From Haloferax marisrubri (GTDB lineage: Archaea > Halobacteriota > Halobacteria > Halobacteriales > Haloferacaceae): a stretch of 64,000 nt of DNA. The stretch is taken from contig NZ_LOPW02000022.1 in assembly GCF_001469875.2 (NCBI RefSeq), forward strand, positions 135,829-199,828, given 5' to 3'. Positions 1 to 64,000 of the stretch are shown in pieces (the stretch's first letter is position 1; each line of letters opens with the position of its first letter). The translations under genes were made by a program, and so were the position numbers. The notes under the pieces are model-generated. The model had not been told where the DNA came from, searched no databases, and saw only the letters and a list, made by a program, of their open reading frames with translations.

Positions 1-663
1 CACCCGCGGCTGTACGCCGCCTTCTCGGTGGTCGTCGTCGCCGTCGCGCTCTGGCTCGCCGTCCGCCACGGCGGCGTCTACGGTCTCGGGCTGACGCTGT
101 TCCCGGGCGTCATCGCGGTGTTCTACACCGTCCCGCTCGTTCCCCTCCCCTCCGTCGACCGGCTCAAAGACGTGTTCATCGTCAACACCGCGACGGTGTC
201 GCTCGCGTGGGCGGTCCCCGTGGCGTTCATCCCGCTCGCGGTCGCCGCGACCGCACCCGACTACGCCGCCGGCGCGGCCGTCGCGGCGGGCTGGTTCTTC
301 CTCCGGTCGGCCATCTCGGTCGAAGTCCACAACGTCCGCGACGTCACCGGCGACGCGCGAAACGGCGTCGAGACCCTGCCGACGGTCGTCGGCGTCCGCC
401 GCACGCAACTGAGCCTCTACGGGTTAGAACTCGTCTCGCTCGGCCTCGTCTCGGGTGCAGCGTGGCTCGGCGTCGTCCCCGCGTGGGCCCCGGTCGCGCT
501 CCTGCCCGCCGTCGCCTACTCCACGTGGATTACCGCCGCGCTCACCGAGTCGAACCGCTCGGTCGAGCGGCTCTGTACGCTCCGCGACGGCGAGGGCGTG
601 CTGATGGCCGTCGGCGTCGCGGTCGCCGCCGCGGCTGTCGGAACCGGCGGCGCGCTCGCGTGA
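1..663 (+). CDS. UbiA family prenyltransferase (C-terminal part, 5' truncated)
   Basis: The frame is open from the first base, so only the C-terminal part (about 220 residues) is present. UbiA enzymes are polytopic membrane proteins that move a prenyl chain onto an acceptor such as a quinone head group or archaeal lipid. The visible part has several hydrophobic segments and the second Asp-rich motif, NVRDVTGD followed by RNGVETLPTVVG, which is the diphosphate/Mg-binding loop of the family. The acceptor substrate cannot be told. The next gene is a histidine kinase after a 116-nt gap, with no sign of a shared operon. Confidence 0.85.
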   Translation, partial: HPRLYAAFSVVVVAVALWLAVRHGGVYGLGLTLFPGVIAVFYTVPLVPLPSVDRLKDVFIVNTATVSLAWAVPVAFIPLAVAATAPDYAAGAAVAAGWFFLRSAISVEVHNVRDVTGDARNGVETLPTVVGVRRTQLSLYGLELVSLGLVSGAAWLGVVPAWAPVALLPAVAYSTWITAALTESNRSVERLCTLRDGEGVLMAVGVAVAAAAVGTGGALA

Positions 664-779
664 CGTGTCAACAGCGGATACAACGCCGCTGAGACGGGGT
701 TGGAGGCGTCGTCGTCTCGCGACAGTCGGCTCGAAATCTCGAATACGTTTTTGTCATGTGGTGAATAACTATTCAGTTA

Positions 780-2567
780 GTGTTCCCGAGCATCGAGTGG
801 GTCCCCTTCGAACAGTTGGTGTTCGGAAGCGACGTCAGCGCACGCCTGCTGATACAGCCGGTCTCACTCATCGTCGTCGTCGTCGGCCTGATGGTCATCA
901 CCGGCGTCGTAAGCGGCTACGTCGCCCTGTTCGCGTGGCGACGGCGCTCGACGCCCGGCGCAACCGGGCTCATCGTGTTCGGCCTCGCCAGCGGCTGGTG
1001 GTCGGCGGGCTACCTGTTGGAACTCCTCGTCGCGGACCTGACGCTCAAACTCGTCCTTGCGAACCTCCAGTGGGCCGGCGTCCTCGTGGCCCCCATCGCC
1101 TGGTTCCTCTTCGCGTTTTCCTACGCCGGCCGGGACCGGTTCACCGCGCCGGCGGTGCTGCTCGTCCTCTCGGTGCCCTCTCTGGTCGGCCTCGTCGCCG
1201 TCTGGACCAACCCCGCACACCACCTGATGTGGAGTTCGGTCAGCGTCGTTCCAGCTATCGGCCAGACGATTACCGTCCTCCAGACCGAGTGGGGACCGCT
1301 GTACTGGCTCGTGTTGGGATACAGCTACCTGCTGTGGGTCGCCGGCACGGTCGTCATCTTCCGGACGGCGCTCGACATGCCGACGATCTACCGACTCCAG
1401 GCCGCCACTCTCATCGTCGGGGCACTCATGCCCGTGCTCGGAAACGCCGCCACGACGCTTCTCGAACTCTACGGCCCGGCCATCGATATGACGCCCGCGG
1501 CGTTCGCGTTCGCCGGGCTCGCGTGTACCGTCGCGGTCAGCCGGTTCGAACTCCTCGAATCCCGGCCGGTCCCCCGGTGGGTCGCCCGCGAACGCGTGGT
1601 CGAGACGATGACCGACGCGGTCCTCGTCACCGACACGAAGTGGCGTATCACCGACGCGAACCAGGCGGCCAAGCGAATCCTCGGCGACCCCGCCGCAGAA
1701 CTCAAAGGCAACCCCGTCAGCGACGTTATCGAGGAGTTCTCGCCCGACGAGCGGGACACGGACCACCTCACCGTCAGGCTCGGGTCGGGACACCGGTACT
1801 TCGAACTCCGGACGAGCGCCTTTACCGACCACCACGGCCGCGATATCGGCCACGCGCTCGTCTTCCGCGACGTGACCGACCGCCGGCTGAACCTCCAGCA
1901 ACTCGAGGTGATGAACCGCGTCCTCCGACACAACCTCCGGACCGAGGCGAACCTCCTCGAAGGCTACGCGAACCTCGTCTTGGACGACATCGACGCCGGC
2001 GAACTCGACGACGCGCGGACCCACGCGCAGACGGTCCACGACCACGCGTCGACGCTCGTCAACATCAGTCAGAAGGCGCGCAAACTCGGCGCGACCCGCG
2101 AGGGCGACGGCGACGGCAACGGCGACATCCGTCTCCGCCCCGCGGCCGTCCAAATACAGGCCGCCGCGGACGCCATCCGAACCGAGTTCGCCCACGCGAA
2201 CGTCCGCGTCCACGACCTTCCCGACCACGACTTCGTCTGTGCTCCCACGCTCGAACCCATCGTCCGCGAACTCGTCGAAAACGGCGTCCAACACGACCCA
2301 GCGGCGACGCCGGTCGTCACGGTGACGACGACCCACGAGGGCGACGAACTCACGATTCGAATCGAGGACAACGGCCCCGGTATCAGGCCGAGCGAACTCG
2401 CCGCCATCAACGCCCACGGCGAGACGCAACTCCGACACGCGAGCGGCCTCGGTCTCTGGCTGGTCAAGTGGGGCGTCGACCAACTCGGCGGGACGGTCAC
2501 GTTCGACGCCCACGACGAGGGCGGGACCGAAGTGGTGCTTCGGATTCCGGCGTTGCGGGGGGAGTAG
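780..2567 (+). CDS. Membrane sensor histidine kinase (7TM-PAS-HisKA-HATPase)
   Basis: A 595-residue two-component sensor. Residues 1 to about 250 form about seven hydrophobic segments, like the N-terminal 7TM sensor module of haloarchaeal kinases. A PAS domain follows (about 265-375, with TMTDAVLVTDTKWRITDAN), then the H-box RVLRHNLRTEANLL with phospho-acceptor His384. The C-terminal ATPase domain has an N-box (ELVENGVQHDP), a G1 box (DNGPGI) and a G2 box (GLGLWL). The signal sensed is unknown and no receiver-domain gene lies nearby. The start is the GTG at 780; a later in-frame ATG would cut into the first membrane helix, so the exact start is uncertain. Confidence 0.88.
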   Translation: MFPSIEWVPFEQLVFGSDVSARLLIQPVSLIVVVVGLMVITGVVSGYVALFAWRRRSTPGATGLIVFGLASGWWSAGYLLELLVADLTLKLVLANLQWAGVLVAPIAWFLFAFSYAGRDRFTAPAVLLVLSVPSLVGLVAVWTNPAHHLMWSSVSVVPAIGQTITVLQTEWGPLYWLVLGYSYLLWVAGTVVIFRTALDMPTIYRLQAATLIVGALMPVLGNAATTLLELYGPAIDMTPAAFAFAGLACTVAVSRFELLESRPVPRWVARERVVETMTDAVLVTDTKWRITDANQAAKRILGDPAAELKGNPVSDVIEEFSPDERDTDHLTVRLGSGHRYFELRTSAFTDHHGRDIGHALVFRDVTDRRLNLQQLEVMNRVLRHNLRTEANLLEGYANLVLDDIDAGELDDARTHAQTVHDHASTLVNISQKARKLGATREGDGDGNGDIRLRPAAVQIQAAADAIRTEFAHANVRVHDLPDHDFVCAPTLEPIVRELVENGVQHDPAATPVVTVTTTHEGDELTIRIEDNGPGIRPSELAAINAHGETQLRHASGLGLWLVKWGVDQLGGTVTFDAHDEGGTEVVLRIPALRGE

Positions 2568-2755
2568 CTGGAGGGTTCAGAGAACCGCGACCGAACCTCG
2601 ACGGTTCCAGTTTTGATAACCACGCGCCTAGAGATTGTTCAATATCGCAACTAGTAACGCGATGTCTAAATTCCTTAGACCGGTTTATAGGCCCGATTAA
2701 CCGCGTAATCACCGGTTTCAGTTCGATTTGCATCAGCAACACGGTGCAGTAAATT

Positions 2756-2764
2756 CTTAAATAT
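2756..2764 (+). promoter_or_regulatory. TATA-box promoter of the pilus-type operon
   Basis: CTTAAATAT is centred about 28 nt ahead of the ATG at 2788. That is the spacing expected for a leaderless haloarchaeal transcript. The surrounding 2600-2787 stretch is clearly more AT-rich than the genes. Confidence 0.6.
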
Positions 2765-2787
2765 GAATACTCGGCAAGCCACGGTGT

Positions 2788-5115
2788 ATGCCTACCCAAG
2801 GCGATAACGACGGGGCGGAGCCACCCACTCCGACCCTCGAATTCGGTGCTGCCTCGACTCCCGCGGCGGCGGGCGCGGTCCCGGCGCCCGTCCCCCCGGA
2901 CGACCCGAACGCGTGGTACGCCCCGACCGTCCGCTCGCAGTACGAAGTCGCCCCCGACACCGTCGTCACCATCAGCGACGCGGACCACGGCTTCGACTAC
3001 GCGGTCCGAGAGCCGACGCTCGGGACGCGCGAGACCGCCGCGCTGGAGACCGTCCGCGACCACTTCTCGACCGTCGCCCGACGACGACCGCTCACCCGCG
3101 AGGGCGCGGCGACCCGCGCCGAGACCGGTCTCTCGCCGAAGTACCGGCGCATCTTCGACCGACTGCTCGACCTCCCGCCGACCGCCCGCAGACGCGTCGA
3201 ACACCACGCGCTGTCCGAGCTGCGGCTCCTCGGCGCAGTCACGCCGCTGGCGCTCGACGAGCGCATCGAAGTCGTCGACGCCGGTCGCGGCGACGGCTCC
3301 GAGCGACTGGTCGTCCACACCGAGGACTTCGCGCCGGCGACGACGACGTTCGACTCCGACGTGACGTTCGCCGACCGCATCGCCGCCGAGCGGGTCGACC
3401 ACTACACCGTCCCCTTCGCCGGCTACGACGTGGACGTGGTGGTCTACCGCGACCGACTCCTCGGCGACGACCGCTTCGCCACGAAGTACGCCGTCCTCGA
3501 ACCGGACCTCGTCCCCGGCGACGCCGAACTCATCGAGGAGTGCAAGGAGCGAATCTGGGAGGCGAACGTCGACGACGTGGTCACGGACCGCATCGAGTTC
3601 GTCCGCGACCGCGCCCGCGAGTTCCTCTCGCGGCGACTGACCGCCCGCAACACCCGAGCGTGGGTCGACGCCACGAGGTTCCGCGTCCGCGCCGCGCTCT
3701 CGGAGTACGGCCTCGCGCTCCCGCCGGTCGACCGCCGGTTCGCCGAGGACCGCCTCGACGACCTCGTCTACTACGTCCTCCGCGACTACGTCGGCGAGGG
3801 CGTCCTCACCGTTCCCATCCGCGACCCCCACCTCGAAGACGTGGAGGCCAACCGCGTCGGCGAACGGGTCAAAGTTATTCCGCGGGCCGACGTGACCGGT
3901 CGCGGCGGCCTCCGCGTGCCGACGAACCTCGTCTTCGAAGACGAGACGGAGTTCACGAACGTCGTCACCCAACTCGCCGCGGCCGACGGGGTGGAGCTGA
4001 ACGCCTCGAACCCGAGCGCGAAGGTGAACCTCCGACCCGGCGCGGTCGGCGGCGACCCCGCGTCGGCCGACACCGACGAGACGATTCGGTGCGCCGTCGC
4101 CCTTCCCGTCATCTCCGAGGGCGGCCCGCACGTCTCGATTCGCAAGCAGACCGGCGACGTACTCACGCCGGTCGACCTCGTCGAGAGCGGGTCGCTATCG
4201 ACCGAGCTCGTCACCCTGCTGTGGCTCTGTTACGAACACAACCGCGTCGTCCTCTTTTCGGGTGCGACTGGGGTTGGAAAAACGACGTTGATGAACGCGT
4301 GCATGCCGTTCGTCCCGTACGACCACCGACCAATCAGCATCGACGAGGGCTCCCGCGAGGTCCACCTCCCCCACGAGACGGGCGTCTCGCTGACGACGCG
4401 CGACCACGAGTCCGAGTTCAAGCGCGTCTCGATGGCCGACCTGATGACCGAGGCGAACTACCTCAACCCCGACGTCGAGGTCATCGCCGAAATCAACACG
4501 CCCGAGTCGTTCGCCACCTTCGCCGAGACGCTCAACACCGGCCACGGCGTCATCGGCACGACCCACGCCGCCGACATCGAGACGCTCGTCAACCGCGTCA
4601 TCGAGCAGGGTCTCCCGCCGTACCTCCTCCGCGAACTCGACCTCGTCGTCTTCCCGCACAAGGTCGACGGCGAGCGGTACGTCTCCGAGGTGGTCGAACT
4701 CGTCCCCGAGTCCGAGTACGACGAGACGTGGGGCCGACGCGGCGTCGTCGAGAAAGGCGGCCGAACGCTCCATTGGAACACGGTCGGCCGACGGACGCCC
4801 GACGGCTCGTTCGACCTCTCGTACGAGCACCCGCAGTTGGGCGACGACCGCCGACGCGTCGGAATCCGGCTGTTTCACCGTATCGCTGAGGCCACCGACC
4901 GCGACGTGGAGGCCGTCGAGCGCGAGTTCCACCGGAAGCACCGCTACGTGGAGTACCTCGTCCGCGAGCGGGTGACCGACGTGGACCGGCTGTTCGGCTT
5001 CCTCTCGGACCTCCGGACCGACGAGGCCGCGACGGTCGAGCGGGTCCGCCGGCGGATGGCCGAGCGAACGGCAACTGACGGAAACCGCGACCGCGACGAC
5101 GAGGCCGAGTCGTGA
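2788..5115 (+). CDS. pilB: PilB-type type II/IV secretion system ATPase
   Basis: A 775-residue hexameric-type ATPase that would power assembly of type IV pilus-like filaments at the cytoplasmic face of the membrane. Walker A is GATGVGKTT at about residues 492-500. The Walker B region is VEVIAEINTPESF near 562, followed by the TGHGVIGTTHA His-box segment. The N-terminal 100 residues are Pro/acidic-rich and the C-terminal 130 residues are an extension beyond the ATPase fold. The Walker B segment has Asn where relatives usually have Arg (GEIRD/GEVRG), so this is a divergent subfamily. It overlaps the PilC-type gene by 4 nt (GTGA), so the two are translated together. Haloarchaea carry several pilB-pilC pairs; which paralog this is cannot be told. 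Confidence 0.9.
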   Translation: MPTQGDNDGAEPPTPTLEFGAASTPAAAGAVPAPVPPDDPNAWYAPTVRSQYEVAPDTVVTISDADHGFDYAVREPTLGTRETAALETVRDHFSTVARRRPLTREGAATRAETGLSPKYRRIFDRLLDLPPTARRRVEHHALSELRLLGAVTPLALDERIEVVDAGRGDGSERLVVHTEDFAPATTTFDSDVTFADRIAAERVDHYTVPFAGYDVDVVVYRDRLLGDDRFATKYAVLEPDLVPGDAELIEECKERIWEANVDDVVTDRIEFVRDRAREFLSRRLTARNTRAWVDATRFRVRAALSEYGLALPPVDRRFAEDRLDDLVYYVLRDYVGEGVLTVPIRDPHLEDVEANRVGERVKVIPRADVTGRGGLRVPTNLVFEDETEFTNVVTQLAAADGVELNASNPSAKVNLRPGAVGGDPASADTDETIRCAVALPVISEGGPHVSIRKQTGDVLTPVDLVESGSLSTELVTLLWLCYEHNRVVLFSGATGVGKTTLMNACMPFVPYDHRPISIDEGSREVHLPHETGVSLTTRDHESEFKRVSMADLMTEANYLNPDVEVIAEINTPESFATFAETLNTGHGVIGTTHAADIETLVNRVIEQGLPPYLLRELDLVVFPHKVDGERYVSEVVELVPESEYDETWGRRGVVEKGGRTLHWNTVGRRTPDGSFDLSYEHPQLGDDRRRVGIRLFHRIAEATDRDVEAVEREFHRKHRYVEYLVRERVTDVDRLFGFLSDLRTDEAATVERVRRRMAERTATDGNRDRDDEAES

Positions 5116-7031
5116 CCGGGTTCGACGCCGGATTCGACGAGCGACGGGTCGGCCGCGTCCGCTCGCTTTCGGTCCTCGACAGGGCGCTGTACGCGCTGTT
5201 CGCCCGCCACGTCGACGCCGCGCGACACGACCGGGACCGCCGCCGCTACCGCGGCACCGACATGCGGATGAGCTTCGACCTCTATCTCGCCCGTGCCTAC
5301 GGTCTCGCGTGGGCGACCGGCCTGTTCGTCGCGTTCCCGACGGTGCTCGTCGTGCTCGCCGTTCCCGACTCGACGGTCGACGCCGTCCTCTCCGTCCTCC
5401 GCGCGGTGCTCCCGTTTTTCGAACACGTCCCGATACCCGTGGTTCCGCGGCTTCCCGTGGCCGGCGTGTTCGCACTCGCGGTCGCGATGGCGACGCGGCG
5501 CGTCCTCCTCGCCGTCGCCGGGCAGTACCTCGGCTGGCGGGCGACCGCTCGGCGAGAGAACATCGAGCGGACCCTCCCCGGTGCGGTCCGCTATCTCCAC
5601 GTCCTCTCGTCGGGGAGCGACGGCCCCCGCGAGATGCTTCAGCGCGTCGCCGAGACCGACGCCTACGGCGAGACTGCGGTCGCCTTCCGGGGCGTCCTCA
5701 ACACAGCCTCGCTGACCGGCAACGTGAACGAGGGCCTGCGGCGCGTCGCCCGCGACACGCCCTCCGAGGGGATGCTCGCGCCGTTCCTCCTGAAGTTCCG
5801 CGAGCACGCGGGACAGGGCGACGACGCGCTCCGGAACTATCTGCGAATGGAGAGTCGGATGCTCGGCCACCGACAGGACCGCGCCCGCGAGCGCGCCGAG
5901 GGCTTCCTCGAACTGCTCGCCGAGTTGTTCATCGTCCTCCTCGTCCTTCCCTCGCTGCTCGTCATCGTCCTCACGGTGATGAGCGTCATCGCGCCCGGCC
6001 TCTCCGCGCCGGTCGTCACGCCGCTCGGCCAGACGACCACGCGCGGTATCGTCGTCTACGCGAGCGCCGCGTTCATCGTCGGCGTCGGCCTCGGCGCGAG
6101 CGTGCTCGTCGCAGGGCTCCGACCGCCGGACCAGTCCGTCGAGTACGACCGGCCGACCGGCGCGGTCCGCGTCCTCGACTCGGCGCTGTCGAACCCGGCC
6201 AGCGCGGCCGTCGTATTCGTCCTCCCGGCGCTCGTCGTGGCCGGTGTCGCGTGGGTCGTCGGCGCTGACGCCGTCGGCGTCGCGCTCGCCGGCTACGTCG
6301 CCTACGCGGCCCCGGTCGGCCTCGTCGGCGTCCGCCGCGCCCGCCTCGACGACGCGAAAGACCGCGAGTTGAAGGACTTCGTCCACGCCGTCTCGGGCCA
6401 CGTCAGCCTCGGGCGACCCTTCGGGGATGCGGTCGAGCGCGTCGGCCGCGACGTGGACCTCGGCCCGCTCGATTCCGACGTGGCCGACCTCGCGCTCAAC
6501 CTCCGATTCACCGCGCCGAGTTCCGGCACCGACGTGAACCTCCGGACAGCCGCGTTGGCGCGGTTCGTCGACCGCGTCGGGACGCCCATGGCCGAACAGA
6601 CCATCGGCCTCGTCGTCGGCGCGCTGGACGGCGGCAGCGACACGGGGACCGTCTTCGACACGCTCCAGACCGAAATCGGTCGCCTCTATCACGAAAAGCG
6701 CGCGCTCCGGTCGGGGCTGCTCGTCTACGTCGCCGTCGGCTGGACGACTGCGCTCCTCGTTATCGGAATCACCGTCGCCGTCAACGTCCACGTCTTCGAC
6801 GGCTTCGCCCAACTCTCGACGCTCTCGACCGGTGGGTCGTTCGCCATCAACGCCGGGGCGGTCGACCTCGAACGCGACCGCTACCGGATGTACGTCGTCA
6901 CGCAGGCGACGATGCTCGCGTCTGGCTGGTTCGCCGGGACGGCGAGCCGCGGGCGCTACGAGGCGTTGCTCCACTCCGGCGCGCTCGTCGTCGCGTGCTA
7001 CCTCGTCTACGCCGGGGTGGGACTGATATGA
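5112..7031 (+). CDS. pilC: PilC/TadC-type membrane platform protein (T2SSF family)
   Basis: A 639-residue polytopic membrane protein, the inner-membrane platform partner of the upstream ATPase. It has two T2SSF-like halves: helices near residues 65-150, a soluble part (150-265), helices near 265-410, a second soluble part (420-530) and final helices. Both soluble halves carry the expected charged helical pattern (for example NVNEGLRRVARD and GRPFGDAVERVGRD). The GTG start at 5112 overlaps the ATPase stop, and the stop at 7031 overlaps the next ATG (ATGA), so the operon is coupled on both sides. Confidence 0.88.
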   Translation: MTGFDAGFDERRVGRVRSLSVLDRALYALFARHVDAARHDRDRRRYRGTDMRMSFDLYLARAYGLAWATGLFVAFPTVLVVLAVPDSTVDAVLSVLRAVLPFFEHVPIPVVPRLPVAGVFALAVAMATRRVLLAVAGQYLGWRATARRENIERTLPGAVRYLHVLSSGSDGPREMLQRVAETDAYGETAVAFRGVLNTASLTGNVNEGLRRVARDTPSEGMLAPFLLKFREHAGQGDDALRNYLRMESRMLGHRQDRARERAEGFLELLAELFIVLLVLPSLLVIVLTVMSVIAPGLSAPVVTPLGQTTTRGIVVYASAAFIVGVGLGASVLVAGLRPPDQSVEYDRPTGAVRVLDSALSNPASAAVVFVLPALVVAGVAWVVGADAVGVALAGYVAYAAPVGLVGVRRARLDDAKDRELKDFVHAVSGHVSLGRPFGDAVERVGRDVDLGPLDSDVADLALNLRFTAPSSGTDVNLRTAALARFVDRVGTPMAEQTIGLVVGALDGGSDTGTVFDTLQTEIGRLYHEKRALRSGLLVYVAVGWTTALLVIGITVAVNVHVFDGFAQLSTLSTGGSFAINAGAVDLERDRYRMYVVTQATMLASGWFAGTASRGRYEALLHSGALVVACYLVYAGVGLI

Positions 7032-7741
7032 GCGCGGCGCGCGGCCAAGCGAACGTCGTCGGCGTCGCGCTCCTGCTCGGCATCGGCGTCGTCGCAATCG
7101 GCCTCCTGACCGCCAGCGTCGGCGGGCTCGTGGACGCCCAAATTGCGACCGCGGACGCCGACACCGCCGCCGACGGGCTGTCGTCGCTCCGAGACGGCGT
7201 CGTCGCCGGCGCGAACGACAGCTACCCGGTTCGCGTCACGGACGGCGACCTCTCGCGGGTGAACAGGACGGTCCGAGTCATCCCCGAGACGGGGGCCAAC
7301 AGAACCTACGACGCCGACGGCTACGTCGCCGACCTCGGCGGCCAACGCGTGGCGTTCGTCGGCGGCGCGGTCGTCCGCGGAACCGGCGACGCGGCCTCGC
7401 TGGTCACGCCCGTCCCGCTGTCGTTCGCCGGCGACGCGGCGTTTCTCACGGTGCCCGTTCTGACTGACGAGGCCACAGACGGCGGCGGTCTCGGCGGAGG
7501 TGCGGCGCTCCGAACCCGCACGACGCGAGTCGTGTCCGACCTGCCGAGCGACGAGTACACCGTCGCCGTCGAGACGGCGACTCCCGAGGCATGGGAGCGG
7601 GCGTTCGAACGTCGCGGGTTCGGCACGGCCCGAGCCGACTTCGACGGCGACGGCACCGAGAGCGTCGTCGCCACCGTACCCGGCGACCGGACGCTCACGG
7701 TCGCTCGGTACGACCTCTCCGTGGTGGTCGCCCGTGGCTGA
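7028..7741 (+). CDS. Prepilin-like membrane-anchored protein of the pilus operon
   Basis: 237 residues. It begins MSAARGQANVVGVALLLG and continues as one hydrophobic helix. The RGQ followed by a hydrophobic stretch resembles the site cut by the archaeal prepilin peptidase PibD in archaellins (RGQ-VGIGT), so it is probably a minor pilin. The rest is an extracellular domain rich in Asp, Thr and beta-forming stretches, with possible N-glycosylation sites (NDS, NRT). The ATG at 7028 was chosen because it forms an ATGA overlap with the upstream stop and puts RGQ near the N terminus. The family is not one I can name. Confidence 0.75.
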   Translation: MSAARGQANVVGVALLLGIGVVAIGLLTASVGGLVDAQIATADADTAADGLSSLRDGVVAGANDSYPVRVTDGDLSRVNRTVRVIPETGANRTYDADGYVADLGGQRVAFVGGAVVRGTGDAASLVTPVPLSFAGDAAFLTVPVLTDEATDGGGLGGGAALRTRTTRVVSDLPSDEYTVAVETATPEAWERAFERRGFGTARADFDGDGTESVVATVPGDRTLTVARYDLSVVVARG

Positions 7742-8309
7742 CGCTCCTCAGCCACGGCTCCCGTCGCCGCCGGAGTTCGGCTTTCACGCCGCAAATCGAG
7801 CCGCGGTCCCCGTCGTCGGAAAGGCGCTCGAAGCCGCCATCGTCGTGCTGTTCATCGGGCTCTTGACGACCGTGCTGTTCGGCGGCGTCGTCCCCGACCA
7901 CCGCGCCGCGGTCGGTCACGAACTCGCCGACCGAACGCTCGCGACGGCGACTGAGCAAGTCGAAGCGACTGCCGTCGTCCCCGGGTCGGCGGTCCGCGGG
8001 TCCAGACGGGCCGACGTGGACCTCCCCCGCGCGATTCGCGGGAGTTCCTACCGAATCGCGTACGTCCCGAACGCCACGCTCACGGCCGGCCCGAACGAGA
8101 CTGGCTCGAACGCCACCGCACCGATGCTGGTCCTCGACCACCCGAATGACGCGTTCGACCGCCGACTCCCGGTCACTCTCCCCGAGTCGGTGACCGTCAC
8201 CGGCGAGTGGGACAGCGGGAACGATTGCGTGGTTCGCGTCGCGGTCGAGGACGACGGTGCGACGCTCGAACTCGCGAACGAGCCCGTGGCCGGAGGAGAC
8301 GATGAGTAG
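7734..8309 (+). CDS. Small membrane-anchored protein of the pilus operon
   Basis: About 191 residues from a GTG at 7734 that overlaps the preceding gene by 8 nt. There is one hydrophobic helix near residues 28-50 (ALEAAIVVLFIGLLTTVLFGG), so the bulk should lie outside the cell. The helix is not preceded by the RGQ/RAQ motif of its neighbours and lies further from the N terminus, so processing as a prepilin is less clear. The remaining sequence is beta-rich with several Asn-X-Thr/Ser sites and an Asp/Glu-rich tail. It could be a pilus-assembly accessory or a divergent minor pilin. No named family recognised. Confidence 0.7.
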   Translation: MADAPQPRLPSPPEFGFHAANRAAVPVVGKALEAAIVVLFIGLLTTVLFGGVVPDHRAAVGHELADRTLATATEQVEATAVVPGSAVRGSRRADVDLPRAIRGSSYRIAYVPNATLTAGPNETGSNATAPMLVLDHPNDAFDRRLPVTLPESVTVTGEWDSGNDCVVRVAVEDDGATLELANEPVAGGDDE

Positions 8310-9003
8310 CCGTACCCGCGCCACGGCACGCGCCCAGACGACGCTCGCCGGACTCGCGGTGGCGCTCGTGCTCGTGACCGCAGTCACGGTCGGGGCCGTC
8401 GCCGCCGCCGACCGAGTCCTCGCGGACGCGGCCGGCGAGTCGCTCGAACAGCACCGCGCCGAGCGCGCCGCGGACGCGCTCGTCACGGACTCTCCGCTCG
8501 TCTCGTCCGACGACGGGAGCGACGCGATCGACCTCGCGCTCGCGAACGACACGAACGCGACCGCGCTCGCCGCCGCCGTCCCGTCACTCCGCGACGCGGC
8601 GTTTCGCGTCCGAGTCGATGGCCGGACGATAGCTGAGCGGGGCGACCCGTCGGGCGGACACACGGTCGGTCGCGGCGCGCTCGCCGTCAGTCGGCGGAGC
8701 GTCGGCGCGACAATCGACCTCTCGGAGGAGACCACCGCGACGCTCGACGGGCGGACGAACCGCGTCCGACTCGACGTGAACCCGGGGGCAAACACGACGA
8801 TTCGAACGATTCGAGTCGACGACAGGGTCGTCCTCCACCGACCGACCGGAATCGAGGGAGAGCGCGTCGTCGAGGTGTCGTCCCGCTCGGACCCGCTGAT
8901 TCGCGTCGAAACCGCCGAGTCCGACCCGTCGGGGAGCGTCGACGCGTCGGCGACGGCGCTCGACTCGACCGTCGTTCGACTCGAGGTGACCGTCGATGCG
9001 TGA
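8302..9003 (+). CDS. Prepilin-like membrane-anchored protein of the pilus operon
   Basis: 233 residues. The ATG at 8302 overlaps the upstream stop by 8 nt and has a strong GGAGGAG ribosome site at 8291-8297, which fixes the start. It opens MSSRTRATARAQTTLAG and runs into a 20-residue hydrophobic helix. RAQ before the helix resembles a class III signal peptide. The rest is a long acidic, beta-rich domain that would be extracellular, with several Asn-X-Thr sites. Probably a minor pilin. No named family recognised. Confidence 0.72.
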   Translation: MSSRTRATARAQTTLAGLAVALVLVTAVTVGAVAAADRVLADAAGESLEQHRAERAADALVTDSPLVSSDDGSDAIDLALANDTNATALAAAVPSLRDAAFRVRVDGRTIAERGDPSGGHTVGRGALAVSRRSVGATIDLSEETTATLDGRTNRVRLDVNPGANTTIRTIRVDDRVVLHRPTGIEGERVVEVSSRSDPLIRVETAESDPSGSVDASATALDSTVVRLEVTVDA

Positions 9004-9472
9004 GCGTCGCGACGACCGTTCGCGGCGGATGCGCCCCCACCGCGCGGCCGTCGGAACCCGCACGAGGAACAGAGACCGTGGACAGCTTTCGCTGACGGTC
9101 GTCGAAGCGGCCGTCGCAACGTTGTTCGTCCTCGCCGTCGCGGCGGGATTCGCGCTCGCACCGCCCGCGCCGGCTTCCGAGTCGGACTCGCTGGAGCGGC
9201 AGGCGACGGACGCCGCGTCGCTGGTGGCGTCAGTACCTGCGGAAGCACCGGGAACGCTCCTCGGCGTGGCCTGCACGTCGTCGGGCGACTTCGACGCCCG
9301 GGCGGCGCGGCTTCACGAAGTCGCCTCGGCCGGACTCCCGAACGGAGCGTTCGTCTCGCTCCGAACCGACGTCGGTTCGGTCGGTCGGCCGCCGCCGGAG
9401 ACCGCTCGGGTGGGAACCGCGACCGCCGTGGTCCCGCGCTGTACCGCGACGCTCGAGGTGTGGTATCCGTGA
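8996..9472 (+). CDS. Prepilin-like protein of the pilus operon
   Basis: 158 residues; the ATG at 8996 overlaps the preceding gene by 8 nt. A basic N terminus of about 28 residues ends in DRGQLSLTVVEAAVATLFV and then a hydrophobic helix. Of the five small genes this one looks most like a type IV pilin: RGQ cleavage motif, and a Glu six residues after Gln, in a position reminiscent of the conserved Glu5 of pilins. The C-terminal domain has two Cys residues (GVACTSS and PRCTATL) that could form a disulfide outside the cell. Confidence 0.72.
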   Translation: MRERRDDRSRRMRPHRAAVGTRTRNRDRGQLSLTVVEAAVATLFVLAVAAGFALAPPAPASESDSLERQATDAASLVASVPAEAPGTLLGVACTSSGDFDARAARLHEVASAGLPNGAFVSLRTDVGSVGRPPPETARVGTATAVVPRCTATLEVWYP

Positions 9473-10020
9473 GCCGGTCCGCCACCGACTCGGACGACTG
9501 GGCCGCCTCGTCGGACGACGACCGAGGTCAACTGGTGCTCGTCTCCGGGGCGGTCGTCGTCGTCGCCCTGCTCGCGCTTCTCGTCGTCCACGCGCAACTC
9601 GGCTTCGCCGGCGTGGCCGGGACGACCGAGCAACCACCGCTGAACGCCGTCGTGGGGACGACCGACGACGCGGTCGAACTGGCGACCGCCGGCGTCGCGG
9701 GCCGGTACGTCTGGGCGACGAGGGACGCCGCGGTCGAAGACTTCCGCTCGCGTCTCGACCCCGCGCTGACGAGCGTCGAACGCGCACACGCCGGCGAGGG
9801 TGGCGTCGCGCTGACGACGAACGACTCCGCGGCCGCCGGATGGGCGCTCAGAAACTGTCCCGACGGCCCGTACCGGGAGTTCGGCCCCTGCGTCGCCGAC
9901 GACGGTGTCGTCGTTCAAGAGCGCGCAGGGGAGACGGCCGTCGTCGCCGTCCTCGTCGATGTTCGAGTCGCCACGCCCCGCTCGCGGACGGACCTGACGG
10001 TCGCCGTACGCCCGAACTAA
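9469..10020 (+). CDS. Prepilin-like protein, last gene of the pilus operon
   Basis: 183 residues. The GTG at 9469 forms a GTGA overlap with the upstream stop and is preferred over the in-frame GTG at 9460. The N terminus is acidic, then DDRGQLVLVSGAVVVVALLALLVV: an RGQ motif directly before the hydrophobic helix, as in archaellin and pilin precursors. The exposed part has a Cys pair (RNCPDGP, GPCVADD) and is otherwise acidic. The operon ends here, 20 nt before the stop of a convergent gene. Confidence 0.72.
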   Translation: MSRSATDSDDWAASSDDDRGQLVLVSGAVVVVALLALLVVHAQLGFAGVAGTTEQPPLNAVVGTTDDAVELATAGVAGRYVWATRDAAVEDFRSRLDPALTSVERAHAGEGGVALTTNDSAAAGWALRNCPDGPYREFGPCVADDGVVVQERAGETAVVAVLVDVRVATPRSRTDLTVAVRPN

Positions 10021-10039
10021 CCGCCGGCCGAACCGGCGC

Positions 10040-10684
10040 TCACGCGCTCGGCACGTAGCCGAGGACTTCGTACGTGTGTTCGGCGTCGTCTTCCGGTTTG
10101 GACTCGGTGTACCGCGCCTCGTGGACCCGATCCAGTCGGGCGGCGAGGAGCGTCTTGTAGGCGTCCAGAATCGGTGCTTCGGTGAGCGGGGCTTCCGGCC
10201 CCTCGTCTTGGTCGACGATGTTCGCCATGCAGAGCACGCCGTCGGGAGCGAGTAGGCCCGCCACCACGTCGAGGAAGCGGTGGAACTCGGGAACGCTCAT
10301 CGTATCGCCCATGTAGTAGATGGTTTCGCTCCAGACGACGACGTCGAACTCCTCGTCGAGGCTGTCGAGATACGCGCTCGCCTCGCCGGCGAAGAACGTC
10401 GCCCGGTCGGTGTCAGTCCGCTCTCGCGCGCGCTCGACGGCGGCCTCGGAGATGTCGATTCCGTGGAGGTCCGCGTCGGGGAAGCGCTCCAAGAGGAGTT
10501 CCGAGTGCACGCCCTCGGCGCACCCGATTTCCAGAATCGAGTCCGGCGAGCCAACGTGGCTCTCGACAACGCGGTTCTGGCGGCGGTATTTGCGTTGCTC
10601 GTAGGTCGAGGAGTCGAAGTCCCACGGGTCCGGCTCGTCGAACTCGTCGTCGAAGTAGTCGGCGTTCCAGCCGTCGTTCGGCAC
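10040..10684 (-). CDS. NodS-like class I SAM-dependent methyltransferase
   Basis: 214 residues. Motif I is ILEIGCAEGVHS followed by the acidic HGIDIS strand end, so it should bind S-adenosylmethionine. The region before motif I (WDFDSSTYEQRKYRRQ) resembles the N terminus of NodS-like N-methyltransferases, which often act on sugars or small amines; the true substrate is unknown. It follows the RHH/SIS gene by about 1 nt, so the two almost certainly share a transcript. With a sugar-isomerase-type SIS domain next door, a modified-sugar role is possible but is only an inference. Confidence 0.8.
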   Translation of the reverse strand: MPNDGWNADYFDDEFDEPDPWDFDSSTYEQRKYRRQNRVVESHVGSPDSILEIGCAEGVHSELLLERFPDADLHGIDISEAAVERARERTDTDRATFFAGEASAYLDSLDEEFDVVVWSETIYYMGDTMSVPEFHRFLDVVAGLLAPDGVLCMANIVDQDEGPEAPLTEAPILDAYKTLLAARLDRVHEARYTESKPEDDAEHTYEVLGYVPSA

Positions 10685-10685
10685 G

Positions 10686-12089
10686 TTAGTTCACCTCCCC
10701 ATCGGTGGTCTCGGCCGGATTGTAAATGCTCTGGATGACCCGGGACTGGAGCGCCGGGTCCTGGAGCCAGAGTTTGCACAGAACCCCGTACGTGAACAAC
10801 TGAATCGCCGCGAAGAGGATGAGGTCTCGCGCCTCGGGTTCGACGGCGTAGGCGTCGAGTCGGACGAGGCCGTTCCGGCCGTACAGCGAGCGCTCGCGGA
10901 CGGCCTGCTCGGCCGGCCCGCCGTTCAGCGTGAACGCGATGAGCGGGACCTTCTGGTCGAAGTCCGCGGACTGGAGGACGTTCCACACGGAGGTTTCGTC
11001 GCCGAACAGCACGTCGTTCCACTCGCGATACGTCGCGGATCCCTGCTGTGGAATCGCCGTCACGAGGTAGCTCGAACCGCCGTGGAGGACGTTGACCAGG
11101 CGGTGGACGATGTTCTGGAGGTGCGCCGATTCGGCGTGGACGTGGAGAAATTCGGTGAGCTTGAGTTGCGCCTCGTTTCCGAGCCCGCGCTGTGACCCGA
11201 GCGTCCCGAATATCGGGTCGCTCTGGAGGTCGTTGTGGCGCTGGAGTTCTTCGATGGCCGCGAGTATCTCGCTTTGACCCGAGAGGCCGGCGGCGTCGTC
11301 GCCCTGTTTGAACTGGCCTTCGACGAACTCGTCGAGCGCCCTGAACCGGGCTTGAAACCGCTGGATATCGACGTAGTCGTCGAGGAAGACGACTTGGAGG
11401 ACGGCAAGTTGCGCGACCAGGCTTTTCGTCGCGTAGATGTCGATTCGCTCTTCGATGTCCGGAAGTGGGACGACGTGGTCGGCGCGCTCCGAGAGGGGGC
11501 TGTCCGGGTCGGTCACGGCGACGACGGTCGCCTGCTGGTTCGCACAGAGGTCGAGAACAGAATCCGTCTTCCCGCTCCGCGAGATGGCGACGATGGTGTC
11601 GTCCGTCGACGAGTGCATCTCGGTGGCTTCGACGCCGCTGCGGACCTGCGACCGGATGCCACGGTCGCGGAGGCGGTCGGCGAGCCAGTAGCCGACCGAC
11701 GTCGAGGACCCTTGCCCGGCGATAGTGACGACGCCGTCGGCGTCGAACACCGGCCGCCGAACCGCCTGTCGGAAGGCGTCGTCGGCGATGGTCTCCCAGA
11801 CCTGCGCTTCGATAGCCTCGTACACGCCCGTCCGCTCGCCCGTATCGCGTGCAATCGAACGAAGGTCGTCTTCGAACAGCTTCGGGATGTTGACCGACGT
11901 GCTGTCGTCTGTAAGGTTCGCCTTGATGACCGACCGCACGTATTCGGACGTTTTCTTGTTTTTCTGCTGGGCGATTTCGTCCACCTGCTGCTTGACCCGC
12001 TTTGAGACGCGGGCCTGGAGTATCTCGTCTTTCGTCATAGTCGCCGGTATGTCAAACGACGCGATAGTTCTTGTCATCGTGTATGTCAT
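10686..12089 (-). CDS. Ribbon-helix-helix plus SIS-domain protein (putative sugar-phosphate-sensing regulator)
   Basis: 467 residues. Residues about 20-65 resemble a CopG/Arc-type ribbon-helix-helix (ARVSKRVKQQVDEIAQQKNKKTSEYVRSVI). Residues about 110-245 form a SIS phosphosugar-binding domain, with VTIAGQGSSTS and AISRSGKTDSV matching the SIS phosphate and serine loops. The C-terminal 200 residues may be a second, degenerate SIS-like domain. The order DNA-binding domain then SIS recalls bacterial RpiR regulators, but with RHH instead of HTH. The ATG at 12089 lies about 28 nt from a TATA box at 12113-12120, supporting a leaderless start there; ATG 12038 is an alternative. Repeats in the promoter could be its own operators. 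Confidence 0.75.
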   Translation of the reverse strand: MTYTMTRTIASFDIPATMTKDEILQARVSKRVKQQVDEIAQQKNKKTSEYVRSVIKANLTDDSTSVNIPKLFEDDLRSIARDTGERTGVYEAIEAQVWETIADDAFRQAVRRPVFDADGVVTIAGQGSSTSVGYWLADRLRDRGIRSQVRSGVEATEMHSSTDDTIVAISRSGKTDSVLDLCANQQATVVAVTDPDSPLSERADHVVPLPDIEERIDIYATKSLVAQLAVLQVVFLDDYVDIQRFQARFRALDEFVEGQFKQGDDAAGLSGQSEILAAIEELQRHNDLQSDPIFGTLGSQRGLGNEAQLKLTEFLHVHAESAHLQNIVHRLVNVLHGGSSYLVTAIPQQGSATYREWNDVLFGDETSVWNVLQSADFDQKVPLIAFTLNGGPAEQAVRERSLYGRNGLVRLDAYAVEPEARDLILFAAIQLFTYGVLCKLWLQDPALQSRVIQSIYNPAETTDGEVN

Positions 12090-12130
12090 ACGATTTTGCC
12101 CTACTGTATACGCATATAAACTGTATACGC
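12081..12130. promoter_or_regulatory. Divergent promoter with repeated operator-like motifs
   Basis: CTGTATACGC occurs twice, at 12104-12113 and 12121-12130. GTATGTCATAC lies at 12081-12091 and the repeats contain the palindrome GTATAC. The TATA-like CATATAAA (12113-12120) sits between the two repeats and reads as a TATA box on either strand. These are candidate binding sites for the RHH domain of the gene starting at 12089. Confidence 0.5.
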
Positions 12131-12263
12131 GGGGTACAAAACACGGCTGATTATGTCACACGCAAGATATTTGTTTACAGTCATACAATCTGTTTGTGTG
12201 ACGCGAAGACGAAAACGAGACCGTCACGAGAACCCCTACAAACGCGATACACAACAGATTACG

Positions 12264-13139
12264 ATGGCCAACGACTCAACCCAACCCAGAAACTCGACGG
12301 AATCGGATTCGAACACTCTGAATATAGACATTAATTCGCGGCACGACCACGGGTGTACCCGCCCGGCGTCGGAGGCACCGGAACGGCCACCGTCCCTAAC
12401 GACCGTCGTCTTCCGAGCCACCCTCGCGGCGCTCGTCGTGCTTTCGATGTTCGCGGTCGCCGTCCCAGTCGTCACGGCCGACGCCGGCCCGGCGGCACTG
12501 TCCGGTCCCCCGACCGCTTCGGTGAGCGCGGACGAGGCGCTCGACGCCCGTGAGGCGGCGAAGGACAGACTCACGGAGCTCCGCCGCCTCGACGACCGAC
12601 CGATGGTCTCGGTCGAGGCGAGCACGCTCCAGACGGTCCAGAACCGCATCGAGACGGGGAACTTGAGCTACACGCGGGCGAACTACGACACCGCGGCCGA
12701 ACACTGGTCGGTCGCGGAGAAGCAGGCGACCGCGGCCCTCGCCCGCGCCTATGCCGAGGGGACCGAACGGAACCTCAACGCGACGGTCGGCTTCATCGAA
12801 AAGCGCGAAGCGGAGGGGTACGCGACGGCCGACACCGCCGAGTACACCGAGCGCGCCGCCGAACTGCGCGCACAGACCCCCGAGACGCTCGCCGACCACC
12901 GGAAGCGCTACCGGGAGGCCCGACAGCTCCACAGCGACGTCGAGTCGTCGCTGCCGTCGATGCACGCGGTCCGACTGGCGAACTGGCTGTCTCCGACGTG
13001 GTTCGCGGGCGGGGTTGTCGTCGCCCTCGGCGCGGTGACGATCGTCATCGGCTTCGCCCTCGGCCGCCGCGGACAGTCCAAATCGAAGACGAAACCCGAA
13101 ATAGACGACCGCGAGGTCGAGGAGTCCGGCCTCAGATAA
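12264..13139 (+). CDS. Exported, C-terminally membrane-anchored helical protein of unknown function
   Basis: 291 residues from ATG 12264. A hydrophobic segment near residues 48-70 (VVFRATLAALVVLSMFAVAVPVVTADA) looks like a signal peptide or anchor with an Ala-X-Ala-like end. Then come about 170 Ala/Glu/Arg-rich residues predicted to be helical or coiled-coil, and a transmembrane helix near the C terminus (WFAGGVVVALGAVTIVIGFALG) followed by a basic tail. Most of the protein should face outward. The start is uncertain: ATG 12153, nearer the shared TATA box, would add 37 basic residues. It is first in line with the unknown gene at 13158 and the JAMM gene at 14356. No family recognised. Confidence 0.65.
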   Translation: MANDSTQPRNSTESDSNTLNIDINSRHDHGCTRPASEAPERPPSLTTVVFRATLAALVVLSMFAVAVPVVTADAGPAALSGPPTASVSADEALDAREAAKDRLTELRRLDDRPMVSVEASTLQTVQNRIETGNLSYTRANYDTAAEHWSVAEKQATAALARAYAEGTERNLNATVGFIEKREAEGYATADTAEYTERAAELRAQTPETLADHRKRYREARQLHSDVESSLPSMHAVRLANWLSPTWFAGGVVVALGAVTIVIGFALGRRGQSKSKTKPEIDDREVEESGLR

Positions 13140-13157
13140 CCACTCACGGAGACATCT

Positions 13158-14309
13158 ATGAACATATCCAACTACGTACGCAACGCGGTTCCGTGGAGCG
13201 GCACCGACGAGTCGAACGACGACGCGGTCATCACCGACGGCGCGGGCGGCGGCGCGGTCGAGGCGAACGCGGCGGCGAATCGGCCGACCGGCGACAGCGA
13301 CGACCACGACGAGAACAGGGTGGGCGTGTTCTTCCCGCCGAACACGCTCGCGGACGTGGTGCGACGCGAGTGGTTCGCCCGCGCCGAGGAGATGCTCGGA
13401 ACGTCGATTCCGACGCGGTTCGTCCAGGACGTCCGACTCGGGCGCAACCCGCTTCGCATCGAGGACGTCACGCCGATGCTCGCCCCGGAAGTCGAGCGCG
13501 AACTGCTCAGGCTGTCGTACGACGCCGACCACGCGCTGGTCCCGTCGTCGCTCGGGACCGGCTTTCCGGCCTACAAGTTCGTCGACGTCGGCCTCGTCTT
13601 CGAGGAGACGGTCGACGTGGTCGTTCCCTCGCACAAGACCGCTGACGGGCTGCACAAGAACCCGCAGAACGCGCTGTTGGCCGGCCTCGGCGTCGCGGTC
13701 ATGGACGCGCCGGCGATACTCATCGACCACCGGGCGCAGGCGGTCGGGATGGACGACGTGCCACCGGAACTGGCGAAGTTCCTCGCGGCGACGACCCACA
13801 CCGACGTGGCGAACCGGTCGTTCGGCTACTGGAGCGCCGCGATGACGACGGTCCCAATCGGCGGGCGCGCCGAGATGGACCTCAACCCCGCGGTTCAGCG
13901 GGCGGCCAACAGCCTCACGCCGTGGCTGTCGGCCGAGCAGTGGGCCCCGTGGGCCATCGAAAACGGTGACATCGAACCCGACGCGACGGTCCCGACGCTG
14001 GCCGAGCCGGACCTGATGGTCGTCCTCCCCCACGGCGTCAGCCTCGGCCAGCACCACAACCTCCGGACGATTCACGCGGACGTGGCCAACGCCCACGTCG
14101 TCGGCTTCTGGCCGCTCGACGCGGCGTGGATACACACCCACGTCCGGCGGGCCGGCGCGGCGTACATCGACGCGGAAATCCACGACGAGTCGTCGCCGCT
14201 CCGGCAGGTGTGGGAGTCGCACACGGCCAAGTTCGGCGTGAGCGACCCCGTGGACCGATGGGAGCGCTTCTACGCCGAGCACGTCGAGCCGGCGCTCCCG
14301 GAGCAGTAA
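13158..14309 (+). CDS. Unknown soluble protein between an exported protein and a JAMM protease
   Basis: 383 residues, 18 nt after the previous gene and 46 nt before the JAMM gene. No signal peptide or membrane helix is seen. Residues about 15-55 are acidic and low-complexity; the rest is well-formed alpha/beta sequence with notable His-containing stretches (VVVPSHKTADGLHKN, LVVLPHGVSLGQHHN written loosely, AAWIHTHVRRAG). I cannot assign a family. Its placement suggests it works with the membrane JAMM protein, perhaps as a substrate, adaptor or conjugation-related partner, but nothing in the sequence proves this. Confidence 0.65.
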   Translation: MNISNYVRNAVPWSGTDESNDDAVITDGAGGGAVEANAAANRPTGDSDDHDENRVGVFFPPNTLADVVRREWFARAEEMLGTSIPTRFVQDVRLGRNPLRIEDVTPMLAPEVERELLRLSYDADHALVPSSLGTGFPAYKFVDVGLVFEETVDVVVPSHKTADGLHKNPQNALLAGLGVAVMDAPAILIDHRAQAVGMDDVPPELAKFLAATTHTDVANRSFGYWSAAMTTVPIGGRAEMDLNPAVQRAANSLTPWLSAEQWAPWAIENGDIEPDATVPTLAEPDLMVVLPHGVSLGQHHNLRTIHADVANAHVVGFWPLDAAWIHTHVRRAGAAYIDAEIHDESSPLRQVWESHTAKFGVSDPVDRWERFYAEHVEPALPEQ

Positions 14310-14355
14310 GCCGCACCGTCCACAGACGACCCGCGACTCCGCGTTTTCACCGACC

Positions 14356-17040
14356 ATGACAGACGATATCCAACTCGTAGAACTGAGCGCAGTCATCGAC
14401 CCGACCGACGACGACCACGAGCGCGCCGACGAACCGAGCGACAGCGACCCCGACCGACGCCGCTGGCTCCGCTGGGTCGCGGTCGGAGTGACGGCCGCCG
14501 CGCTCCTCGGACTGAGCGCGCTCGCGGTCGTAGACCCGGCTGCGGGCGACGCGGTCGCCTTCCCGAGCCTCGGTCTACTGGGAGCGACGCCGACGCTCCG
14601 ACCGCGCCTGCGGGCGTTCCGACGGGCCGTGAGGAGACTGGTCCCGTTTCGGACGAACCGAGACGAACCACCGGACCGGCGAAAAGCGAGCGACTCGTCG
14701 CTCGATGGGCCGGGCGTTGCGGGCGAGGGCGACCCTGACGACTCCGAAGAAGCCGACCCGACCCCGGACGCCCCGGACCGCGCGGACGGAGACGACGCGA
14801 GCGACGCCAGCGACCCGCCGTCGATTTCGGTGAGCCGCCTATCCGACGAGCGGGACGTGTCCGTCATCGTCGACCACCTCATGCGCGCGTCGGACTCGCG
14901 GCCGCTCCCGGACGCGTTCGGCGTCGTCTCGCCCATCAAGCGCCCGCTGGCGTCGACGCTCGAAGGCATCCCGCGGGAACTCGGCGTTCACTGTCGGGAC
15001 GTGAGTCCCGTTCTCGTCGGGACCGCGAACAACGAGACGACCGTCGAGCGCCTCGGACGGACGTACGAGCTACTGCTCGTGGTCACCCCGGACCACGAGG
15101 CTGTCCTCTCAGACGTGCTCCGGTACCTCCCGGCGCTGATTCGGACCGATGGGGTCTCCGGTATCGGGTCGGTTCGAACCGTGACACTCCCGGCGTCGGA
15201 CCGACCCGGGACCGAACGCGAGAGCCAAGGGACCCTGAAGGCGCTCCGCGGACACAAGGGCGAGCCACGACACCCGATGGCCCGGACCGAGCCCGACTTT
15301 ATCGCCGCATCGGCACCGTCCGAGTGGACGGGACCCGTCCGGTCGGTGCTGTCCGACTACGCGCCGGTCATCGAGGTCGTCGAATGGGACCGCGCCGCAA
15401 TTCACGTCGCGGGGTTCGTGTTCGCGTCGGCGGTGGACCTCCCCGACCACGTGACCGCGTCCAGCGACGACTCGACGGAGCGCATTCCGCGCGGAGCTTC
15501 GTCGTCTGACGACGCCGACGGGCGACCGACCGCGACTGGCAGTTCGACGCCGACTGGCAGTTCAGCCCCCGCTGAGGAGTCAACGACTACCTCCCCGCCC
15601 GAGTCCGACGATGCGTCACCTACCGGCTCGACGCCCGAATCGACGGGTGAAGAACCCCCGAAATCGACCGATTCGGACGACGGGGCGGCGCCCCGCGACG
15701 AGACGACACAACAGACCACCACGGACGGCGGCCGGGCGTCAGGCGGGACCTACCCGTCCGGCTCCTCGCAGGTGTCCCCGCAAACGAGAGGTGATGAACC
15801 CGAGGGGGGCGCACCGCGGACTGATGCGGAATCAGACGACTCGACGATCGGACCGACCCCCGAACAGGACGGGACGGACCGGTCGAGTCAGGGGCCCGAT
15901 TCGGCACCGGAGACAGACGGGGCGAGTCCGGGCGCTGGCGGTCCCGAAGCCGGGTCGGATGCCGACGACGCCGACGCAGATGACGCCGAGGGTCCAGGTG
16001 GCGCTGACAGCGCTGACGGTACTGACGGAACTCCCGAGACGGGAGGCGACACGCCACCGAGCGAACGCGCGCCGTCGGACGACGCGGACACCTCGGCGGG
16101 GACGCCCACGAAGCCCCCGAGCGAGTCGACTCAGCCGCCTTCCGAGTCGGACGACTCAGCTCCCGGGTCGGACTCCGCGAAAGTGACGCCCGAGAGCCGG
16201 TCGACTGCGCCCGAGCGCGGAACGAATCCTCCGTCCCCGGGCGGAGCGCCGAGCGGCCGAGTGCCGTCCGACGACGAGGCGTCGCAGACTGCACCGAAGT
16301 CCGAGACGGCGCTCCCGGCGGAGTTTCCGGTCCCCGCGGGGACGACTCCGGGCGACGAAGCCGACAGTTCGCCGAGCGGTGACGGTTCGAAATCGCCCTC
16401 GTCGGAGCCGTCAGCGACGCGACCCGGGGAATCGTCAGCGTCGCCGGCGGCAACCCCCGAGACACCCGCGGACGATGTCGACGCCGGTGCGGGAATCGTC
16501 CCGTTCGGCGACGCGCCCGCGTCGAGCGACCCCTCGGTCGTCGACGTGACCGAACACGTGCTGAACGAACTGACGTTTCAGGCCACGGCGACGCCGGGGC
16601 GAGAGGTCTACTCGACGGTGTACGCGGACGAGCAGGGGCTGATTCGGCACCACCACGCCATCGATCACCCGGACTTCCTCCGGAGTCGCACGGACTCCAT
16701 CTCCTTCACGCCGGAGTTCTTCTCGCACCTCCGGCGACTGGCCAGCCTCCACAAGGACATCGACCACCGACTCGCCGGCGGCGCACACTCCCACCCGGTG
16801 AGCGGGCAACCGCTCCAGAGTGGCGCGGACAAGCGGTTCGTTCGGAAAGTCTGGCGGAACACCCGAAACACCTCGTTCATCGTCGGCGTGACCGAGGGCG
16901 AGGGTCCGGACGAGTGGACGATTGCGGATGACGGCCGTGAAGTCCGACGACAGTCCAACGACCACCTCGTCCGAATCCGCGCGTTCTCGGGACGGAACGA
17001 GCCGAAGCGGATTCGACTCCATCAGAACATGGGCCAGTAG
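14356..17040 (+). CDS. Membrane-anchored protein with C-terminal JAMM (JAB1/MPN) metalloprotease domain
   Basis: 894 residues. Layout: acidic N terminus; one or two membrane helices near residues 36-75; an alpha/beta domain of about 180 residues (about 160-345); a very long Ser/Pro/Thr/Asp/Glu-rich disordered linker (about 365-735); and a C-terminal domain with the full JAMM signature, Glu750 then H811-S-H813-P-x7-S822-x2-D825. JAMM enzymes are zinc isopeptidases that cut ubiquitin or ubiquitin-like (SAMP) chains, or deaminate small molecules. All zinc and catalytic residues are present, so activity is expected. The membrane tether and long flexible linker are unlike the small soluble haloarchaeal JAMM proteins. 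Substrate unknown. Confidence 0.8.
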   Translation: MTDDIQLVELSAVIDPTDDDHERADEPSDSDPDRRRWLRWVAVGVTAAALLGLSALAVVDPAAGDAVAFPSLGLLGATPTLRPRLRAFRRAVRRLVPFRTNRDEPPDRRKASDSSLDGPGVAGEGDPDDSEEADPTPDAPDRADGDDASDASDPPSISVSRLSDERDVSVIVDHLMRASDSRPLPDAFGVVSPIKRPLASTLEGIPRELGVHCRDVSPVLVGTANNETTVERLGRTYELLLVVTPDHEAVLSDVLRYLPALIRTDGVSGIGSVRTVTLPASDRPGTERESQGTLKALRGHKGEPRHPMARTEPDFIAASAPSEWTGPVRSVLSDYAPVIEVVEWDRAAIHVAGFVFASAVDLPDHVTASSDDSTERIPRGASSSDDADGRPTATGSSTPTGSSAPAEESTTTSPPESDDASPTGSTPESTGEEPPKSTDSDDGAAPRDETTQQTTTDGGRASGGTYPSGSSQVSPQTRGDEPEGGAPRTDAESDDSTIGPTPEQDGTDRSSQGPDSAPETDGASPGAGGPEAGSDADDADADDAEGPGGADSADGTDGTPETGGDTPPSERAPSDDADTSAGTPTKPPSESTQPPSESDDSAPGSDSAKVTPESRSTAPERGTNPPSPGGAPSGRVPSDDEASQTAPKSETALPAEFPVPAGTTPGDEADSSPSGDGSKSPSSEPSATRPGESSASPAATPETPADDVDAGAGIVPFGDAPASSDPSVVDVTEHVLNELTFQATATPGREVYSTVYADEQGLIRHHHAIDHPDFLRSRTDSISFTPEFFSHLRRLASLHKDIDHRLAGGAHSHPVSGQPLQSGADKRFVRKVWRNTRNTSFIVGVTEGEGPDEWTIADDGREVRRQSNDHLVRIRAFSGRNEPKRIRLHQNMGQ

Positions 17041-17455
17041 TCGTGGCGAGGGTCAAGAGACAGAATACCTTGATATTTGATGTTTTTAATAAAACATATT
17101 ATATCATAGAATTGTTCGGTGACACAGGCGAACATCTCATCCGACAAAAGAAACCGTATTTTTAGCAGTCAAATCGGGGGAAGTAGGCCAAATCCCACAT
17201 ACACACACGGTGTACTCGCAACACCGATTCGAAAATAGAGGGCACCACGAATATCGGCTCATCAGCCACCAAAACAAGGATTCAAGAGATATCTGACAGC
17301 GTAACCAAACAGTACCGCTATCACAGACGCTCAAACATATCTACTCACAGTACATCAAATAATTCTGTGATGTTCGGGTTGCGAACGTAGTCGGCGCTGT
17401 GTCGTCGAGCGTGCGCCGACCGGACGCACCGCTGACCGGTTCGGCCCGAACTCGT
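17041..17455. other. AT-rich intergenic region
   Basis: About 415 bp between the ends of two convergent genes. 17070-17350 is much more AT-rich than its surroundings, with T-tracts such as GATGTTTTTAAT near 17078 that could end the JAMM operon. I see no coding frame with haloarchaeal codon bias and no clear RNA gene. The low GC content may mark transferred or decaying DNA. Confidence 0.5.
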
Positions 17456-18103
17456 TCAGTACGACAGCGTCCACTGGCGGTCGATAAGCCAGTCGTCCAA
17501 CTTCCCGAGCGGGTCCTCCGCGACGTGCGACCCGTGGCTCACGAGGACCGTCTCGATGTCGTAGTCGAACAGTTTGATGAGATTCCGCTCGGCCTCCTCG
17601 TGGCTCAGGTCGTTGAACTGCGCCGCGGGCGGGACGAGGAACCCCGGCGGGAGGCCGCGGCGGTCCGAGCCCTCCAGTACGTCGCCGGCGATGAAGACGC
17701 CCTCGTCTTCCAAGAGGAGGCCGCTGTTCGCGACCGTGTGACCGGGGACCTGCACGATTCGAATCCCGCCGTCGAGGACCTCGTCGTGGCGGAAGTGCCG
17801 GTCGGCCTCGACGTCGAGCGCGTCGTAGAACCCCTTCGCGCCGCCGGGGACGAGGAGTTCGGGGTCGAACGCGTCCAACACCGCGGGCGTCCCGCCGAAG
17901 TGGCCCTCGTCGCCGTGGGTGATGATGAAGCGGTCGACGCCGCCGAACTCCGAGCCCAGTACGGACACCAGTTCGTCGCCGTCGTCGGGGAACGCCGTGT
18001 CGACCAGCGTGGTCGTGCCAGTCGGTCGGTCTTCGAGGACGAACACGCGGACGTGGTCGAACTGTATCGTGTACACGCCGTCTGCGACTGCTGTTACTGT
18101 CAT
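17456..18103 (-). CDS. Metallo-beta-lactamase-fold hydrolase (paralog 1)
   Basis: 215 residues of the MBL superfamily. The usual metal motif HxHxDH appears here as H-G-D-E-G-H (in FIITHGDEGHFGG): the second His is Asp and the Asp is Gly. Later ligand-like residues are kept (VPGHT, FIAGDVL, SHGSH). It is clearly paralogous along its whole length to the protein encoded at 21427-22074, which has the same two changes. The pair flanks the uspA-tctAB segment. The substrate is unknown; hydrolysis of a thioester or lactone in the same catabolic pathway is a reasonable guess. Confidence 0.8.
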   Translation of the reverse strand: MTVTAVADGVYTIQFDHVRVFVLEDRPTGTTTLVDTAFPDDGDELVSVLGSEFGGVDRFIITHGDEGHFGGTPAVLDAFDPELLVPGGAKGFYDALDVEADRHFRHDEVLDGGIRIVQVPGHTVANSGLLLEDEGVFIAGDVLEGSDRRGLPPGFLVPPAAQFNDLSHEEAERNLIKLFDYDIETVLVSHGSHVAEDPLGKLDDWLIDRQWTLSY

Positions 18104-18227
18104 GCGCAGTCGAGGCTACGGCGAGTCGCGGTAAAAAGGGGGTCGCGCGTTCTCAAGGACGGATAACGGGTGCCCCGAAACGGTACTGCGCGACGACCGC
18201 CCGGTGGGTGTCGTCCCCGGTAGACGG

Positions 18228-18659
18228 CTATTCCTCGGCGGCGAGCGTCGAAACGACCGGACACGACGCGTTCAGGAGAATGGACTGGGCGACGCTCCCG
18301 AACAGCATCTTCCCGGTGCGCGAGCGCCGTCGCGGACTCACCACGATGTAGCTCGCGTCCTGTTCGTCGGCGTACTCGGTGACTTCCTCGGCCGGGTTGC
18401 CGACGAGGCCCACCGTCTCGTACGGGACGGACAGTTCCGGCACGGCGTCTTCGGCCATCTCGGCGGCGGCCGACCGAATCTCCGCCATGTCCTTCGGCTC
18501 TTCGGCCTGCGCGCTCGTCAACCCGAGGTCGACGAACTCAGAGCGGGTCAACGCGTGGACGACGTGGACCGGTTCGTCGAACGCCGCCGCCAGCGACGCG
18601 GCTTCCGAGACAACGTGTGATGATCGACCTGACCGGTCGACTGCTGCAACAACGACCAT
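18228..18659 (-). CDS. Universal stress protein (UspA family)
   Basis: 143 residues, the usual UspA length. It opens MVVVAAVDRSGRSSHVV as the first strand, has a conserved Asp near residue 8, and ends with FGSVAQSILLNASCPV, the typical UspA C-terminal nucleotide-binding segment. UspA proteins bind ATP or AMP and act in stress or as partners of transporters. The ATG at 18659 was chosen because a TATA box sits about 27 nt upstream; a longer reading frame lacks support. It lies between the MBL gene and the TctAB transporter genes on the same strand, as UspA proteins often do next to transporters. Confidence 0.85.
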   Translation of the reverse strand: MVVVAAVDRSGRSSHVVSEAASLAAAFDEPVHVVHALTRSEFVDLGLTSAQAEEPKDMAEIRSAAAEMAEDAVPELSVPYETVGLVGNPAEEVTEYADEQDASYIVVSPRRRSRTGKMLFGSVAQSILLNASCPVVSTLAAEE

Positions 18660-19131
18660 ACCAGCGTGTACCACGGTGGGATATAATATCGTTTCGCCGA
18701 ATCCCACTCGGAGCGACCGCCGAACACCGCATCGGAGCGGCTCGCGGCATCTGCGGCTGTTCTCCACGCACGGGTTCGACCGTTGACCCGGGTGATTTTC
18801 AACGATGTCGTAACACGAACGGAAATCGGCGAATTTCATTACACAAATACTTCTGTAATTTCACAGATAAAAGTGAGAAAATTACCCTTGTATTTCAACA
18901 TCGTCGGATTCGAGTGGGCAGTTCGAGCAGCAGACGCCGACGCCGGGGCAGTTGCGGTGGGCACTCGAACGGCAAGACAGAACGGACCGTCACCAGTCGT
19001 CGTCCCTCTCGCGAGGCGTCGAAAACGTCAGGCGGTCAGTCCTCGGTTCGACGGTCGACCGGGCGGAGTCGCGGGATGACACTCAGCGGGATGCAGACGG
19101 CGTGAGAAAAGCGACGGGGTCGGAGGCGGCG
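18660..19131. other. Intergenic region between uspA and tctA
   Basis: About 470 bp. It holds the uspA promoter at its left end and an AT-rich stretch at 18800-18900. The remainder is GC-rich but shows only shadow frames. No RNA gene or repeat recognised. Confidence 0.4.
18681..18690 (-). promoter_or_regulatory. TATA box of the universal stress protein gene
   Basis: GATATTATAT on the minus strand, centred about 27 nt ahead of ATG 18659; supports a leaderless transcript. Confidence 0.6.
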
Positions 19132-20619
19132 TTACGCGTTCGCGCGAATCGAGCGCACGGCGGGGAGCGCAATCGCGCCCAGACCGAGCAGGATGATGAC
19201 GAGGGCGATGGGGCTCGTGAGGAAGATGGTCGGCGAGCCGCCCGAGAGGACGAGCGACCGGCGGAGGTTCTCCTCCGCGATGGGCGCGAGGATGAGCCCG
19301 AGCACCATCGGTGCCAGCGGGTACCCTCGGAGCCGCATCACGTAGCCCAACACGCCCGCGCCGAGCATGATCCACGCGTCGAAGACGTTACCGCGGAGCG
19401 CGATGGCTCCGATGACACACAGCACGAGGATGACGGGCCAGATGTGGGACTTCGGGATGTTGATGAGGCGCGCCCAGTAGTTCGCGCCGAGCATGCCGAA
19501 GATGAGGATGAACACGTAGATGAGGAGGAACCCGACGAAGATGGTGTACAGCAGGACCGGCTCCTCCTGGTACAGGCCCGGACCGGGGTTCACGTCGTGG
19601 ACCAACAGCGCGCCGATGAGGATGGCGGAGACGGAGTCGCCCGGGATACCGAGCGTCAGCGTCGGAATCAGCGCGCCGCCGGTGCTCGCGTTGTTCCCGG
19701 ATTCGGCGGCCGCGACGCCGCGGATGTTCCCCTCACCGAACGACGGGACGGTGTCTTTGAGCCAGCGGGTGGCCTCGTTGTACGTGATGAACGCGGCGAT
19801 GTCGCCGCCAGCGCCGGGAATCGCGCCGATGAACGACCCGAGGACCCCCGACCCGACGCTGACCGGGGCGATGGACCGCAGGTCGGAAAGCGAGGGGAAC
19901 ACGCCGGTTATCTCCTGGTCGACGCGGTCGTTCCCGCTGTTGATGCCCTGAGAGTACTTGCGAAGTCCCTCGGCGATGCCGAAGAGACCGATCATGACGG
20001 CGATGAACTCGACGCCGGTGAGCAGTTCGGGAAGGTCGAACGTGAAGCGATGGAAGCCAGTCACGGGGTCGATACCGACCGTCGCGACGAGCATCCCGAG
20101 CAGTCCCGAGACCATGCCCTTGGTGAGCGAGTCGCCGCTCACGCTGGCGATGATGGTCAGCCCGAAGAAGGCGAGCGCGAAGAACTCCGGCGACCGGAAC
20201 CGGAGGGCGGCATCGGCGATGACCGGCGAGAAGAACATCAGCGCGAGGACGCTGATGATGCCGCCGACGAACGACGCGATGGTGCTCACGCGAATCGCGC
20301 GACCGGCCTCGCCCTTCTGGGAGAGCGGGTGGCCGTCGAAGATGGTCGCCGCCGCCGACGGGGTGCCCGGCGTGCGGATGAGAATCGCCGGAATCGACCC
20401 CGCGTAGACCGCGCCGCCGTAGATACCCAACAGGAGAATCATCCCCTGACTCGGCTCCATCGTGAAGGTGAACGACAGCAGGACCGCGATGGTCATCGTC
20501 GCGGTCATCCCCGGAATCGACCCCATGAGGATGCCGAGGAAGATACCACCGACCATCAACAGGAGGACGAACGGGTCGGCGAGGTTGACGAGCGCCTGGG
20601 AGATGTACTCGACGACCAT
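19132..20619 (-). CDS. tctA: Tripartite tricarboxylate transporter, TctA large permease
   Basis: 495 residues with about 12 membrane helices, the normal length for TctA. Recognisable TctA segments include GSIPGMTATMTIAVLLSF near the N terminus, the GSIPAILIRTPGTPSAAAT loop, and the second inverted copy GAIPGAGGDIAAFITY. This subunit carries a carboxylate in with the help of a periplasmic-type binding protein, driven by an ion gradient. It overlaps tctB by an ATGA, so the two are co-translated. The binding protein TctC is encoded 2.5 kb away on the other strand (23611-24621). The exact carboxylate is unknown. Confidence 0.93.
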   Translation of the reverse strand: MVVEYISQALVNLADPFVLLLMVGGIFLGILMGSIPGMTATMTIAVLLSFTFTMEPSQGMILLLGIYGGAVYAGSIPAILIRTPGTPSAAATIFDGHPLSQKGEAGRAIRVSTIASFVGGIISVLALMFFSPVIADAALRFRSPEFFALAFFGLTIIASVSGDSLTKGMVSGLLGMLVATVGIDPVTGFHRFTFDLPELLTGVEFIAVMIGLFGIAEGLRKYSQGINSGNDRVDQEITGVFPSLSDLRSIAPVSVGSGVLGSFIGAIPGAGGDIAAFITYNEATRWLKDTVPSFGEGNIRGVAAAESGNNASTGGALIPTLTLGIPGDSVSAILIGALLVHDVNPGPGLYQEEPVLLYTIFVGFLLIYVFILIFGMLGANYWARLINIPKSHIWPVILVLCVIGAIALRGNVFDAWIMLGAGVLGYVMRLRGYPLAPMVLGLILAPIAEENLRRSLVLSGGSPTIFLTSPIALVIILLGLGAIALPAVRSIRANA

Positions 20620-21134
20620 CAGAAGGTCACCACCAGCGGGAGCTGTGGCAGCAGCCGCGACACCGGGATGACGCCCTCAGGCAGGCGCACGAGGAAAATC
20701 CGGCCGAAGATGTAGAACAGCGCGACGGGGAACCCGATCGACAGCGCCGCGACGAGCAACTTCGAGCGGATGTCCGAGTAGTAGAGGACGACCGGCATGA
20801 ACAGCATGGTCGACACGAGGAACCCTAAAAGCGGCATCAGCAGGACGTATCCGACGAGGAACGCCGTGACGACGGCCGCGGGTCTGAAGTCGAACTCCGA
20901 GATTTCGAGTTCCGTCTCGGACCCGGTCAGCACGTCGATACCGGCGAAGAAGATGATGCCGAGCGACACCGCAATCGGGAAGAACGACGGCCCGACGCCG
21001 TCACCCGAGGGGAACTGGCTCGCGAAGAAGATGACGACGGCCGAAAACAGGATGAAGAAGACTGACAGCGGACTTGAACGAACACTCTCCAAGCCGATTC
21101 TATCAAGCACGGCCCCGACTTTCTGAATTACCAT
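20619..21134 (-). CDS. tctB: Tripartite tricarboxylate transporter, TctB small permease
   Basis: 171 residues with four hydrophobic segments, the standard TctB layout, and the typical GVGPSFFPIAVSLGIIFFA stretch after helix 1. It is first in the tctB-tctA operon. The ATG at 21134 fits the usual N terminus; a longer frame would need a start 51 nt upstream inside a palindrome. Confidence 0.88.
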   Translation of the reverse strand: MVIQKVGAVLDRIGLESVRSSPLSVFFILFSAVVIFFASQFPSGDGVGPSFFPIAVSLGIIFFAGIDVLTGSETELEISEFDFRPAAVVTAFLVGYVLLMPLLGFLVSTMLFMPVVLYYSDIRSKLLVAALSIGFPVALFYIFGRIFLVRLPEGVIPVSRLLPQLPLVVTF

Positions 21135-21150
21135 TATTTCTTCTGCCTCG

Positions 21151-21163
21151 TGGTATGATACCA
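21151..21163. promoter_or_regulatory. Perfect palindrome at the tctB promoter
   Basis: TGGTATGATACCA (6-bp arms around one base) is centred 23 nt ahead of the tctB ATG, close to where a leaderless TATA box would lie. A bound regulator here would block the promoter. The gene at 21427 is divergent and could share the control. Confidence 0.45.
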
Positions 21164-21426
21164 AGCAATCGTATGTAATAAACATATTGGTCTTTCCGCG
21201 CCCGTTCGGGGCTGAAAGTCACGATTTCGACACGAAGCGAAATACGACCGAGACTATCGTCCACCGGCGCGCGCAGCGAGCCGTCGAGAGTGGGCGACTG
21301 CACAACGGACCGCGATTCGGTCGCCGGTCGATGGGATCGGCGATGCGACATGTCCGCGGACGACAACGCCGGGGTTCGCGGCCATCGATAGAATTAACCA
21401 GCGTTGCGAACTACCGTTCCACCGGA

Positions 21427-22074
21427 ATGAGTGTTAGCAACGTCACCGAGGGTATCGACCAGATTCAGTTCGAACACGTCCGGGTGCTCGTGTTGAAGGA
21501 CACGCCGGCGGGCAAGACGACGCTCGTGGACACCGGCTTCGACGAGGACGGCGACGAACTCGTCGAGATTCTGGAGCGGGAGTACGGCGGCGTCGACCGC
21601 GTCATCATCACCCACGGCGACCACGGCCACCACGGCGGCCTCCCGTCGGTGATGGAGGCGTTCGACCCCGAACTCCTCGCGTCGGCCAACGAGTCGAAGC
21701 TCCACGAGGCCATCGACTACGAACCGGACGTGGCGTTCACCGACGGCGACGTGCTCGACGGGAACATCCGCGTCATCGAGGTGCCGGGCCACACGAAGGC
21801 GACGTCGGCGCTCCTGCTCGAAGACCGCGGGATTCTCATCTCCGGGGACGCCCTCGACGGGGCCGACCGCGCGGGCCTCCCGGCCGGCTACCTCCTCCCG
21901 CCGCCGGCGCTGTTCAACGACGACCACAAGGCCGCAGAGATCAACCTCTACGACCTGCTCCAGTACGACTTCGAGACGCTGCTCGTCTTCCACGGCTCGC
22001 ACGTCTTCGAGGACCCCAAGGGCAAACTCGACGACTTCCTCGTCGAGCGCGAGTGGGACCCCCGGCCGGAGTGA
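21427..22074 (+). CDS. Metallo-beta-lactamase-fold hydrolase (paralog 2)
   Basis: 215 residues, full-length paralog of the protein at 17456-18103. The metal motif is again altered: IITHGDHGHHGG gives H-G-D-H-G-H in place of HxHxDH. Other family landmarks are present (VPGHTKATS, LISGDALDG, FHGSHV). The ATG at 21427 matches the N terminus of the paralog. It is transcribed away from tctBA and toward the zinc-type dehydrogenase gene. Confidence 0.8.
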   Translation: MSVSNVTEGIDQIQFEHVRVLVLKDTPAGKTTLVDTGFDEDGDELVEILEREYGGVDRVIITHGDHGHHGGLPSVMEAFDPELLASANESKLHEAIDYEPDVAFTDGDVLDGNIRVIEVPGHTKATSALLLEDRGILISGDALDGADRAGLPAGYLLPPPALFNDDHKAAEINLYDLLQYDFETLLVFHGSHVFEDPKGKLDDFLVEREWDPRPE

Positions 22075-22319
22075 CCCCGACGCTGACCCGTCGTACCGAC
22101 CGACGCCGACGGCGTCACAGTCCTCGATAGCCCACTCCGCGGCATGCTTTTCCGACTGTCGAATCCGGAGCGACGGCTCCGAAACCGACGTCCGACCGAG
22201 ACACGCGAGAGTGGTGAGTGACTGGTGAGTGACGGATGACTGACCGATGACTGAGAAATACCGCGGTTGAGAGATGAGTCGCTGCGGCAGTCGGCGACGA
22301 ACGAGCGGAGTCGGTCGCG

Positions 22320-23363
22320 TCAGTCTCGAAGGACCGAAACGTCGAACACCGGCTTGCAGGTCTCGCCGGCGAGGAACGCCTCGAAGGCGTCTTCGGACTC
22401 GGTGAGCTGGAAGCGGTCGTCGAGGAACGTGGCGTGGTCGACGTCGCCCGTGCCGATGAGTCGGAACGCCCGCTCGAAGTCCTCGAAGGTCGCACCGTAG
22501 GTACACTGGAGGTCGATTTCGGCGCGGACGAGCGGCGTGAACTCCATCGTGGTCTCGCCGGTCTGCCCGACGAGAACGATTTGGCCGCCCTTGCGGACCT
22601 GCTCGACGGCCATCGGCAGTCCCGACGGGTGGCCGGTCGTGTCGAAGACCACGTCGAAGCCGACGCCGCCGGTCAGCTCGCGCTGGATGGCGGTCAGGTC
22701 GTCTTCCTCGATGTTGAGCGCGGGGTAGCCGAGCTCCTCCGCGAGCGGCAGTCGGTAGTTCGTGTCTCGACCGACGCCCGCGACGACGACCTCCGCGCCC
22801 TGCGAGGCGGCCACCTGCGCGCAGAGCAATCCGATGGGGCCGGGGCCGGCGACGAGCACTCGGTCGCCCGCTTCGACGCGGGAGTTTCGGAGAACCGCGC
22901 GCGTGCAAATCGCCGTCGGCTCGACGAGCGCCGCGTGCTTCGGGTCGACGTTCGACGGTACCGACTGGAGCGCCGACTCGGGGACGGCGATGTAGCCGGC
23001 GTACGCGCCGTCGTGGTCGATACCGGTCAGTTCCGCGTCCTGGCAGATGCTCTCCTCGCCGATTTGGCACTGGAAGCACTCGCCGCAGCCGCGAATCGGT
23101 CGTTCGACCACGCGCTCACCGACGGAAAACCGGGTGGCGTCGTCGCCGCGTTCGACCACGCGGCCGGTGTACTCGTGGCCGATGATGGTCGGCATGTTCA
23201 TCCGCTCGAAGGCGGACTTGAACTTGTAGATTCCCGCGTCGCTCCCGCAGAGCCCGGCGTAGTCGATTTCGATGAGGACCTCGTTCGACGCCGGCTCGGG
23301 TGTCTCGACGTCGACGAGTTCCATAGCTCCGGGCTCTCGGCTCGTTTTGGCTAACCCGCGCAT
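22320..23363 (-). CDS. Zinc-dependent alcohol/polyol dehydrogenase (MDR family)
   Basis: 347 residues, typical MDR length. The catalytic zinc site is suggested by YAGLCGSDAG and the GHEYTGRVVERGDD motif. The structural zinc loop has Cys residues in CGECFQCQIGEESIC. The Rossmann NAD(P) motif is VAGPGPIGLLCAQVA. It resembles sorbitol/L-threonine/idonate-type dehydrogenases; substrate unknown. The start at 23363 is preferred: it has a GGAG-like site just before it and a TATA box (TTTATACC, near 23390) about 28 nt away. It is divergent from tctC, so uptake and oxidation of the same compound is likely. Confidence 0.9.
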   Translation of the reverse strand: MRGLAKTSREPGAMELVDVETPEPASNEVLIEIDYAGLCGSDAGIYKFKSAFERMNMPTIIGHEYTGRVVERGDDATRFSVGERVVERPIRGCGECFQCQIGEESICQDAELTGIDHDGAYAGYIAVPESALQSVPSNVDPKHAALVEPTAICTRAVLRNSRVEAGDRVLVAGPGPIGLLCAQVAASQGAEVVVAGVGRDTNYRLPLAEELGYPALNIEEDDLTAIQRELTGGVGFDVVFDTTGHPSGLPMAVEQVRKGGQIVLVGQTGETTMEFTPLVRAEIDLQCTYGATFEDFERAFRLIGTGDVDHATFLDDRFQLTESEDAFEAFLAGETCKPVFDVSVLRD

Positions 23364-23576
23364 ACATCTCCTTGAATACCGCCGGGGTATAAATCTACGC
23401 TCTTGGGGGAGAAGCTTGCGGGCGGCGACCAGTCGCGCTCGCGCGCGAATCTGTTCGTCCGACTCGACGTTCCACAGTTGATTCGACCGAGACGGCGAAC
23501 GACCCTCGCGGCCGCGCGGAACGAGCGACCACGCCGAACCCGCGGCCTTCGCGCCATATTCGGAGCGACCACAATG

Positions 23577-23600
23577 CTTATTGTATGGATTGTTCAAACA
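23577..23600 (+). promoter_or_regulatory. tctC promoter with adjacent palindrome
   Basis: CTTATTGTA at 23577-23585 is a TATA-like box about 28-30 nt before ATG 23611. Directly after it, TGTTCAAACA at 23591-23600 is a perfect 4+2+4 inverted repeat. Its GTT-NN-AAC core is shared with the TCGTTGAAACGA palindromes near the IclR and SDR genes. Confidence 0.45.
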
Positions 23601-23610
23601 TTCGGGTACA

Positions 23611-24621
23611 ATGGGAGACGATACCATTAGCAATCGGAGTGGACGCAGCGCGCTGAACAGACGGAACTTTATCAAGGCCGCCGGCGTCGGCGGAGTGGCG
23701 CTCTCTGCCGGCTGTCTCGGCAGTCTCTCCGGCGAACAGGAGTGGCCCTCTCGGCCGGTCGAAGTCATCTCCCCGTGGTCGGCCGGGGGCGGGGCCGACC
23801 GAACCAGTCGCGCGGTCGCCGACGCGGCCGAGAACCACACCGATGTCTCGTGGAACGTCAGCAACCAGACCGGCGGCTCCGGCTCGGTCGGGATGAACGC
23901 GGCGGCCAACGCCGAACCCGACGGCCACACCATCGGCTGTACGGCCCCGGAAATCGCGCTGTTCGAACACCTCGGTATCGCCGACCTCAGCCCCGACGAC
24001 ATCACGCCCATCATGCAGTACACCGAGTTCCCCGCGGCGCTCGTCGTCAGCGAGGACGCTGAGTTCTCCACGCTCGAAGAGTGGATTACCTACGGGCAGG
24101 ACAACACCCTGCAGATGGCGAACTCCGGCTTCGGCTCGTCGTGGCACATGGCGGCCGCCGGCATCGCCAGCGAGGCCGGCGTCAACGTCGAACACATCTC
24201 CTACGAGGGTGCCGCGCCGGCCATGACGGCCGTCGTGAACGGCGAGGTCGACTGTACCGCGGTCGGCGCGGCCGAGGTCGCCCCGCAGGTCCAAGACGGC
24301 GGCCTGACCGCCCTCGGCGTGGCGTTCGACCAGCAGGTCGAGGCGCTCCCGAACACGCCGACGCTCCAAGATCAGGGCCTCGACATCTCCATCGGCTCGT
24401 GGCTCGCGCACTTCGCGCCCGCCGGCATCGACGACGAGCTGAAGCAACAGCTCGCCGACGTGTACAGCGCCGTCTACGAGGACGACTCGTTCGTGGAGTT
24501 CATGGAGAACAACAACTTCATCCGCGTCGAACGCGGCCCCGACGAGCTCCAGGACTTCCTCGACCAGCAGTACGAGTTCTACGGCAACCTCGTCGACGAA
24601 CTCGGCATCGAAGAGCAGTAA
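23611..24621 (+). CDS. tctC: TctC-family substrate-binding lipoprotein of the tripartite transporter
   Basis: 336 residues. The N terminus carries a twin-arginine signal (RRNFIKAAGVGG) and a lipobox (LSAGC), so it is exported folded and anchored by lipid outside the cell. The mature part is a TctC/Bug-type binding protein (PVEVISPWSAGGGADRTSR, the carboxylate-binding loop region, and GGSGSVGMNAAA). It would deliver a carboxylate to TctA/TctB. It stands alone on the plus strand, divergent from the dehydrogenase gene, followed after 180 nt by an RraA-like gene. Confidence 0.9.
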   Translation: MGDDTISNRSGRSALNRRNFIKAAGVGGVALSAGCLGSLSGEQEWPSRPVEVISPWSAGGGADRTSRAVADAAENHTDVSWNVSNQTGGSGSVGMNAAANAEPDGHTIGCTAPEIALFEHLGIADLSPDDITPIMQYTEFPAALVVSEDAEFSTLEEWITYGQDNTLQMANSGFGSSWHMAAAGIASEAGVNVEHISYEGAAPAMTAVVNGEVDCTAVGAAEVAPQVQDGGLTALGVAFDQQVEALPNTPTLQDQGLDISIGSWLAHFAPAGIDDELKQQLADVYSAVYEDDSFVEFMENNNFIRVERGPDELQDFLDQQYEFYGNLVDELGIEEQ

Positions 24622-24801
24622 GCCGCACTCGAATCCCGACTCCCCCGCGACTGAGGCACCCTACTCGACACGTACCTGCGCCCTTCTCCCTTTCGTCGGT
24701 TCCCGTGCCACCGCGAGCGCCAGTAGTTTCGACTCGGAGCGCGGACCGCAAGCGTTCGACCGACCGATAGTTTAACGTGAATCGTCCGCATCGAGTCGGG
24801 T

Positions 24802-25491
24802 ATGCACACGATAGAGCCCGACGTAGAGCGACCGGACCGCGAACTCGTCGAGGCGTTCGAGGAGATTCCGAGTACCATCGTCTCCGACGTGACCGGTAAC
24901 ATCGGACTGACCATGGACGCCGGCCTCCGGCCCGCCTACGACGGCGTCGAGATGGCCGGGACCGCGGTCACGGTGAAGGCCGCGCCCGGCGACAACCTCA
25001 TCATCCACAAGGCAATCACGATGACCGAGCCCGGCGACGTGCTCATCATCGACTGCGACGGCTACACCGACACGGGCCACGTCGGCGAACTGATGTGTAC
25101 CTCCTGTCAGGCGAACGGCCTCGCCGGGCTGGTCATCGACGGCGCGTACCGCGACAGTCGGGAAATCGCCGAGATGGAGTTCCCGGTGTACGGTCGCGGC
25201 GTCAACCCGCAGGGGCCGCTCAAGCAGGACCCCGGCTCCATCAACGTCACCGTCTCCGTCGGCGGCGTGAGCGTCGACCCCGGCGACATCGTCATCGGCG
25301 ACGACGACGGGCTTGCGGTCATCCCCCGCGAGGGAGCCGAGGAGGTCCTCGAACGCGCCCACGAGAAGCTCAGCGCCGAGGACTCCGTCCGCGAGGAAGT
25401 GCTGGACGGCGAGTACCTCTACGAACTCAACGGCTACGACGAACTGTTCGAGAACCTGACCATCGTCGGTCCCGAAGACTCGATTCAGTAA
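24802..25491 (+). CDS. RraA family protein (HMG/oxaloacetate aldolase-like)
   Basis: 229 residues. The RraA/4-hydroxy-4-methyl-2-oxoglutarate aldolase fold is clear: EIPSTIVSDV near the N terminus, AVTVKAAPGDN, and the active-site segment GELMCTSCQANGLAGLVIDG followed by AYRDSREI, where R-D bind pyruvate and metal. Such enzymes split 4-carboxy-4-hydroxy-2-oxoacids to pyruvate or decarboxylate oxaloacetate. Bacterial RraA inhibits RNase E, which archaea lack, so a metabolic role is more likely. A TATA-like TAGTTTAA at 24768-24775 lies 30 nt ahead of the start. Between tctC and the IclR regulator, it probably acts in the same catabolic route. Confidence 0.85.
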   Translation: MHTIEPDVERPDRELVEAFEEIPSTIVSDVTGNIGLTMDAGLRPAYDGVEMAGTAVTVKAAPGDNLIIHKAITMTEPGDVLIIDCDGYTDTGHVGELMCTSCQANGLAGLVIDGAYRDSREIAEMEFPVYGRGVNPQGPLKQDPGSINVTVSVGGVSVDPGDIVIGDDDGLAVIPREGAEEVLERAHEKLSAEDSVREEVLDGEYLYELNGYDELFENLTIVGPEDSIQ

Positions 25492-25660
25492 CGTCACCGA
25501 AGACGCGGCGAACCGCGACTGCGACCGACTCGAACAGTCCGCGCATCGACTGTCATGCCACCCGCGCGACCCGCGTTTTTCCGAGACCTCACCAGTCGCG
25601 AGCGACGCGTCGGCCCCGCGACGCCGACGGTCGAGGCGTTCGACCCTTCGAACTCCAACA

Positions 25661-25686
25661 TCGTTGAAACGAATCGGTGCTATTAG
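25661..25686 (+). promoter_or_regulatory. Promoter and palindromic operator candidate of the IclR gene
   Basis: TCGTTGAAACGA at 25661-25672 is a 5+2+5 inverted repeat. It sits just upstream of a TATA-like GCTATTAG (25679-25686), which is about 30 nt before ATG 25712. The same 12 bp recur exactly at 27542-27553. Autoregulation by the IclR protein is a natural reading. Confidence 0.5.
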
Positions 25687-25711
25687 GGACGCGGTGGCCG
25701 AGTATCGAGTC

Positions 25712-26485
25712 ATGACGAACTCCACCGGGTCGGGCTCGCGGCGGATACAGAGCGTCGAACAGGCGTTCGACATCATCCGATACCTCCGCGAGGTCGACGG
25801 CGCGACGCTGTCGGAGACCGCCGAGGACATGGAGATGCCGGTCAGCACGGCGCACATCCATCTGGCGACGCTCGTGGACACCGACTACGTCGTCAAGGTC
25901 GGAAACGAGTACCGCTGTAGCCTCCGGTTCCTCGAGATGGGCGGGTCGATGCGCGACGGGATGGCGCTGTACCGGGTCGCCAAGCCGGAACTCGACGAAC
26001 TGAAAGAGCAGACCGGCGAACACACCAACGTGACGGTCGAACAAAACGGGTTCGCCGTCCAACTCTACAAGGCCCAGAGCCCGGAGTCCATCGACGACGA
26101 CGCGCCGCTCGGCGACCACCTCTACCTCCACTCGACGGCGACGGGGAAGGCAATGCTCGCGGAGCACTCGCGGGACGAGGTCGACCGAATCATCGACCGC
26201 CGCGGCCTCCCGGCGCTGACCGACGACACCATCACCGACCGCGAGGCGCTCCACGAGGACCTCGAAGTGGTTCGCGACCGTGGCTACTCCATCAACCGCG
26301 GCGAACACTACCCCGGCGTCTGCGCCGTCGGAACCGCAATCACTTCGGAGCCGGACGACGCCGTCGGCGCGATAAGCATCAGCGGCCCGATGAGCCGTAT
26401 CGAGCCGGGGCGTATCGAGGAGGAACTCGGCCCGGCGCTCCTGAACAAGAAGAACATCATCGAGCTGAAAATCAAGCAGTACTGA
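25712..26485 (+). CDS. IclR family transcriptional regulator
   Basis: 257 residues. The N-terminal winged helix (residues about 10-75: SVEQAFDIIRYLREVDGATLSETAEDMEMPVSTA in pieces) is followed by the IclR effector-binding domain (about 90-255), with landmarks LHSTATGKAMLAEH and GVCAVGTAI. Many IclR proteins sense small organic acids and control their breakdown. The start at 25712 is backed by the TATA position and by ordinary IclR length. It lies in the middle of the transporter/dehydrogenase island and probably controls it through the TCGTTGAAACGA palindromes. Confidence 0.92.
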   Translation: MTNSTGSGSRRIQSVEQAFDIIRYLREVDGATLSETAEDMEMPVSTAHIHLATLVDTDYVVKVGNEYRCSLRFLEMGGSMRDGMALYRVAKPELDELKEQTGEHTNVTVEQNGFAVQLYKAQSPESIDDDAPLGDHLYLHSTATGKAMLAEHSRDEVDRIIDRRGLPALTDDTITDREALHEDLEVVRDRGYSINRGEHYPGVCAVGTAITSEPDDAVGAISISGPMSRIEPGRIEEELGPALLNKKNIIELKIKQY

Positions 26486-26545
26486 GCGGGCGGTCTCGCC
26501 GCCGCCGGGCGTGGCCGTCGCTCCCGGTGACGGTCTGCCGTCGTC

Positions 26546-27442
26546 TCACTCGGGCGGGCTGTCCCACTCGGAGCCGTCGTCGGCCGGTTCGTAGTCGAGG
26601 ACCGCCTTCGCGTGGTCGATGTCGAACCAGCGGGCCTTGTTGCCGCTCACCGCGTAGAACGTGTCGTAGGTGACCGACTCGTCTTCGAGACAGCATTCGA
26701 GCAGGTGCGCGAAGTCCCGCTGGGAGGTCCACGTCGCCTTGAGTCGCTTGACCATCTCCTCGTACTCGGTGCTCCCGCGCTCCCACGACCCGGTCTGGGA
26801 CTGGTCCCACACCTCGCCCTCCTCGACTTTGTGCTCGTCACCGCGGTCGACGCCGCGCTCCGCGTCGCCGTAGGGGTGGTCGTAGCGCTCGGTCCGCACG
26901 CTGGAGATGCGAATCGAGTAGACCTGGTTCGGCGCGCCGTCGCGGCGGGCGTGCGTCCGGCAGATGTGCTCGCCGAACACCTTCGAGGCACCGTAGTAGC
27001 CGTCGGGCTTCGGGAGCGTCTCGTGGGTGAGCCGAAGCGGGTCGTACTTACTGGGATAGTCCTCCTCGTAGAGGTCGGGCGCGAGGTCCTCCTCGTACAG
27101 CCCAACCACGCGCTGGGAGGAGGCGTAGATGAGCTTCTCGACGCCGGCGTCCTCCATCGCCTTGAGGACGTTGTACGTGCCCATGATGTTCGGCTCGACG
27201 ATGTCCTCGAAGGCCGCGCCCGCGTCGGACTGCGCGGCGAGGTGGATAACGGCGTCCTGCCCGTCGAACGCCGGGCGAATCGCCTCGTAATCCGCGATGT
27301 CTGCGACGAACGTCTCGTACTCCGGGTGTTCGGTCCGGTCGAGATACGTGAACTCGTACTCCTCTCGGTCCGCGAGGTGGTTGAGAATCGCTTCGCCCGC
27401 CTCACCGAACGGACCCGTGACTAGGACTTGCTGCGTAACCAT
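26546..27442 (-). CDS. NAD-dependent epimerase/dehydratase family SDR (Azf/uronate dehydrogenase-like)
   Basis: 298 residues, extended SDR. The nucleotide site is VTGPFGEAG, the catalytic Tyr-Lys pair is in YYGASK with the Ser in YASSQR, and the late segment FYAVSGNKARWFDID matches sugar dehydrogenases of this group. Overall it resembles haloarchaeal NAD-glucose-6-phosphate dehydrogenase (Azf) and uronate dehydrogenases more than true epimerases, so oxidation of a sugar or sugar acid is likely. It is convergent with the IclR gene. Its upstream region holds an ATTTAAAT box (27471-27478) and, about 100 nt up, a second TCGTTGAAACGA palindrome. Confidence 0.85.
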   Translation of the reverse strand: MVTQQVLVTGPFGEAGEAILNHLADREEYEFTYLDRTEHPEYETFVADIADYEAIRPAFDGQDAVIHLAAQSDAGAAFEDIVEPNIMGTYNVLKAMEDAGVEKLIYASSQRVVGLYEEDLAPDLYEEDYPSKYDPLRLTHETLPKPDGYYGASKVFGEHICRTHARRDGAPNQVYSIRISSVRTERYDHPYGDAERGVDRGDEHKVEEGEVWDQSQTGSWERGSTEYEEMVKRLKATWTSQRDFAHLLECCLEDESVTYDTFYAVSGNKARWFDIDHAKAVLDYEPADDGSEWDSPPE

Positions 27443-27541
27443 CGATACTGAGGGATACGGAACTCGCCGATTTAAATCTTGGTGGCGGCGGTAAGTTCAG
27501 CCCGGTCAAGCGAGCGACGTGTCGACGCATATTTTTCGACA

Positions 27542-27553
27542 TCGTTGAAACGA
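27542..27553. promoter_or_regulatory. Second copy of the TCGTTGAAACGA palindrome
   Basis: Exact 12-bp match to the site ahead of the IclR gene, extended on the right by AT and on the left by CA, so 16 bp (CATCGTTGAAACGAAT is shared). It lies between the divergent SDR and DHQase-like genes and is a candidate IclR operator. Confidence 0.5.
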
Positions 27554-27740
27554 ATTTGGGCTGTAAGACCATGATGATTACAGACATAAGTTTGTAATCT
27601 ATTGCGGGCGAACAGCGTCGTCGGCCGAGATTTCGCGGCTCTCGCTTCGTTACAACATTATAGAAACGGCGGCGTCAGCGACTGCAGTTGGGGTTTCACG
27701 GCGATGACAGGACCCGGCTCGACGCGCCCGCCGAGGGAAC

Positions 27741-27750
27741 TATTTTTATA
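27741..27750 (+). promoter_or_regulatory. TATA box of the DHQase-like gene
   Basis: TATTTTTATA centred about 27 nt ahead of ATG 27773; selects that ATG as a leaderless start. Confidence 0.6.
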
Positions 27751-27772
27751 CGAGTGATTGGTATCAAATCCC

Positions 27773-28441
27773 ATGGGTGCGGACGCATACGCGCTGGCCG
27801 GAGTGACCGAGACGCTAACCGAAGCGACGGCCGCGGAGGGCATCGCCGACTACGTCGAGTTCCGGATGGACGGGGCAGTCCACCCGCTCGACGCGCTCGA
27901 CGAGTACGACCGAGAGGTCCCGCTCATCGTCTCGAACCGGCCGGAGTGGGCCGGCGGCACCGCCGGTGAGTCCGACCGACTGGAGACCCTCGCGGCCGCC
28001 GCCGCGTTCGACGCCGTCGAGATGGTCGACGTGGAACTCCGGACGATTCGCGGGTGCGAGTGGCTTCGGGACGAGCTGCGCGCGCACGACGTCGAACTGG
28101 TCGTCTCTCACTACGACCGCCGCGAAACCCCTCAGAAATCAGAACTGAGTCGGATTATATCAGAATGTAGTGAATACGGTGACGTGGCGAAAGTCGTCGT
28201 GTTCGCCGAGGAGAAGACGGACTCGCTTTCGCTGTTACAGTCGTTCAACGCCGCCTCCGAGCGAGGCGTGCGTGTCACCGGGTACGCGCTGGGAGATATC
28301 GGCCGTCACACCCGCGTTATCGGCGTCTTCTACGGCGCGTCTATCGCCTACGCGCCCATCGTCAGCGACGAGCGCGGCCCGAACGACATCGACCTCAGAA
28401 AGCTCTCGAACCTCCTCGATTGGGTCTCTTCCGCGCGCTGA
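27773..28441 (+). CDS. Type I 3-dehydroquinate dehydratase paralog lacking the catalytic His
   Basis: 222 residues, homologous throughout to the AroD at 28986. Type I enzymes form a Schiff base on Lys and use a His just before Asp in the S-x-H-D-F motif. Here the motif reads S-H-Y114-D-R, so Tyr replaces that His. The late P-G-Q loop that contacts substrate is G-P-N-D. The Glu in VDVEL, the Lys in AKVVVF and the Arg in GRHTRV are kept. It may therefore do different chemistry (for example on another cyclic acid in the catabolic island) or be inactive. It has its own TATA box and reads away from the SDR gene. Confidence 0.82.
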   Translation: MGADAYALAGVTETLTEATAAEGIADYVEFRMDGAVHPLDALDEYDREVPLIVSNRPEWAGGTAGESDRLETLAAAAAFDAVEMVDVELRTIRGCEWLRDELRAHDVELVVSHYDRRETPQKSELSRIISECSEYGDVAKVVVFAEEKTDSLSLLQSFNAASERGVRVTGYALGDIGRHTRVIGVFYGASIAYAPIVSDERGPNDIDLRKLSNLLDWVSSAR

Positions 28442-28985
28442 GGTCGGGATATCCGGTGCCAAGCGCGCGAACTCGGACGCGCATCGACGCGACCGAGGTG
28501 TCCCGAAGAGCAGTCCGTGGTTCTCGGAACCGAGGGCGAGAGCGTCGAGGACATCGAACGTCAAACGGAGATAGTATCAAGAATAACGCACTCAAAGAAA
28601 TCCGATAGTTTCGTTAGAATCTCCGTCTCATCTCGACCGCGCGTGGGTCAGCGACGATCTGTGCTCGCCCAGTTGGGCGGGGAGTCCGTGCGCCCGCACG
28701 CTCACTCGCGGGACATCAGCACCGGCGACTGTCTCTCGCCGGACCCGACTCGGTCCCACCGGTCTCGACGCGGGTCAACAGCGAATAGCCGACCACGAGC
28801 GACGAACGCCGAAGATATCTCGGCTCCATTCAAAACCGCGCCGACAGAGCGTCGGTTCACGGCTGATATTCTCGATGAACGTTCCGGAGAATTCGCTGAA
28901 AACGGCCTCTCTCACCGCCTACGCGGGGTGAGAGGTCTTGCGGCGACAGCTAAGATTTATAGGCGACGGGGTGATAGGCGTTCAC
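28442..28985. other. Intergenic region with hairpin and aroD promoter
   Basis: About 540 bp between the two DHQase genes. Long shadow frames exist but show no family similarity. CTCTCACC at 28909-28916 pairs with GGTGAGAG at 28927-28934 (8-bp stem, 10-nt loop). A TATA box GATTTATAG at 28954-28962 is about 28 nt before aroD. The remainder may be decayed sequence at the boundary of the catabolic island. Confidence 0.45.
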
Positions 28986-29729
28986 ATGAAACTCGACGAG
29001 TCTGCACTGGCGGCGACAACAAACGACCTCACACGAGAGGTAGACGCACGAGGGGTGGCAGACCTCATCGAATTCCGAATGGACAAGGCGGACGACCCGC
29101 TCGAACAACTCGCCGCGTACGACGGCGAACTCCCGATAATCGCGACCAATCGCGCTCGCTGGTTCGGGGGAAAGGCAAGCGACACCGGACGACTGGACGA
29201 CCTGTTTTCCGCATCTCGGTACGACGCTGTGGAGTTCGTGGACATCGAACTCGAGACCGTACGCGCCAAGGAGTGGCTGGCTCACGAGTTCCGCGAGAAC
29301 GACGTGCAGCTCATCATCTCGCATCACGACTTCGAGGAGACGCCCGAGCGCGAGGTGCTCGATGCCATCATCGAGCAGTGCGCGGAGTTCGGCGACATCG
29401 CGAAGGTGGCGGTGTACCCCCAGAATCAGGGTGACACGCTCACCCTTCTGGAGGCCGTCAACGACGCGACCAACCGCGGCATCGACGTGGCCGGCATCTC
29501 CATGGGCGAAATCGGAAGCCACACGCGCGTCATCGGCCATCTCTACGGGTCGAAGCTCGGATACGCGCCCCTCCTCGCGGACAACAACGACTACGCGCCG
29601 GGGCAGATTCCGCTCGAAAAGCTCGCCTCGCTCATCGAACTCACCAAGAACGAGCGCGTCGACGGACAGGTCATCGACACGATTCGGAGCGAAGTGTCGG
29701 TGCCGAAGGAACTGACGCTCTCGGACTGA
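28986..29729 (+). CDS. aroD: 3-dehydroquinate dehydratase, type I
   Basis: 247 residues. It turns 3-dehydroquinate into 3-dehydroshikimate in aromatic amino-acid synthesis. All key positions are visible: Glu in VDIELETV, catalytic His114 in SHHDFEETP, Schiff-base Lys in AKVAVY, Arg in GSHTRVIG, and Gln in APGQIPLEK. The ATG at 28986 sits about 28 nt after a TATA box. It is probably the biosynthetic copy, next to homoserine dehydrogenase, while the neighbour at 27773 has diverged. Confidence 0.92.
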   Translation: MKLDESALAATTNDLTREVDARGVADLIEFRMDKADDPLEQLAAYDGELPIIATNRARWFGGKASDTGRLDDLFSASRYDAVEFVDIELETVRAKEWLAHEFRENDVQLIISHHDFEETPEREVLDAIIEQCAEFGDIAKVAVYPQNQGDTLTLLEAVNDATNRGIDVAGISMGEIGSHTRVIGHLYGSKLGYAPLLADNNDYAPGQIPLEKLASLIELTKNERVDGQVIDTIRSEVSVPKELTLSD

Positions 29730-29804
29730 CGGCCGCGACTCACCGGTCGCCCGCCGTCAGCAGACTCGTTTCATCTCTTCTCGCCGCGGACTCGTTGCCC
29801 GGCG

Positions 29805-30755
29805 TCAGTCGGCAAGTCGTTCGACGTCCGTCAGCACCGCGCTCGCCGTCTCGGGACCGCCGGCCCCTTGGCCGGTGATGCCCAGTCGGCCGCAGTAGTC
29901 GGCTTCGATTTGGACGGCGTTTTCCGTTCCCGACGGGGCGACCGCCCCGTGTCCGGGCACCAACCGCGGGCCGACACGGACCGCGCCGTCCGCGACTTCG
30001 ACGATGAGTCGAATCGTCTGACCGTCTTCCTGTGCGAGGTCGAGCATGCTCCCCGAAAGCTCCTGAATCCCCTCGACGTCGGCGTCGTCGAGCGTGAACT
30101 CCGTCTCGCCCTCGGAGAGGACGTTGGCGACGATGACGCCCTTGAGCGCCGTGTCCGTGCCGTCCACGTCGAAGGTGGGGTCGGCCTCGGCGACGCCGAG
30201 GTCCTGTGCCTCCGCGAGGACGTGCTCGTAGTCGAGTCCCTCGGCGGCCATCCGCGAGAGGACGAAGTTGGCCGTCCCGTTCAACACGCCGTAGACCGCC
30301 GACACCCGCGACGGGCCCACGTCCTCGATGGTCGAGAGGATGGGAAGCGCGCCGCCGACCGTCGCGCCGAAGCGGACGGTCCCCTCGCTCTCGGCTTCGA
30401 GCGCCCGCACGTCTGCGTAGCGTTCGGCGACCGGGCCCTTGTTCGCCAAGACGACATCGCGGTCGTCGGCCAGCGCGCGCTCGACGTGCGAGAAGCCGGG
30501 TTCGGCGTCGCCGAGCGTCGTCGGCGTCGCCTCCACCAACACGTCGTAGTCGGCGTCGAACACCGCTTCGGGGTCCGCCTCGCCGACCACGCCGTCTTCC
30601 TGCTTCTTCGCGAGCACCGCGTCGGCGTCGATACCGTCGGCGTCGACGACGGCGCTCTCGGAGTCCGCGAACGCCGTCACGACGTGGCCGTGTTCGGCGG
30701 CGAGTTCGACGACTGCGCTTCCGACCGCACCGGCACCGAGCACGCAGAGTCTCAC
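29805..30755 (-). CDS. hom: Homoserine dehydrogenase
   Basis: 316 residues. It reduces aspartate semialdehyde to homoserine on the way to threonine and methionine. The Rossmann motif is VLGAGAVGSAVVE. Family landmarks are VVLANKGPVA, GATVGGALPILSTI and GVLNGTANFVLSRM, then the catalytic EAQDLGVAEADPTFDVDGTDTALK segment (in pieces) with its Asp and Lys residues. It has no C-terminal ACT domain of its own. The upstream gene overlaps by 4 nt and encodes a separate ACT protein that probably supplies amino-acid feedback control. Confidence 0.93.
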   Translation of the reverse strand: MRLCVLGAGAVGSAVVELAAEHGHVVTAFADSESAVVDADGIDADAVLAKKQEDGVVGEADPEAVFDADYDVLVEATPTTLGDAEPGFSHVERALADDRDVVLANKGPVAERYADVRALEAESEGTVRFGATVGGALPILSTIEDVGPSRVSAVYGVLNGTANFVLSRMAAEGLDYEHVLAEAQDLGVAEADPTFDVDGTDTALKGVIVANVLSEGETEFTLDDADVEGIQELSGSMLDLAQEDGQTIRLIVEVADGAVRVGPRLVPGHGAVAPSGTENAVQIEADYCGRLGITGQGAGGPETASAVLTDVERLAD

Positions 30756-31285
30756 GCGCGACCCCCCACCGTCAGCGGTTCGACGAGTTGCAGGTCCTTC
30801 TCGTCGGCAATCTCGCGCATCGCGGCGAGAACCTTCTCGGTCGAGCCGGATTCGGCGGCCAGTTGGAAGCGGGCGCTGGAGACGTCGATAGAGCCGGCGG
30901 GCGCGGACAGCGAGATGTCGGTGACCGTCGCGTTCCGCGTCGCCTCGATCTGCGTCAGCGTGTCGGAGAGGTCCGTCTCGATGAGGTGCCCGGAGAGGAT
31001 GATGGTCAGGCGCTCGCTGTAGCGCTCGGTTCCGGCCTGAATGACGTTGATGCCGGCGTCGCTCAGCCCTTCGACGATGTTGTCGAAGCGGTCGGGCGTC
31101 GCCTCGATATCGACTTCCACCGGGATGTAGCCGCGCGGGGTGACGTTACCGCGCTCGTGGAAAATCGAGAGGAGGTTCCCCCCGTGGTCGGCGATAGGCT
31201 GCAGCGAGCGCAGGAGTTCGCCGGGCTCGTCGACGAGTTCGAGTCGAAGCGTGTACGCTTGGACGTCGTTGTGCACCTCACTCAT
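30752..31285 (-). CDS. ACT-domain amino-acid-binding regulatory protein
   Basis: 177 residues with an N-terminal ACT domain (RLELVDEPGELLRSLQPIADHGGNLLSI in pieces), a middle ACT-like segment, and a C-terminal ferredoxin-like part. ACT domains bind amino acids and regulate enzymes. The ATGA overlap with hom means the two are made together, so this is most likely the detached regulatory subunit of homoserine dehydrogenase. Direct evidence for threonine binding is not visible in sequence. Confidence 0.85.
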   Translation of the reverse strand: MSEVHNDVQAYTLRLELVDEPGELLRSLQPIADHGGNLLSIFHERGNVTPRGYIPVEVDIEATPDRFDNIVEGLSDAGINVIQAGTERYSERLTIILSGHLIETDLSDTLTQIEATRNATVTDISLSAPAGSIDVSSARFQLAAESGSTEKVLAAMREIADEKDLQLVEPLTVGGRA

Positions 31286-31859
31286 CCGTACAACACCGTA
31301 CCAACGTGTCGTTCATTGTCGGGAGTCGAGCGAGCACACCCATATACGTATTGCGTTCGAACGGCTCGGACGCCGACCGCGGACGCGGCCGTCGTCCCGC
31401 CTGCTGTGAGAGAGTCATCGCTGAGGGTTCGCCGTACGCACGTCGGCCCGAAATGTACTCAGGTTCGCTACAAAGATTACCGCGCCGGGCCGACGAGCGA
31501 GAACCGAGAATGAATCAGAATAGCCACAATACTATCGGCTGACGATAAACTATCGGACTTCACGCAGATATTGATTCAAACATAGATATGGCTAATTTGC
31601 TATCAAAAATGCCACTAACGATGTTCTACAAAATATTTTCGAGAATTATTAGTCGAGGAATAGTCGAGGGGTTCTCGGCACGACCAATACTCACCTGTAG
31701 TTGTGCTCTATATACAAACTACTCTCCGCCGATTCCAGAGATTCTAAACAAACAATAGTTAACATCCCACACAGCGTAGAGTCGGGTGTATCCGCCGCGG
31801 TCGGCGAGCGAACGCGCGGCCGTCCGCGGACGGGTGCGATGGAGAGGAGAGAACACAGA
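31286..31859. other. AT-rich intergenic region
   Basis: About 570 bp. 31500-31760 is AT-rich. The left part should hold the promoter of the ACT-hom operon. No convincing open frame, RNA gene or repeat was seen. Confidence 0.4.
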
Positions 31860-32306
31860 ATGGCATCAGCAAGCACACCGACACCGACGCCGACCGGGAA
31901 CGAGCGAATCGCTCGACGCTTCCCGGAGGAAGTCGCGAGCGAGGGGAACATCGGCCTCATCGACGAGATTTGTGCCGAGGACGTCCTCGACCACAGCCCG
32001 CTCGGAGAGGTTCGCGGACGCGACGATCTCAAAGCGCAGATTTCGGGCCTTCGAGAATCGTTCAGCGACTTCTCGGCGACGGTCGAAGACGCGATTACGG
32101 AGGGTGACACGGTCGCGATGCGCGTCACGCTCCGCGGGACGCACGACGGCACGTTCATGGACATCGAACCGACCGGGAAGACCGTCGAAGTCGGCAACAT
32201 GCTGTTCACTCGCATCGAAGACGGCATGATAGCCGAGCGGTGGGTCCAACCGGACATGCTCGGCATGCTCACGCAACTCGGTGCGGTCGAACCGCCCGAG
32301 CCGTGA
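31860..32306 (+). CDS. SnoaL-like polyketide cyclase/ester cyclase family protein
   Basis: 148 residues with the NTF2-like SnoaL pattern: VLDHSPLGEVRGRDDLK, then SDFSATVEDAITEGDTVAMRVTLRGTHDG in pieces, and EVGNMLFTRIEDGMIAERWVQPD. Family members hydrolyse or cyclise small hydrophobic molecules, or have unknown roles. The N terminus is Thr/Pro-rich. ATG 31860 is preferred; ATG 31839 (7 residues longer) is possible. Single gene, no operon partner. Confidence 0.82.
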   Translation: MASASTPTPTPTGNERIARRFPEEVASEGNIGLIDEICAEDVLDHSPLGEVRGRDDLKAQISGLRESFSDFSATVEDAITEGDTVAMRVTLRGTHDGTFMDIEPTGKTVEVGNMLFTRIEDGMIAERWVQPDMLGMLTQLGAVEPPEP

Positions 32307-32436
32307 CTAACGGAACCGATACTTTTTGCGCGACGGACGCGTCGCTCGGCAACTAAGAAGGAAGCACGGGCGACCGGGCACCCGCCCGCACTCCACGGAC
32401 ACTGGGGAAAAACCTCCCCTGTATACGCAACCCAAG

Positions 32437-32454
32437 TGCAGGTATCTACCTGCA
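32437..32454. repeat. Perfect 18-bp palindrome
   Basis: TGCAGGTATCTACCTGCA: 8-bp arms around TC, in the gap between two convergent genes. It could be a terminator stem or a protein-binding site. A T-rich tract follows at 32480-32490 (CATTTTTC), which favours termination of the plus-strand gene. Confidence 0.5.
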
Positions 32455-32541
32455 GTAGACGCTACAACGTCCTCTGTTAAAACATTTTTCAAATGTCATA
32501 TGTGGAGTGTGGACAGCAGTCACTCGTCGGCGGCTGACGAG

Positions 32542-33273
32542 TCAGCCGTCGAACTTCGAAAGTCTGCGGCGCTCCTGTGCGAGGATTCGCGCCCAGTAGT
32601 CGAACAGGACGCTGTCGATGTCGTACACGTCGGCGATGCGTCGGACCCACTCGTCGTCCGAAAACAGCAGTCGCTGGAAGGTCCGCACGTCGGGGTCGAG
32701 GTCGGTCCGCCGGCCGGTGTAGTAGGCGACGGTCTGCTCGCGGGTCCGCTCGACCAACAGCGGGGGGACGAAGATGCCCGACTCGCGGGCGACGTAGGTG
32801 AACCACTCCACGTGGAGGATGGCGTCGGCGAGGACGAACCGCTCGGCGAAGCCGTCGACGTACGCCGTCGCGGGTCGGCCGTCGACGTACACGTCTTCCG
32901 GCCGGGAGAACCGCGGCACCGACAGGTGCGGGAGGTCGTCGGCGTACCGCTCGGCGACCCGCCGCAGGCGGTACTTGGCGTAGGCACACGGGGCCGCGAG
33001 GCCGAGTTCGTACCACAGCGGCATCCACTGGCAGAACGGGTCGCAGAACACCGCGTCGGCCAGTAGGTCGGCGGCGACCGAACGGGCGAGGTCCGGGGGG
33101 AGGTCAGTCCGCCCCGCCCGCATGGCGTCCGTCGCGCGGACCACCCGCGACTCGAAGTCGCCGACGCGGAGGCCCATGCCCGCGGCCACGTCGTGGACGT
33201 ACTCGGCACCGATTCGGTACCAGTCCGCGAAGTCGGCGGGCCGGCGGAGTCGAAGGAGGCACAGAACGGTCAC
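32542..33273 (-). CDS. Conserved-looking hypothetical protein
   Basis: 243 residues, no signal peptide or membrane helix. It is rich in aromatic residues, Arg and Asp and likely all-helical. Three Cys are present (LCLLR, FCDPFC). No domain recognised. The codon use is normal haloarchaeal, so the frame is real. Its neighbours give no functional hint. Confidence 0.65.
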   Translation of the reverse strand: MTVLCLLRLRRPADFADWYRIGAEYVHDVAAGMGLRVGDFESRVVRATDAMRAGRTDLPPDLARSVAADLLADAVFCDPFCQWMPLWYELGLAAPCAYAKYRLRRVAERYADDLPHLSVPRFSRPEDVYVDGRPATAYVDGFAERFVLADAILHVEWFTYVARESGIFVPPLLVERTREQTVAYYTGRRTDLDPDVRTFQRLLFSDDEWVRRIADVYDIDSVLFDYWARILAQERRRLSKFDG

Positions 33274-33380
33274 AGGAGAACTACGGGGGACGGCGGTTTG
33301 GCTCTATCCCCGTTGCGAACGGAAGACGGCGCGGTCGACGGGCGATTCCCGCGGCGGCGACGGCGACGCGAGGGCGGCAC

Positions 33381-33836
33381 CTACCGGCGGTCGAACGAGA
33401 GCGCGAGCGGCGTCGCGTTGCTCAGGTTGTCGCTGACCGGACAGCGCGATTCGACCGCGGAGAGCCACGCGCCGATGGTCTCGGCGTCGGCGTCGACGTC
33501 GGCGGTGACCGCGACGCGAACCTCCTCGTAGCCGGCGCGGGCGTCGTCGCCCTTGCCCATGAACTTCGCGGGGTTCAGGTCGCCCTCGATGGAGATTTCG
33601 AGGTCCCGTACGTCGAGGTCCATCTCGCGGGCGACCACGTGGGCCGTGACGTTCAGACAGCCGGCGAGCGCGCCGAGGAGGTACTCGACGGGGTTCGGGC
33701 CGGCGTTCGCCCCGCCCAGCGATTCGGGCTCGTCGACGACGAACTCGAAGCCGCGGGTGGAGACGCGGGTCTCGGTCGGCGATGCGGCTTCCGCGGCGAC
33801 GGCGAAGGTCAGGGTCTGGGATTTCTCGGCGGACAT
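33381..33836 (-). CDS. OsmC family protein
   Basis: 151 residues. OsmC/Ohr proteins reduce organic peroxides with two cysteines; here they are in LAGCLNVTAH and ESRCPVSDNLS, both in the standard places. The PNPVEYLLGALAGC stretch is the family signature. Start at ATG 33836; a longer frame lacks support. It is likely cytoplasmic peroxide defence. Confidence 0.88.
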   Translation of the reverse strand: MSAEKSQTLTFAVAAEAASPTETRVSTRGFEFVVDEPESLGGANAGPNPVEYLLGALAGCLNVTAHVVAREMDLDVRDLEISIEGDLNPAKFMGKGDDARAGYEEVRVAVTADVDADAETIGAWLSAVESRCPVSDNLSNATPLALSFDRR

Positions 33837-33900
33837 GCCTAGAGAGAGACGCGCCGGGACGATAGCCACAGAAGACGGTTCTCAGCCCTCGGGAAGCGTG

Positions 33901-34485
33901 TTAGCGACTGTCTGGCCCGGGTTCTATCGCGGCCGAATCGCCCACGTCGTCCGCCAACACGTCGTCGAGTCCCCACTCCGACGCCCTCGCGCGGGCCTCC
34001 TCGCGGGCCTCGGACCGAATCTCCTCGATTGCGTCGGCGTCGGCGAGGAACGCTTCGACCGCGCTCCGGTCGCGGCCCTCCTCGCGGCGGGCGGCGGGGG
34101 CGGCGTCGGTGGTCCGCTCGGCCAACCGCTCGTCGCCGGCGAGGACGCGGGCCGGCTCGCCCGGCGGGACGCGGAACTCCTCGACCTCGTGGGCGTCCGC
34201 GAGGGCGTCGGCGTCGACGGCGTGGACCGCGGCGCGGGTCGGGCCGGTGACGGCGAACCCCTCCAGCCCGTCGCGGCCGCCGACCTCGCGCTCCGTGTCG
34301 TAGGCGAGGACGGGGACCCCGTCTTCGAACGTGACGACGCCGCGGGTGGTCTCGCCGAGGAGGAGCGCGTCCTGCGGCTCGAAGACGACGTAGCCGGTCA
34401 GTTCCTCGTCGAGTACCGCCCGAAGCACCGCCGCGGCGTCGTCGACGACGCGCGACCGGCGGAGTTCGCCCCGCGGGATTCTCAT
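33901..34485 (-). CDS. Unknown partner protein of a MinD-type ATPase
   Basis: 194 residues. The first 90 residues look like a small alpha/beta domain (GYVVFEPQDALLLGETTRGVV); the C-terminal 80 are helical and charged (EEIRSEAREEARARASEWG). It overlaps the MinD-type gene by an ATGA, so it is co-translated and probably a partner or cargo of that ATPase. No family recognised. Confidence 0.65.
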   Translation of the reverse strand: MRIPRGELRRSRVVDDAAAVLRAVLDEELTGYVVFEPQDALLLGETTRGVVTFEDGVPVLAYDTEREVGGRDGLEGFAVTGPTRAAVHAVDADALADAHEVEEFRVPPGEPARVLAGDERLAERTTDAAPAARREEGRDRSAVEAFLADADAIEEIRSEAREEARARASEWGLDDVLADDVGDSAAIEPGPDSR

Positions 34486-35255
34486 ATCCGCTCGGGGGCG
34501 ACGGCGCTCTTGAACCGCTCTGCCACGTCGCGGCCGTCGCCGTCGCGCACGTCGAGTCGGGCGGCCGCCTCGCGGAAGGCGTCGGCGGCCGGGTCGTCGG
34601 GGGCGTGCGCGAGGAGGGGTTTCCCCTCGCGGCGGGCCGCGCGGACCGCGTCGCTCTCGGGGACCGACGCGAGGGTCTGCCCACCGAAGTAGCGGCCGGC
34701 CTGCTCGGCGATTGCATCGACGTTCTCGTCGGGGCGCACGCGGTTGAACACCACGCCCGCCGTGTCGGTGCCGTAGGAGTGGGCGTACTCCTGGACTTTC
34801 AGCCCGTCGGACAAAGAGGGGACGGTAGGCTGGAGGACGACGACGATGCGGTCCGCGAGGACGACGGGGAGCACCGCGCTCTTCGAGCCGAGCGCGGCGG
34901 GCGAATCGAGGAGGAGCACGTCCGTGTCGGCGGCGAGTTCGGCAACCACGTCGCGGAGGCGACCGGGGTCCGCGGCCTCGAACGCGGCGAGACTCGTCCC
35001 ACAGGGGACGACCGACATGCCGAACCGCTCGTAGACCGCGTCGGACACCGCGGCGTCGCGCTCGTCGATGAGTAAGTCGTGGAGCGTCACGTCGGCGTCG
35101 TCCAACCCGGCGTGGAACAGCAGGTTCGCCATGCCCGTGTCCGCGTCGATGACAGTCACGTCGTAGTCCTCGGCGAGCGCCATCCCCAGCGCGAGCGTAC
35201 TCGTCGTCTTCCCCGTGCCGCCCTTCCCGCTGGCGACGGCGAACGCCTCGACCAT
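34482..35255 (-). CDS. MinD/ParA-type ATPase
   Basis: 257 residues. The deviant Walker A KGGTGKTT follows the N-terminal strand VEAFAVASG, and switch motifs VIDADTGMANLL and LLLDSPAALGSKS are present. This is a MinD-type P-loop ATPase that dimerises and binds membranes or polar complexes. Haloarchaea have several MinD paralogs that position motility and chemosensory arrays; which one this is cannot be said. ATG 35255 puts the P loop near residue 10, as usual. Confidence 0.88.
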   Translation of the reverse strand: MVEAFAVASGKGGTGKTTSTLALGMALAEDYDVTVIDADTGMANLLFHAGLDDADVTLHDLLIDERDAAVSDAVYERFGMSVVPCGTSLAAFEAADPGRLRDVVAELAADTDVLLLDSPAALGSKSAVLPVVLADRIVVVLQPTVPSLSDGLKVQEYAHSYGTDTAGVVFNRVRPDENVDAIAEQAGRYFGGQTLASVPESDAVRAARREGKPLLAHAPDDPAADAFREAAARLDVRDGDGRDVAERFKSAVAPERI

Positions 35256-35379
35256 GCCCCCACGTGCCCGGTGATTTCGCATAAGTGTTCGGAACGGGTG
35301 TGGACGCGCGCCGACGAATGTCGTGTCAAACAGTAACAAGCATTATTAGTGAGGGAATCATGGTGTGAAACGACCACCG

Positions 35380-35487
35380 ATGTTCCGAATTGCTATCCAA
35401 TCGTTCGCTTTCGCAGTCGATGGCTCGACGTTCGCGGTGTACGCGACCCTCCTCACAATCGCGTTCATCGTGTACCTGAATCGGTGA
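35380..35487 (+). CDS. Possible 35-residue single-helix membrane peptide
   Basis: ATG TTC CGA ... TGA encodes MFRIAIQSFAFAVDGSTFAV then a hydrophobic stretch ending YLNR. The last 17 residues would form one membrane helix with a positively charged end. A TATA-like CATTATTAG at 35341-35349 lies about 35 nt upstream. It is short, so chance cannot be excluded. Confidence 0.35.
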   Translation: MFRIAIQSFAFAVDGSTFAVYATLLTIAFIVYLNR

Positions 35488-35639
35488 CTCGGCGTCGGTT
35501 CGAACCGTGACGTGCAGACGAGTTCCGCGGCCCCGCGCCGGACGAGACTGGCGTTGAGTGCCCGGTCGGCGTCGGCTCGTCGTCACTCAGGGGGCGGAGA
35601 GTCGGCGTTCGACGGGGCAGCGGCTCAGCCCGCGGCGGC

Positions 35640-36653
35640 TCAGACCGCTTCGGCGAGCGCGTCGAGCAGGCGGTCGTTCTCGTCCGGGCGGCGGACGTTG
35701 ATTCTGACGTGCGAGTCGAGGCGCTGGTAGTCGCGAGCGTCGCGGACGGCGAAGCCGCGCCGCCGAGTCTCGTGGAGGACGCGGTCCACGTCGGCGGCGC
35801 GGAACAAGACGAGCGTGCTGTCGGCGGGGTGCGGGTCGTAGCCGAGTCGGTCCAGCCCCGCGATTATCCGCGGGCGCTCCCGTTCGACCCGGTCGCGCGT
35901 CGCTTCGAGGAAGTCGTCCTGTTTGAGACAGAAGGTCGCGACTTCCACCGCCGGGGCCGACAGCACCCACGTACAACGCGCTCGCGAGAGCCGGTCGCCG
36001 AGGTCACCTGTCGCGGCCGCGAATCCCGCACGAAGCGAGGGGACGCCGAAGACGTTCGTCACCGAGTGGAGGGCGATGACGCCGTCGAGGCCGGCCGTGC
36101 TCGGGAGACGCGTGAAGCCGAGGTACGATTCGTCGACGATGACGGGCGTGTCGGCCCGGCGGCAGTCGTCGATGAACGCCCGAAGCTCGTCTCGCGGATA
36201 GGCCGTCCCGAGCGGGTTCGCGGGGTAGCTGAGAATCACCGTCGCGTGCTCGGCGGGGTCGACGGTTTCGAGCAGTCGGTCGTGGGGCACGTGGACCGGT
36301 TCGCCCCCTTGGAGCCGGATTTCGCGGGCGTACTCGCCACAGCAGGGGGCCGGAAGCGCCACGCTGTCGCCCGGCGAGACGGTCACTCCGACGGCGAGCC
36401 GCATCGCCTCGATGACGCCCGCGGCGGGGACGACCTCGTCGGGGTTACAGCCGACGAACTCCGCGGCGGCGACGCGGAACCCCGAGTAGTCGTCCAACGA
36501 GTACCGCCGCGAGGTGGAGAGCGCCGACTCGTAGACGCCGGCGAGTCCGGAGGGGCGCTCCGGGTTCGAGCCGGTGCTGAAATCGACGAGCGAGTGGTCG
36601 GCGGTCCCGCCGTGGGTCACGTGGTCGACGTCGGAAACGGAACCGGGGTCCAT
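35640..36653 (-). CDS. CobD-like PLP-fold protein lacking the PLP lysine
   Basis: 337 residues, a class I/II aminotransferase-fold paralog of the CobD at 37480-38502. In active relatives the Schiff-base Lys sits in SLTKMFGLPG; here the segment is SVTNVFGVPS with Asn200 in that place. Other cofactor residues are kept, such as the Asp in IVDESYLGF and the Arg in LRAGFA. It is likely a pseudoenzyme or has a different role, perhaps regulatory. A TATA-like TTGATTATGG about 29 nt ahead of the start suggests its own promoter, separate from cbiZ-cobD. Confidence 0.82.
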   Translation of the reverse strand: MDPGSVSDVDHVTHGGTADHSLVDFSTGSNPERPSGLAGVYESALSTSRRYSLDDYSGFRVAAAEFVGCNPDEVVPAAGVIEAMRLAVGVTVSPGDSVALPAPCCGEYAREIRLQGGEPVHVPHDRLLETVDPAEHATVILSYPANPLGTAYPRDELRAFIDDCRRADTPVIVDESYLGFTRLPSTAGLDGVIALHSVTNVFGVPSLRAGFAAATGDLGDRLSRARCTWVLSAPAVEVATFCLKQDDFLEATRDRVERERPRIIAGLDRLGYDPHPADSTLVLFRAADVDRVLHETRRRGFAVRDARDYQRLDSHVRINVRRPDENDRLLDALAEAV

Positions 36654-36752
36654 ACCAACGTGCTAGCCACCAACCATAATCAAGGCTTCTGCGAGGACCA
36701 TTTATGTACCACCGTTGATTTCTCGGCCGAGAAGTCGTTTCGCCGGCGGTTC

Positions 36753-37487
36753 TCAAATCGAAGAGACGGTCGCGCGGTCGTCGGCGACGACGCCGTAGCT
36801 CGCCTCGTCGACGCCCCGCGGAATCGGGTCGGCGTCGTACCGCGAATCGATGCTCGCGAGCACCGCGTCGCGGACGCACACCCGGGCCGCGTTGCCGACC
36901 TCGGTCGCGCTCCCCGAGAACGTCACCGAATCGCCGGTGGGGTCGCACGCGGCGACGACCGCGTCGGTCGTCGTCCCCGGCGCGCCGCAACGCGCGAGGA
37001 GCGTCGCCGCCTTCGCCTCGGCGGCCACGGCGACGAGGTTCGCGAGCGCGCCCGGCTCCAGCGACCGGGTCGTCCCGACGAAGACGTTGACCGTGCCGAC
37101 CGAGCCGTCTCGCTCGGCGTCGCCGCCGACTGCCGCGTCAGACGTGTCCGACTCGTCGCACCATCCCATCGACTCGCCGTCTATCGGGAGCTCCGCCGGG
37201 TTCGACACGCCCGCGGTGGCGACGACTTCGACCGGGCCGAATCGGGCGCGCCGGGCGTGTTCCTGCCCGACGCCCGTCAGGAGCGTCGGCCCGCGCTCGT
37301 CGAAGCCGGCCGCCGAGAGCCGCCGCTCGACGTACGCGTCGAGGTCCGTCTCGGGCCACCCCTCGGGGACGGTGACGTTGAACGCGGCGTCGGCCCGCGA
37401 CTCGCCGCCGGCGTAGCCCGTCGAGAGCCAGCGCGTGTTCGGACGGGTCAGCCGACAGACGCCGTCGCGACGTGTCGCCTCAAACAT
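36753..37487 (-). CDS. cbiZ: Adenosylcobinamide amidohydrolase CbiZ
   Basis: 244 residues. CbiZ removes the side chain of salvaged cobinamide to give cobyric acid, the archaeal route for corrinoid salvage. CbiZ landmarks: RWLSTGYAGGE near the N terminus, LLTGVGQEHA, VVATAGVSNPAE, and NVFVGTTRSLEPGAL with EAKAATLLARC. It overlaps the cobD gene by 8 nt and is last in the cobalamin operon. Confidence 0.9.
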   Translation of the reverse strand: MFEATRRDGVCRLTRPNTRWLSTGYAGGESRADAAFNVTVPEGWPETDLDAYVERRLSAAGFDERGPTLLTGVGQEHARRARFGPVEVVATAGVSNPAELPIDGESMGWCDESDTSDAAVGGDAERDGSVGTVNVFVGTTRSLEPGALANLVAVAAEAKAATLLARCGAPGTTTDAVVAACDPTGDSVTFSGSATEVGNAARVCVRDAVLASIDSRYDADPIPRGVDEASYGVVADDRATVSSI

Positions 37488-38502
37488 CGGTGGCGACGGC
37501 GGCGAGCGCCCGGAGCAGTTCGTCGTTCTCGTCGGGGCGTTTCACCGCGACGCGGACGTGCGAGTCGAGCGTCGGAAACGTCGTCGCGTCCCGGACGGCG
37601 ACCCCGTGGTCGCGGGCGGTCTCGACCACCGCGTCCACGTCGCGGTCGCCGACGTCGAAGAGGAGAAACGGCGCGTCCGACGGGCACACGTCGAAGGCCT
37701 CGGACAGCGTCTCACGGAGTCGCTCGCGCTCGTTCGCGACGCGCTCGCGGGTGCGCGAGACGAACTCGGCGTCGTCCATGCAGTACGCGCCGACGGCGGC
37801 CGCGGGCGTCGAGAGCGACCACGCACGTCGGGCCACGGCGAGTCGGTCGCCGAGGTCGCCGGTGGCGACGGCGAAGCCGGCGCGGATTCCCGGCAGGCCG
37901 AACATCTTCGTCAGCGAGCGAGCGACGACGACGCCGGCTTCGCCCGCGAGGCTCGGTTCGTCGGTGAAATCGAGGAACGCCTCGTCGACGACGAGCGTCG
38001 TCTCGGCCTCCCGACAGCGCGCCGCGAACGCCCGGAGGTCGTCGGCGGGCGCGAGTTCGCCCGTCGGGTTGTTCGGCGTGCAGACGACTGCGACCGCGTG
38101 GTCCGCGGGGTCGGCGTCGAGTATCGCGTCGTGGGCGACGGGAACCGGCTCCGCGCCCTGCAGGCGAATCTCGCGGTCGTACTCCCCGAAACTCGGTTGA
38201 GGGACGAGTGCGGTGTCGCCGGGCGAGAGCGTCACCTCGAACGCGAGTCGCAGGGCTTCGAGACCGCCCGCGGTCGGCACGACCGCTGCAGGGACACAGC
38301 CGACGTAGTCGGCGGCGGCCCCCCGAAAGTCGGCGTAGTCGTCGTCGGGGTAGCGGGTCGAGGCGTCGAACGCCTCGCGGTACACCGCCTCGACGCCGTC
38401 GGGGCGCTCGGGGTTCGTGTTCGCGCTGAAGTCGAGAACGGTTGGGTCGGTCGTCCCGCCGTGGGGGACGCGGCTCCCCGCCCGGACGGACTCAGGGTCC
38501 AT
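37480..38502 (-). CDS. cobD: Threonine-phosphate decarboxylase CobD (PLP-dependent)
   Basis: 340 residues. It makes (R)-1-amino-2-propanol phosphate, the linker of the cobalamin lower loop. The PLP lysine is K199 in SLTKMFGLPGIRAG; the pyridine-binding Asp is in LVVDEAFLDF; CTPNNPTGELAP is the usual NPTG region. The start at 38502 matches family length and overlaps cobT by 11 nt. Its neighbours cbiB, cobS, cobY and cobT provide the next steps. Confidence 0.9.
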   Translation of the reverse strand: MDPESVRAGSRVPHGGTTDPTVLDFSANTNPERPDGVEAVYREAFDASTRYPDDDYADFRGAAADYVGCVPAAVVPTAGGLEALRLAFEVTLSPGDTALVPQPSFGEYDREIRLQGAEPVPVAHDAILDADPADHAVAVVCTPNNPTGELAPADDLRAFAARCREAETTLVVDEAFLDFTDEPSLAGEAGVVVARSLTKMFGLPGIRAGFAVATGDLGDRLAVARRAWSLSTPAAAVGAYCMDDAEFVSRTRERVANERERLRETLSEAFDVCPSDAPFLLFDVGDRDVDAVVETARDHGVAVRDATTFPTLDSHVRVAVKRPDENDELLRALAAVATDV

Positions 38503-39532
38503 CGTCGATGTCGGCGTCAGCGCCGCCGGCGTCGGCCGCCGCGGTCCCGGTCTCGACCGCTTCGGGGTCCAGCGTCGAGAGCACGTCGAGCGTGGCCGCC
38601 TCCACGTCGTCGAGGACGCCCATTCGGTCGGCGAGCATGAGCGCGCCGCCCATGCCCGCACCCTCCTTGGCCTCGCCCGCGTCGTAGCGGTCCAGCGGGT
38701 GCGTCTCGAAGCCGGGGTCGGTGACCGTCAGGTCCACGTCGAGCGCGTCTGCGGCGTCGGCCAGTTCGGGCACGTCGTCCGCGAGGTACGAGGTGGTGGC
38801 GAGCGTCAGGTCGCCGTTCGCGCCGGCGTGTCGGGCGAGCGCGGCGGCTGCGAGCAGTTGGGTGCCCCCGCCAAGCGTCACGTCGATGCCGTTTTCGAGC
38901 GCGCCGACGGTGAGTCCGGCCACGACCGGAAGCACCGGGTCGCCGAGATAGCGGGCGGCGCGCCGGGGCTTGTGGGCCGCGAAGCCGGGTTCGACGTCGC
39001 TGGCTTCGAACGCCTCGGCGACGACCTCCTCTTTCAGGCTCGTCGGGTTGTCCGGCAGCGACGACGAGACGGGGAACTCCTCGCCGAGCGCGCGGAACAC
39101 CGCGAGCGCCGTGGTCGTCCCGCCGGGGACGGTCTCGCCGATGACGAGTTCGTCCTCGGGGAGCGCGAGGCCCATCCGCCGGGCCGCCTCGAACGCGCCG
39201 GGCGCGGTCGGGACCGGTTCGCTCTCGCGGATGTCGCGGCCGGGTCGCGCGCCCACGTCGATGGTCGGCGCGGCGCTCGGCTTCGCGAGGCCGGCGTCCA
39301 CGGTGAGCACGTCGAAGCCGGTGAGTTGCTTGACGGCGCGGGTGACGGCCGCGGGCGTCGGACAGCCCGTCGGACTGACCGGCGTCACCGGCGAGCGGAC
39401 GGGTTCGCCGTACTCGATGATTTCGGCGTCGGCGCTCGGCGTGTGGCCGACGAGCGACGGGTCCGCGCCGGCGGCGCTGATGCCGGGAATCTTCGCCGTC
39501 TCGGTCGTGCCGGCGACGAGGACTACTCGCAT
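38492..39532 (-). CDS. cobT: Archaeal-type nicotinate mononucleotide phosphoribosyltransferase CobT
   Basis: 346 residues. It activates the lower-ligand base for cobalamin assembly. Archaeal CobT features include an N-terminal LVAGTTETAKIPGIS, the catalytic-region PTAPGAFEAARRMG and VIGETVPGGTTTALAV, and VTLGGGTQLLAAAALA. The C-terminal tail is Ala/Asp-rich. It lies inside the cobalamin operon, overlapping both neighbours. Confidence 0.88.
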   Translation of the reverse strand: MRVVLVAGTTETAKIPGISAAGADPSLVGHTPSADAEIIEYGEPVRSPVTPVSPTGCPTPAAVTRAVKQLTGFDVLTVDAGLAKPSAAPTIDVGARPGRDIRESEPVPTAPGAFEAARRMGLALPEDELVIGETVPGGTTTALAVFRALGEEFPVSSSLPDNPTSLKEEVVAEAFEASDVEPGFAAHKPRRAARYLGDPVLPVVAGLTVGALENGIDVTLGGGTQLLAAAALARHAGANGDLTLATTSYLADDVPELADAADALDVDLTVTDPGFETHPLDRYDAGEAKEGAGMGGALMLADRMGVLDDVEAATLDVLSTLDPEAVETGTAAADAGGADADIDDGP

Positions 39533-40131
39533 CGGTCCTCCGCGAGCGCGATGTCTGTCGGACGGTTCACGTTGAGTGCGAGTCTGGAGTCGGTGGAGAG
39601 GTACATGGTCGGGTGAGTGTCGGTGTCGGTGTCAGTAGGGGTGCCCGCCTCAGCGTCCGCGGGGCCGACGACGCCCAGTCCGGTCGGGCAGACGGCGGTC
39701 CCCTCGTGGTCGAAGACGAGCGCGTCGTCGACGCTGGCTCCGAGGGCTCGCTTCAGTTCGACGGGGACGCACGCGGTGGCGGCCCCGCCGTCTGCGGCCG
39801 AAACGACCGCATCGACGTGTTCGGGAGCCACGAGCGGCAGGTCGGCGACGACGGTGACGACCGGCCGGGAGACGCGGTCCAGCGCGAATCCGAGGTCGGA
39901 GACGTAGCCGTCACCGGGAGCCTCGATGGGGTCGAGGCCGAGGTCGGCGGCGCGGTCGCGGGTGTTCGGCGTGTGCGGCGAGGTGACCGCGCGGACGCTC
40001 TCGACGCTCGAATCGCGGAGCGCCGCGGCGACCCGGTCGAGCATGGGCCGCCCGCAGATGTCCACGAGCGGCTTTTCGACCGGCGCGTCGAGGCGGGTGC
40101 CGCGGCCGCCGCACATCACGAGAGCGTCCAC
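39523..40131 (-). CDS. cobY: Adenosylcobinamide-phosphate guanylyltransferase CobY
   Basis: 202 residues, nucleotidyltransferase fold: ALVMCGGRGTRLDAPVEKPL is the GTP-binding signature. CobY is the archaeal replacement for bacterial CobU and links GMP to adenosylcobinamide phosphate. The GTG at 40131 is chosen because the ATG at 40116 would remove the first beta strand (DALV). This makes a 16-nt overlap with cobS. An Asp/Thr repeat tract (TDTDTDTH) lies near residue 175. Confidence 0.88.
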   Translation of the reverse strand: MDALVMCGGRGTRLDAPVEKPLVDICGRPMLDRVAAALRDSSVESVRAVTSPHTPNTRDRAADLGLDPIEAPGDGYVSDLGFALDRVSRPVVTVVADLPLVAPEHVDAVVSAADGGAATACVPVELKRALGASVDDALVFDHEGTAVCPTGLGVVGPADAEAGTPTDTDTDTHPTMYLSTDSRLALNVNRPTDIALAEDRCE

Positions 40132-40880
40132 GTCACCACCCCCACGTGGACGGCCGCGGCGCGGGCCAGTTCGTTCGTCGCGCCCAGCAGGTCGCCGGAG
40201 ACGCCGCCGAGTCGGGCGCGCCCCCACGAGCGGACGAGCAACGCGACGACCGGCCCGCAGCAGAGCGCCGCGACGACGGCGGGGCCGCCCGTGACCGGCG
40301 CGAGCGCGACGACCGGGAGACAGGCCACGGCGACGGCGAGGAGCCCCGACGGGCTGTTCTCGCCGACGAGCGCCGAGCCGAGTCCCTCGTGGGCGGGCGC
40401 GCCGAGACACACCAGCGTCGCCATGCCGGCTTTCGCGCCGACCTCGGCGGCGAGCGCGATTGCGACGGCGGCCGTGAGGCCGACGCGACCACCCGCGCCC
40501 GCGAGGCCGAACGCGCCGAGCGCGAGGACGACGAGCGTCAGCCCGAACGCGAGCAGGCCGCCGACGCCGGTCTGTGAGTCCTTCAGGACCGACAGCCGCC
40601 GGTCGGCATCGCCGTGAACGACCGCGGCGTCGCCGAGGTCCGCGAGGCCGTCGGCGTGGGTGACGCCCGTCACGAGATACAGCGTCACGAGGTACAGCGC
40701 GGCCGCGGTCGGAATCGGCAGCGGGAGCAAAAGCGGGAGCGCGGCCAGCGCGCCGACGACGTAGCCGACGAGCGGGAACGCCATGGGCGCGCGCCTGAAA
40801 GCGTCCCAGTTCGACTCGTCGCCGCCGACGGGGAGGCGGGTGAGGAAGCCGAGCGCGCCGCGGAGGGCGGTCAGAACCAC
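40116..40880 (-). CDS. cobS: Adenosylcobinamide-GDP ribazoletransferase CobS
   Basis: 254 residues, about six membrane helices. It joins the activated lower ligand to adenosylcobinamide-GDP at the membrane. The signature is GVTHADGLADLGDAAVVHGD followed by RRLSVLKDSQTGVGG. GTG start at 40880, overlapping the cbiB end by 10 nt. Confidence 0.92.
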   Translation of the reverse strand: MVLTALRGALGFLTRLPVGGDESNWDAFRRAPMAFPLVGYVVGALAALPLLLPLPIPTAAALYLVTLYLVTGVTHADGLADLGDAAVVHGDADRRLSVLKDSQTGVGGLLAFGLTLVVLALGAFGLAGAGGRVGLTAAVAIALAAEVGAKAGMATLVCLGAPAHEGLGSALVGENSPSGLLAVAVACLPVVALAPVTGGPAVVAALCCGPVVALLVRSWGRARLGGVSGDLLGATNELARAAAVHVGVVTWTLS

Positions 40881-41773
40881 GCGACCACCCCCGCGACGGC
40901 GAACGCGGCGAGGCCCGCCCGCGAGACGAGTCGGACGCCCCGCTCGGCGGTCGCCGCGTCGGGAGCCTCGGGACCGCCGTCGAGCAGGTAGTGACCGGGC
41001 TTTTCCAGTCGCGTCTCAAGGAGGACCGCGAGCGTCGCCATCGGCCATCCCGAGTTGGGCGACGACGGCCGCCGTGCCAACTCGCCGACCCGCGTCACCG
41101 TGGCCGGCGCGCCGGCGACGACGGCCAGTAAGACGGCCGAGACGCGCGCCGGGAGCCACATCACCGCGTCGTCGAGGCGGGCCGGCACGCGACCGACCGG
41201 CTTGTGTCGGTAGCCGAGCATCGAGTCGAGCGTGTTGACGCCCTTCACCCACGCGGCCGCGCCGACCGCGAGCGGGAGCGAGACGGGCGCGAGGAGCGTA
41301 AACGCGAGCAACGGGGCGACGAGGCCGTCGGCGAGGTTCTCCGCGGCACTCTCGACGGCGGCGCTCCGGATGTCGGCCGCCGAGAGCGACGACGGGTCGC
41401 GCCCGGCCAGCGCCCGGAGTTCGTACCGGGCAGCGTCGAGGTCGGATTCGTCCGCGGTCGCCGAGACGACCATCTCGGCCGCATCGAGGAGCATCCGAAG
41501 GCTGGTGGTCGAAAACAGCGCGAGCGCGGCGACGGCCGCGCCGAGCCACGGCGAAACGAGCGTCGCAGCCCACGTCGCACCCGCGGCGACGCCCGCGGCG
41601 AACGCCGGGAGCGCGACGGCCGCGAGCGCGCCGACGAGCGTCGGACGGGCCCACTCGCGGTCGACGGGGGAGACGAGTCGTCCGAACAGCGCGACCGGGT
41701 GGATGCGCGCCGGGGGTTCGGCGAAGCCCCGGTCGAGCGCCGCGGCGGCGACGACGGCGGCCGCGGCGGTCAC
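40871..41773 (-). CDS. cbiB: Adenosylcobinamide-phosphate synthase CbiB
   Basis: 300 residues, membrane protein. It attaches aminopropanol phosphate to adenosylcobyric acid. Landmarks: IHPVALFGRLVSPVDRE (family HPV motif), ESAAENLADGLVAPLLAF, and KGVNTLDSMLGYRHKP. The GTG at 41773 forms a GTGA overlap with the HAD gene stop; a longer frame upstream is a shadow. Confidence 0.9.
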   Translation of the reverse strand: MTAAAAVVAAAALDRGFAEPPARIHPVALFGRLVSPVDREWARPTLVGALAAVALPAFAAGVAAGATWAATLVSPWLGAAVAALALFSTTSLRMLLDAAEMVVSATADESDLDAARYELRALAGRDPSSLSAADIRSAAVESAAENLADGLVAPLLAFTLLAPVSLPLAVGAAAWVKGVNTLDSMLGYRHKPVGRVPARLDDAVMWLPARVSAVLLAVVAGAPATVTRVGELARRPSSPNSGWPMATLAVLLETRLEKPGHYLLDGGPEAPDAATAERGVRLVSRAGLAAFAVAGVVAWF

Positions 41774-42405
41774 GGGCACGGGTCCTCCCCGGCGCGCAGT
41801 CTCGCCGCGACCGATTCGAGCGTCGTCTCCCGCAGGTTCACGAATCGGCCGCCGACCGCCTCGATGCCGCCATCGGAGTCCGGGTCGTCGCCGACGTGGA
41901 CCAGTTCGGCCGCGTCGACGCCGAGGCCGCGGGCGGCCGCCTCGAACGCCTGCCGATGGGGTTTCCGCCACCCACAAGCGACGCTCGTCGTGATGTCGTC
42001 GAAGCCGCGCCGGTCGAGGTCCGACCGGATGAGCGTCCGCGCGACGAGTTCGGGAACGGAACAGTTCGAGAGGAGGCCGACCGGGCCGGCCTCGCGGGCA
42101 GCAGCGACCGCTTCGACCGCGCCGGGACGAGTGGTCACCTCGGGGTCGAACGCCGTGATGACCGCGCGGCGGGCGGCGTTGTCCGGGGAGGCGACGCCCC
42201 GAGAGCGAAGCGCCGCGGCGACGTGGGCCGGAAGCGGGACTTCCGCGCCCTCGGGCGCGTCGATGTGGACCTCGCGGTAGGCGTCGTCCCAGTCGTCGGG
42301 GACGGCGACGCCGTACTCGCGGAGCGCGTCTGCGACCGCCGCACCGGGGTCTGACGGGTACTCGGCGTCGACGAGCGTGCCGAAGAGGTCGAACGTGACT
42401 GCCAC
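41770..42405 (-). CDS. HAD superfamily hydrolase, first gene of the cobalamin operon
   Basis: 211 residues. Motif I is FDLFGTLVD (note F-D-L-F-G-T), motif II LLSNCS, motif III/IV GWRKPHRQAFE and HVGDDPDSD. It should be a small-molecule phosphatase. The place at the head of the cob operon suggests it may dephosphorylate a pathway intermediate, such as alpha-ribazole phosphate, which would replace CobC; that is inference. GTG 42405 is backed by a TATA-like CTATATTC about 30 nt upstream. Confidence 0.82.
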   Translation of the reverse strand: MAVTFDLFGTLVDAEYPSDPGAAVADALREYGVAVPDDWDDAYREVHIDAPEGAEVPLPAHVAAALRSRGVASPDNAARRAVITAFDPEVTTRPGAVEAVAAAREAGPVGLLSNCSVPELVARTLIRSDLDRRGFDDITTSVACGWRKPHRQAFEAAARGLGVDAAELVHVGDDPDSDGGIEAVGGRFVNLRETTLESVAARLRAGEDPCP

Positions 42406-42489
42406 TAGAATTTCATTGGCGAAACTGTACTTGAATATAGCGAAGCGGGGGATTCGGTTGTGGTGACCCATCGAGTTTCTCGCTGGCCG

Positions 42490-43203
42490 TCAGCGACGGA
42501 CCTCGGGGCCGTCGCCCCAGACGTACCGCCCCCAGCGTTCGAGGACGTACCATCCCCCCGCGAGGAGCGCAATCCCACTCCCGAGCAGGTACCCCACGTC
42601 GTGGAGGTTAGTGCCCACGCCCGCGTATCGGGTTGACAGCGGGGGTTGGGTCACGTGGTAGTGCCGCCCGTCGTGTTCGATGAGAACGGCGGTCAGGCGT
42701 TCGTGTGTCGTGAGTTCCCCCGTTCGAACGAGTTCGCGTAATCGAGGGGTGGCGGCGGAAACCGCGAGTTCGTCGTAGAACGCGTGTAGTGTGACTCGCT
42801 CGGCGGTGAGCCGTACTGTCCCGTTTTCCTCATATTCGTGGAGGCGGTAGACCTCACTCACGTCTGAGATGGTACCGCCAGTCCCGACGACGGCATACCG
42901 GTGGTCGACGAGCGACCCGGGGAACGCCGCTTTCGTTCGGGACCCGTTTGCCGCCTCACGGAGTGCCGTCCGTTCCGGTCGGTCACCGGGTCCGTCGCTG
43001 GCGATGAACACCGCCGACGGCCCCGCCGGGTCGACCGTGGTGTCGTCCACGACTACCGCTGCGGCACCCTCCGGAGAGGCGGACAGTTCTCTCACCTCGT
43101 AGGTGTACGTCCTGTCGGGAGTCGTCGCATCGAGCGCAGCAGACCCGCCGATGAGCGCGACTCCAACAGCGACTGCGAGGAGGAGCATCTTGCGGGAGGG
43201 CAC
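42490..43203 (-). CDS. Hypothetical membrane-anchored protein
   Basis: 237 residues. An N-terminal hydrophobic segment (LLLAVAVGVALIGGSAAL) looks like a signal or anchor, and a second helix lies near the C terminus (VGYLLGSGIALLAGGWYVLE). The large middle part should be extracellular. A TATA-like ATACTTAT near 43229 lies about 26 nt before the start. No family recognised. Confidence 0.65.
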   Translation of the reverse strand: MPSRKMLLLAVAVGVALIGGSAALDATTPDRTYTYEVRELSASPEGAAAVVVDDTTVDPAGPSAVFIASDGPGDRPERTALREAANGSRTKAAFPGSLVDHRYAVVGTGGTISDVSEVYRLHEYEENGTVRLTAERVTLHAFYDELAVSAATPRLRELVRTGELTTHERLTAVLIEHDGRHYHVTQPPLSTRYAGVGTNLHDVGYLLGSGIALLAGGWYVLERWGRYVWGDGPEVRR

Positions 43204-43406
43204 TACTGGGTCCGAACGTGTTGGCGGATAAGTATCTTCTGCGGGAGGGCGTCAGAGAGCCCGCCGCTGTCGAACTGCAGGTGCAGACGAACGATATCGC
43301 CGGGTGAGGAGTTCAACGGCACCGCCGACTTCAGTTCCGGGTGGTGGTGTACTCCGGTCGTCCAACCACAGCACGTATAGTTACGGCCAGTTCGTCGCTT
43401 CGAGGC

Positions 43407-43889
43407 ATGAGCCTACAGGGAACCGAAGCACCCGACTTCACGCTCGAACGCACCGCCGGCGACGACGTCACTCTCTCCGAGACGCTGGAGACCGGGCCGA
43501 CCGTCGTCCTCATCAACCGCGGGACGTGGTGTTCGTTCTGCGCCGAACAACTGCAGACGTTCGACCAGGTCGCCTACGACCTCTGGTTCAACGACGGCGT
43601 GGACGTGGTCCCGATTGTCACGAGCGACCTCGGCGACGTGGTCGAGATGCGCGACCGGTTCGACTTCGACTTCCAATTAGCCGCCGACCCGGAGGGCGAG
43701 GTCGCTGAACAGTACAGCGGGACTGAAAAGACCAGCCACGGCGTGACTGGTATCGCCGGCACCTACGTCATCGACGAAGACGGTATCGTCCAGTACGAAC
43801 AAGTCGCTGACCACCCGGCCGACCGGACCTACGGAAATTGGGTTCGGTACTTCATCCGCAACGACTACGAGGACGTCTTCGAGAGCTAA
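43407..43889 (+). CDS. Peroxiredoxin (AhpC/TSA-like)
   Basis: 160 residues, thioredoxin fold. RGTWCSFCAEQL holds a T/W-C-x-x-C motif; the first Cys is the likely peroxidatic residue. EAPDFTLERTAGDDVTLSE and GTYVIDEDGIVQYEQV are typical strand segments. It would reduce peroxides in the cytoplasm. A TATA-like GTATAGTT at 43374-43381 lies about 30 nt before the ATG. Confidence 0.88.
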   Translation: MSLQGTEAPDFTLERTAGDDVTLSETLETGPTVVLINRGTWCSFCAEQLQTFDQVAYDLWFNDGVDVVPIVTSDLGDVVEMRDRFDFDFQLAADPEGEVAEQYSGTEKTSHGVTGIAGTYVIDEDGIVQYEQVADHPADRTYGNWVRYFIRNDYEDVFES

Positions 43890-43924
43890 TCGGGGTCACA
43901 GCCCGGTATCGCTACTGGGTCCGC

Positions 43925-44908
43925 TCACCAGCGATGGTGAACGTGCTCGCGCGCGTACGCGTCGTACGCTTCTTCGACGCGTTCGAACTGGGCTGCCGAC
44001 AGCGGCGGGAGCGACGCCGCGGCGACGTTGTCGTGGATGTGCGCCGGCGTCTTCGACCCCGGGATGATGGTGCTCACGGCGTCGAACGAGAGAATCCAGC
44101 GGAGCGTGAACTGCGCGAGCGAGACTCCCTCGGGAACGACCTCCTGTATCGAGTCCGCGGCGGCGAGGCCGTCTTCGAACGGGATTCCGGCGAACGTCTC
44201 GCCCACGTCGAACGCCTCGCCGTTTCGGTTGTAGTTCCGGTGGTCGTCCTCGCCGAACTCGGCGTCTTCGGAGAGCGCGCCCGTGAGTAGGCCCGACGCG
44301 AGCGGGACACGGACGATGACGCCGACGTTCCGGCGCTTCGCCTCCCGGAAGAACAGCTCCGCGGGTCGCTGTCGAAGCGGGTTGAAGATTATCTGTACCG
44401 TCTCCACGCCGTCGTACTCGATGGCTTTGAGGGCGTCTTCGACCTTCTCGACGCTCACGCCGTAGTGGTCTATCTTCCCGGCGTCGCGGAGGTCCGAAAG
44501 GGCGTCGAACACCTCGGGCTGGTAGTACACGTCCCGCGGCGGGCAGTGAAGTTGAACGAGGTCCAGCGAGTCCACGCCGAGGTTGTCCCGGCTTCGGTCC
44601 ACGAACCGTTCGAGGTTCTCGCGGTTGTAGCCGTCCGCCTCGTGCGGGTCGAGTCGTCGCCCCGCCTTGGTGGCGACGGTGACGTCGTCGTCGCGGTCGG
44701 CGAGCACGTCGCCGATTCGTCGTTCACTATCGCCGTCGCCGTACACGTCGGCGGTGTCGAGGAAGTCGATGCCCGCGTCGAGCGCCGTCTCGATGGCGTC
44801 GTACGCTTCCTCGTCGGTCACCGGGCCCCAGCTACCGCCGAGTTGCCACGTTCCCAGCGCGACTTCTGAAACGTCGAATCCAGTCGTACCGAGCGGTCGA
44901 GAATCCAT
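43925..44908 (-). CDS. Aldo/keto reductase
   Basis: 327 residues, (beta/alpha)8 NAD(P)H-dependent reductase. The tetrad is visible: Asp and Tyr in FLDTADVYGDGDSE, Lys in ATKAGRR, His in LVQLHCPPRD. The cofactor segment IIPGSKTPAHIHDN is present. Substrate unknown. A TATA-like CATTTACC lies about 28 nt upstream of the start. Confidence 0.92.
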   Translation of the reverse strand: MDSRPLGTTGFDVSEVALGTWQLGGSWGPVTDEEAYDAIETALDAGIDFLDTADVYGDGDSERRIGDVLADRDDDVTVATKAGRRLDPHEADGYNRENLERFVDRSRDNLGVDSLDLVQLHCPPRDVYYQPEVFDALSDLRDAGKIDHYGVSVEKVEDALKAIEYDGVETVQIIFNPLRQRPAELFFREAKRRNVGVIVRVPLASGLLTGALSEDAEFGEDDHRNYNRNGEAFDVGETFAGIPFEDGLAAADSIQEVVPEGVSLAQFTLRWILSFDAVSTIIPGSKTPAHIHDNVAAASLPPLSAAQFERVEEAYDAYAREHVHHRW

Positions 44909-45002
44909 AGCGTCCGATTTCGAACAGACGGGGGTAAATGACGGGGTCCCGGCGAGATATTCGCCAATTGTTCGTGAGGGTTCGGACGAGGAGAAAATCT
45001 GA

Positions 45003-45022
45003 CCGCTCTCCCCGATCTGAAC
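45003..45022. repeat. Copy of the tRNA-Tyr 3' end (possible att-site remnant)
   Basis: CCGCTCTCCCCGATCTGAAC matches the last 20 nt of tRNA-Tyr (45087-45106) with one mismatch, 84 bp away. Such copies arise when an element integrates into a tRNA 3' end. No integrase gene is nearby. Confidence 0.6.
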
Positions 45023-45028
45023 TCACTC

Positions 45029-45087
45029 GCAACGCTGCGCGTTGCTCGCTGCTCAAACCGGCTCGACCGGATTTTGCAAGCAAAATC
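45029..45087. other. Two inverted repeats just 3' of tRNA-Tyr
   Basis: GCAACGC-TGC-GCGTTGC at 45029-45045 and GATTTTGC-AA-GCAAAATC at 45070-45087 lie between the tRNA and its partial copy. They could be termination or processing signals, or part of a lost element. Confidence 0.45.
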
Positions 45088-45159
45088 CGCTCTCCCCGAT
45101 TTGAACGGGGGACAAGCCGATCTACAGTCGGCTGCTCTGCCAGGCTGAGCTAAGAGCGG
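45086..45159 (-). tRNA. tRNA-Tyr (anticodon GUA)
   Basis: 73 nt of cloverleaf plus discriminator A: 7-bp acceptor stem (CCGCTCT/AGAGCGG), 4-bp D stem, 5-bp anticodon stem (GCCGA/TCGGC) with loop CTGTAGA, and 5-bp T stem with loop TTCAAAT. The anticodon GTA reads Tyr codons. CCA is not encoded and there is no intron. A TATA-like GGTTAAAC lies about 28 nt upstream of the 5' end. Confidence 0.95.
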
Positions 45160-45271
45160 TCACCGATTGCTATCCGGTCGATGCGTTTAACCATTATCAT
45201 TCTCGCCGCCGCGTGTGCTGTGTGTCAGACACGTGCGAACATTGATATGCCGCCGAGATAATCCCGGAGTA

Positions 45272-45868
45272 ATGAGTAAAATCACGTTCCGCGCCGACGA
45301 CGCCCTCGTCGAGCGCTTGGACCGCCTCGACACCTCGAAGAGCGAGGTGATGCGCGAGGCGCTCCGCCAGTACCTCGACGAACTGGAACGTGACGACACC
45401 GCGGGCGACGAAGCGTCCGACACCGACGGCCTCGACGGCGCGCTCTCGGCGCGGGTCGAGGAACTCGTCGACGAGCGACTCGACGAACGACTCCCGACGC
45501 TCGTCGAGGAAGCGGCGGCGGCCCGCGAGTCCGAGCGTCCGACGCCCTCCGAGCTGAACGTCAACATCAACGTCGATGGTTCGAGCGACGAATCCAGCGT
45601 AAACGCGGGTGTAGACCGGGAAACAAACGCGAATGCGATTCGTAAGACACGAGAGAATCCGGAGGCGACGGCGGCCGACGAGTCCGAGATGAGCTGTGGC
45701 CAATGCGGCGAGTCCGTGGGCGCAGACCACGTGTACTGCCCGAATTGTGGCGAGAAAACGTCCCACCGTGTGTTCTGCGAATGCGGCGACGAACTCCGCT
45801 CCGATTGGGCGTTCTGCCCCGACTGCGGGCGTCGGACGCCCGCGGCCGACGTTCTGGAACAAGCATAA
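45272..45868 (+). CDS. cdrL: RHH and zinc-ribbon transcription regulator CdrL
   Basis: 198 residues. Residues 1-45 are a ribbon-helix-helix (KITFRADDALVERLDRLDT, then SKSEVMREALRQYLDEL). A linker rich in Asp/Glu follows, then two C-terminal zinc ribbons with CxxC pairs (CGQCGES, CPNCGEK, CECGDE, CPDCGRR). In haloarchaea the long RHH protein CdrL is encoded directly upstream of cdrS-ftsZ2 and controls it; the order here is the same. ATG 45272 has a TATA-like TTGATATG about 26 nt upstream. One GTAAGAC motif also lies inside this gene (45642). Confidence 0.85.
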   Translation: MSKITFRADDALVERLDRLDTSKSEVMREALRQYLDELERDDTAGDEASDTDGLDGALSARVEELVDERLDERLPTLVEEAAAARESERPTPSELNVNINVDGSSDESSVNAGVDRETNANAIRKTRENPEATAADESEMSCGQCGESVGADHVYCPNCGEKTSHRVFCECGDELRSDWAFCPDCGRRTPAADVLEQA

Positions 45869-45907
45869 CCGGCGATTAAAGCCCCCTATACGGGATATTC
45901 AGCACCT

Positions 45908-46065
45908 GTCTTACAATCGCCGTTACATTTATATTCTGTCCCTCTGTGGTGATTATCGCGTAAGACGGTTGTCTTACAGCCACCCGACGGCGGCCCGCAA
46001 CCCGGCGTCGTCCGTCGGTTTCCGGGTGTAAGACACTCGCACACGTGTGCGGCGCGCCGTCTTAC
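45908..46065. promoter_or_regulatory. cdrS-ftsZ2 promoter region with five GTCTTAC/GTAAGAC sites
   Basis: A TATA box (TTTATAT, 45928-45934) predicts a start near 45957 and a leader of about 120 nt. GTCTTAC or its complement occurs at 45908, 45960, 45971, 46028 and 46059. The sites at 45960 and 45971 form GTAAGACGGTTGTCTTAC, a perfect inverted repeat over the predicted start; those at 46028 and 46059 are also inverted. RHH dimers bind such short inverted sites, so these are candidate CdrL or CdrS operators. Confidence 0.6.
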
Positions 46066-46080
46066 CGGGGGAATGTAAAT

Positions 46081-46269
46081 ATGGAGCGTGTGACACTACG
46101 AATTCCGAAGCAGCAAATCGAGGAGGTCGAGCGGATGGTCGAGACGGGAGAGTTCCCGAACCGATCCGAAGCCATCCGTTCTGCCGTTCGCGATATGCTC
46201 AACGAACAGACGACGACTGACAAGCGACAGCGCGAATCTACCAGCAAGCGCGGCTGGGCGAAGGTGTAA
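46081..46269 (+). CDS. cdrS: Ribbon-helix-helix cell-division regulator CdrS
   Basis: 62 residues, essentially one RHH domain: [20 protein letters not shown], then [16 protein letters not shown], with a basic Lys/Arg tail. CdrS is known in haloarchaea as a short RHH factor co-transcribed with ftsZ2 and needed for normal division. It ends 2 nt before the ftsZ2 ATG. Confidence 0.92.
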
Positions 46270-46271
46270 CT

Positions 46272-47483
46272 ATGCAGGATATCGTTCGCGAGGCGATGGA
46301 ACGGGACGAGGCCGAGCGTCAGACGCAGTCGTCGCTCGACGACAGCGACGACCAGTTCGGCGACCCGCGAATCGTCATCGTCGGTGCCGGTGGTGCTGGC
46401 AACAACACCATCAACCGCCTGTACAACATCGGTGTCGAAGGGGCCGACACGGTCGCCATCAACACCGACAAGCAGCACCTGAAGATGATCGAAGCGGACA
46501 CGAAAATCCTCGTCGGGAAGTCCCTGACGCAGGGTCTCGGCGCCGGTGGTGACCCGTCGATGGGTGAGCGCGCGACCGAGATGGCACAGGGCACGATCAA
46601 AGACGTGCTCGGCGATGCCGACCTCGTGTTCGTCACCGCGGGGATGGGCGGCGGCACCGGTACCGGTGCGGCCCCCGTCGTCGCGAAGATCGCAAAGGAG
46701 CAGGGCGCAATCGTCGTGGGCATGGTCTCGACCCCGTTCAACGTCGAGCGCGCCCGCACGGTCAAGGCCGAGGAGGGACTCGAAAACCTCCGCAACGAGG
46801 CCGACTCCATCATCGTGCTGGACAACAACCGCCTCCTCGATTACGTCCCGAACCTGCCCATCGGCAAGGCGTTCTCGGTCATGGACCAGATTATTGCCGA
46901 GACCGTCAAGGGCATCTCGGAGACGATTACCCAACCGTCGCTCATCAACCTCGACTACGCCGACATGTCGACAATCATGAACCAAGGCGGCGTCGCGGTG
47001 ATGCTCGTCGGCGAGACGCAAGACAAGAACAAGACCCAAGAAGTGGTCAACGACGCGATGAACCACCCGCTTCTCGACGTGGACTACCGCGGTGCGTCCG
47101 GCGGTCTCGTCCACATCACGGGCGGCCCCGACCTCACGCTGAAGGAGGCCGAGGGAATCGCGAGCAACATCACCGAACGACTGGAAGCCGCCGCGAACGT
47201 CATTTGGGGCGCTCGCATTCAGGACGAGTACAAGGGGAAAGTCCGCGTCATGGCCATCATGACGGGCGTCCAGTCCGCGCAGGTCCTCGGCCCGACGACG
47301 CAGAAGCAGGCCGACAAGTCGCGTCAGAGCATCCAGTCGCGCGAGACGCAGCAACAACAGCAGTCGGGTTCAAGCTCGGAGTTCGATAGCTCGGAACGAG
47401 CCCAGACGGCGCAGAGCGGCACGTGGTCCGACGGCGGCCGCGACGAAGTCGAGAAGAACAACGGTCTCGACGTCATCCGGTAA
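46272..47483 (+). CDS. ftsZ2: Cell-division GTPase FtsZ2
   Basis: 403 residues, tubulin superfamily. GTP-binding motifs: [16 protein letters not shown], the tubulin signature [12 protein letters not shown], and the T7 synergy segment with [11 protein letters not shown]. The N-terminal extension and the position after cdrS identify the FtsZ2 type, which in Haloferax drives constriction at mid-cell together with FtsZ1. The C-terminal tail is Gln/Ser-rich and ends in [10 protein letters not shown]. Confidence 0.95.
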
Positions 47484-47663
47484 CGCCCTGTCTGACCCGC
47501 GCGGACGCCGCCGCGCCCGTCGGGTACGCTCGTGGGTTCTTTTTCGCTGACGTGGGTTTCTCCGACCGCAGGCCAAGTTCTGATTCGCCCAGCGCTGCCG
47601 CTCGGCCGTCAGTAGCTACTGTCCGACCCGTAAGACACGACGAAAAACGGAGTTCCGTACCGC

Positions 47664-48629
47664 TCAGACCGCTTCTATCGACTCGATGAGCCGGCACTTC
47701 CGACAGACGTCGCCGGCGGTCTTCGACCCGCAGCGCTCGCAGTCGTTGAGGTCGACGCGACCCTCGCCGCGGTACTCGCGGGCGGTGAGTTCGGCCAACT
47801 CCTCGTAGCCCGCCATGATGGAGTGGCGGGTGCCGGGATGGTTCTCTTCGAGTTTCAACAGCAACTGCTGAATCTCGCCGCGGTAGGCCTCCGAGGAGTG
47901 GGGGCACTCGGTGATGTGCGCCGGGAGGTCCTTCAGGTGGGCGTAGAGCGCGACTTCCTTTTCGGGCACGTCGCGCAGCGGCTTGGCTCGCGGGATGAAC
48001 TCGCCGGCGTCGCGGCGCTTTTCGAAGTCGCCGATGCTGGCGTCGAAGTGCTTTGCGACCTGCTTGAGGTCGCCCTCGAAGAAGTTCATGAGCGCCGTCT
48101 GCGCCTCGTCGTCGAGGTTGTGGCCCGTGAGCAGTTTGTCCGCCCCGAGCTCGTCGGCGAAGCGTTCGAGCAGGTCGCGGCGGAACACGCCGCAGTAGGC
48201 GCAGGCGGCCATGTTCTCGGGGTCTTTCTCGACCACGTCGTCCATCTGGACGCCGAACTCGTCCTCGTAGGTGACCAGTTCGTGGTGGATGTCGAGGTCG
48301 TCGGCGAGTTCGACGCAGGCGTCGACGGACTTGTCGCGGTAGCCCTCGATGCCCTCGTGGATGGTGAGGGCGACGAGTTCGATGCGCGGGTCGCGCCCGA
48401 ACGTGTCGTCGAGGATGTGTGTGAGGACGACGCTGTCTTTGCCGCCGGACAGCCCGATGACCCACGTCTGTGGGTTCTCGGGGCTGGCGTCGCGGGGGAG
48501 CATGTTGTCCTCGCGGATGCGGCGGCGCACGCGTTTCTCGACCGAGGCGCAGAAGTGGTCTTCGCAGAGATGGGCCCCGGAGTAGGCCGCGTGCATCACC
48601 GCGTCACGGCCGCACTTGTCGCACTCCAT
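47664..48629 (-). CDS. ncsA: tRNA 2-thiolation protein NcsA (Ncs6/Ctu1/TtcA type)
   Basis: 321 residues. It adenylates wobble uridine of Lys/Glu/Gln tRNAs for 2-thiolation, with the ubiquitin-like SAMP2 as sulfur carrier in haloarchaea. The PP-loop is GLSGGKDSVVL. Zinc-finger Cys pairs are at both ends (CDKCGRD at residues 3-9, and CERCGSK with CRKCRL at the C terminus), and catalytic Cys candidates in AACAYCGVFRR and ITECPHS. The ATG at 48629 puts the first zinc pair at the N terminus as in relatives. Confidence 0.92.
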   Translation of the reverse strand: MECDKCGRDAVMHAAYSGAHLCEDHFCASVEKRVRRRIREDNMLPRDASPENPQTWVIGLSGGKDSVVLTHILDDTFGRDPRIELVALTIHEGIEGYRDKSVDACVELADDLDIHHELVTYEDEFGVQMDDVVEKDPENMAACAYCGVFRRDLLERFADELGADKLLTGHNLDDEAQTALMNFFEGDLKQVAKHFDASIGDFEKRRDAGEFIPRAKPLRDVPEKEVALYAHLKDLPAHITECPHSSEAYRGEIQQLLLKLEENHPGTRHSIMAGYEELAELTAREYRGEGRVDLNDCERCGSKTAGDVCRKCRLIESIEAV

Positions 48630-48764
48630 TGCCGGTCGCTTGCCCGGCGGGAGGGATACGGGTTTCGCCTCGGGGTGGGCGGCGCTCGCGCGACCGACGG
48701 GCCGGCCGCACTCGGTCACGCTCGGTCGCAACCGGTTTGACCCTCCGAACCCCACGGACAGTCG

Positions 48765-49412
48765 ATGGACAGAGACGCCGCCCTCGACCGAGTCGACGCC
48801 GTCGTCGACGCCGTCGAGTCCGAGACGCTCCCCGTCCCGGTCCGCGAGGTGTGGGTCTACGGCGACGTGGCGCTCGGCCTCGACCCCCTCGACCGACTCG
48901 ACGTGTACGTGACGAAAGACATCCTCCTCCGCGGCGACCCCGACGCGGCCGAGACGTTCGAGCGGTCCCACGGCGTGAAGGGCGTCGGCAAGAGCGTCCG
49001 CGCCGAGTGGGCGCGCGAACACCCCGACCTGCTGCGGGCCAACGCGAACGGCTACGCGGCCCCCGAGAAGTGTCTCGCCGCCCACCTGCTCCCCGACGAC
49101 GACGAACCGGTCCACCTCGAAGTGTGCAACGCCTCCTTCGAGGACAACGTCACCCAGCGCCTGAAGGGCGCGGTCGCCCGCGAGGCCTACGAGCAGATTC
49201 TCGACCCCCGCGGCGTCTGCCTCTACGCCGACGGTCAGCGCTCGCCGGACGCGATGTCGAAACTCCGGAACAGCGAGTTCGCCTTCCCGACGCTCTCGGG
49301 CGCGCTGGAGATGCTCGGACTGGAGGGCGACGAGGCCGAGACGGCCGTCGAGGCGATGCGAGCCTACCGGGCCGAACAGACCGGTACGTCGGTCCGCGGC
49401 GACGTGGTCTGA
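48765..49412 (+). CDS. Conserved haloarchaeal protein of unknown function
   Basis: 215 residues, soluble. It begins with a helical segment and then REVWVYGDVALGLDPLDRLDVYVTKDIL in pieces, which recalls a nucleotidyltransferase-like beta sheet (G-D ... D-V-Y) though the catalytic pattern is not clear. It is divergent from ncsA. I believe it is conserved in haloarchaea at this place but cannot assign a function. Confidence 0.75.
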   Translation: MDRDAALDRVDAVVDAVESETLPVPVREVWVYGDVALGLDPLDRLDVYVTKDILLRGDPDAAETFERSHGVKGVGKSVRAEWAREHPDLLRANANGYAAPEKCLAAHLLPDDDEPVHLEVCNASFEDNVTQRLKGAVAREAYEQILDPRGVCLYADGQRSPDAMSKLRNSEFAFPTLSGALEMLGLEGDEAETAVEAMRAYRAEQTGTSVRGDVV

Positions 49413-49439
49413 GGGCGGAGCCGAATCGGAGGCGACCGG

Positions 49440-49682
49440 CTACCAGTCGCGGTCGTCGGTACGGTTGCGGTCGCGGGCGTCGATACGGTCGTCGGTACGG
49501 TCGGTCCCCCGGCCGCGTTGCTCGTTGTAGCGCATCCCCTCGTCGCGGGCGCGACGCTCCGCCTCCTCGCGACTCATCGTCGGCGGGTCGCTCGTCTCGC
49601 CTTGAATCGCGGCGTAGAGGGCGATTGCGGCGCCGATGCTGAGGAGGGCGAAGAGGAAGAACACGAGACCACCTGCGGGCAT
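49440..49682 (-). CDS. Small membrane protein with charged tail
   Basis: 80 residues: one N-terminal helix (GLVFFLFALLSIGAAIALYAAI) and a very hydrophilic Arg/Asp-rich tail with DRT/DD repeats, probably disordered in the cytoplasm. Function unknown. Confidence 0.6.
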   Translation of the reverse strand: MPAGGLVFFLFALLSIGAAIALYAAIQGETSDPPTMSREEAERRARDEGMRYNEQRGRGTDRTDDRIDARDRNRTDDRDW

Positions 49683-49756
49683 ACGCTTACTGGCGGGCGG
49701 GACGGAGGAAACCGTTTGGGGGATGCACTTTTATCGACGTAAGTCAACTATCGAAC

Positions 49757-49972
49757 ATGAGCCCTCCACCAAGTGCCGACCGCGACGGCTGTCCGAAGTG
49801 CGGCCACTCCGAGACCGAAATCGACTCCATCGCCACCTCCGGCACCGGCCTCTCGAAGATGTTCGACATCCAGAACCGTCAGTTCACCGTCGTCTCGTGT
49901 GCGAACTGCGGCTACTCCGAACTCTACCGCGGTCAGTCGAGCGGGAACTTCGTCGACCTGTTCCTCGGATAG
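49757..49972 (+). CDS. Zinc-ribbon nucleic-acid-binding protein (DUF2082-like)
   Basis: 71 residues with two Cys pairs, CPKCG and CANCG, and the family ending YSELYRGQSSGNFVDLFLG. Predicted to bind one zinc and possibly nucleic acid. A TTTTATC box about 24 nt upstream supports the start. Confidence 0.8.
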   Translation: MSPPPSADRDGCPKCGHSETEIDSIATSGTGLSKMFDIQNRQFTVVSCANCGYSELYRGQSSGNFVDLFLG

Positions 49973-49990
49973 ACTACCGGCCAGGACCGC

Positions 49991-50338
49991 CTACGACTCC
50001 GCGCCGGCGTCCTCGGACATCCATTTTTCGCCCCACTCGTAGATGTCGTCGAACGCCGGGAGCAGTTCCTCGCCCTTCCGCGTGAGCGAGTAGTACACCG
50101 CGATTGGACTGCCGTCTTCGACCTCTCGCTCGACGTATCCCAACTCCTGGAGGTCGTCCAGCACGCGCGAGAGCGTCTGGGAGTTCGCGCCGCTCGCGCG
50201 CTTGAGCTCGTTGAATCGGAGGTCACCCTCGCGCAGCACGTGGATGACCGTCATCCGCCACCGCGAGCCGATCTCTTCGAGCGTCTTGATGACCGGACAC
50301 TGTTCGTACTTCGTTTCGAGGTTCTGGTGCGGTGACAT
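49991..50338 (-). CDS. HxlR family winged-helix regulator
   Basis: 115 residues. The HxlR core is complete: CPVIKTLEEIGSRWRMTVIHVL with one Cys near the N terminus (a possible redox or electrophile sensor), FNELKRASGANSQTLSRVLDDL, and VYYSLTRKGEEL. Divergent from an NAD(P)-binding reductase gene, which is its likely target. Confidence 0.9.
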   Translation of the reverse strand: MSPHQNLETKYEQCPVIKTLEEIGSRWRMTVIHVLREGDLRFNELKRASGANSQTLSRVLDDLQELGYVEREVEDGSPIAVYYSLTRKGEELLPAFDDIYEWGEKWMSEDAGAES

Positions 50339-50403
50339 CGACGTGACCTACTCACACCGAGGTTCGCTTAGGTATATTAAACTCACTCTCCTTGACCAAG
50401 TAT

Positions 50404-50423
50404 GACGATGTAACCGCATCGTC
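50404..50423. promoter_or_regulatory. Inverted repeat between HxlR and SDR genes
   Basis: GACGATG and CATCGTC, separated by 6 nt, next to a TATA-like GTATATTAAAC (50372-50382). A candidate HxlR operator for both genes. Confidence 0.5.
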
Positions 50424-50480
50424 GCGGCGAATCGGACGACGAACACGACTCACGAACACCACCACCCACACCATCTCATC

Positions 50481-51119
50481 ATGAACGTACTCCTCCTCGG
50501 AGCGAGCGGCCGAATCGGCACGCGAATCGCCAACGAACTCCTGAACCGCGGGCACGCGGTGACCGGCGTCTCCCGAAGCGGCGCGGTCGACAGCATCGAC
50601 GACCCCGACTTCTCGGCGGTCGCCGGCGACGCGACCGACGCCGACCAACTCGCGCAACTCGCCGCGGGACACGACGCGGTCGCCTCCGCGCTCGGCCCGA
50701 GCGACGACGAGTCGCCCGAGGTCCTCGTCGAGATGCTCGACGCCGTGGTCGACGGGATGCGCCGCGCCTCGGTCGACCGCCTCGTCTGGACCGGCGGCGC
50801 GGGCATCCTGAACGTCGGCCCCGACACGCGACTCATCGACTCGCCGGAGTTCCCCGACGAGTGGAAGCCCGTCGCCAGCGCCGCCATCGAGGCGTACGGC
50901 CTGCTCGAAGACGCCGACGACCTGCGCTGGACCTACGTCGCCCCGGCGGCGCTCATCGAACCCGGCGAGCGGACCGGCGAGTTCCGAACCGCGCTCGGCG
51001 AACTCGTCGCCGACGAGGACGGCGAGAGCCGCATCTCCATGGAGGACTTCGCAATCGCGTTCGCTGACGAACTGGAGCGCGGCGACGCCGTCCACGAACA
51101 GCTCGCGGTCGGCTACTGA
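50481..51119 (+). CDS. NAD(P)-binding SDR/NmrA-like protein
   Basis: 212 residues, atypical SDR with nucleotide motif LLGASGRIGTRIANELL. It lacks a clear YxxxK catalytic pair, like NmrA/YwnB-type NAD(P)H-binding proteins. Probably a quinone- or aldehyde-stress reductase or redox sensor controlled by the neighbouring HxlR protein. Confidence 0.85.
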   Translation: MNVLLLGASGRIGTRIANELLNRGHAVTGVSRSGAVDSIDDPDFSAVAGDATDADQLAQLAAGHDAVASALGPSDDESPEVLVEMLDAVVDGMRRASVDRLVWTGGAGILNVGPDTRLIDSPEFPDEWKPVASAAIEAYGLLEDADDLRWTYVAPAALIEPGERTGEFRTALGELVADEDGESRISMEDFAIAFADELERGDAVHEQLAVGY

Positions 51120-51168
51120 ACAGACGGACTCGTTTTTCGACCGTCGAGTCGGCCCGCCGACCCCCAGA

Positions 51169-51966
51169 CTACACCCGGCCCGTCGTCACGTCGAACGGGA
51201 CGACCTCGGCCCGGCGGTACTCCTCGTCTCGAATCTGCTGGACGACCTCGCGGCCCATCTTCCGCCACTCCCGTCGGACGGACTCGTAGGAGTCGTCGTC
51301 GAGTCCCCGGCGGAGGTCGGCCTCGTGGCGGTCGAGCCCCTCGCCGGTCGCCTTCTTGGCCGCGCTCCGAACGTCGTGTTCGTCGTACGGCGGTTCGGTC
51401 AGTTTTCGATGGTGGTACCGGCGGGTCCCCACGACCGATAGGCCGGCGTCGTCGAACAGCCCGCGGACGCGGTCGCCGAGCGCCACGTCGGTCGCCACGC
51501 CGTCGCGGAAGGCGTCTCTGACGCGGCGGTCGAGCGCGGCCTCGGCCTCGACGGTCGAGTCCACGCCGACGGCGGCGTTGTCGGGTTCGACCGTCGCCAC
51601 GAGGTCCGACGAGACGCGGGCGAACTCGGAGAGCGCGGCCGTCGGGTCGGGGAGGTTCACGAGAAGCGCCTGACAGACGACCAAATCGAAACTGTCGGCG
51701 GCGAAGGGGAGCCGAGTCGCGTCGCCGGCGACCGTCTCGATGCCGGCGCGGTCGGCCGCGACCGAAAGCAGGTCGGTGTCGGCGTCGACGCCGACGACGC
51801 GGGCGTCCGAGGTCTCCGCGAGGACGCGCGTGAACTCGCCGGTCCCACAGCCCACGTCGAGGATGCGGGCCCGACCGTCGAGGTCGAGGTCGGCGAGGGC
51901 CGCGCGAGAGTCGTCCCACATGCCTTCTCGCGTCCGCCGGAGATACGATTCCGAGAAACGTCGCAC
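51169..51966 (-). CDS. Class I SAM-dependent methyltransferase
   Basis: About 265 residues. Motif I is ILDVGCGTGEFTRVL and the following acidic strand end is VVGVDADTDLL; motif II/IV region DSFDLVVCQALLVNLPDP. Substrate unknown. The GTG at 51966 keeps the N-terminal segment RRFSESYLRRTREGMW, typical before motif I; ATG 51921 would remove it and is the alternative. Confidence 0.82.
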   Translation of the reverse strand: MRRFSESYLRRTREGMWDDSRAALADLDLDGRARILDVGCGTGEFTRVLAETSDARVVGVDADTDLLSVAADRAGIETVAGDATRLPFAADSFDLVVCQALLVNLPDPTAALSEFARVSSDLVATVEPDNAAVGVDSTVEAEAALDRRVRDAFRDGVATDVALGDRVRGLFDDAGLSVVGTRRYHHRKLTEPPYDEHDVRSAAKKATGEGLDRHEADLRRGLDDDSYESVRREWRKMGREVVQQIRDEEYRRAEVVPFDVTTGRV

Positions 51967-52058
51967 ACGCGGTGTCGGACGCGGCGACCCAAAAAACAGT
52001 CGAAACAGTCGATACGGGGGCTCAGCGACGGCCGCTGGGTCCCGTCCCGTTCGGCGTC

Positions 52059-52940
52059 TTACTCCGCGTCGGCGCGGAGTTCGCGGACGCGGTCGATGTT
52101 CCACGCGAAGCCCTTGCCGTCCTCGGTGGGCGTCTCCAAGACGAGCGGCACGTCGTTGTCGACGATGGCGTCGTGGTTGATGAACGCGCGCATGCCCTCC
52201 TCGCCGATGAGGCCCTCGCCGATGAGGGCGTGTTCGTCCTTGTTCGTCCCGCACTCGTGTTTCGAGTCGTTGAGGTGGACGCACTTGAGGTGCTCCAGGC
52301 CGACCTCGGCGTCGAGTTCCTCGAACGTCTCGTCGACGCCCGCGGCCGTCGAGAGGTCGTAGCCCGCGGCGAACGCGTGGGCGGTGTCGAGACAGACGTC
52401 GAGGTCCTGTTCGGACTCTTCGAGGACGTAGCCGAGGTGGGCGAAGTCGTCGCCCATCTTCGTGCCCGAGCCCGCGTCGGACTCGATGAGGACGGTGACG
52501 CCCTCGGGGATATCGAGGTCGTCGAGGACGGAGACGGCGTTGTCGAGGCCCTGCTGTTCGCCCGCGCCGGTGTGGGCCCCGAGGTGGACGTTCACGTACT
52601 CGATGCCGAGTTTGTCGGCCATGTCGACCTCCGTCTGCATCGAGTCCAGCGACTTCTGCCGGAGGCCGTCTTTGGGCGTACAGAGGTTGACGAGGTACGA
52701 CGAGTGGATGACCCACGGGCCCGCCAGTTTGTCGGCGGTCTGCTCGCGGAACAGTTCGGCCTCCTCGTCGGAGATGTCGGGGTCGCGCCACACCTGCGGC
52801 GAGGTGGTGAAAATCTGCCCGCAGTTGCCGCCGAAGGCGACCTGCCGGAAGACGGCGTTGGCGACGTTACCGTGCGGTGGCGTCTCCTCGTCGGAGGAGA
52901 CCTTCGAACTCGACATCGAGACGTGTGCGCCGACTTGCAT
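52059..52940 (-). CDS. nfo: Endonuclease IV (AP endonuclease)
   Basis: 293 residues, TIM barrel. It cuts DNA at abasic sites in base-excision repair. Start [12 protein letters not shown] is the standard Nfo N terminus, and metal-site segments are visible: [56 protein letters not shown] and [11 protein letters not shown] longer frame upstream is not needed. Confidence 0.92.
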
Positions 52941-53035
52941 GCAGAGTCCGACGGCGTAGCCGAACAAAGGGACTTCGGAGTCGCCGGGCCGGACGAAGAC
53001 AGAACGGCTATCGTTCACGCGGCGAATCACGTCAC

Positions 53036-53560
53036 ATGACCGGACTTTCCGTCGGGACGACGGCACCCGAGGTGACGCAGACGCTCGTCGCGCCCGACGG
53101 GGACGTGAGCGAACGCAGCCTCTCGGACCTCGTCGCCGACAAGCCCGTCCTCCTCTGTTTCTACACCGCCGACTTCAGCCCCGACTGCACCGAAGAGTGG
53201 TGCGCGCTCCGCGACTTCGACTGGTTCACGAGCGGGAACGCGGTCCGCGTCGTCGGGTCGAGCAAGTCGGGCGTCGGGATGCACCGCCGCTTTATCGACC
53301 GGTACGACCTGCTGTTCCCGCTGTACGCCGATACCGACCTCGAACTCGCCGCGGCGTTCGACGTCGTCTACCGGACCTTCGGCGTCTCGAAGCGCTCGCG
53401 ACGCTCGTGTTTCCTCATCGACGAGAACCTGACCGTCCGCTACCGCTGGCTGGGCGACCACTGGCTCGACCCCACCCGCGACGTGCCGCCCCTGACGGAG
53501 GTCTACGAGGGCGTCACGGAAGCCCTCGACCTCGACGAACCGGAGACGTTCGGCTTCTGA
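53036..53560 (+). CDS. Redoxin/peroxiredoxin-like protein
   Basis: 174 residues, AhpC/TSA-type thioredoxin fold. [20 protein letters not shown] holds two Cys (Cys-x4-Cys) in the peroxidatic loop region; [16 protein letters not shown] is the later strand pair. Likely a peroxide or disulfide reductase. Divergent from nfo with about 95 nt between, so both may respond to oxidative damage. Confidence 0.82.
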
Positions 53561-53645
53561 GTCGTGGACGACCGCGCGACTCGGCGCACGGTCTCGACCG
53601 CCCGTGTTCGGCCGCTCTGTTCTCAGTCGCCCAGTTCTCGACCGC

Positions 53646-54467
53646 TCACCGCGACCCCGGACGGCGGCGCACCCAGTCGTCAGCGCGGTACTTCTCGTCG
53701 ACCTTCGCGCGCGCCCGGTCGAGTTCGTCGTCGGTCCACGACCCCACCTCGGCGTCGACGAACCCAGAGAGCGACTCGGTCAGCGCCGCGACGAACTCCT
53801 CGCGGGAGGCGTCTGCGAGTTCGTCGATGCCGACGACGCGCTCGCGGAACGCCTCGGGCGTCACGTCGTGACCGTCGAAGACGCCGAGGTGCGTCTCGGC
53901 GTCCACCGAGTAGGTGAGCGAGCCGTGCTGGACGACGCCGTCGCGGCGGCGGTACTGGGCGTTGCCCGCGACTTTCCGGCCCGCGGCGACCATGTCGTGA
54001 GCGGGGTGGAGCGCCCGCAGGTAGCAGGCGGGGTGCCAGATGACGGGCACGTCGTCGTCGACGAAGTCCACGTCCACGCCGACCGCGCGAATCGCGTCCA
54101 AAATCGGCTCGCACAGCAGGTGGTAGCAGTCCATGAGGTCGCCCGGGAGCTCCGATTTCGGTGCGGCGATGGAGTAGGCCACGTCGCCGTGGCGGTCGTG
54201 GTAGATGCCGCCGCCGCCGGTCTGTCGGCGAGTCACGTCGATACCCTCGCGGTCGCAGTAGTCCCAATCGACCGTCTCGGGGTCCTGTCCGTAGCCCAGC
54301 GAGAGGCAACTCGGCTCCCACGAGTAGACCCGAACGGTCCGGGGGCCGCCCGCGGCGGCCGTCTCGCCCGCGACCTCGTCGAGCGCCATCTGCATCGGTC
54401 CCGGTCGGACCTCCTCGCGGATTACCCGCCACTCGCGGTCGGCAATCGACCCCTGCGAATCGTTCAT
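53646..54467 (-). CDS. Lipoate-protein ligase A family protein
   Basis: 273 residues of the biotin/lipoate ligase fold. Signature: RRQTGGGGIYHDRHGDVAYS (substrate loop) and the Lys-containing AGRKVAGNAQYRRR followed by QHGSL. It would attach or transfer lipoyl (or octanoyl) groups to 2-oxoacid dehydrogenase or glycine-cleavage proteins. Specificity cannot be told from sequence. Confidence 0.85.
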   Translation of the reverse strand: MNDSQGSIADREWRVIREEVRPGPMQMALDEVAGETAAAGGPRTVRVYSWEPSCLSLGYGQDPETVDWDYCDREGIDVTRRQTGGGGIYHDRHGDVAYSIAAPKSELPGDLMDCYHLLCEPILDAIRAVGVDVDFVDDDVPVIWHPACYLRALHPAHDMVAAGRKVAGNAQYRRRDGVVQHGSLTYSVDAETHLGVFDGHDVTPEAFRERVVGIDELADASREEFVAALTESLSGFVDAEVGSWTDDELDRARAKVDEKYRADDWVRRRPGSR

Positions 54468-54552
54468 ACGTCGGCTTCGTCCATCCGGGAGAAAGCGATT
54501 TCGACGCTCGGCCGCCGACGCGGGCCGCCCGGTCTCGCCGCGACGGGCACCA

Positions 54553-54600
54553 GACCGCCGACCGACCGCCGACCGACCACCGACCGACCGCCGACCGAGA
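54553..54600. repeat. Short tandem repeat (GACCGACCGCC)n
   Basis: About four imperfect 11-bp copies of GACCGACCGCC (one with ACC for GCC) in the gap ahead of the VOC-family gene. Probably slippage-prone low-complexity DNA. Confidence 0.7.
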
Positions 54601-54648
54601 CGCCGACGCGAGCGATTCCGTTAAACCGCGTCGCGGTGACGTGAACCC

Positions 54649-55299
54649 ATGAAGTTCAACCGCGTCGCCCTCGCCGCGACCGACCCCATCTCGCTGTGTG
54701 AGTTCTACGTCGAGACGCTCGGCTTCGCGGCCGTCCCCGGGTCACAACGCTCGGCGACCGCCGGGGAGACGACCCTGTGGTTCGAACTCGGCGACACCGA
54801 CCCCGGCCACCTCGCCTTTACCGTCGCCGCCGCGGTCGACTCCGTGGTCGCGTGGCTGGACGACCGCGCGGGCGTGGACGTACTCGACACCGACGAGGGG
54901 CCGAGCGTCCGGTTCGACTTCCTCGGCTGCGACTCCGTCTACTTCGAGGACCCCGAGGGCAACGTCATCGAGTACGTCTGCTACGACGGCGACGCGACCG
55001 GCGAGTTCGACCCGGCGACGGACCTCCGCGGCGCGACCGAGGTCGGGATGGCCGTCCCCGACGTGGAGTCGTTCGTGGCGTCGCTGACCGAGGCGCTCGG
55101 CATCGAGCCGCTGGAGTCGTTCGAGGGCGGCGACCTCGTGTTCGTCGGCGACCGAGACGCCCGCTTCGTCGTCTCGCCGGTCGGCCGCCCGTGGTATCCG
55201 ACCGACAGCGAGGCGACCGTCGGCCCGGTGTCGGCGCAGTGCGACGCCGACGGCGTCTTCGACCCCGAGGGGCTGCCCTACCGCGTCAACGCCGAGTGA
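54649..55299 (+). CDS. VOC superfamily (glyoxalase/dioxygenase fold) protein
   Basis: 216 residues with two VOC modules. The first (residues 1-115) has FNRVALAATDPISLCEFYVETLGFA and ends SVYFEDPEGNVIEYVCY with the usual Glu ligand; the second half is more divergent. Likely metal-dependent; substrate unknown. Confidence 0.82.
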   Translation: MKFNRVALAATDPISLCEFYVETLGFAAVPGSQRSATAGETTLWFELGDTDPGHLAFTVAAAVDSVVAWLDDRAGVDVLDTDEGPSVRFDFLGCDSVYFEDPEGNVIEYVCYDGDATGEFDPATDLRGATEVGMAVPDVESFVASLTEALGIEPLESFEGGDLVFVGDRDARFVVSPVGRPWYPTDSEATVGPVSAQCDADGVFDPEGLPYRVNAE

Positions 55300-55347
55300 C
55301 AACTCGTTTCAAAGAAGCGTTATTACTTCTACGAGAGTCAACGAACT

Positions 55348-56403
55348 GTGAACGTCTCTCGTCTCGTTAGTGCGGGGTCCCTCAGTCTCACCGGAGTGGC
55401 CCTGTTCGTCATCGTCTCGAACAGCGTCGCCTCGGTCGCATCCGACCTCGCCGGCCTCGTCGCCGCGGCCTTCGGCCTCCTCATCTCGGTGCTCTTCGTC
55501 GCCGTCGGCCCCGTCGTCTACCGAAGCGACCTCAAGACCATCCACATCGCCCGCGTCGCCGGCTGGAACCTCCTCGGCGTCGTCGTCACCGTATTCGTCC
55601 TCGCGCTCATCGGGAGCTACCAGCAGGCCGCGGGCGGGACAATCAGCGAGCCGCTTTTCAGCGCGGCCGTGGTCGTCGGCGTGAGCGCCGTCGCGCACGT
55701 CCTCATCGGCCTCAACGACGTCCGCCGGATTCGGACCCGCGAGCTATCGGAGCAGTACAAGCGGTCGGCGGTCATCAACCGACTCGTCCGCCACAACCTC
55801 CGACACACCGCGCAGTTGCTCCTCGGCTGGGGCGACCAACTCGCCACCGACGGCGGCGACGACGAGACCGTCCACATCGGCGAGCGCCTGAAAGCGACCG
55901 GCGACGACCTCGGCACGATGAGCGACCAGGTCAAGACCGTCACCCAACTCGTCGACAGCGAACCCGAGGGCGAGACGGTCGACCTCCGCGCGCTCCTCGA
56001 ACCGCTCGTCGACGACCGCTCGGCGGCCAACCCGGAGGCGACCATCACCGTCAGCGGCGACGGTCCAGCGACGGTCGTCGGCGGGACGAAACTGAAAATC
56101 GCGTTCCGTGAGGTCGTCGAGAACGCGCTCGAACACGCCGGCCCCGCCCCGACGGTCGAGATTACCCACGAGCGCGTCGGTGGGACGGTCGTCGTGCGAA
56201 TCGCGGACGACGGGCCGGGCATCCCCGACCACCAGCGCGAACTCATCGAGCAGAACGTCGAAGAGAGCGACCTCGCCCACGGCAACGGGCTGGGCCTCTG
56301 GCTCTCGAAGTGGATTGTGGAGGCCTACGGCGGCGAACTCCGCCTCCCGAAGACCGACGACGGCGAGGGAGCGGTCGTCGAGTTCCACCTCGACGCGGCG
56401 TGA
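55348..56403 (+). CDS. Membrane sensor histidine kinase
   Basis: 351 residues. Four hydrophobic helices fill the first 125 residues. H-box: NRLVRHNLRHTAQLL with His149. ATPase domain: EVVENALEHAG (N box), ADDGPGIP (G1) and GNGLGLWLSKWIVEAYGG (G2). No PAS domain, unlike the kinase at 780. The GTG start has a TATA-like GTTATTAC about 26 nt upstream. No response regulator nearby. Confidence 0.88.
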   Translation: MNVSRLVSAGSLSLTGVALFVIVSNSVASVASDLAGLVAAAFGLLISVLFVAVGPVVYRSDLKTIHIARVAGWNLLGVVVTVFVLALIGSYQQAAGGTISEPLFSAAVVVGVSAVAHVLIGLNDVRRIRTRELSEQYKRSAVINRLVRHNLRHTAQLLLGWGDQLATDGGDDETVHIGERLKATGDDLGTMSDQVKTVTQLVDSEPEGETVDLRALLEPLVDDRSAANPEATITVSGDGPATVVGGTKLKIAFREVVENALEHAGPAPTVEITHERVGGTVVVRIADDGPGIPDHQRELIEQNVEESDLAHGNGLGLWLSKWIVEAYGGELRLPKTDDGEGAVVEFHLDAA

Positions 56404-56475
56404 GGTCGCCGAGTGCGCTGAGCATCCCGGGCCATCACACCGGTCGCACCGGCGCGAATACCGCCAGTACCGAGG

Positions 56476-57042
56476 TTACCGCTCTCGCCGCCGCACGGCA
56501 ATCGCGGCCAGCGGCGGGACGACGTTGAGGAGTCCGCCCGCCAAGAGAACGTACTCGTCGGGCGGCGAGAGCGCGAACAGGCCGACGAGGACCGCGAGGC
56601 TGAGCGCCCCCGACGCGAGATAGACGGTCCGTTCGGCCGAGCCGACCAGTTTGCTTTTGGGTTCGTACCGTGCTGTCGCGATGTAGCCGACCGCGTACAC
56701 CGCGAACCAGGGGTGGTAGTACGCGTAGTCCTGCGCGAGCGTGAACAGCGCCGGGTCGGGGACGAGCGACGGAGTGTTGGCGACGGCGTTGACGGCGAGC
56801 GCGACCGCGGACACGACGAGCCACACTCGCCACGCCCTCGTCCGGCGCATCACCGGCGTCGTCAACCGCGGGAGCGCCCCCGCGGCGAGGAGGACCGCCC
56901 ACCCGACGACGACGAGGTAGATGTCCTGCGCTATCGACAGCGTGCTCAGTTCGTCGACGAGGTAGGTGCCGCCCCAGCCGACCGCGCCGGCGACGGCAAC
57001 GTAGCCGAGGAGCCGCTGTGTCCGCCGTTCCACGGCGGTCAT
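56476..57042 (-). CDS. Hypothetical polytopic membrane protein
   Basis: 188 residues with about five or six membrane helices and short loops. It ends about 1 nt from the halocyanin gene downstream... in transcription order the halocyanin gene (57043-57633) comes first and this one directly follows, so they are probably co-transcribed. It may help electron transfer or insertion of the copper protein. No family recognised. Confidence 0.65.
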   Translation of the reverse strand: MTAVERRTQRLLGYVAVAGAVGWGGTYLVDELSTLSIAQDIYLVVVGWAVLLAAGALPRLTTPVMRRTRAWRVWLVVSAVALAVNAVANTPSLVPDPALFTLAQDYAYYHPWFAVYAVGYIATARYEPKSKLVGSAERTVYLASGALSLAVLVGLFALSPPDEYVLLAGGLLNVVPPLAAIAVRRRER

Positions 57043-57633
57043 TCAGACCACGACGACGACGCCTTTCATGCCCTTGTCTTCGTGTTCGCTACAGTTGTAG
57101 AGGAACTCGCCGGCCGTCTCGAACGTGTACGAGAACGTCTTCGTGGCGCTGTCGACCAGTTCACTCTCGAACGTGCCGTCGACCGCGACCACGTCGTGTT
57201 CGCCGCCCCGACCGGTCCACTCCCACGTCACCGTCGTCCCCGCGTCAACCGCGATTGCGGCCGGGTCGAACGCCATCCCACGGGTTCCGGCCCCGTTTTC
57301 GACCGAGAGTTCTGACTGGCCCGTGTAGTCCGCAACGCCGTCACCGTCGTAGCTCTGCGCATTGCTGAGATACTCGACCGCCTCGTCGGAGAGCGACGGC
57401 AGGTCGCCCGTCGATTGTTCGGCGTCCGTGGTCGTCGCCCCGGCGGTCGCGGTCGAGTCGGCCGTCGAGTCGCTCCCGGCGTCGGTCGTCTCGGCGGTCG
57501 AACCGCCGCCATCAGTACCGCCGGTACAGCCGGCGAGGAACCCGCCCGCGAGGAGCGCCCCGCTCGCCTTGAGGTACGTCCGCCGCGTGCTGTCGCGGGT
57601 GTCCCGACGCGTGTCGTGAGTGCGCTGAGTCAT
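57043..57633 (-). CDS. Halocyanin-type blue copper lipoprotein
   Basis: 196 residues. Tat signal (RRTYLKASG) with lipobox (LAGC), then a Thr/Ser/Asp linker and a plastocyanin-like domain. Type 1 copper ligands are visible: His in GGEHDVV, then Cys, His and Met in YNCSEHEDKGMKG. It would carry single electrons outside the membrane. ATG 57633 is fixed by the signal peptide. Confidence 0.9.
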   Translation of the reverse strand: MTQRTHDTRRDTRDSTRRTYLKASGALLAGGFLAGCTGGTDGGGSTAETTDAGSDSTADSTATAGATTTDAEQSTGDLPSLSDEAVEYLSNAQSYDGDGVADYTGQSELSVENGAGTRGMAFDPAAIAVDAGTTVTWEWTGRGGEHDVVAVDGTFESELVDSATKTFSYTFETAGEFLYNCSEHEDKGMKGVVVVV

Positions 57634-57878
57634 GTATTCGCCCGAATCGGCGCTCGCTCGAACGAAAAGGATTGGCCGAACTGAGGCACAAATTCGGCGG
57701 AAATCGGTCCAAAGAACGCCGGAGGACGACGCCGCGTGGCGGCGAGTCTCGCCGGGCGACCGAGTGGTGCGAGCGGCCCAGTCGCTCAACACCCCATTTC
57801 GTATCGTCGCATGTGATTTATTGCGGCGACGTTCGCCGACTCGCGGGCCTTTTACGCCTCGCCGACGGACGGACGTGC

Positions 57879-58787
57879 ATGGTACGGAACGTCGCCGGCG
57901 TCATGGCCGAACTCGAGCCCGAGGACTTCTACCTCCTCTCGGGCGTCGAGCAGGGCATGCGCTTCAGCGAGTGGGTCAACCGAGAGAAGCTCCCGAAGAA
58001 CTCGGGGCTGACCGCCGAGGAGGTCGACTACCGCATCGACCGCTGTATGACCCGCGAGCTCATCGAGCGCAAGACCATCCAGTACGAGGGGTACAAGCTC
58101 ACGGTCGAGGGGTACGACGCGCTCGCCCTCCGGACGTTCGCCCAGCGAGACACCATCCAAGGGTTCGGCGCGCCCCTCGGCGTCGGCAAGGAAAGCGACG
58201 TGTTCGAGGTGCAGTCGTTCAAGCCGCTCGCGCTCAAGTTCCACCGCGAGGGGTACACCAACTTCCGCGAGGTGCGCCGCGAGCGCGACTACACCTCCGA
58301 GAACCACCACGTCTCGTGGCTCTACACCGCCCGCAAGGCGGCCGAACGCGAGTACGAGGCGCTCGAAACCCTCTTTCCGCAGGTGTCGGTGCCGCGCCCG
58401 GTCGACCACAACCGCCACGCCATCATCATGGCGAAACTCGACGGCGTCGAACTCGCCAAGGCGAAGCTCGAATCCGAGCAGGTCACGGGCGTCCTCGACC
58501 TGATTCTCTCGGAGATGGCCAACGCCTACGAGGCCGGCTACGTCCACGCCGACATGTCCGAGTACAACGTCGCAGTCGGCGAGCGCGGCGTCACGGTCTT
58601 CGACTGGCCGCAGGCCGTCCCGACCGACCACGACAACGCCCGCGAACTCCTCGCGCGCGACGCGAAGAACATCGTCGGCTACTTCCGCCGCAAGTACCCC
58701 GGCGAGATGCCCGACGACGTGGACATCGACGCGCTGTCGGCCGCCATCGCCGAAAACGAGTTCGAGAGCGTCGCGACCTACGCCTGA
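57879..58787 (+). CDS. rio2: Rio2-type serine protein kinase/ATPase
   Basis: 302 residues. N-terminal winged helix (about 1-85), then the RIO kinase domain: ATP loop GVGKESDVFEV, Lys in ALKFHREG, hinge IIMAKLDGVEL, catalytic loop YVHADMSEYNV and metal loop VFDWPQAV. Rio2 acts in small-ribosomal-subunit maturation. A CTTTTAC box about 27 nt upstream supports the ATG at 57879. Confidence 0.93.
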   Translation: MVRNVAGVMAELEPEDFYLLSGVEQGMRFSEWVNREKLPKNSGLTAEEVDYRIDRCMTRELIERKTIQYEGYKLTVEGYDALALRTFAQRDTIQGFGAPLGVGKESDVFEVQSFKPLALKFHREGYTNFREVRRERDYTSENHHVSWLYTARKAAEREYEALETLFPQVSVPRPVDHNRHAIIMAKLDGVELAKAKLESEQVTGVLDLILSEMANAYEAGYVHADMSEYNVAVGERGVTVFDWPQAVPTDHDNARELLARDAKNIVGYFRRKYPGEMPDDVDIDALSAAIAENEFESVATYA

Positions 58788-58926
58788 CGGCCGCTCGCTC
58801 GGCGACACCGCTTTTCAGCGACTCCGCGCCCGTGACGAGCGTCAGCTATCGGTCTCGCTCGTGGACGACTCGGAGGATTCGGCGCCAATAAATGATATAC
58901 TGCGATATGAAATCGGGTTCGGCGTC

Positions 58927-59595
58927 TCAGTTCCCGTAGTCGTCGGGGACCGAGCCGACGAGCAGGGAGTCTTCGACGAGGGCGTCGGTGGCTCGCCGGA
59001 GTCGCTCGGAGAGCGACTGGTGCGAGACGTTCATCTCGTCGGCCAGTTCGGAGAGCGAGGTGCGACGGGGAACTTCGAAGTAGCCATTCCGCGCCGCCGT
59101 CACGAGCGCCCGAAACTGAGCTTCCGTGAGACCGTACCGCCCGGCCGGTTCGGCGTCCATCTCGCGAATCGACTCGATTTCGAGGCTCAGACCGTGATTC
59201 TCCGCGAAGTCGTGCGTCCGCGAGAAGTCGCCGCGAGTCGGATAGAGCGCGCGGAACTGCCACTTGTCACCGTGGCCGTACGCGTCCAGAATCGTCGCGT
59301 GGGAGTTCGTTAGCATCTGCAAGAGCAGACGGACGTGGTCGACCCACGCCATCCGGTAGAGAAACTCGTCGTCGAACACCGAGAGACAGGAAACCTCGTC
59401 GACCGACGGGTCTTCCCGAAGGGCGTCGTCGATGGCCGACCGGTCGGCGTGGCGAATCCACAGCAGGGGCATCACGGTCTGTTCGCCGCTCTCGATGACG
59501 CGTTCGCACTCCACTTCGACATCCGGGAGGGCGGCGAGCGTGTGACTGAGGGCGAACTCTTCGGACGGAACCGAGCCCCGCACGATAGTTACCAT
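58927..59595 (-). CDS. Bacterio-opsin activator-type HTH-10 regulator
   Basis: 222 residues. The N-terminal 150 residues are the typical sensor part of the haloarchaeal family. The C-terminal HTH-10 is clear: YGLTEAQFRALVTAARNGYFEVPRRTSL, then LADEMNVSHQSLSERLRRA. It likely controls a local gene in response to redox, light or nutrients. ATG 59595 chosen over a longer frame. Confidence 0.88.
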   Translation of the reverse strand: MVTIVRGSVPSEEFALSHTLAALPDVEVECERVIESGEQTVMPLLWIRHADRSAIDDALREDPSVDEVSCLSVFDDEFLYRMAWVDHVRLLLQMLTNSHATILDAYGHGDKWQFRALYPTRGDFSRTHDFAENHGLSLEIESIREMDAEPAGRYGLTEAQFRALVTAARNGYFEVPRRTSLSELADEMNVSHQSLSERLRRATDALVEDSLLVGSVPDDYGN

Positions 59596-59700
59596 GGGTT
59601 CGATAGGCAGGCGTGGCACATGTGTCTGCGGGCGGTTCGGTGCGCGGTGCAGGCGCACGCAGGCACCCCGCTTACCTCCCGTCGGGCGCTTGTTCGGAAC

Positions 59701-59901
59701 GTGATCGGACGCCGACTACTGAACTCGAAGTGGACGAAAGCGCTGAGCGCGCTAACCTCGGTCGCCGCGGGGTGGAAGGCGCTGAGAGAGGGTCGAACCG
59801 AACGAGGGGCGCTGTTTCTGGTCGCCGGCGCGGTCTCGCTCCGGTGGAGCGGTGCCGGGGTCGCGGCCCAACTCGCCGCCGAGGTGTTGAGCCGTCGCTA
59901 A
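59701..59901 (+). CDS. Small hydrophobic haloarchaeal protein
   Basis: 66 residues from GTG 59701: IGRRLLNSKWTKALSALTSV then an amphipathic to hydrophobic second half ending LAAEVLSRR. Possibly peripheral membrane. The start is uncertain because the frame is open further upstream. Confidence 0.45.
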   Translation: MIGRRLLNSKWTKALSALTSVAAGWKALREGRTERGALFLVAGAVSLRWSGAGVAAQLAAEVLSRR

Positions 59902-60114
59902 GGCGAGGTTCGGCATCAACGACTCACGTCCGCAAGGAGTCGGACCTTGCCAATACAAGGACCGGCCTCATTGTGTGCGGGCGGCAACCACGACCGCGAT
60001 GAGAGACACAACTCGCGCCGACGAGACCGGTCGCACTCGCGCGCCAACCCCGCCGAACCAAGCCGGACGCCCGCGGGAGGTGAAACGCGGGGGCACGTGG
60101 CCCACCGCCGAACG

Positions 60115-60318
60115 ATGACGCTCTCGGCGCTCGGGGTCGCCGCGCTCACGCCGCTACAGGGCGGTGGCGGCTTCCTCTATTACGCGGTCGTGTTCCTCGT
60201 ATTGGCCCTCGTCGCCGGGCTCGCCGGCTTCCGCGGAATCGCGGGGCTCTCGATGAAAGTCGCGCGTATCCTCGTCGTCATCTTCCTCGTGCTGGCCATC
60301 GTCACGTTCCTCCTGTAG
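60115..60318 (+). CDS. DUF1328-like small membrane protein
   Basis: 67 residues. Two helices: FLYYAVVFLVLALVAGLAGFRGIAG, then ARILVVIFLVLAIVTFLL, the pattern of the DUF1328/YtjA family of tiny stress-linked membrane proteins. Function unknown. Confidence 0.75.
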   Translation: MTLSALGVAALTPLQGGGGFLYYAVVFLVLALVAGLAGFRGIAGLSMKVARILVVIFLVLAIVTFLL

Positions 60319-60357
60319 GGGACGACTGAACGCTTTTTTCGCGGCGACGCGCCACCG

Positions 60358-61206
60358 TCAACCTCGCCCGTCACACGTCGTCTCGTCACCCGTCGCCTCG
60401 TCACCGGGGTACCAGTCGGCGTCGGCATCGACCCGGTTCGCCAGCACCGCGTTGACGACGACGCCGACGAGCAGGGCCAGCGAACCGACGTACAGCCACG
60501 TCAGGATAAGCAAGACTCCGCCCGCCGCACCGTAGAGTTCGATGCTCTGCGAGACGCCGAAGTAGAGACGGAGCACCTGAAGCGACGCCGTCCACCCGAG
60601 CGCCGCGAGCGCGGCCCCCGGAACCGGTTCGAGCGGGGTGATATCGACGCCCGGGAACAGCGCGTACATCGGAACGAACAGCACGGTGAGCAACGCCCAC
60701 AGGACGACCGGCGCGACGACCGACCACAGCAGGTGCGTCACCCGAAAGGAGACGACGAGCCCGGCGACGGCGATGACGCCGACACCCGCCCCGACCGTCA
60801 CCATGACGAGGGCGCTGTTGAGAAATCGCCTGAGCGTCGAGACCGCTTTCCGCGTGCCGTACACCTCGCTGAACACGCTGTCCATCCCGCGAAACAGCCG
60901 GAACGAGCTCCAGAGAAAGATGCCGAGGGCGAGTGCCGCGGCGCGTAATCGACCGGCCGACTGCCCGCTCACCTGTCTGAGCGTCGATTCGAACTGCGAG
61001 AGGTCGATGCCGACGAGCAGTTCGAACGTGGGGAGCACGGACTCGACCCGACCGGACGACGTGACGAGGACGAAAAGCAGCAGCGCCAGCGGGACGAGCG
61101 AGTTGAACGCGTAGTACGCGAGACTCGCGGCCGTCACCGTGACGTTCTTCTCGCGGATGACGGCGAGCGTCCGCGCGGCGAGACGACGGGCTCCGTCGCG
61201 GTCCAT
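60358..61206 (-). CDS. YihY/BrkB family membrane protein
   Basis: 282 residues with about six membrane helices. N-terminal SLAYYAFNSLVPLALLLF is the BrkB signature, and ELYGAAGGVLLILTWLYVGSLALLVG the conserved late segment. The role of the family is unsettled. ATG 61206 gives the usual short N terminus. Confidence 0.88.
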   Translation of the reverse strand: MDRDGARRLAARTLAVIREKNVTVTAASLAYYAFNSLVPLALLLFVLVTSSGRVESVLPTFELLVGIDLSQFESTLRQVSGQSAGRLRAAALALGIFLWSSFRLFRGMDSVFSEVYGTRKAVSTLRRFLNSALVMVTVGAGVGVIAVAGLVVSFRVTHLLWSVVAPVVLWALLTVLFVPMYALFPGVDITPLEPVPGAALAALGWTASLQVLRLYFGVSQSIELYGAAGGVLLILTWLYVGSLALLVGVVVNAVLANRVDADADWYPGDEATGDETTCDGRG

Positions 61207-61308
61207 GGGCGTCCAACGAGAGGCCCACGGAATAGTTCGGTGGCAGTCCCGTGAACGGACCACGTGGTCGACGGCGCTGGCGGTCTCGAAGGAACAGGAA
61301 CGGGCAGG

Positions 61309-62358
61309 CTACTCAGCCGCCGTGAACTCCACCGCGTCGGCCTCGAAGTCCTCGACGAACGCGCCCTGGCCGCCGATGCTGTAGGTTCCTTCGTCAGTTT
61401 CGACGACGAAGGCGTTCTCGACCGGGAAGGAGTTGTTCGCGGGTTCGAGGAGACCCTGCCGGATGTCCACCACGCGGCCGTGAAGTTCGGTCGGGCCGTC
61501 GGTGTGGACCATCCGTCCGGTGACGGTCACGTCGAGGTCGACGCCCGCGCGCTCGCAGAGGGCGGCCTGCAGGACGGCGTGGCGGAAGTTGTGGTACATC
61601 GCCGGGAGCGGGTCGGGGTCGGTCGTGTACGCCTCGGCGGCCATCGGCCAGTAGTTCCCGAAGAAGGAGCCGACGATGACCGGGCCGAGGTGCGGTTGGG
61701 CGAAGACGATGGCCTGCGACTCGGAGTTCGACCGGGCGACCATCTCGCCGGGGGAGATGAGCCCCGTTCGCGAATCGACGGTGAGCATCGTGGGCATGAG
61801 TTCGTGCCAGACGCGCACGAGCGAGGCCACGCCGTCGAGCGCGAGGTCGTCGTGCGGTTCGACGCCGCTGACGACGAGCGAGACGAGGACGCCGCGCTCG
61901 CGGGCCGCCCGGAGTTCGTCTTCGACCTCGTCGAGCACGTCGTAGGGGAGCGACAGCGTGATTTCGGACTCGGCGCGGCCGACGAGTTCGGCGATGCGCT
62001 TGAGCACCGTCACGCGGGATTTGATGACCTCGAATCGCTCCTGGTCGCGGGCGGTGGCCGTGTAGCGCTCCTCCAGCGCGGGGCGCATGGACTCGACGCT
62101 CTCGGAGAGCGACTCGATGACCTCCATCGGCGGCAGGGGCCGAATCGTGGTCGGCACGACGTGGTCGTTGACCTCCACGAAGCCGCGCGATTCCAGTTCC
62201 TTGCTCACGCTGTAGACGTAGCGCTTGGAGACGCCCGCCGCGTCGGCGATTTGGCTCGCCTTCGCCTCCCCGAGTTCGAGAAGCGTCAGATACGTGTCGA
62301 CGACCTTCTCTGAGAGCCCGAACTGCTCCAGGAGGTCGGCGAGTTCCCGGTCGTCCAT
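61309..62358 (-). CDS. trmB: TrmB family sugar-responsive transcription regulator
   Basis: 349 residues. N-terminal winged helix (LLEQFGLSEKVVDTYLTLLELGEAKASQIAD in pieces, then GVSKRYVYSVSKEL), a coiled linker, a phospholipase D-like sugar-binding domain, and a C-terminal beta domain. TrmB proteins sense sugars and control sugar transport and breakdown. The ATG at 62358 is preferred over 62379 because a TATA-like TTAAGTAT near 62385 is 27 nt away. It is just downstream of, and possibly controls, the GH13 gene. Confidence 0.88.
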   Translation of the reverse strand: MDDRELADLLEQFGLSEKVVDTYLTLLELGEAKASQIADAAGVSKRYVYSVSKELESRGFVEVNDHVVPTTIRPLPPMEVIESLSESVESMRPALEERYTATARDQERFEVIKSRVTVLKRIAELVGRAESEITLSLPYDVLDEVEDELRAARERGVLVSLVVSGVEPHDDLALDGVASLVRVWHELMPTMLTVDSRTGLISPGEMVARSNSESQAIVFAQPHLGPVIVGSFFGNYWPMAAEAYTTDPDPLPAMYHNFRHAVLQAALCERAGVDLDVTVTGRMVHTDGPTELHGRVVDIRQGLLEPANNSFPVENAFVVETDEGTYSIGGQGAFVEDFEADAVEFTAAE

Positions 62359-62384
62359 GGTCGGACTGTCATCGACCATGATAC

Positions 62385-64000
62385 TTAATGGCTCGAATCG
62401 CCGACGGCGCGGAGCACGACCGCGTCGGCGACGGTGACGCGGACGCCCCCATCGCCCGCGGCCGCGCCGCTCGCGCCGACTCGCTCGCCCGTCAGCAGGT
62501 CGGTCTCCGCCGTCTCCGCGCCGAGTTCGACGGTCGTCGGCGCTCCAGCGAAGTTCAGGACGACGACGAGCCGGTCGGTGCCGTCGTCGCGGGCGAACGC
62601 GACCACGCGGTCGGACTCGACGCCGTCGTCTCCGGCGGGGGCAACGCTGGCAGAGACGGGTTCGACATTGCCGACGCGGAGCGCCTCGTGCGCGTCGCGG
62701 AGGCGGGAGAGCCGCCGGTGGAAATCCACGAGGTCGGCGTCGGCGTCGTGCCAGCGCATCGTCCCGCGCTGGGCTTCGACGCCGGTCTCCTGCCCGTAGT
62801 ATATCATCGGCGCGCCGGGGAGCGTGAACGTCGCGGCCGCGGCCGCCCGAAGCGCGTCGTCGCCGACTGCGCTCCGGTAGCGCTCCTCGTCGTGGTTCTC
62901 GATGTAGCGAAGTTGCACGGCGTCGTCGGGGAAGCCGTGCCAGCGGGCGTCGGCGACGGCGTCGAGGACGGCGGTCGCCGGCTTCTCGCCAGCGCCGACC
63001 TCGCGGAGCGCCCCGTACAGCGTCGTGTCGTAGTGGGCGTCGAACTCGGTTTCGTGGTACGCGGGGTCCCGCGGGATGGTCTCGTCGAGGAGCAGGAACT
63101 CGGGGTCGTCGGCCTTCACCCGCTCGCGGACCTCCTTCCAGAAGCCGTGGGGGACGCCCCACGCCACGTCGCACCGGAAGCCATCGACGACTGTTGCCCA
63201 CTCGGTGACCACGTCGAGCATCCACGACCGGACCGCCGGCGAGTCGTAGTTGAGGTTCGGGATGCGCGTCCAGTTGAAGTAGTGTTCCGCCGCGCCGGGG
63301 CCGCCCCAGTCCACGTCGGATGGGTCCTCGCGCTCTGGAACGCGGGCGTAGTGGTTCTCGTAGCCGGGGACGCCGGTCGAGTGGAACTGGAAGGCCGGGT
63401 GGTCCCGCGACGTGTGGTTGATGACGAGGTCGAAGACGACGCGGATGCCGGCGTCGTGACAGCGGTCGACGAGCGCCTCGAAGTCCTCGCGCGAACCGAG
63501 GTCCGACGCGGTCTCGAAGTAGTCGGTGACGTGGTAGCCGTGGGTCGTGTGGCTCTCCAGTATCGGCGTGAGCCACAGGCAGTCGACGCCGAGGGATTCG
63601 AGGTAGGGGACGCGACGGGCGAGTTCGTCGAACGTCGGGTCGGGCGTCTCGCCGACGAACGACCGGACGAACACCTCGTAGACGGTCGCGTGGTGCGCCC
63701 ACTCGGGCGCGTCGCCGGGTCGCGAGACGGCGAGCCCAGACCCGGGTTCGTCGCCGACGACATCGGGGTCCACGACCAACGTGTCGAGAACCGAGTGCCG
63801 GACGGACGACTCGCCCGACTCACTCGACTCGGTCGTCGTCTGGACCGCGACGGCGTGGACCCGAACCGGCTCCGACGAGTCGAACCCGCGGAGCGTTTCG
63901 ACCGGGACGCGCAGGCTGTCGCCGCCGACCTCGCAGTCGCCCGGTTCGAGCGCGTCGCGGCCGTCGAACAGGAATTCGACGGCGAGCGTCGCCTCCCCGG
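62385..64000 (-). CDS. GH13 alpha-amylase family glycoside hydrolase (5' truncated at window edge)
   Basis: At least 538 residues; the frame is still open at base 64000. The catalytic barrel starts around WAHHATVYEVFVRSF. GH13 regions: DLVINHTS (I), GFRCDVAWG with nucleophile Asp (II), LLLDETIP with acid/base Glu (III) and YIENHDEER (IV). The part upstream of the barrel (about 75 residues seen) is acidic and beta-rich, probably an N-terminal carbohydrate-binding module. No signal peptide can be judged. Likely alpha-glucan or oligosaccharide breakdown, next to trmB. Confidence 0.9.
   Translation of the reverse strand, partial: GEATLAVEFLFDGRDALEPGDCEVGGDSLRVPVETLRGFDSSEPVRVHAVAVQTTTESSESGESSVRHSVLDTLVVDPDVVGDEPGSGLAVSRPGDAPEWAHHATVYEVFVRSFVGETPDPTFDELARRVPYLESLGVDCLWLTPILESHTTHGYHVTDYFETASDLGSREDFEALVDRCHDAGIRVVFDLVINHTSRDHPAFQFHSTGVPGYENHYARVPEREDPSDVDWGGPGAAEHYFNWTRIPNLNYDSPAVRSWMLDVVTEWATVVDGFRCDVAWGVPHGFWKEVRERVKADDPEFLLLDETIPRDPAYHETEFDAHYDTTLYGALREVGAGEKPATAVLDAVADARWHGFPDDAVQLRYIENHDEERYRSAVGDDALRAAAAATFTLPGAPMIYYGQETGVEAQRGTMRWHDADADLVDFHRRLSRLRDAHEALRVGNVEPVSASVAPAGDDGVESDRVVAFARDDGTDRLVVVLNFAGAPTTVELGAETAETDLLTGERVGASGAAAGDGGVRVTVADAVVLRAVGDSSH

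Follow-up and report, generated by a model that had tools for sequence, protein, structure and literature searches.

Does the JAMM motif near the end of an 894-residue membrane protein of Haloferax marisrubri belong to a genuine, membrane-attached peptidase-like domain, and do the 2 genes located immediately upstream form a unit with it? We addressed this question in a window of 64,000 nucleotides (the whole stretch of DNA analyzed, to which positions refer unless another locus is named), in which 3 genes lie in a row on the forward strand: gene A (12264..13139), encoding a membrane protein of 291 aa and having an alternative in-frame start further upstream at 12153; gene B (13158..14309), encoding a soluble protein of 383 aa; and gene C (14356..17040), encoding a membrane-anchored JAMM protein of 894 aa. 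The 3 genes are real, and their open reading frames, coordinates and the product lengths of B and C agree with those given in an earlier note on this DNA, as does their close tandem arrangement, with 18 nt separating A from B and 46 nt separating B from C. No family in Pfam, NCBIfam, PHROGs or PADLOC covers any of the 3 window proteins, which bears out the suggestion that the 2 partners of C, A and B, belong to no known family.

Distribution and insertion site of the trio

Gene B is present in 4 of the 15 genomes of the genus and in 4 of the 148 genomes sampled in the family, as well as in 1 genome of another family (G269), with no further copy among 146 genomes of the latter family. The sixth match of the class-level search, in G415 (E = 0.0066), was judged to be due to chance because it falls on frames that are antisense or belong to an unrelated gene. 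Plasmids and viral contigs hold no copy of B, and no relatives were found when viral contigs were scanned with A, B, the N-terminal domain of C and the JAMM domain, phages with B and the JAMM domain, or plasmids with B, the JAMM domain and the variant proteins B' and C' described below. The earlier note had proposed to check whether the 3 genes are neighbours elsewhere. Indeed, A, B and C are adjacent and in the same order in all 5 carriers, namely 4 Haloferax species (the source organism and 3 others) and G269, A and B being about 20 nt apart in Haloferax and about 10 nt apart in G269, and B and C about 50 and about 40 nt apart, respectively. Everything else around the trio of G269 differs from Haloferax, which shows that the trio moves as a unit. 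As judged from these genome comparisons, the trio is rare, mobile and patchily distributed, being absent from most relatives. Haloarchaeal genomes were sampled in part, and the core of the system (A together with the N-terminal half of C) was found in 7 genomes in all, 5 with the trio and 2 with variant loci, a number at which co-occurrence statistics are thin. The trio of G269 resides on a contig of 127 kb that carries a ParA gene and lies 2.5 kb from a cluster of YcaO, nitroreductase and methyltransferase genes (L034 14504-18703) resembling a thiazole/oxazole-modified peptide pathway.

In Haloferax, the variable site occupied by the trio (10020-17456) is bounded by a pilin-like gene and a metallo-beta-lactamase gene. 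It holds the trio block in 4 species and a TetR gene with a gene for an export-like protein in G127 and G091, and is empty in G107, where the flanks of the block (about 10030 and 17456 in the window) are just 436 nt apart. The Haloferax block also includes, on the opposite strand, genes for a methyltransferase (10040-10684) and a SIS-domain regulator (10686-12089), neither of which adjoins the trio in G269. All that G097 retains is a truncated 3' remnant, the final 45 codons of C (L017 10338-10472), the cassette having apparently been lost there by rearrangement. Next to the remnant are aroD-like DNA (at about 28.9 kb in the window) and an unrelated stretch encoding primase-like and HerA-like ATPase proteins. 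The window also contains 2 inverted metallo-beta-lactamase-like copies (17471-18068 and 21462-22056), about 72% identical to each other, which flank a UspA/TctA region.

Architecture of the proteins and identity of the JAMM domain

Protein A had been described as an exported coiled-coil protein. Hydropathy does place a helical domain outside, but A is probably anchored rather than simply exported: the predicted order is an N-terminal signal or anchor (residues ~42-70), the outside helical domain, a second membrane segment in the form of a C-terminal helix (residues ~242-268) and a short, predicted cytosolic tail, the last residues of which are an invariant LR. The dN/dS of A is 0.31-0.48 and that of B is 0.21-0.33, with B being 92-96% identical within Haloferax and 59% identical in G269. 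A PDB sequence search with the B profile returned chance matches only. Shallow alignments yield poor structure models, and the AlphaFold2 models of B and C, built from 5-sequence alignments, reached pLDDT values of 30-33, too poor for fold searches.

For C, the membrane attachment claimed in the earlier note stands, but a hairpin is likelier than a single helix, given that hydropathy predicts 2 hydrophobic segments (residues about 37-60 and 65-82, within 14464..14601, + strand) with Arg on either flank, which stand out best in the orthologue from G269 and the variant C'. By the positive-inside rule, applied to hydropathy and charge only, both termini of C, and hence the JAMM domain, are most likely cytosolic; of the membrane-side location proposed before, this predicted topology retains the cytosolic face only. 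Further along the protein lie a conserved N-terminal domain of ~200 residues that is also found in the JAMM-less C' proteins (residues 165-365; 14848..15450), a linker (residues 366-712; 15451..16491) and the JAMM/Prok-JAB domain (residues 713-894; 16492..17037), all on the forward strand. The linker, rich in S, P, D, T, G and A and poor in K, is long, as had been noted, but comprises 347 rather than ~370 residues (298-359 in orthologues). It evolves fast: its dN/dS is 0.50-0.60 in comparisons within the genus, and it is 28% identical to its G269 counterpart, C overall being 45% identical. The corresponding dN/dS values are 0.05-0.09 within the genus and 0.23 to G269 for the N-terminal domain, and 0.03-0.05 and 0.08 for the JAMM domain, which is more constrained than any other part of the cassette, with synonymous sites near saturation in the comparison to G269. 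This pattern suggests a flexible tether joining 2 constrained folded parts. The N-terminal domain weakly resembles, over part of its length, a Usp-like protein located next to a permease (E about 1e-3), which we treat as a lead only, and shows no similarity to a canonical Usp. An E2-like catalytic Cys in this domain was considered and rejected because the Haloferax Cys is replaced by Arg in G269.

The intact JAMM motif reported for C is present in full. The predicted catalytic glutamate, E750 (16603..16605, + strand), which aligns with the glutamate of other JABs, and residues H811, H813, S822 and D825 of the predicted zinc motif HSHPVSGQPLQSGAD (16786..16830, + strand) are invariant in all 5 full-length orthologues. 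The zinc motif is 1 residue longer than in HvJAMM1/2 and has the length found in E1-JAB proteins. A pattern of the form H.HP-x(4,9)-S..D occurs once in the 356 six-frame ORFs of the window, compared to 0.115 occurrences expected from shuffles. In the comparison with Pfam JAB profiles that the earlier note had proposed, the G269 domain matches Prok-JAB over almost its whole length (E = 0.0058), with RadC-JAB second, but its 16.9 bits are below the curated cut-off of 25 (Prok-JAB, PF14464), and the window protein is scored by no Pfam JAB model. Undoubted JAB-E1 proteins also fall below the cut-off (17.5 and 17.9 bits; E = 0.0028-0.0039), which therefore cannot tell members from non-members in this subtype; our claim for the C domain is one of homology to JAB domains, not of curated Pfam assignment.

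When the trio JAMM profile was compared with 391 haloarchaeal genomes, the best non-orthologous matches, besides the remnant in G097, were JAB-E1 proteins in 4 genomes, at the motif. Hhalign related the domain to E1-JAB (P = 1.7e-4) and to 2 standalone JAMMs of the same genome (P = 1e-4, 123 columns). A 5-sequence haloarchaeal JAB HMM, which includes 2 sequences first found through the trio's own profile, recovered C as the sole ORF of the window (E = 1.2e-7) and placed E750 opposite the glutamate of the JABs. An HMM of 3 independent JAMMs, built without these first-found E1-JAB relatives, did not find the C domain, and the link to JAMMs therefore runs through the E1-JAB subtype. A PDB sequence search with the JAMM profile gave chance matches only, the AlphaFold2 model of the domain from the 5-sequence alignment had a pLDDT of 30, and a similarity of the region to BREX-5 PglX (E = 0.0098) was judged to be due to chance. 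Collectively, the invariant residues, the homology tests and the 2 predicted membrane segments indicate that the JAMM/Prok-JAB domain of C is genuine and membrane-attached, as the earlier note had it.

A variant core and relatives in ubiquitin-like systems

The A profile also detected a homologue, A', in G249 (E = 1.4e-20; hhalign of A' and A, P = 5e-15), and G448 has the same locus. In both genomes, A' is followed by a 369-residue protein, B', and then by C', a protein of 346 residues comprising 2 membrane segments and the N-terminal domain (P = 5.7e-6), without the long linker and without JAMM. No relation of B' was detected to B (hhalign P = 0.27; shuffles z about 1) or to JAMM. Given that A' and C' occur without B or JAMM, A and the N-terminal half of C constitute the persistent core, whereas B and JAMM belong to one version; JAMM is thus not obligatory for the module, which the earlier note had not foreseen. 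This pair of A and the N-terminal half of C looks like a reusable membrane core, to which JAMM, with B, would be attached as an effector. A YdjM-like membrane protein is encoded directly after C' in G249 and G448 (L106 12092-12676; L112 7214-7840) and, in G269, downstream of C after a poly-gamma-glutamate hydrolase gene (L034 5375-6013); it is possibly a fourth member in that family.

JAMM proteins belong to a family of zinc enzymes that strip off ubiquitin-like modifiers. Those of haloarchaea are not all small, contrary to what had been assumed, because this and other genomes encode JAB-E1 fusions of 600-690 residues. The JAB-E1 (ThiF) fusions of Ubl/E2/JAB-E1 operons, type 6e with Prok-E2_E neighbours (Iyer et al. 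2006, PMC1779556), share the JAMM subtype of C, as well as profile similarity, HSHP-x7-S-x2-D spacing, patchy distribution and, in some loci, an integrase-like neighbour. For JAB genes in patchily distributed operons, a role in adding modifications to target proteins and removing them again has been proposed (PMC1779556). Unlike C, which is membrane-tethered and has 2 unrelated partners, the JAB of these systems is soluble, fused to E1 and accompanied by Ubl and E2 genes. JAB-E1 genes were found in 4 other haloarchaeal genomes (L036 5152-8002; L026, L027, L028). Two JAB-E1 loci were read in detail: 1 has a confirmed Prok-E2_E gene adjoining and both have an integrase-like gene near. In G205, the gene for a Prok-E2_E protein (E = 5.8e-11) overlaps the JAB-E1 gene, and an integrase-like gene is close by. 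The genome of H. marisrubri itself contains a compact operon (G000:C16:90104-93436; L116 4105-7437) for 2 small Ubl-looking proteins, recognized by inspection, an E2-like protein with a weak Prok-E2_E match and a JAB-E1 fusion, which together look like a haloarchaeal ubiquitin-like conjugation system.

The SAMP/ubiquitin-like connection suggested for the trio is supported indirectly, by the closeness of its JAMM domain to the JABs of E1-JAB proteins in Ubl/E2 operons, but the cassette contains no E1, E2 or Ubl gene. Likewise, no such genes were found beside the trio, among the immediate neighbours in the window and G269 or in the collinear flanks in G076, G117 and G102; B and the N-terminal domain of C could hide E1, E2 or Ubl folds. 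The HvJAMM1 and HvJAMM2 desampylases of Haloferax (PF14464) share the domain family and catalytic residues with C, but are about 135-160 aa long, have a shorter HSHP-x6-S-x2-D motif and lack membrane segments and such partners. Proteins that are anchored in the membrane and carry a peptidase domain on a tether follow, by analogy only, the same plan, in which a sensor core is anchored and a hydrolase is tethered to it; no sequence relation was found.

Possible roles of the cassette

The conservation of the trio, the invariance of the catalytic residues and the strong purifying selection acting on the 2 folded regions of C indicate that the trio is real and functional-looking. In the reading that we prefer, and to which we give roughly even chances, it is a horizontally spread membrane module, the effector of which, a putative JAMM zinc (iso)peptidase held in the cytosol on a tether, would cut behind a Ubl tag or in B. 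We infer a cytosolic, enzymatically active JAMM domain and a contact between A and C: A would show its helical domain outside and meet the hairpin of C in the membrane, forming the core, whereas the N-terminal domain of C would lie on the cytosolic face and, together with B, as adaptor or substrate, control or feed JAMM. On its disordered tether of ~350 residues, JAMM would reach substrates in the cytosol and, with the core engaged, hydrolyse a peptide or isopeptide bond behind the presumed Ubl tag or in B. Having no conjugating half, the trio would act on host-made conjugates or on B.

Alternatively, C could be a membrane-anchored SAMP/Ubl deconjugase of membrane proteins, with A and B selecting substrates among conjugates produced by the host UbaA/SAMP or a Ubl-E2-E1 system; we entertain this tentatively, as somewhat improbable, since prokaryotic JABs also act on proteins other than Ubl conjugates and no trio locus contains a Ubl or E1 gene. 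It would fit the location of the nearest JAB relatives in Ubl/E2/JAB-E1 operons, the presence of such an operon elsewhere in this genome (G000:C16 90104-93436) and the cleavage of the SAMP1-MoaE conjugate by Haloferax HvJAMM1 (PMC4443979). Regulated proteolysis, in which an outside signal received via A would free JAMM to cut B or a partner of B and thereby change expression or transport, appears unlikely. The hydropathy-based topology would suit it, with an outside domain and 2 membrane segments in A, a tethered cytosolic enzyme in C and a soluble B encoded between them, but B lacks any signature of DNA binding or of an enzyme, no site of cleavage was identified, and the variant locus has neither B nor JAMM.

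The patchy distribution, the variable insertion site with its empty counterpart, the truncated remnant in G097 and the swapping of the middle gene and the C-terminal domain in the variant are consistent with a defence cassette, directed at phages or acting between elements, whose effectors can be exchanged. Such a role is nevertheless distinctly unlikely, as PADLOC (empty at E<=1), PHROGs, viral, phage and plasmid searches yielded no match and the same site in other species is occupied by TetR and export genes, not defence genes; what is left of the defence module envisaged in the earlier note is that the trio is mobile and patchily distributed and sits at a variable locus. That the motif arose by chance or is a degenerate JAMM, devoid of an enzymatic role, as the silence of the Pfam JAB models on the window protein might imply, is very improbable: the 5 residues are fully conserved at 45% overall identity to G269, the dN/dS of the domain is 0.03-0.08, and the Prok-JAB match of the G269 domain, hhalign and the JAB HMM point to homology.

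Carrying on with the horizontally spread membrane module and its JAMM effector, it is conceivable, if doubtful, that the trio represents an archaeal membrane-signalling module not described before, in which a conserved pair of A and the N-terminal half of C bears exchangeable cytosolic parts, one of them a tethered JAMM deconjugase of Ubl tags at the inner membrane face. The JAMM-less modular variant offers a handle on the role of the core, and the proposal is directly testable, with H. gibbonsii and H. prahovense being natural carriers of the cassette and genetics existing for H. volcanii. To our knowledge, archaeal ubiquitin-like chemistry is known almost only as soluble; if the proposal is true, a membrane-bound JAMM with dedicated partners would place deconjugation, and its regulation, at the archaeal membrane.

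Follow-up and report, generated by a model that had tools for sequence, protein, structure and literature searches.

Which DNA element governs the promoter of the division operon cdrS-ftsZ2 in haloarchaea, and which proteins read it? The question arises from a 64,000-nucleotide stretch of the Haloferax marisrubri genome (the window), in which the regulated division gene ftsZ2 (46272..47483, + strand) is preceded by cdrS (46081..46269, +) and cdrL (45272..45865, +). Both upstream genes encode proteins that match PF01402 (RHH_1) above its cut-off of 20.5 bits. CdrS, a small RHH protein and candidate second reader, scores 33.2 bits; CdrL, with 26.8 bits, additionally carries the CdrL middle region (PF24252) and a double zinc ribbon (PF12773). 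Within the genus, one other genome carries an additional FtsZ2-like gene (G210:C19:12207-13277), 83% identical over 361 residues.

Heptamer sites in the window

A preliminary description of the locus had listed five copies of GTCTTAC or its complement GTAAGAC upstream of cdrS and two outlying ones, and all seven were recovered at their positions. Site 1 (45908..45914, +) is found on the upstream side of the promoter elements; it is 52 bp away from an inverted repeat and phased with it at about 10.5 bp. Sites 2 (45960..45966, -) and 3 (45971..45977, +), 11 bp apart, are the left and right arms of this repeat, GTAAGAC-GGTT-GTCTTAC, which was likewise recovered on the predicted transcription start. 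Site 4 (46028..46034, -) falls into the predicted leader, and site 5 (46059..46065, +) immediately precedes the cdrS start codon. Of the outlying copies, the one within cdrL (45642..45648, -) covers Arg-Lys-Thr codons and was subjected to a test for DNA-level selection (see below), while the one past ftsZ2 (47630..47636, -) is a doubtful part of the array, with few counterparts that are mostly from Haloferax.

The window contains 10 heptamers, as compared to 3.71 +/- 2.09 in its shuffles, none of which (0/100) reached 10. Five of them sit in a cluster of 158 bp, where simple arithmetic from the window shuffles gives an expectation of ~0.009; apart from the two outlying copies, the other three (27563, 41128 and 52056) are isolated. 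Throughout the 3.9 Mb assembly, GTAAGAC-GGTT-GTCTTAC occurs a single time, and this cluster alone holds same-orientation heptamer pairs 10-80 bp apart.

The spacing of archaeal TATA boxes was used to place the transcription start. At haloarchaeal loci, a conserved TTTTATA, preceded by a BRE-like GCCGttA, occupies -33 to -27 relative to the repeat; its counterpart in the window is the predicted TATA box of cdrS-ftsZ2, TTTATATT (45928..45935, +). Since the repeat begins ~27-33 bp after this element, it lies on the predicted transcription start, and the cdrS start site is predicted to coincide approximately with the first base of the repeat.

Conservation and promoter geometry among Halobacteria

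The preliminary description had proposed a comparison among haloarchaea, and there the heptamers are kept throughout. After 160 haloarchaeal loci had been collapsed by identical upstream sequence, each of the 144 distinct cdrS loci (144/144) carried two to five heptamers within 230 bp upstream of cdrS, and all of the best 80 of 294 loci had two to seven copies within 450 bp. Heptamer density amounted to 18.8 per kb upstream (623 sites in 33,120 bp) against 0.12 per kb in the flanks (60 in 518,712 bp), i.e. a ~160-fold enrichment. The inverted repeat in its general form, GTAAGAC-N(2-8)-GTCTTAC, was found in 286 of the 292 genomes of the class, with exactly one copy in 285 of them, while a backward control pattern matched in few genomes only. 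One genome (G239) is the sole member of the class with two copies. Of the six genomes without a perfect repeat, five (G014, G018, G123, G173, G285) have one arm altered and carry both cdrS and CdrL; in the sixth (G229), a cdrS match was also not found. The sites follow the consensus Y-GTCTTAC-V, and two variants are enriched at haloarchaeal cdrS promoters, namely GTTTTAC and GTCATAC (the latter with 37 copies vs 3.4 expected).

Identical positions within Haloferax could by themselves reflect relatedness, but chance, or shared ancestry without function, has a negligible probability in view of the window shuffles, the 286 genomes and 144 loci, and an enrichment that holds while spacer length, orientation and site number vary between families. 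We therefore regard a conserved operator at cdrS-ftsZ2 as virtually certain. Across the gene set, selection at the DNA level acts on the copy within cdrL: 117 cdrL genes with a clean reading frame and a SKITFR start contained 74 heptamers, as opposed to 14.1 +/- 3.4 after synonymous shuffling (largest of 300 shuffles, 26). Past ftsZ2, on the other hand, 17 of 122 loci had a site within 300 bp, most of them from Haloferax.

The upstream sites lie mostly 52-53, 62-63, 73-74 or 114 bp from the repeat and share a 10.5-bp phase with it (R 0.86 over 124 sites). On the 20 distinct upstream distances the phasing gave an R of 0.63, with the null 95% value at 0.38, whereas the distinct distances of the leader sites are unphased (R 0.06). 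Several short boxes thus stand in fixed register at the promoter, as is typical of multi-box operators of RHH proteins. Taken together, the array is multi-site and conserved and its geometry appears suited to cooperative RHH binding, in agreement with the defined division operator that the preliminary description had suggested.

The sites might instead act mainly in RNA, through long-range pairing in the leader that controls mRNA stability or translation. The window leader does fold better than its shuffles (z -3.13), as do 65 of 70 leaders with a z of at most -2 (median -3.99; 70 of the 72 leaders sampled, drawn from 144), and the leader sites are biased in orientation, the start-proximal one being plus in 124 cases and minus in 10, the mid one minus in 83 and plus in 16. 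Once the heptamers had been removed, however, the median z went to -1.27 and 16 of the 70 leaders remained at -2 or lower. Besides, compensatory change was seen in none of the five imperfect inverted repeats (0/5), invariant arms being uninformative either way. The uncompensated repeats and this drop in folding led us to reject a plain RNA hairpin spanning the start. An action mainly in RNA is further opposed by site 1, upstream of the promoter, by the copy under DNA-level selection in cdrL, by the upstream sites, which are found in both orientations, and by an 11-bp grid outside the class (see below), which is a signature of the DNA helix. We consider it very unlikely; an additional role of the leader RNA alongside the operator may nevertheless exist. 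Processing inside ftsZ2 has been reported (PMC8303175, in the part covered).

CdrS-type boxes within and outside the class

The regulon of CdrS in Haloferax volcanii offers a close comparison, in that an RHH division regulator acts there on a symmetric motif at promoters that include ftsZ1 (PMC8406309, in the part covered). From the ftsZ1 and dacZ promoters, which are known CdrS targets, we inferred GTCNGAC as the CdrS box: eight Haloferax ftsZ1 promoters share a conserved GTCNGAC-N4-GTCTGAC and six dacZ promoters a GTC(A/T)GAC. In a wider set of ftsZ1 promoters (47 of 52 genomes matched; matches in G062 and G014 start at residue 6 and their positions are offset), a tally by eye found GTCNGAC in 40 of 47, paired at 11 bp in 19 of 47, and GTCTTAC in none (0/47). 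At four ftsZ1 promoters, GTCATAC shares the register of GTCNGAC. The H. marisrubri genome has seven places with paired GTCNGAC (control, 0), among them ftsZ1 and hisB, the latter recognised by eye. Paired boxes near hisB and other genes (L198-L203) are candidate CdrS targets beyond ftsZ1.

The ftsZ1 box GTCNGAC-N4-GTCNGAC and the repeat at cdrS-ftsZ2 share the 11-bp register and the inner halves. They differ in the outer halves (GTC vs GTA), and cdrS-ftsZ2 is absent among the 18 published CdrS sites (PMC8406309, as far as covered). At haloarchaeal cdrS promoters, moreover, GTCTGAC is unenriched (9 vs 11.4 expected), and GTCGGAC occurs 22 times against 26.8 expected. That GTCTTAC is an ordinary CdrS box was rejected on this lack of GTCTGAC enrichment and on the ftsZ1 promoters without GTCTTAC.

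GTCNGAC lies within 120 bp upstream of cdrL at 97 of 122 loci, including the window, where a CdrS-type GTCAGAC is read from the sequence at 45224..45230, and GTCAGAC at cdrL promoters numbers 81 copies vs 3.7 expected. Like the ftsZ1 box, the box is positioned directly upstream of an A/T-rich element. Judged from these promoter sequences, this suggests that CdrS acts on cdrL, although the absence of cdrL from the CdrS ChIP targets of Hfx. volcanii counts against such an action (PMC8406309, within the part covered).

Outside the class, 20 cdrS loci of the same phylum, hand-chosen from matching genomes, were compared with the rest of the fetched loci and with mononucleotide shuffles. GTCAGAC, which is one base away from GTAAGAC and matches the ftsZ1 box, was present upstream of cdrS at 19 of them (39 copies vs 0.33 expected). 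Of 104 pair distances of up to 60 bp between relaxed boxes, 95 were 11, 22, 33, 44 or 55 bp. No other observation points as strongly to dimers placed side by side on the DNA helix as this strict 11-bp register. Across the 20 loci, no adjacent CdrL-type gene was found, and GTCTTAC appeared once in total, in register (L176); GTCATAC occurs within the arrays of four. As these variants stand in register with CdrS-type arrays, CdrS probably tolerates the TAC half of the box.

A plausible history would start from an ancestral CdrS that bound its own promoter via GTCAGAC boxes. In Halobacteria, GTCAGAC would then have been recoded to GTCTTAC, so that the operon left the ordinary class of CdrS boxes; at ftsZ1 and cdrL, boxes of the GTCNGAC type would have been retained or acquired. 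Within the class the recoding seems to be complete, because GTCTGAC is unenriched at its cdrS promoters. We tentatively propose, with somewhat less than even confidence, that it took place at the root of Halobacteria and left CdrL and CdrS as a cross-wired feedback loop of two nodes that runs without CdrL where cdrL was lost. In that scheme, CdrS-type boxes would sit at cdrL and GTCTTAC at cdrS, with cdrS-ftsZ2 leaving the CdrS regulon.

Candidate readers of the operator

The preliminary description had named CdrL and CdrS as the proteins binding the heptamers. For CdrL this is in line with published ChIP data from Halobacterium salinarum, in which the sole bound region was that upstream of cdrS-ftsZ2, i.e. 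the same locus; a word search of this text gave no binding motif for CdrL (PMC7439475, as far as covered). In that species the cdrL deletion bore second-site mutations, and its analysis was taken no further there. On deletion of cdrS, the activation of ftsZ2 fails in early log phase (PMC7439475, same portion). For CdrS the claim fares less well: ChIP in Hfx. volcanii listed 18 sites, including ftsZ1, dacZ and hisB, with the cdrS and cdrL promoters absent from the table (PMC8406309, in the covered portion). Besides, CdrS targets use GTCNGAC, and the sites outlast the loss of CdrL.

This loss is a natural one. The CdrL profile, applied in each genome to the top 11 candidates of a first look, matched in 281 of 292 haloarchaeal genomes and in none of the candidates of 11, in contrast to the published statement that every sequenced member of Halobacteria encodes CdrL. 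Of these 11, G229 is also without a cdrS match. The other ten have cdrS but lack detectable CdrL (G001, G002, G007, G026, G092, G135, G137, G182, G260, G281); in seven of them all candidates were scored, and G137, G182 and G281 were judged by reads of the locus. They spread over seven genera (g6, g22, g23, g37, g51, g60, g67) and four families (f1, f2, f3, f10), each of which also contains CdrL-bearing genomes; these labels are tool-assigned, so that losses are counted by taxon label and not by tree. Reads of the CdrL-less loci (L027, L108, L119, L134, L139, L143, L154, L155, L252, L253, L254) found no CdrL hallmarks. In the window, a tRNA-Tyr is located upstream of cdrL; it is near cdrS in seven of the eight CdrL-less loci that were scanned. 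Two deep-branching families have an additional RHH-like gene immediately upstream of cdrL (L161 in G021, L162 in G217; profile matches with E 5.7e-10 and 2.7e-8).

We looked for decay of the operator on loss of cdrL and did not see it: the inverted repeat is perfect in all ten genomes. The operator hence survives the loss, CdrL is not its only reader and a second one must exist. One could still hold that CdrL alone reads GTCTTAC, that CdrS has no role here and that species without CdrL keep remnants. In favour of this, the CdrL ChIP is specific for the region (PMC7439475) while the CdrS ChIP omits it (PMC8406309), both within the parts covered. Neither CdrL nor the recoded box extends beyond Halobacteria, and seven aligned CdrL proteins show no variation in SKITFR, presumably the strand that reads the DNA. 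In addition, the upstream phased site is missing from seven of eight CdrL-less loci as compared to 27 of 131 with CdrL, a comparison uncorrected for relatedness. Remnants, however, would hardly be expected to have both arms perfect in 10/10 genomes from seven genera and four families or to retain the start-proximal site at 8/8 tabulated loci, and the five genomes with cdrS and an imperfect repeat all possess CdrL. On the strength of this retention, CdrL as the sole reader was set aside as quite unlikely.

Alternatively, a third haloarchaeal DNA-binding protein might read GTCTTAC, with CdrL arriving through it or beside it. Such a protein would explain the retention without CdrL and the missing CdrS peak, and the absence of a reversion to GTCTGAC at cdrS in CdrL-less genomes fits it as well as it fits CdrS. 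Yet it introduces an extra actor, the CdrL profile revealed no RHH paralogue in the H. marisrubri genome that could serve as a candidate, and the 11-bp register, which recurs in CdrS-type arrays, points to CdrS and CdrL. We deem a third reader unlikely. A scan of viral contigs found no relative of CdrS, and sequence searches of the PDB returned weak RHH matches only, e.g. NikR.

We therefore favour RHH proteins as readers, which we hold to be highly probable. In view of the ChIP data from Halobacterium salinarum, the operator is now probably read by CdrL, and probably also by CdrS or another factor, with CdrL the likely direct reader in most haloarchaea. CdrS, acting more weakly on the altered box, would be the most economical candidate for the second reader, for which we see an even chance. 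The combined reading, in which the heptamers form an operator in double-stranded DNA at the cdrS-ftsZ2 promoter, one that was recoded and is read by RHH proteins, CdrL and a second reader among them, has a good probability. Mechanistically, one RHH dimer would bind per heptamer; two dimers on the inverted repeat would touch each other and recruit further dimers to the flanking sites, and occupancy over the start site and the leader would block or tune transcription. Repression is the sign of regulation towards which we lean, from the position of the sites.

Operators of this kind have precedents. At met-box operators, dimers of the RHH repressor MetJ occupy neighbouring short boxes over promoters; that system is distinguished by its contiguous 8-bp boxes and by its co-repressor. 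Omega (ParB of pSM19035) is an RHH protein with 7-bp boxes in direct and inverted repeats over promoters, and it binds with one dimer per heptad, weakly on one box and strongly on two (PMC9499535, in the part covered). Among known systems, the Omega heptads offer the nearest working parallel, and multi-box operators of RHH proteins as such are already known. The Omega heptads are nonetheless contiguous and unrelated in sequence, whereas the boxes here are spaced, stand in an 11-bp register and are tied to a division operon (PMC9499535, same part). The operator itself was found undescribed in the main texts covered by our literature search, which included few subscription papers and no preprints; a search for GTCTTAC returned one unrelated paper, and the covered part of a review adds nothing on the operator (PMC12186497).

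How archaea control their cell division is still poorly understood, and the present work provides base-level coordinates for a division operator shared across a class. It also provides an older form of the operator in the same phylum, as well as natural losses of cdrL by which the role of CdrL can be told from that of CdrS. With this, the reader of the ftsZ2 promoter becomes directly testable, and the locus may exemplify the recoding of an operator.
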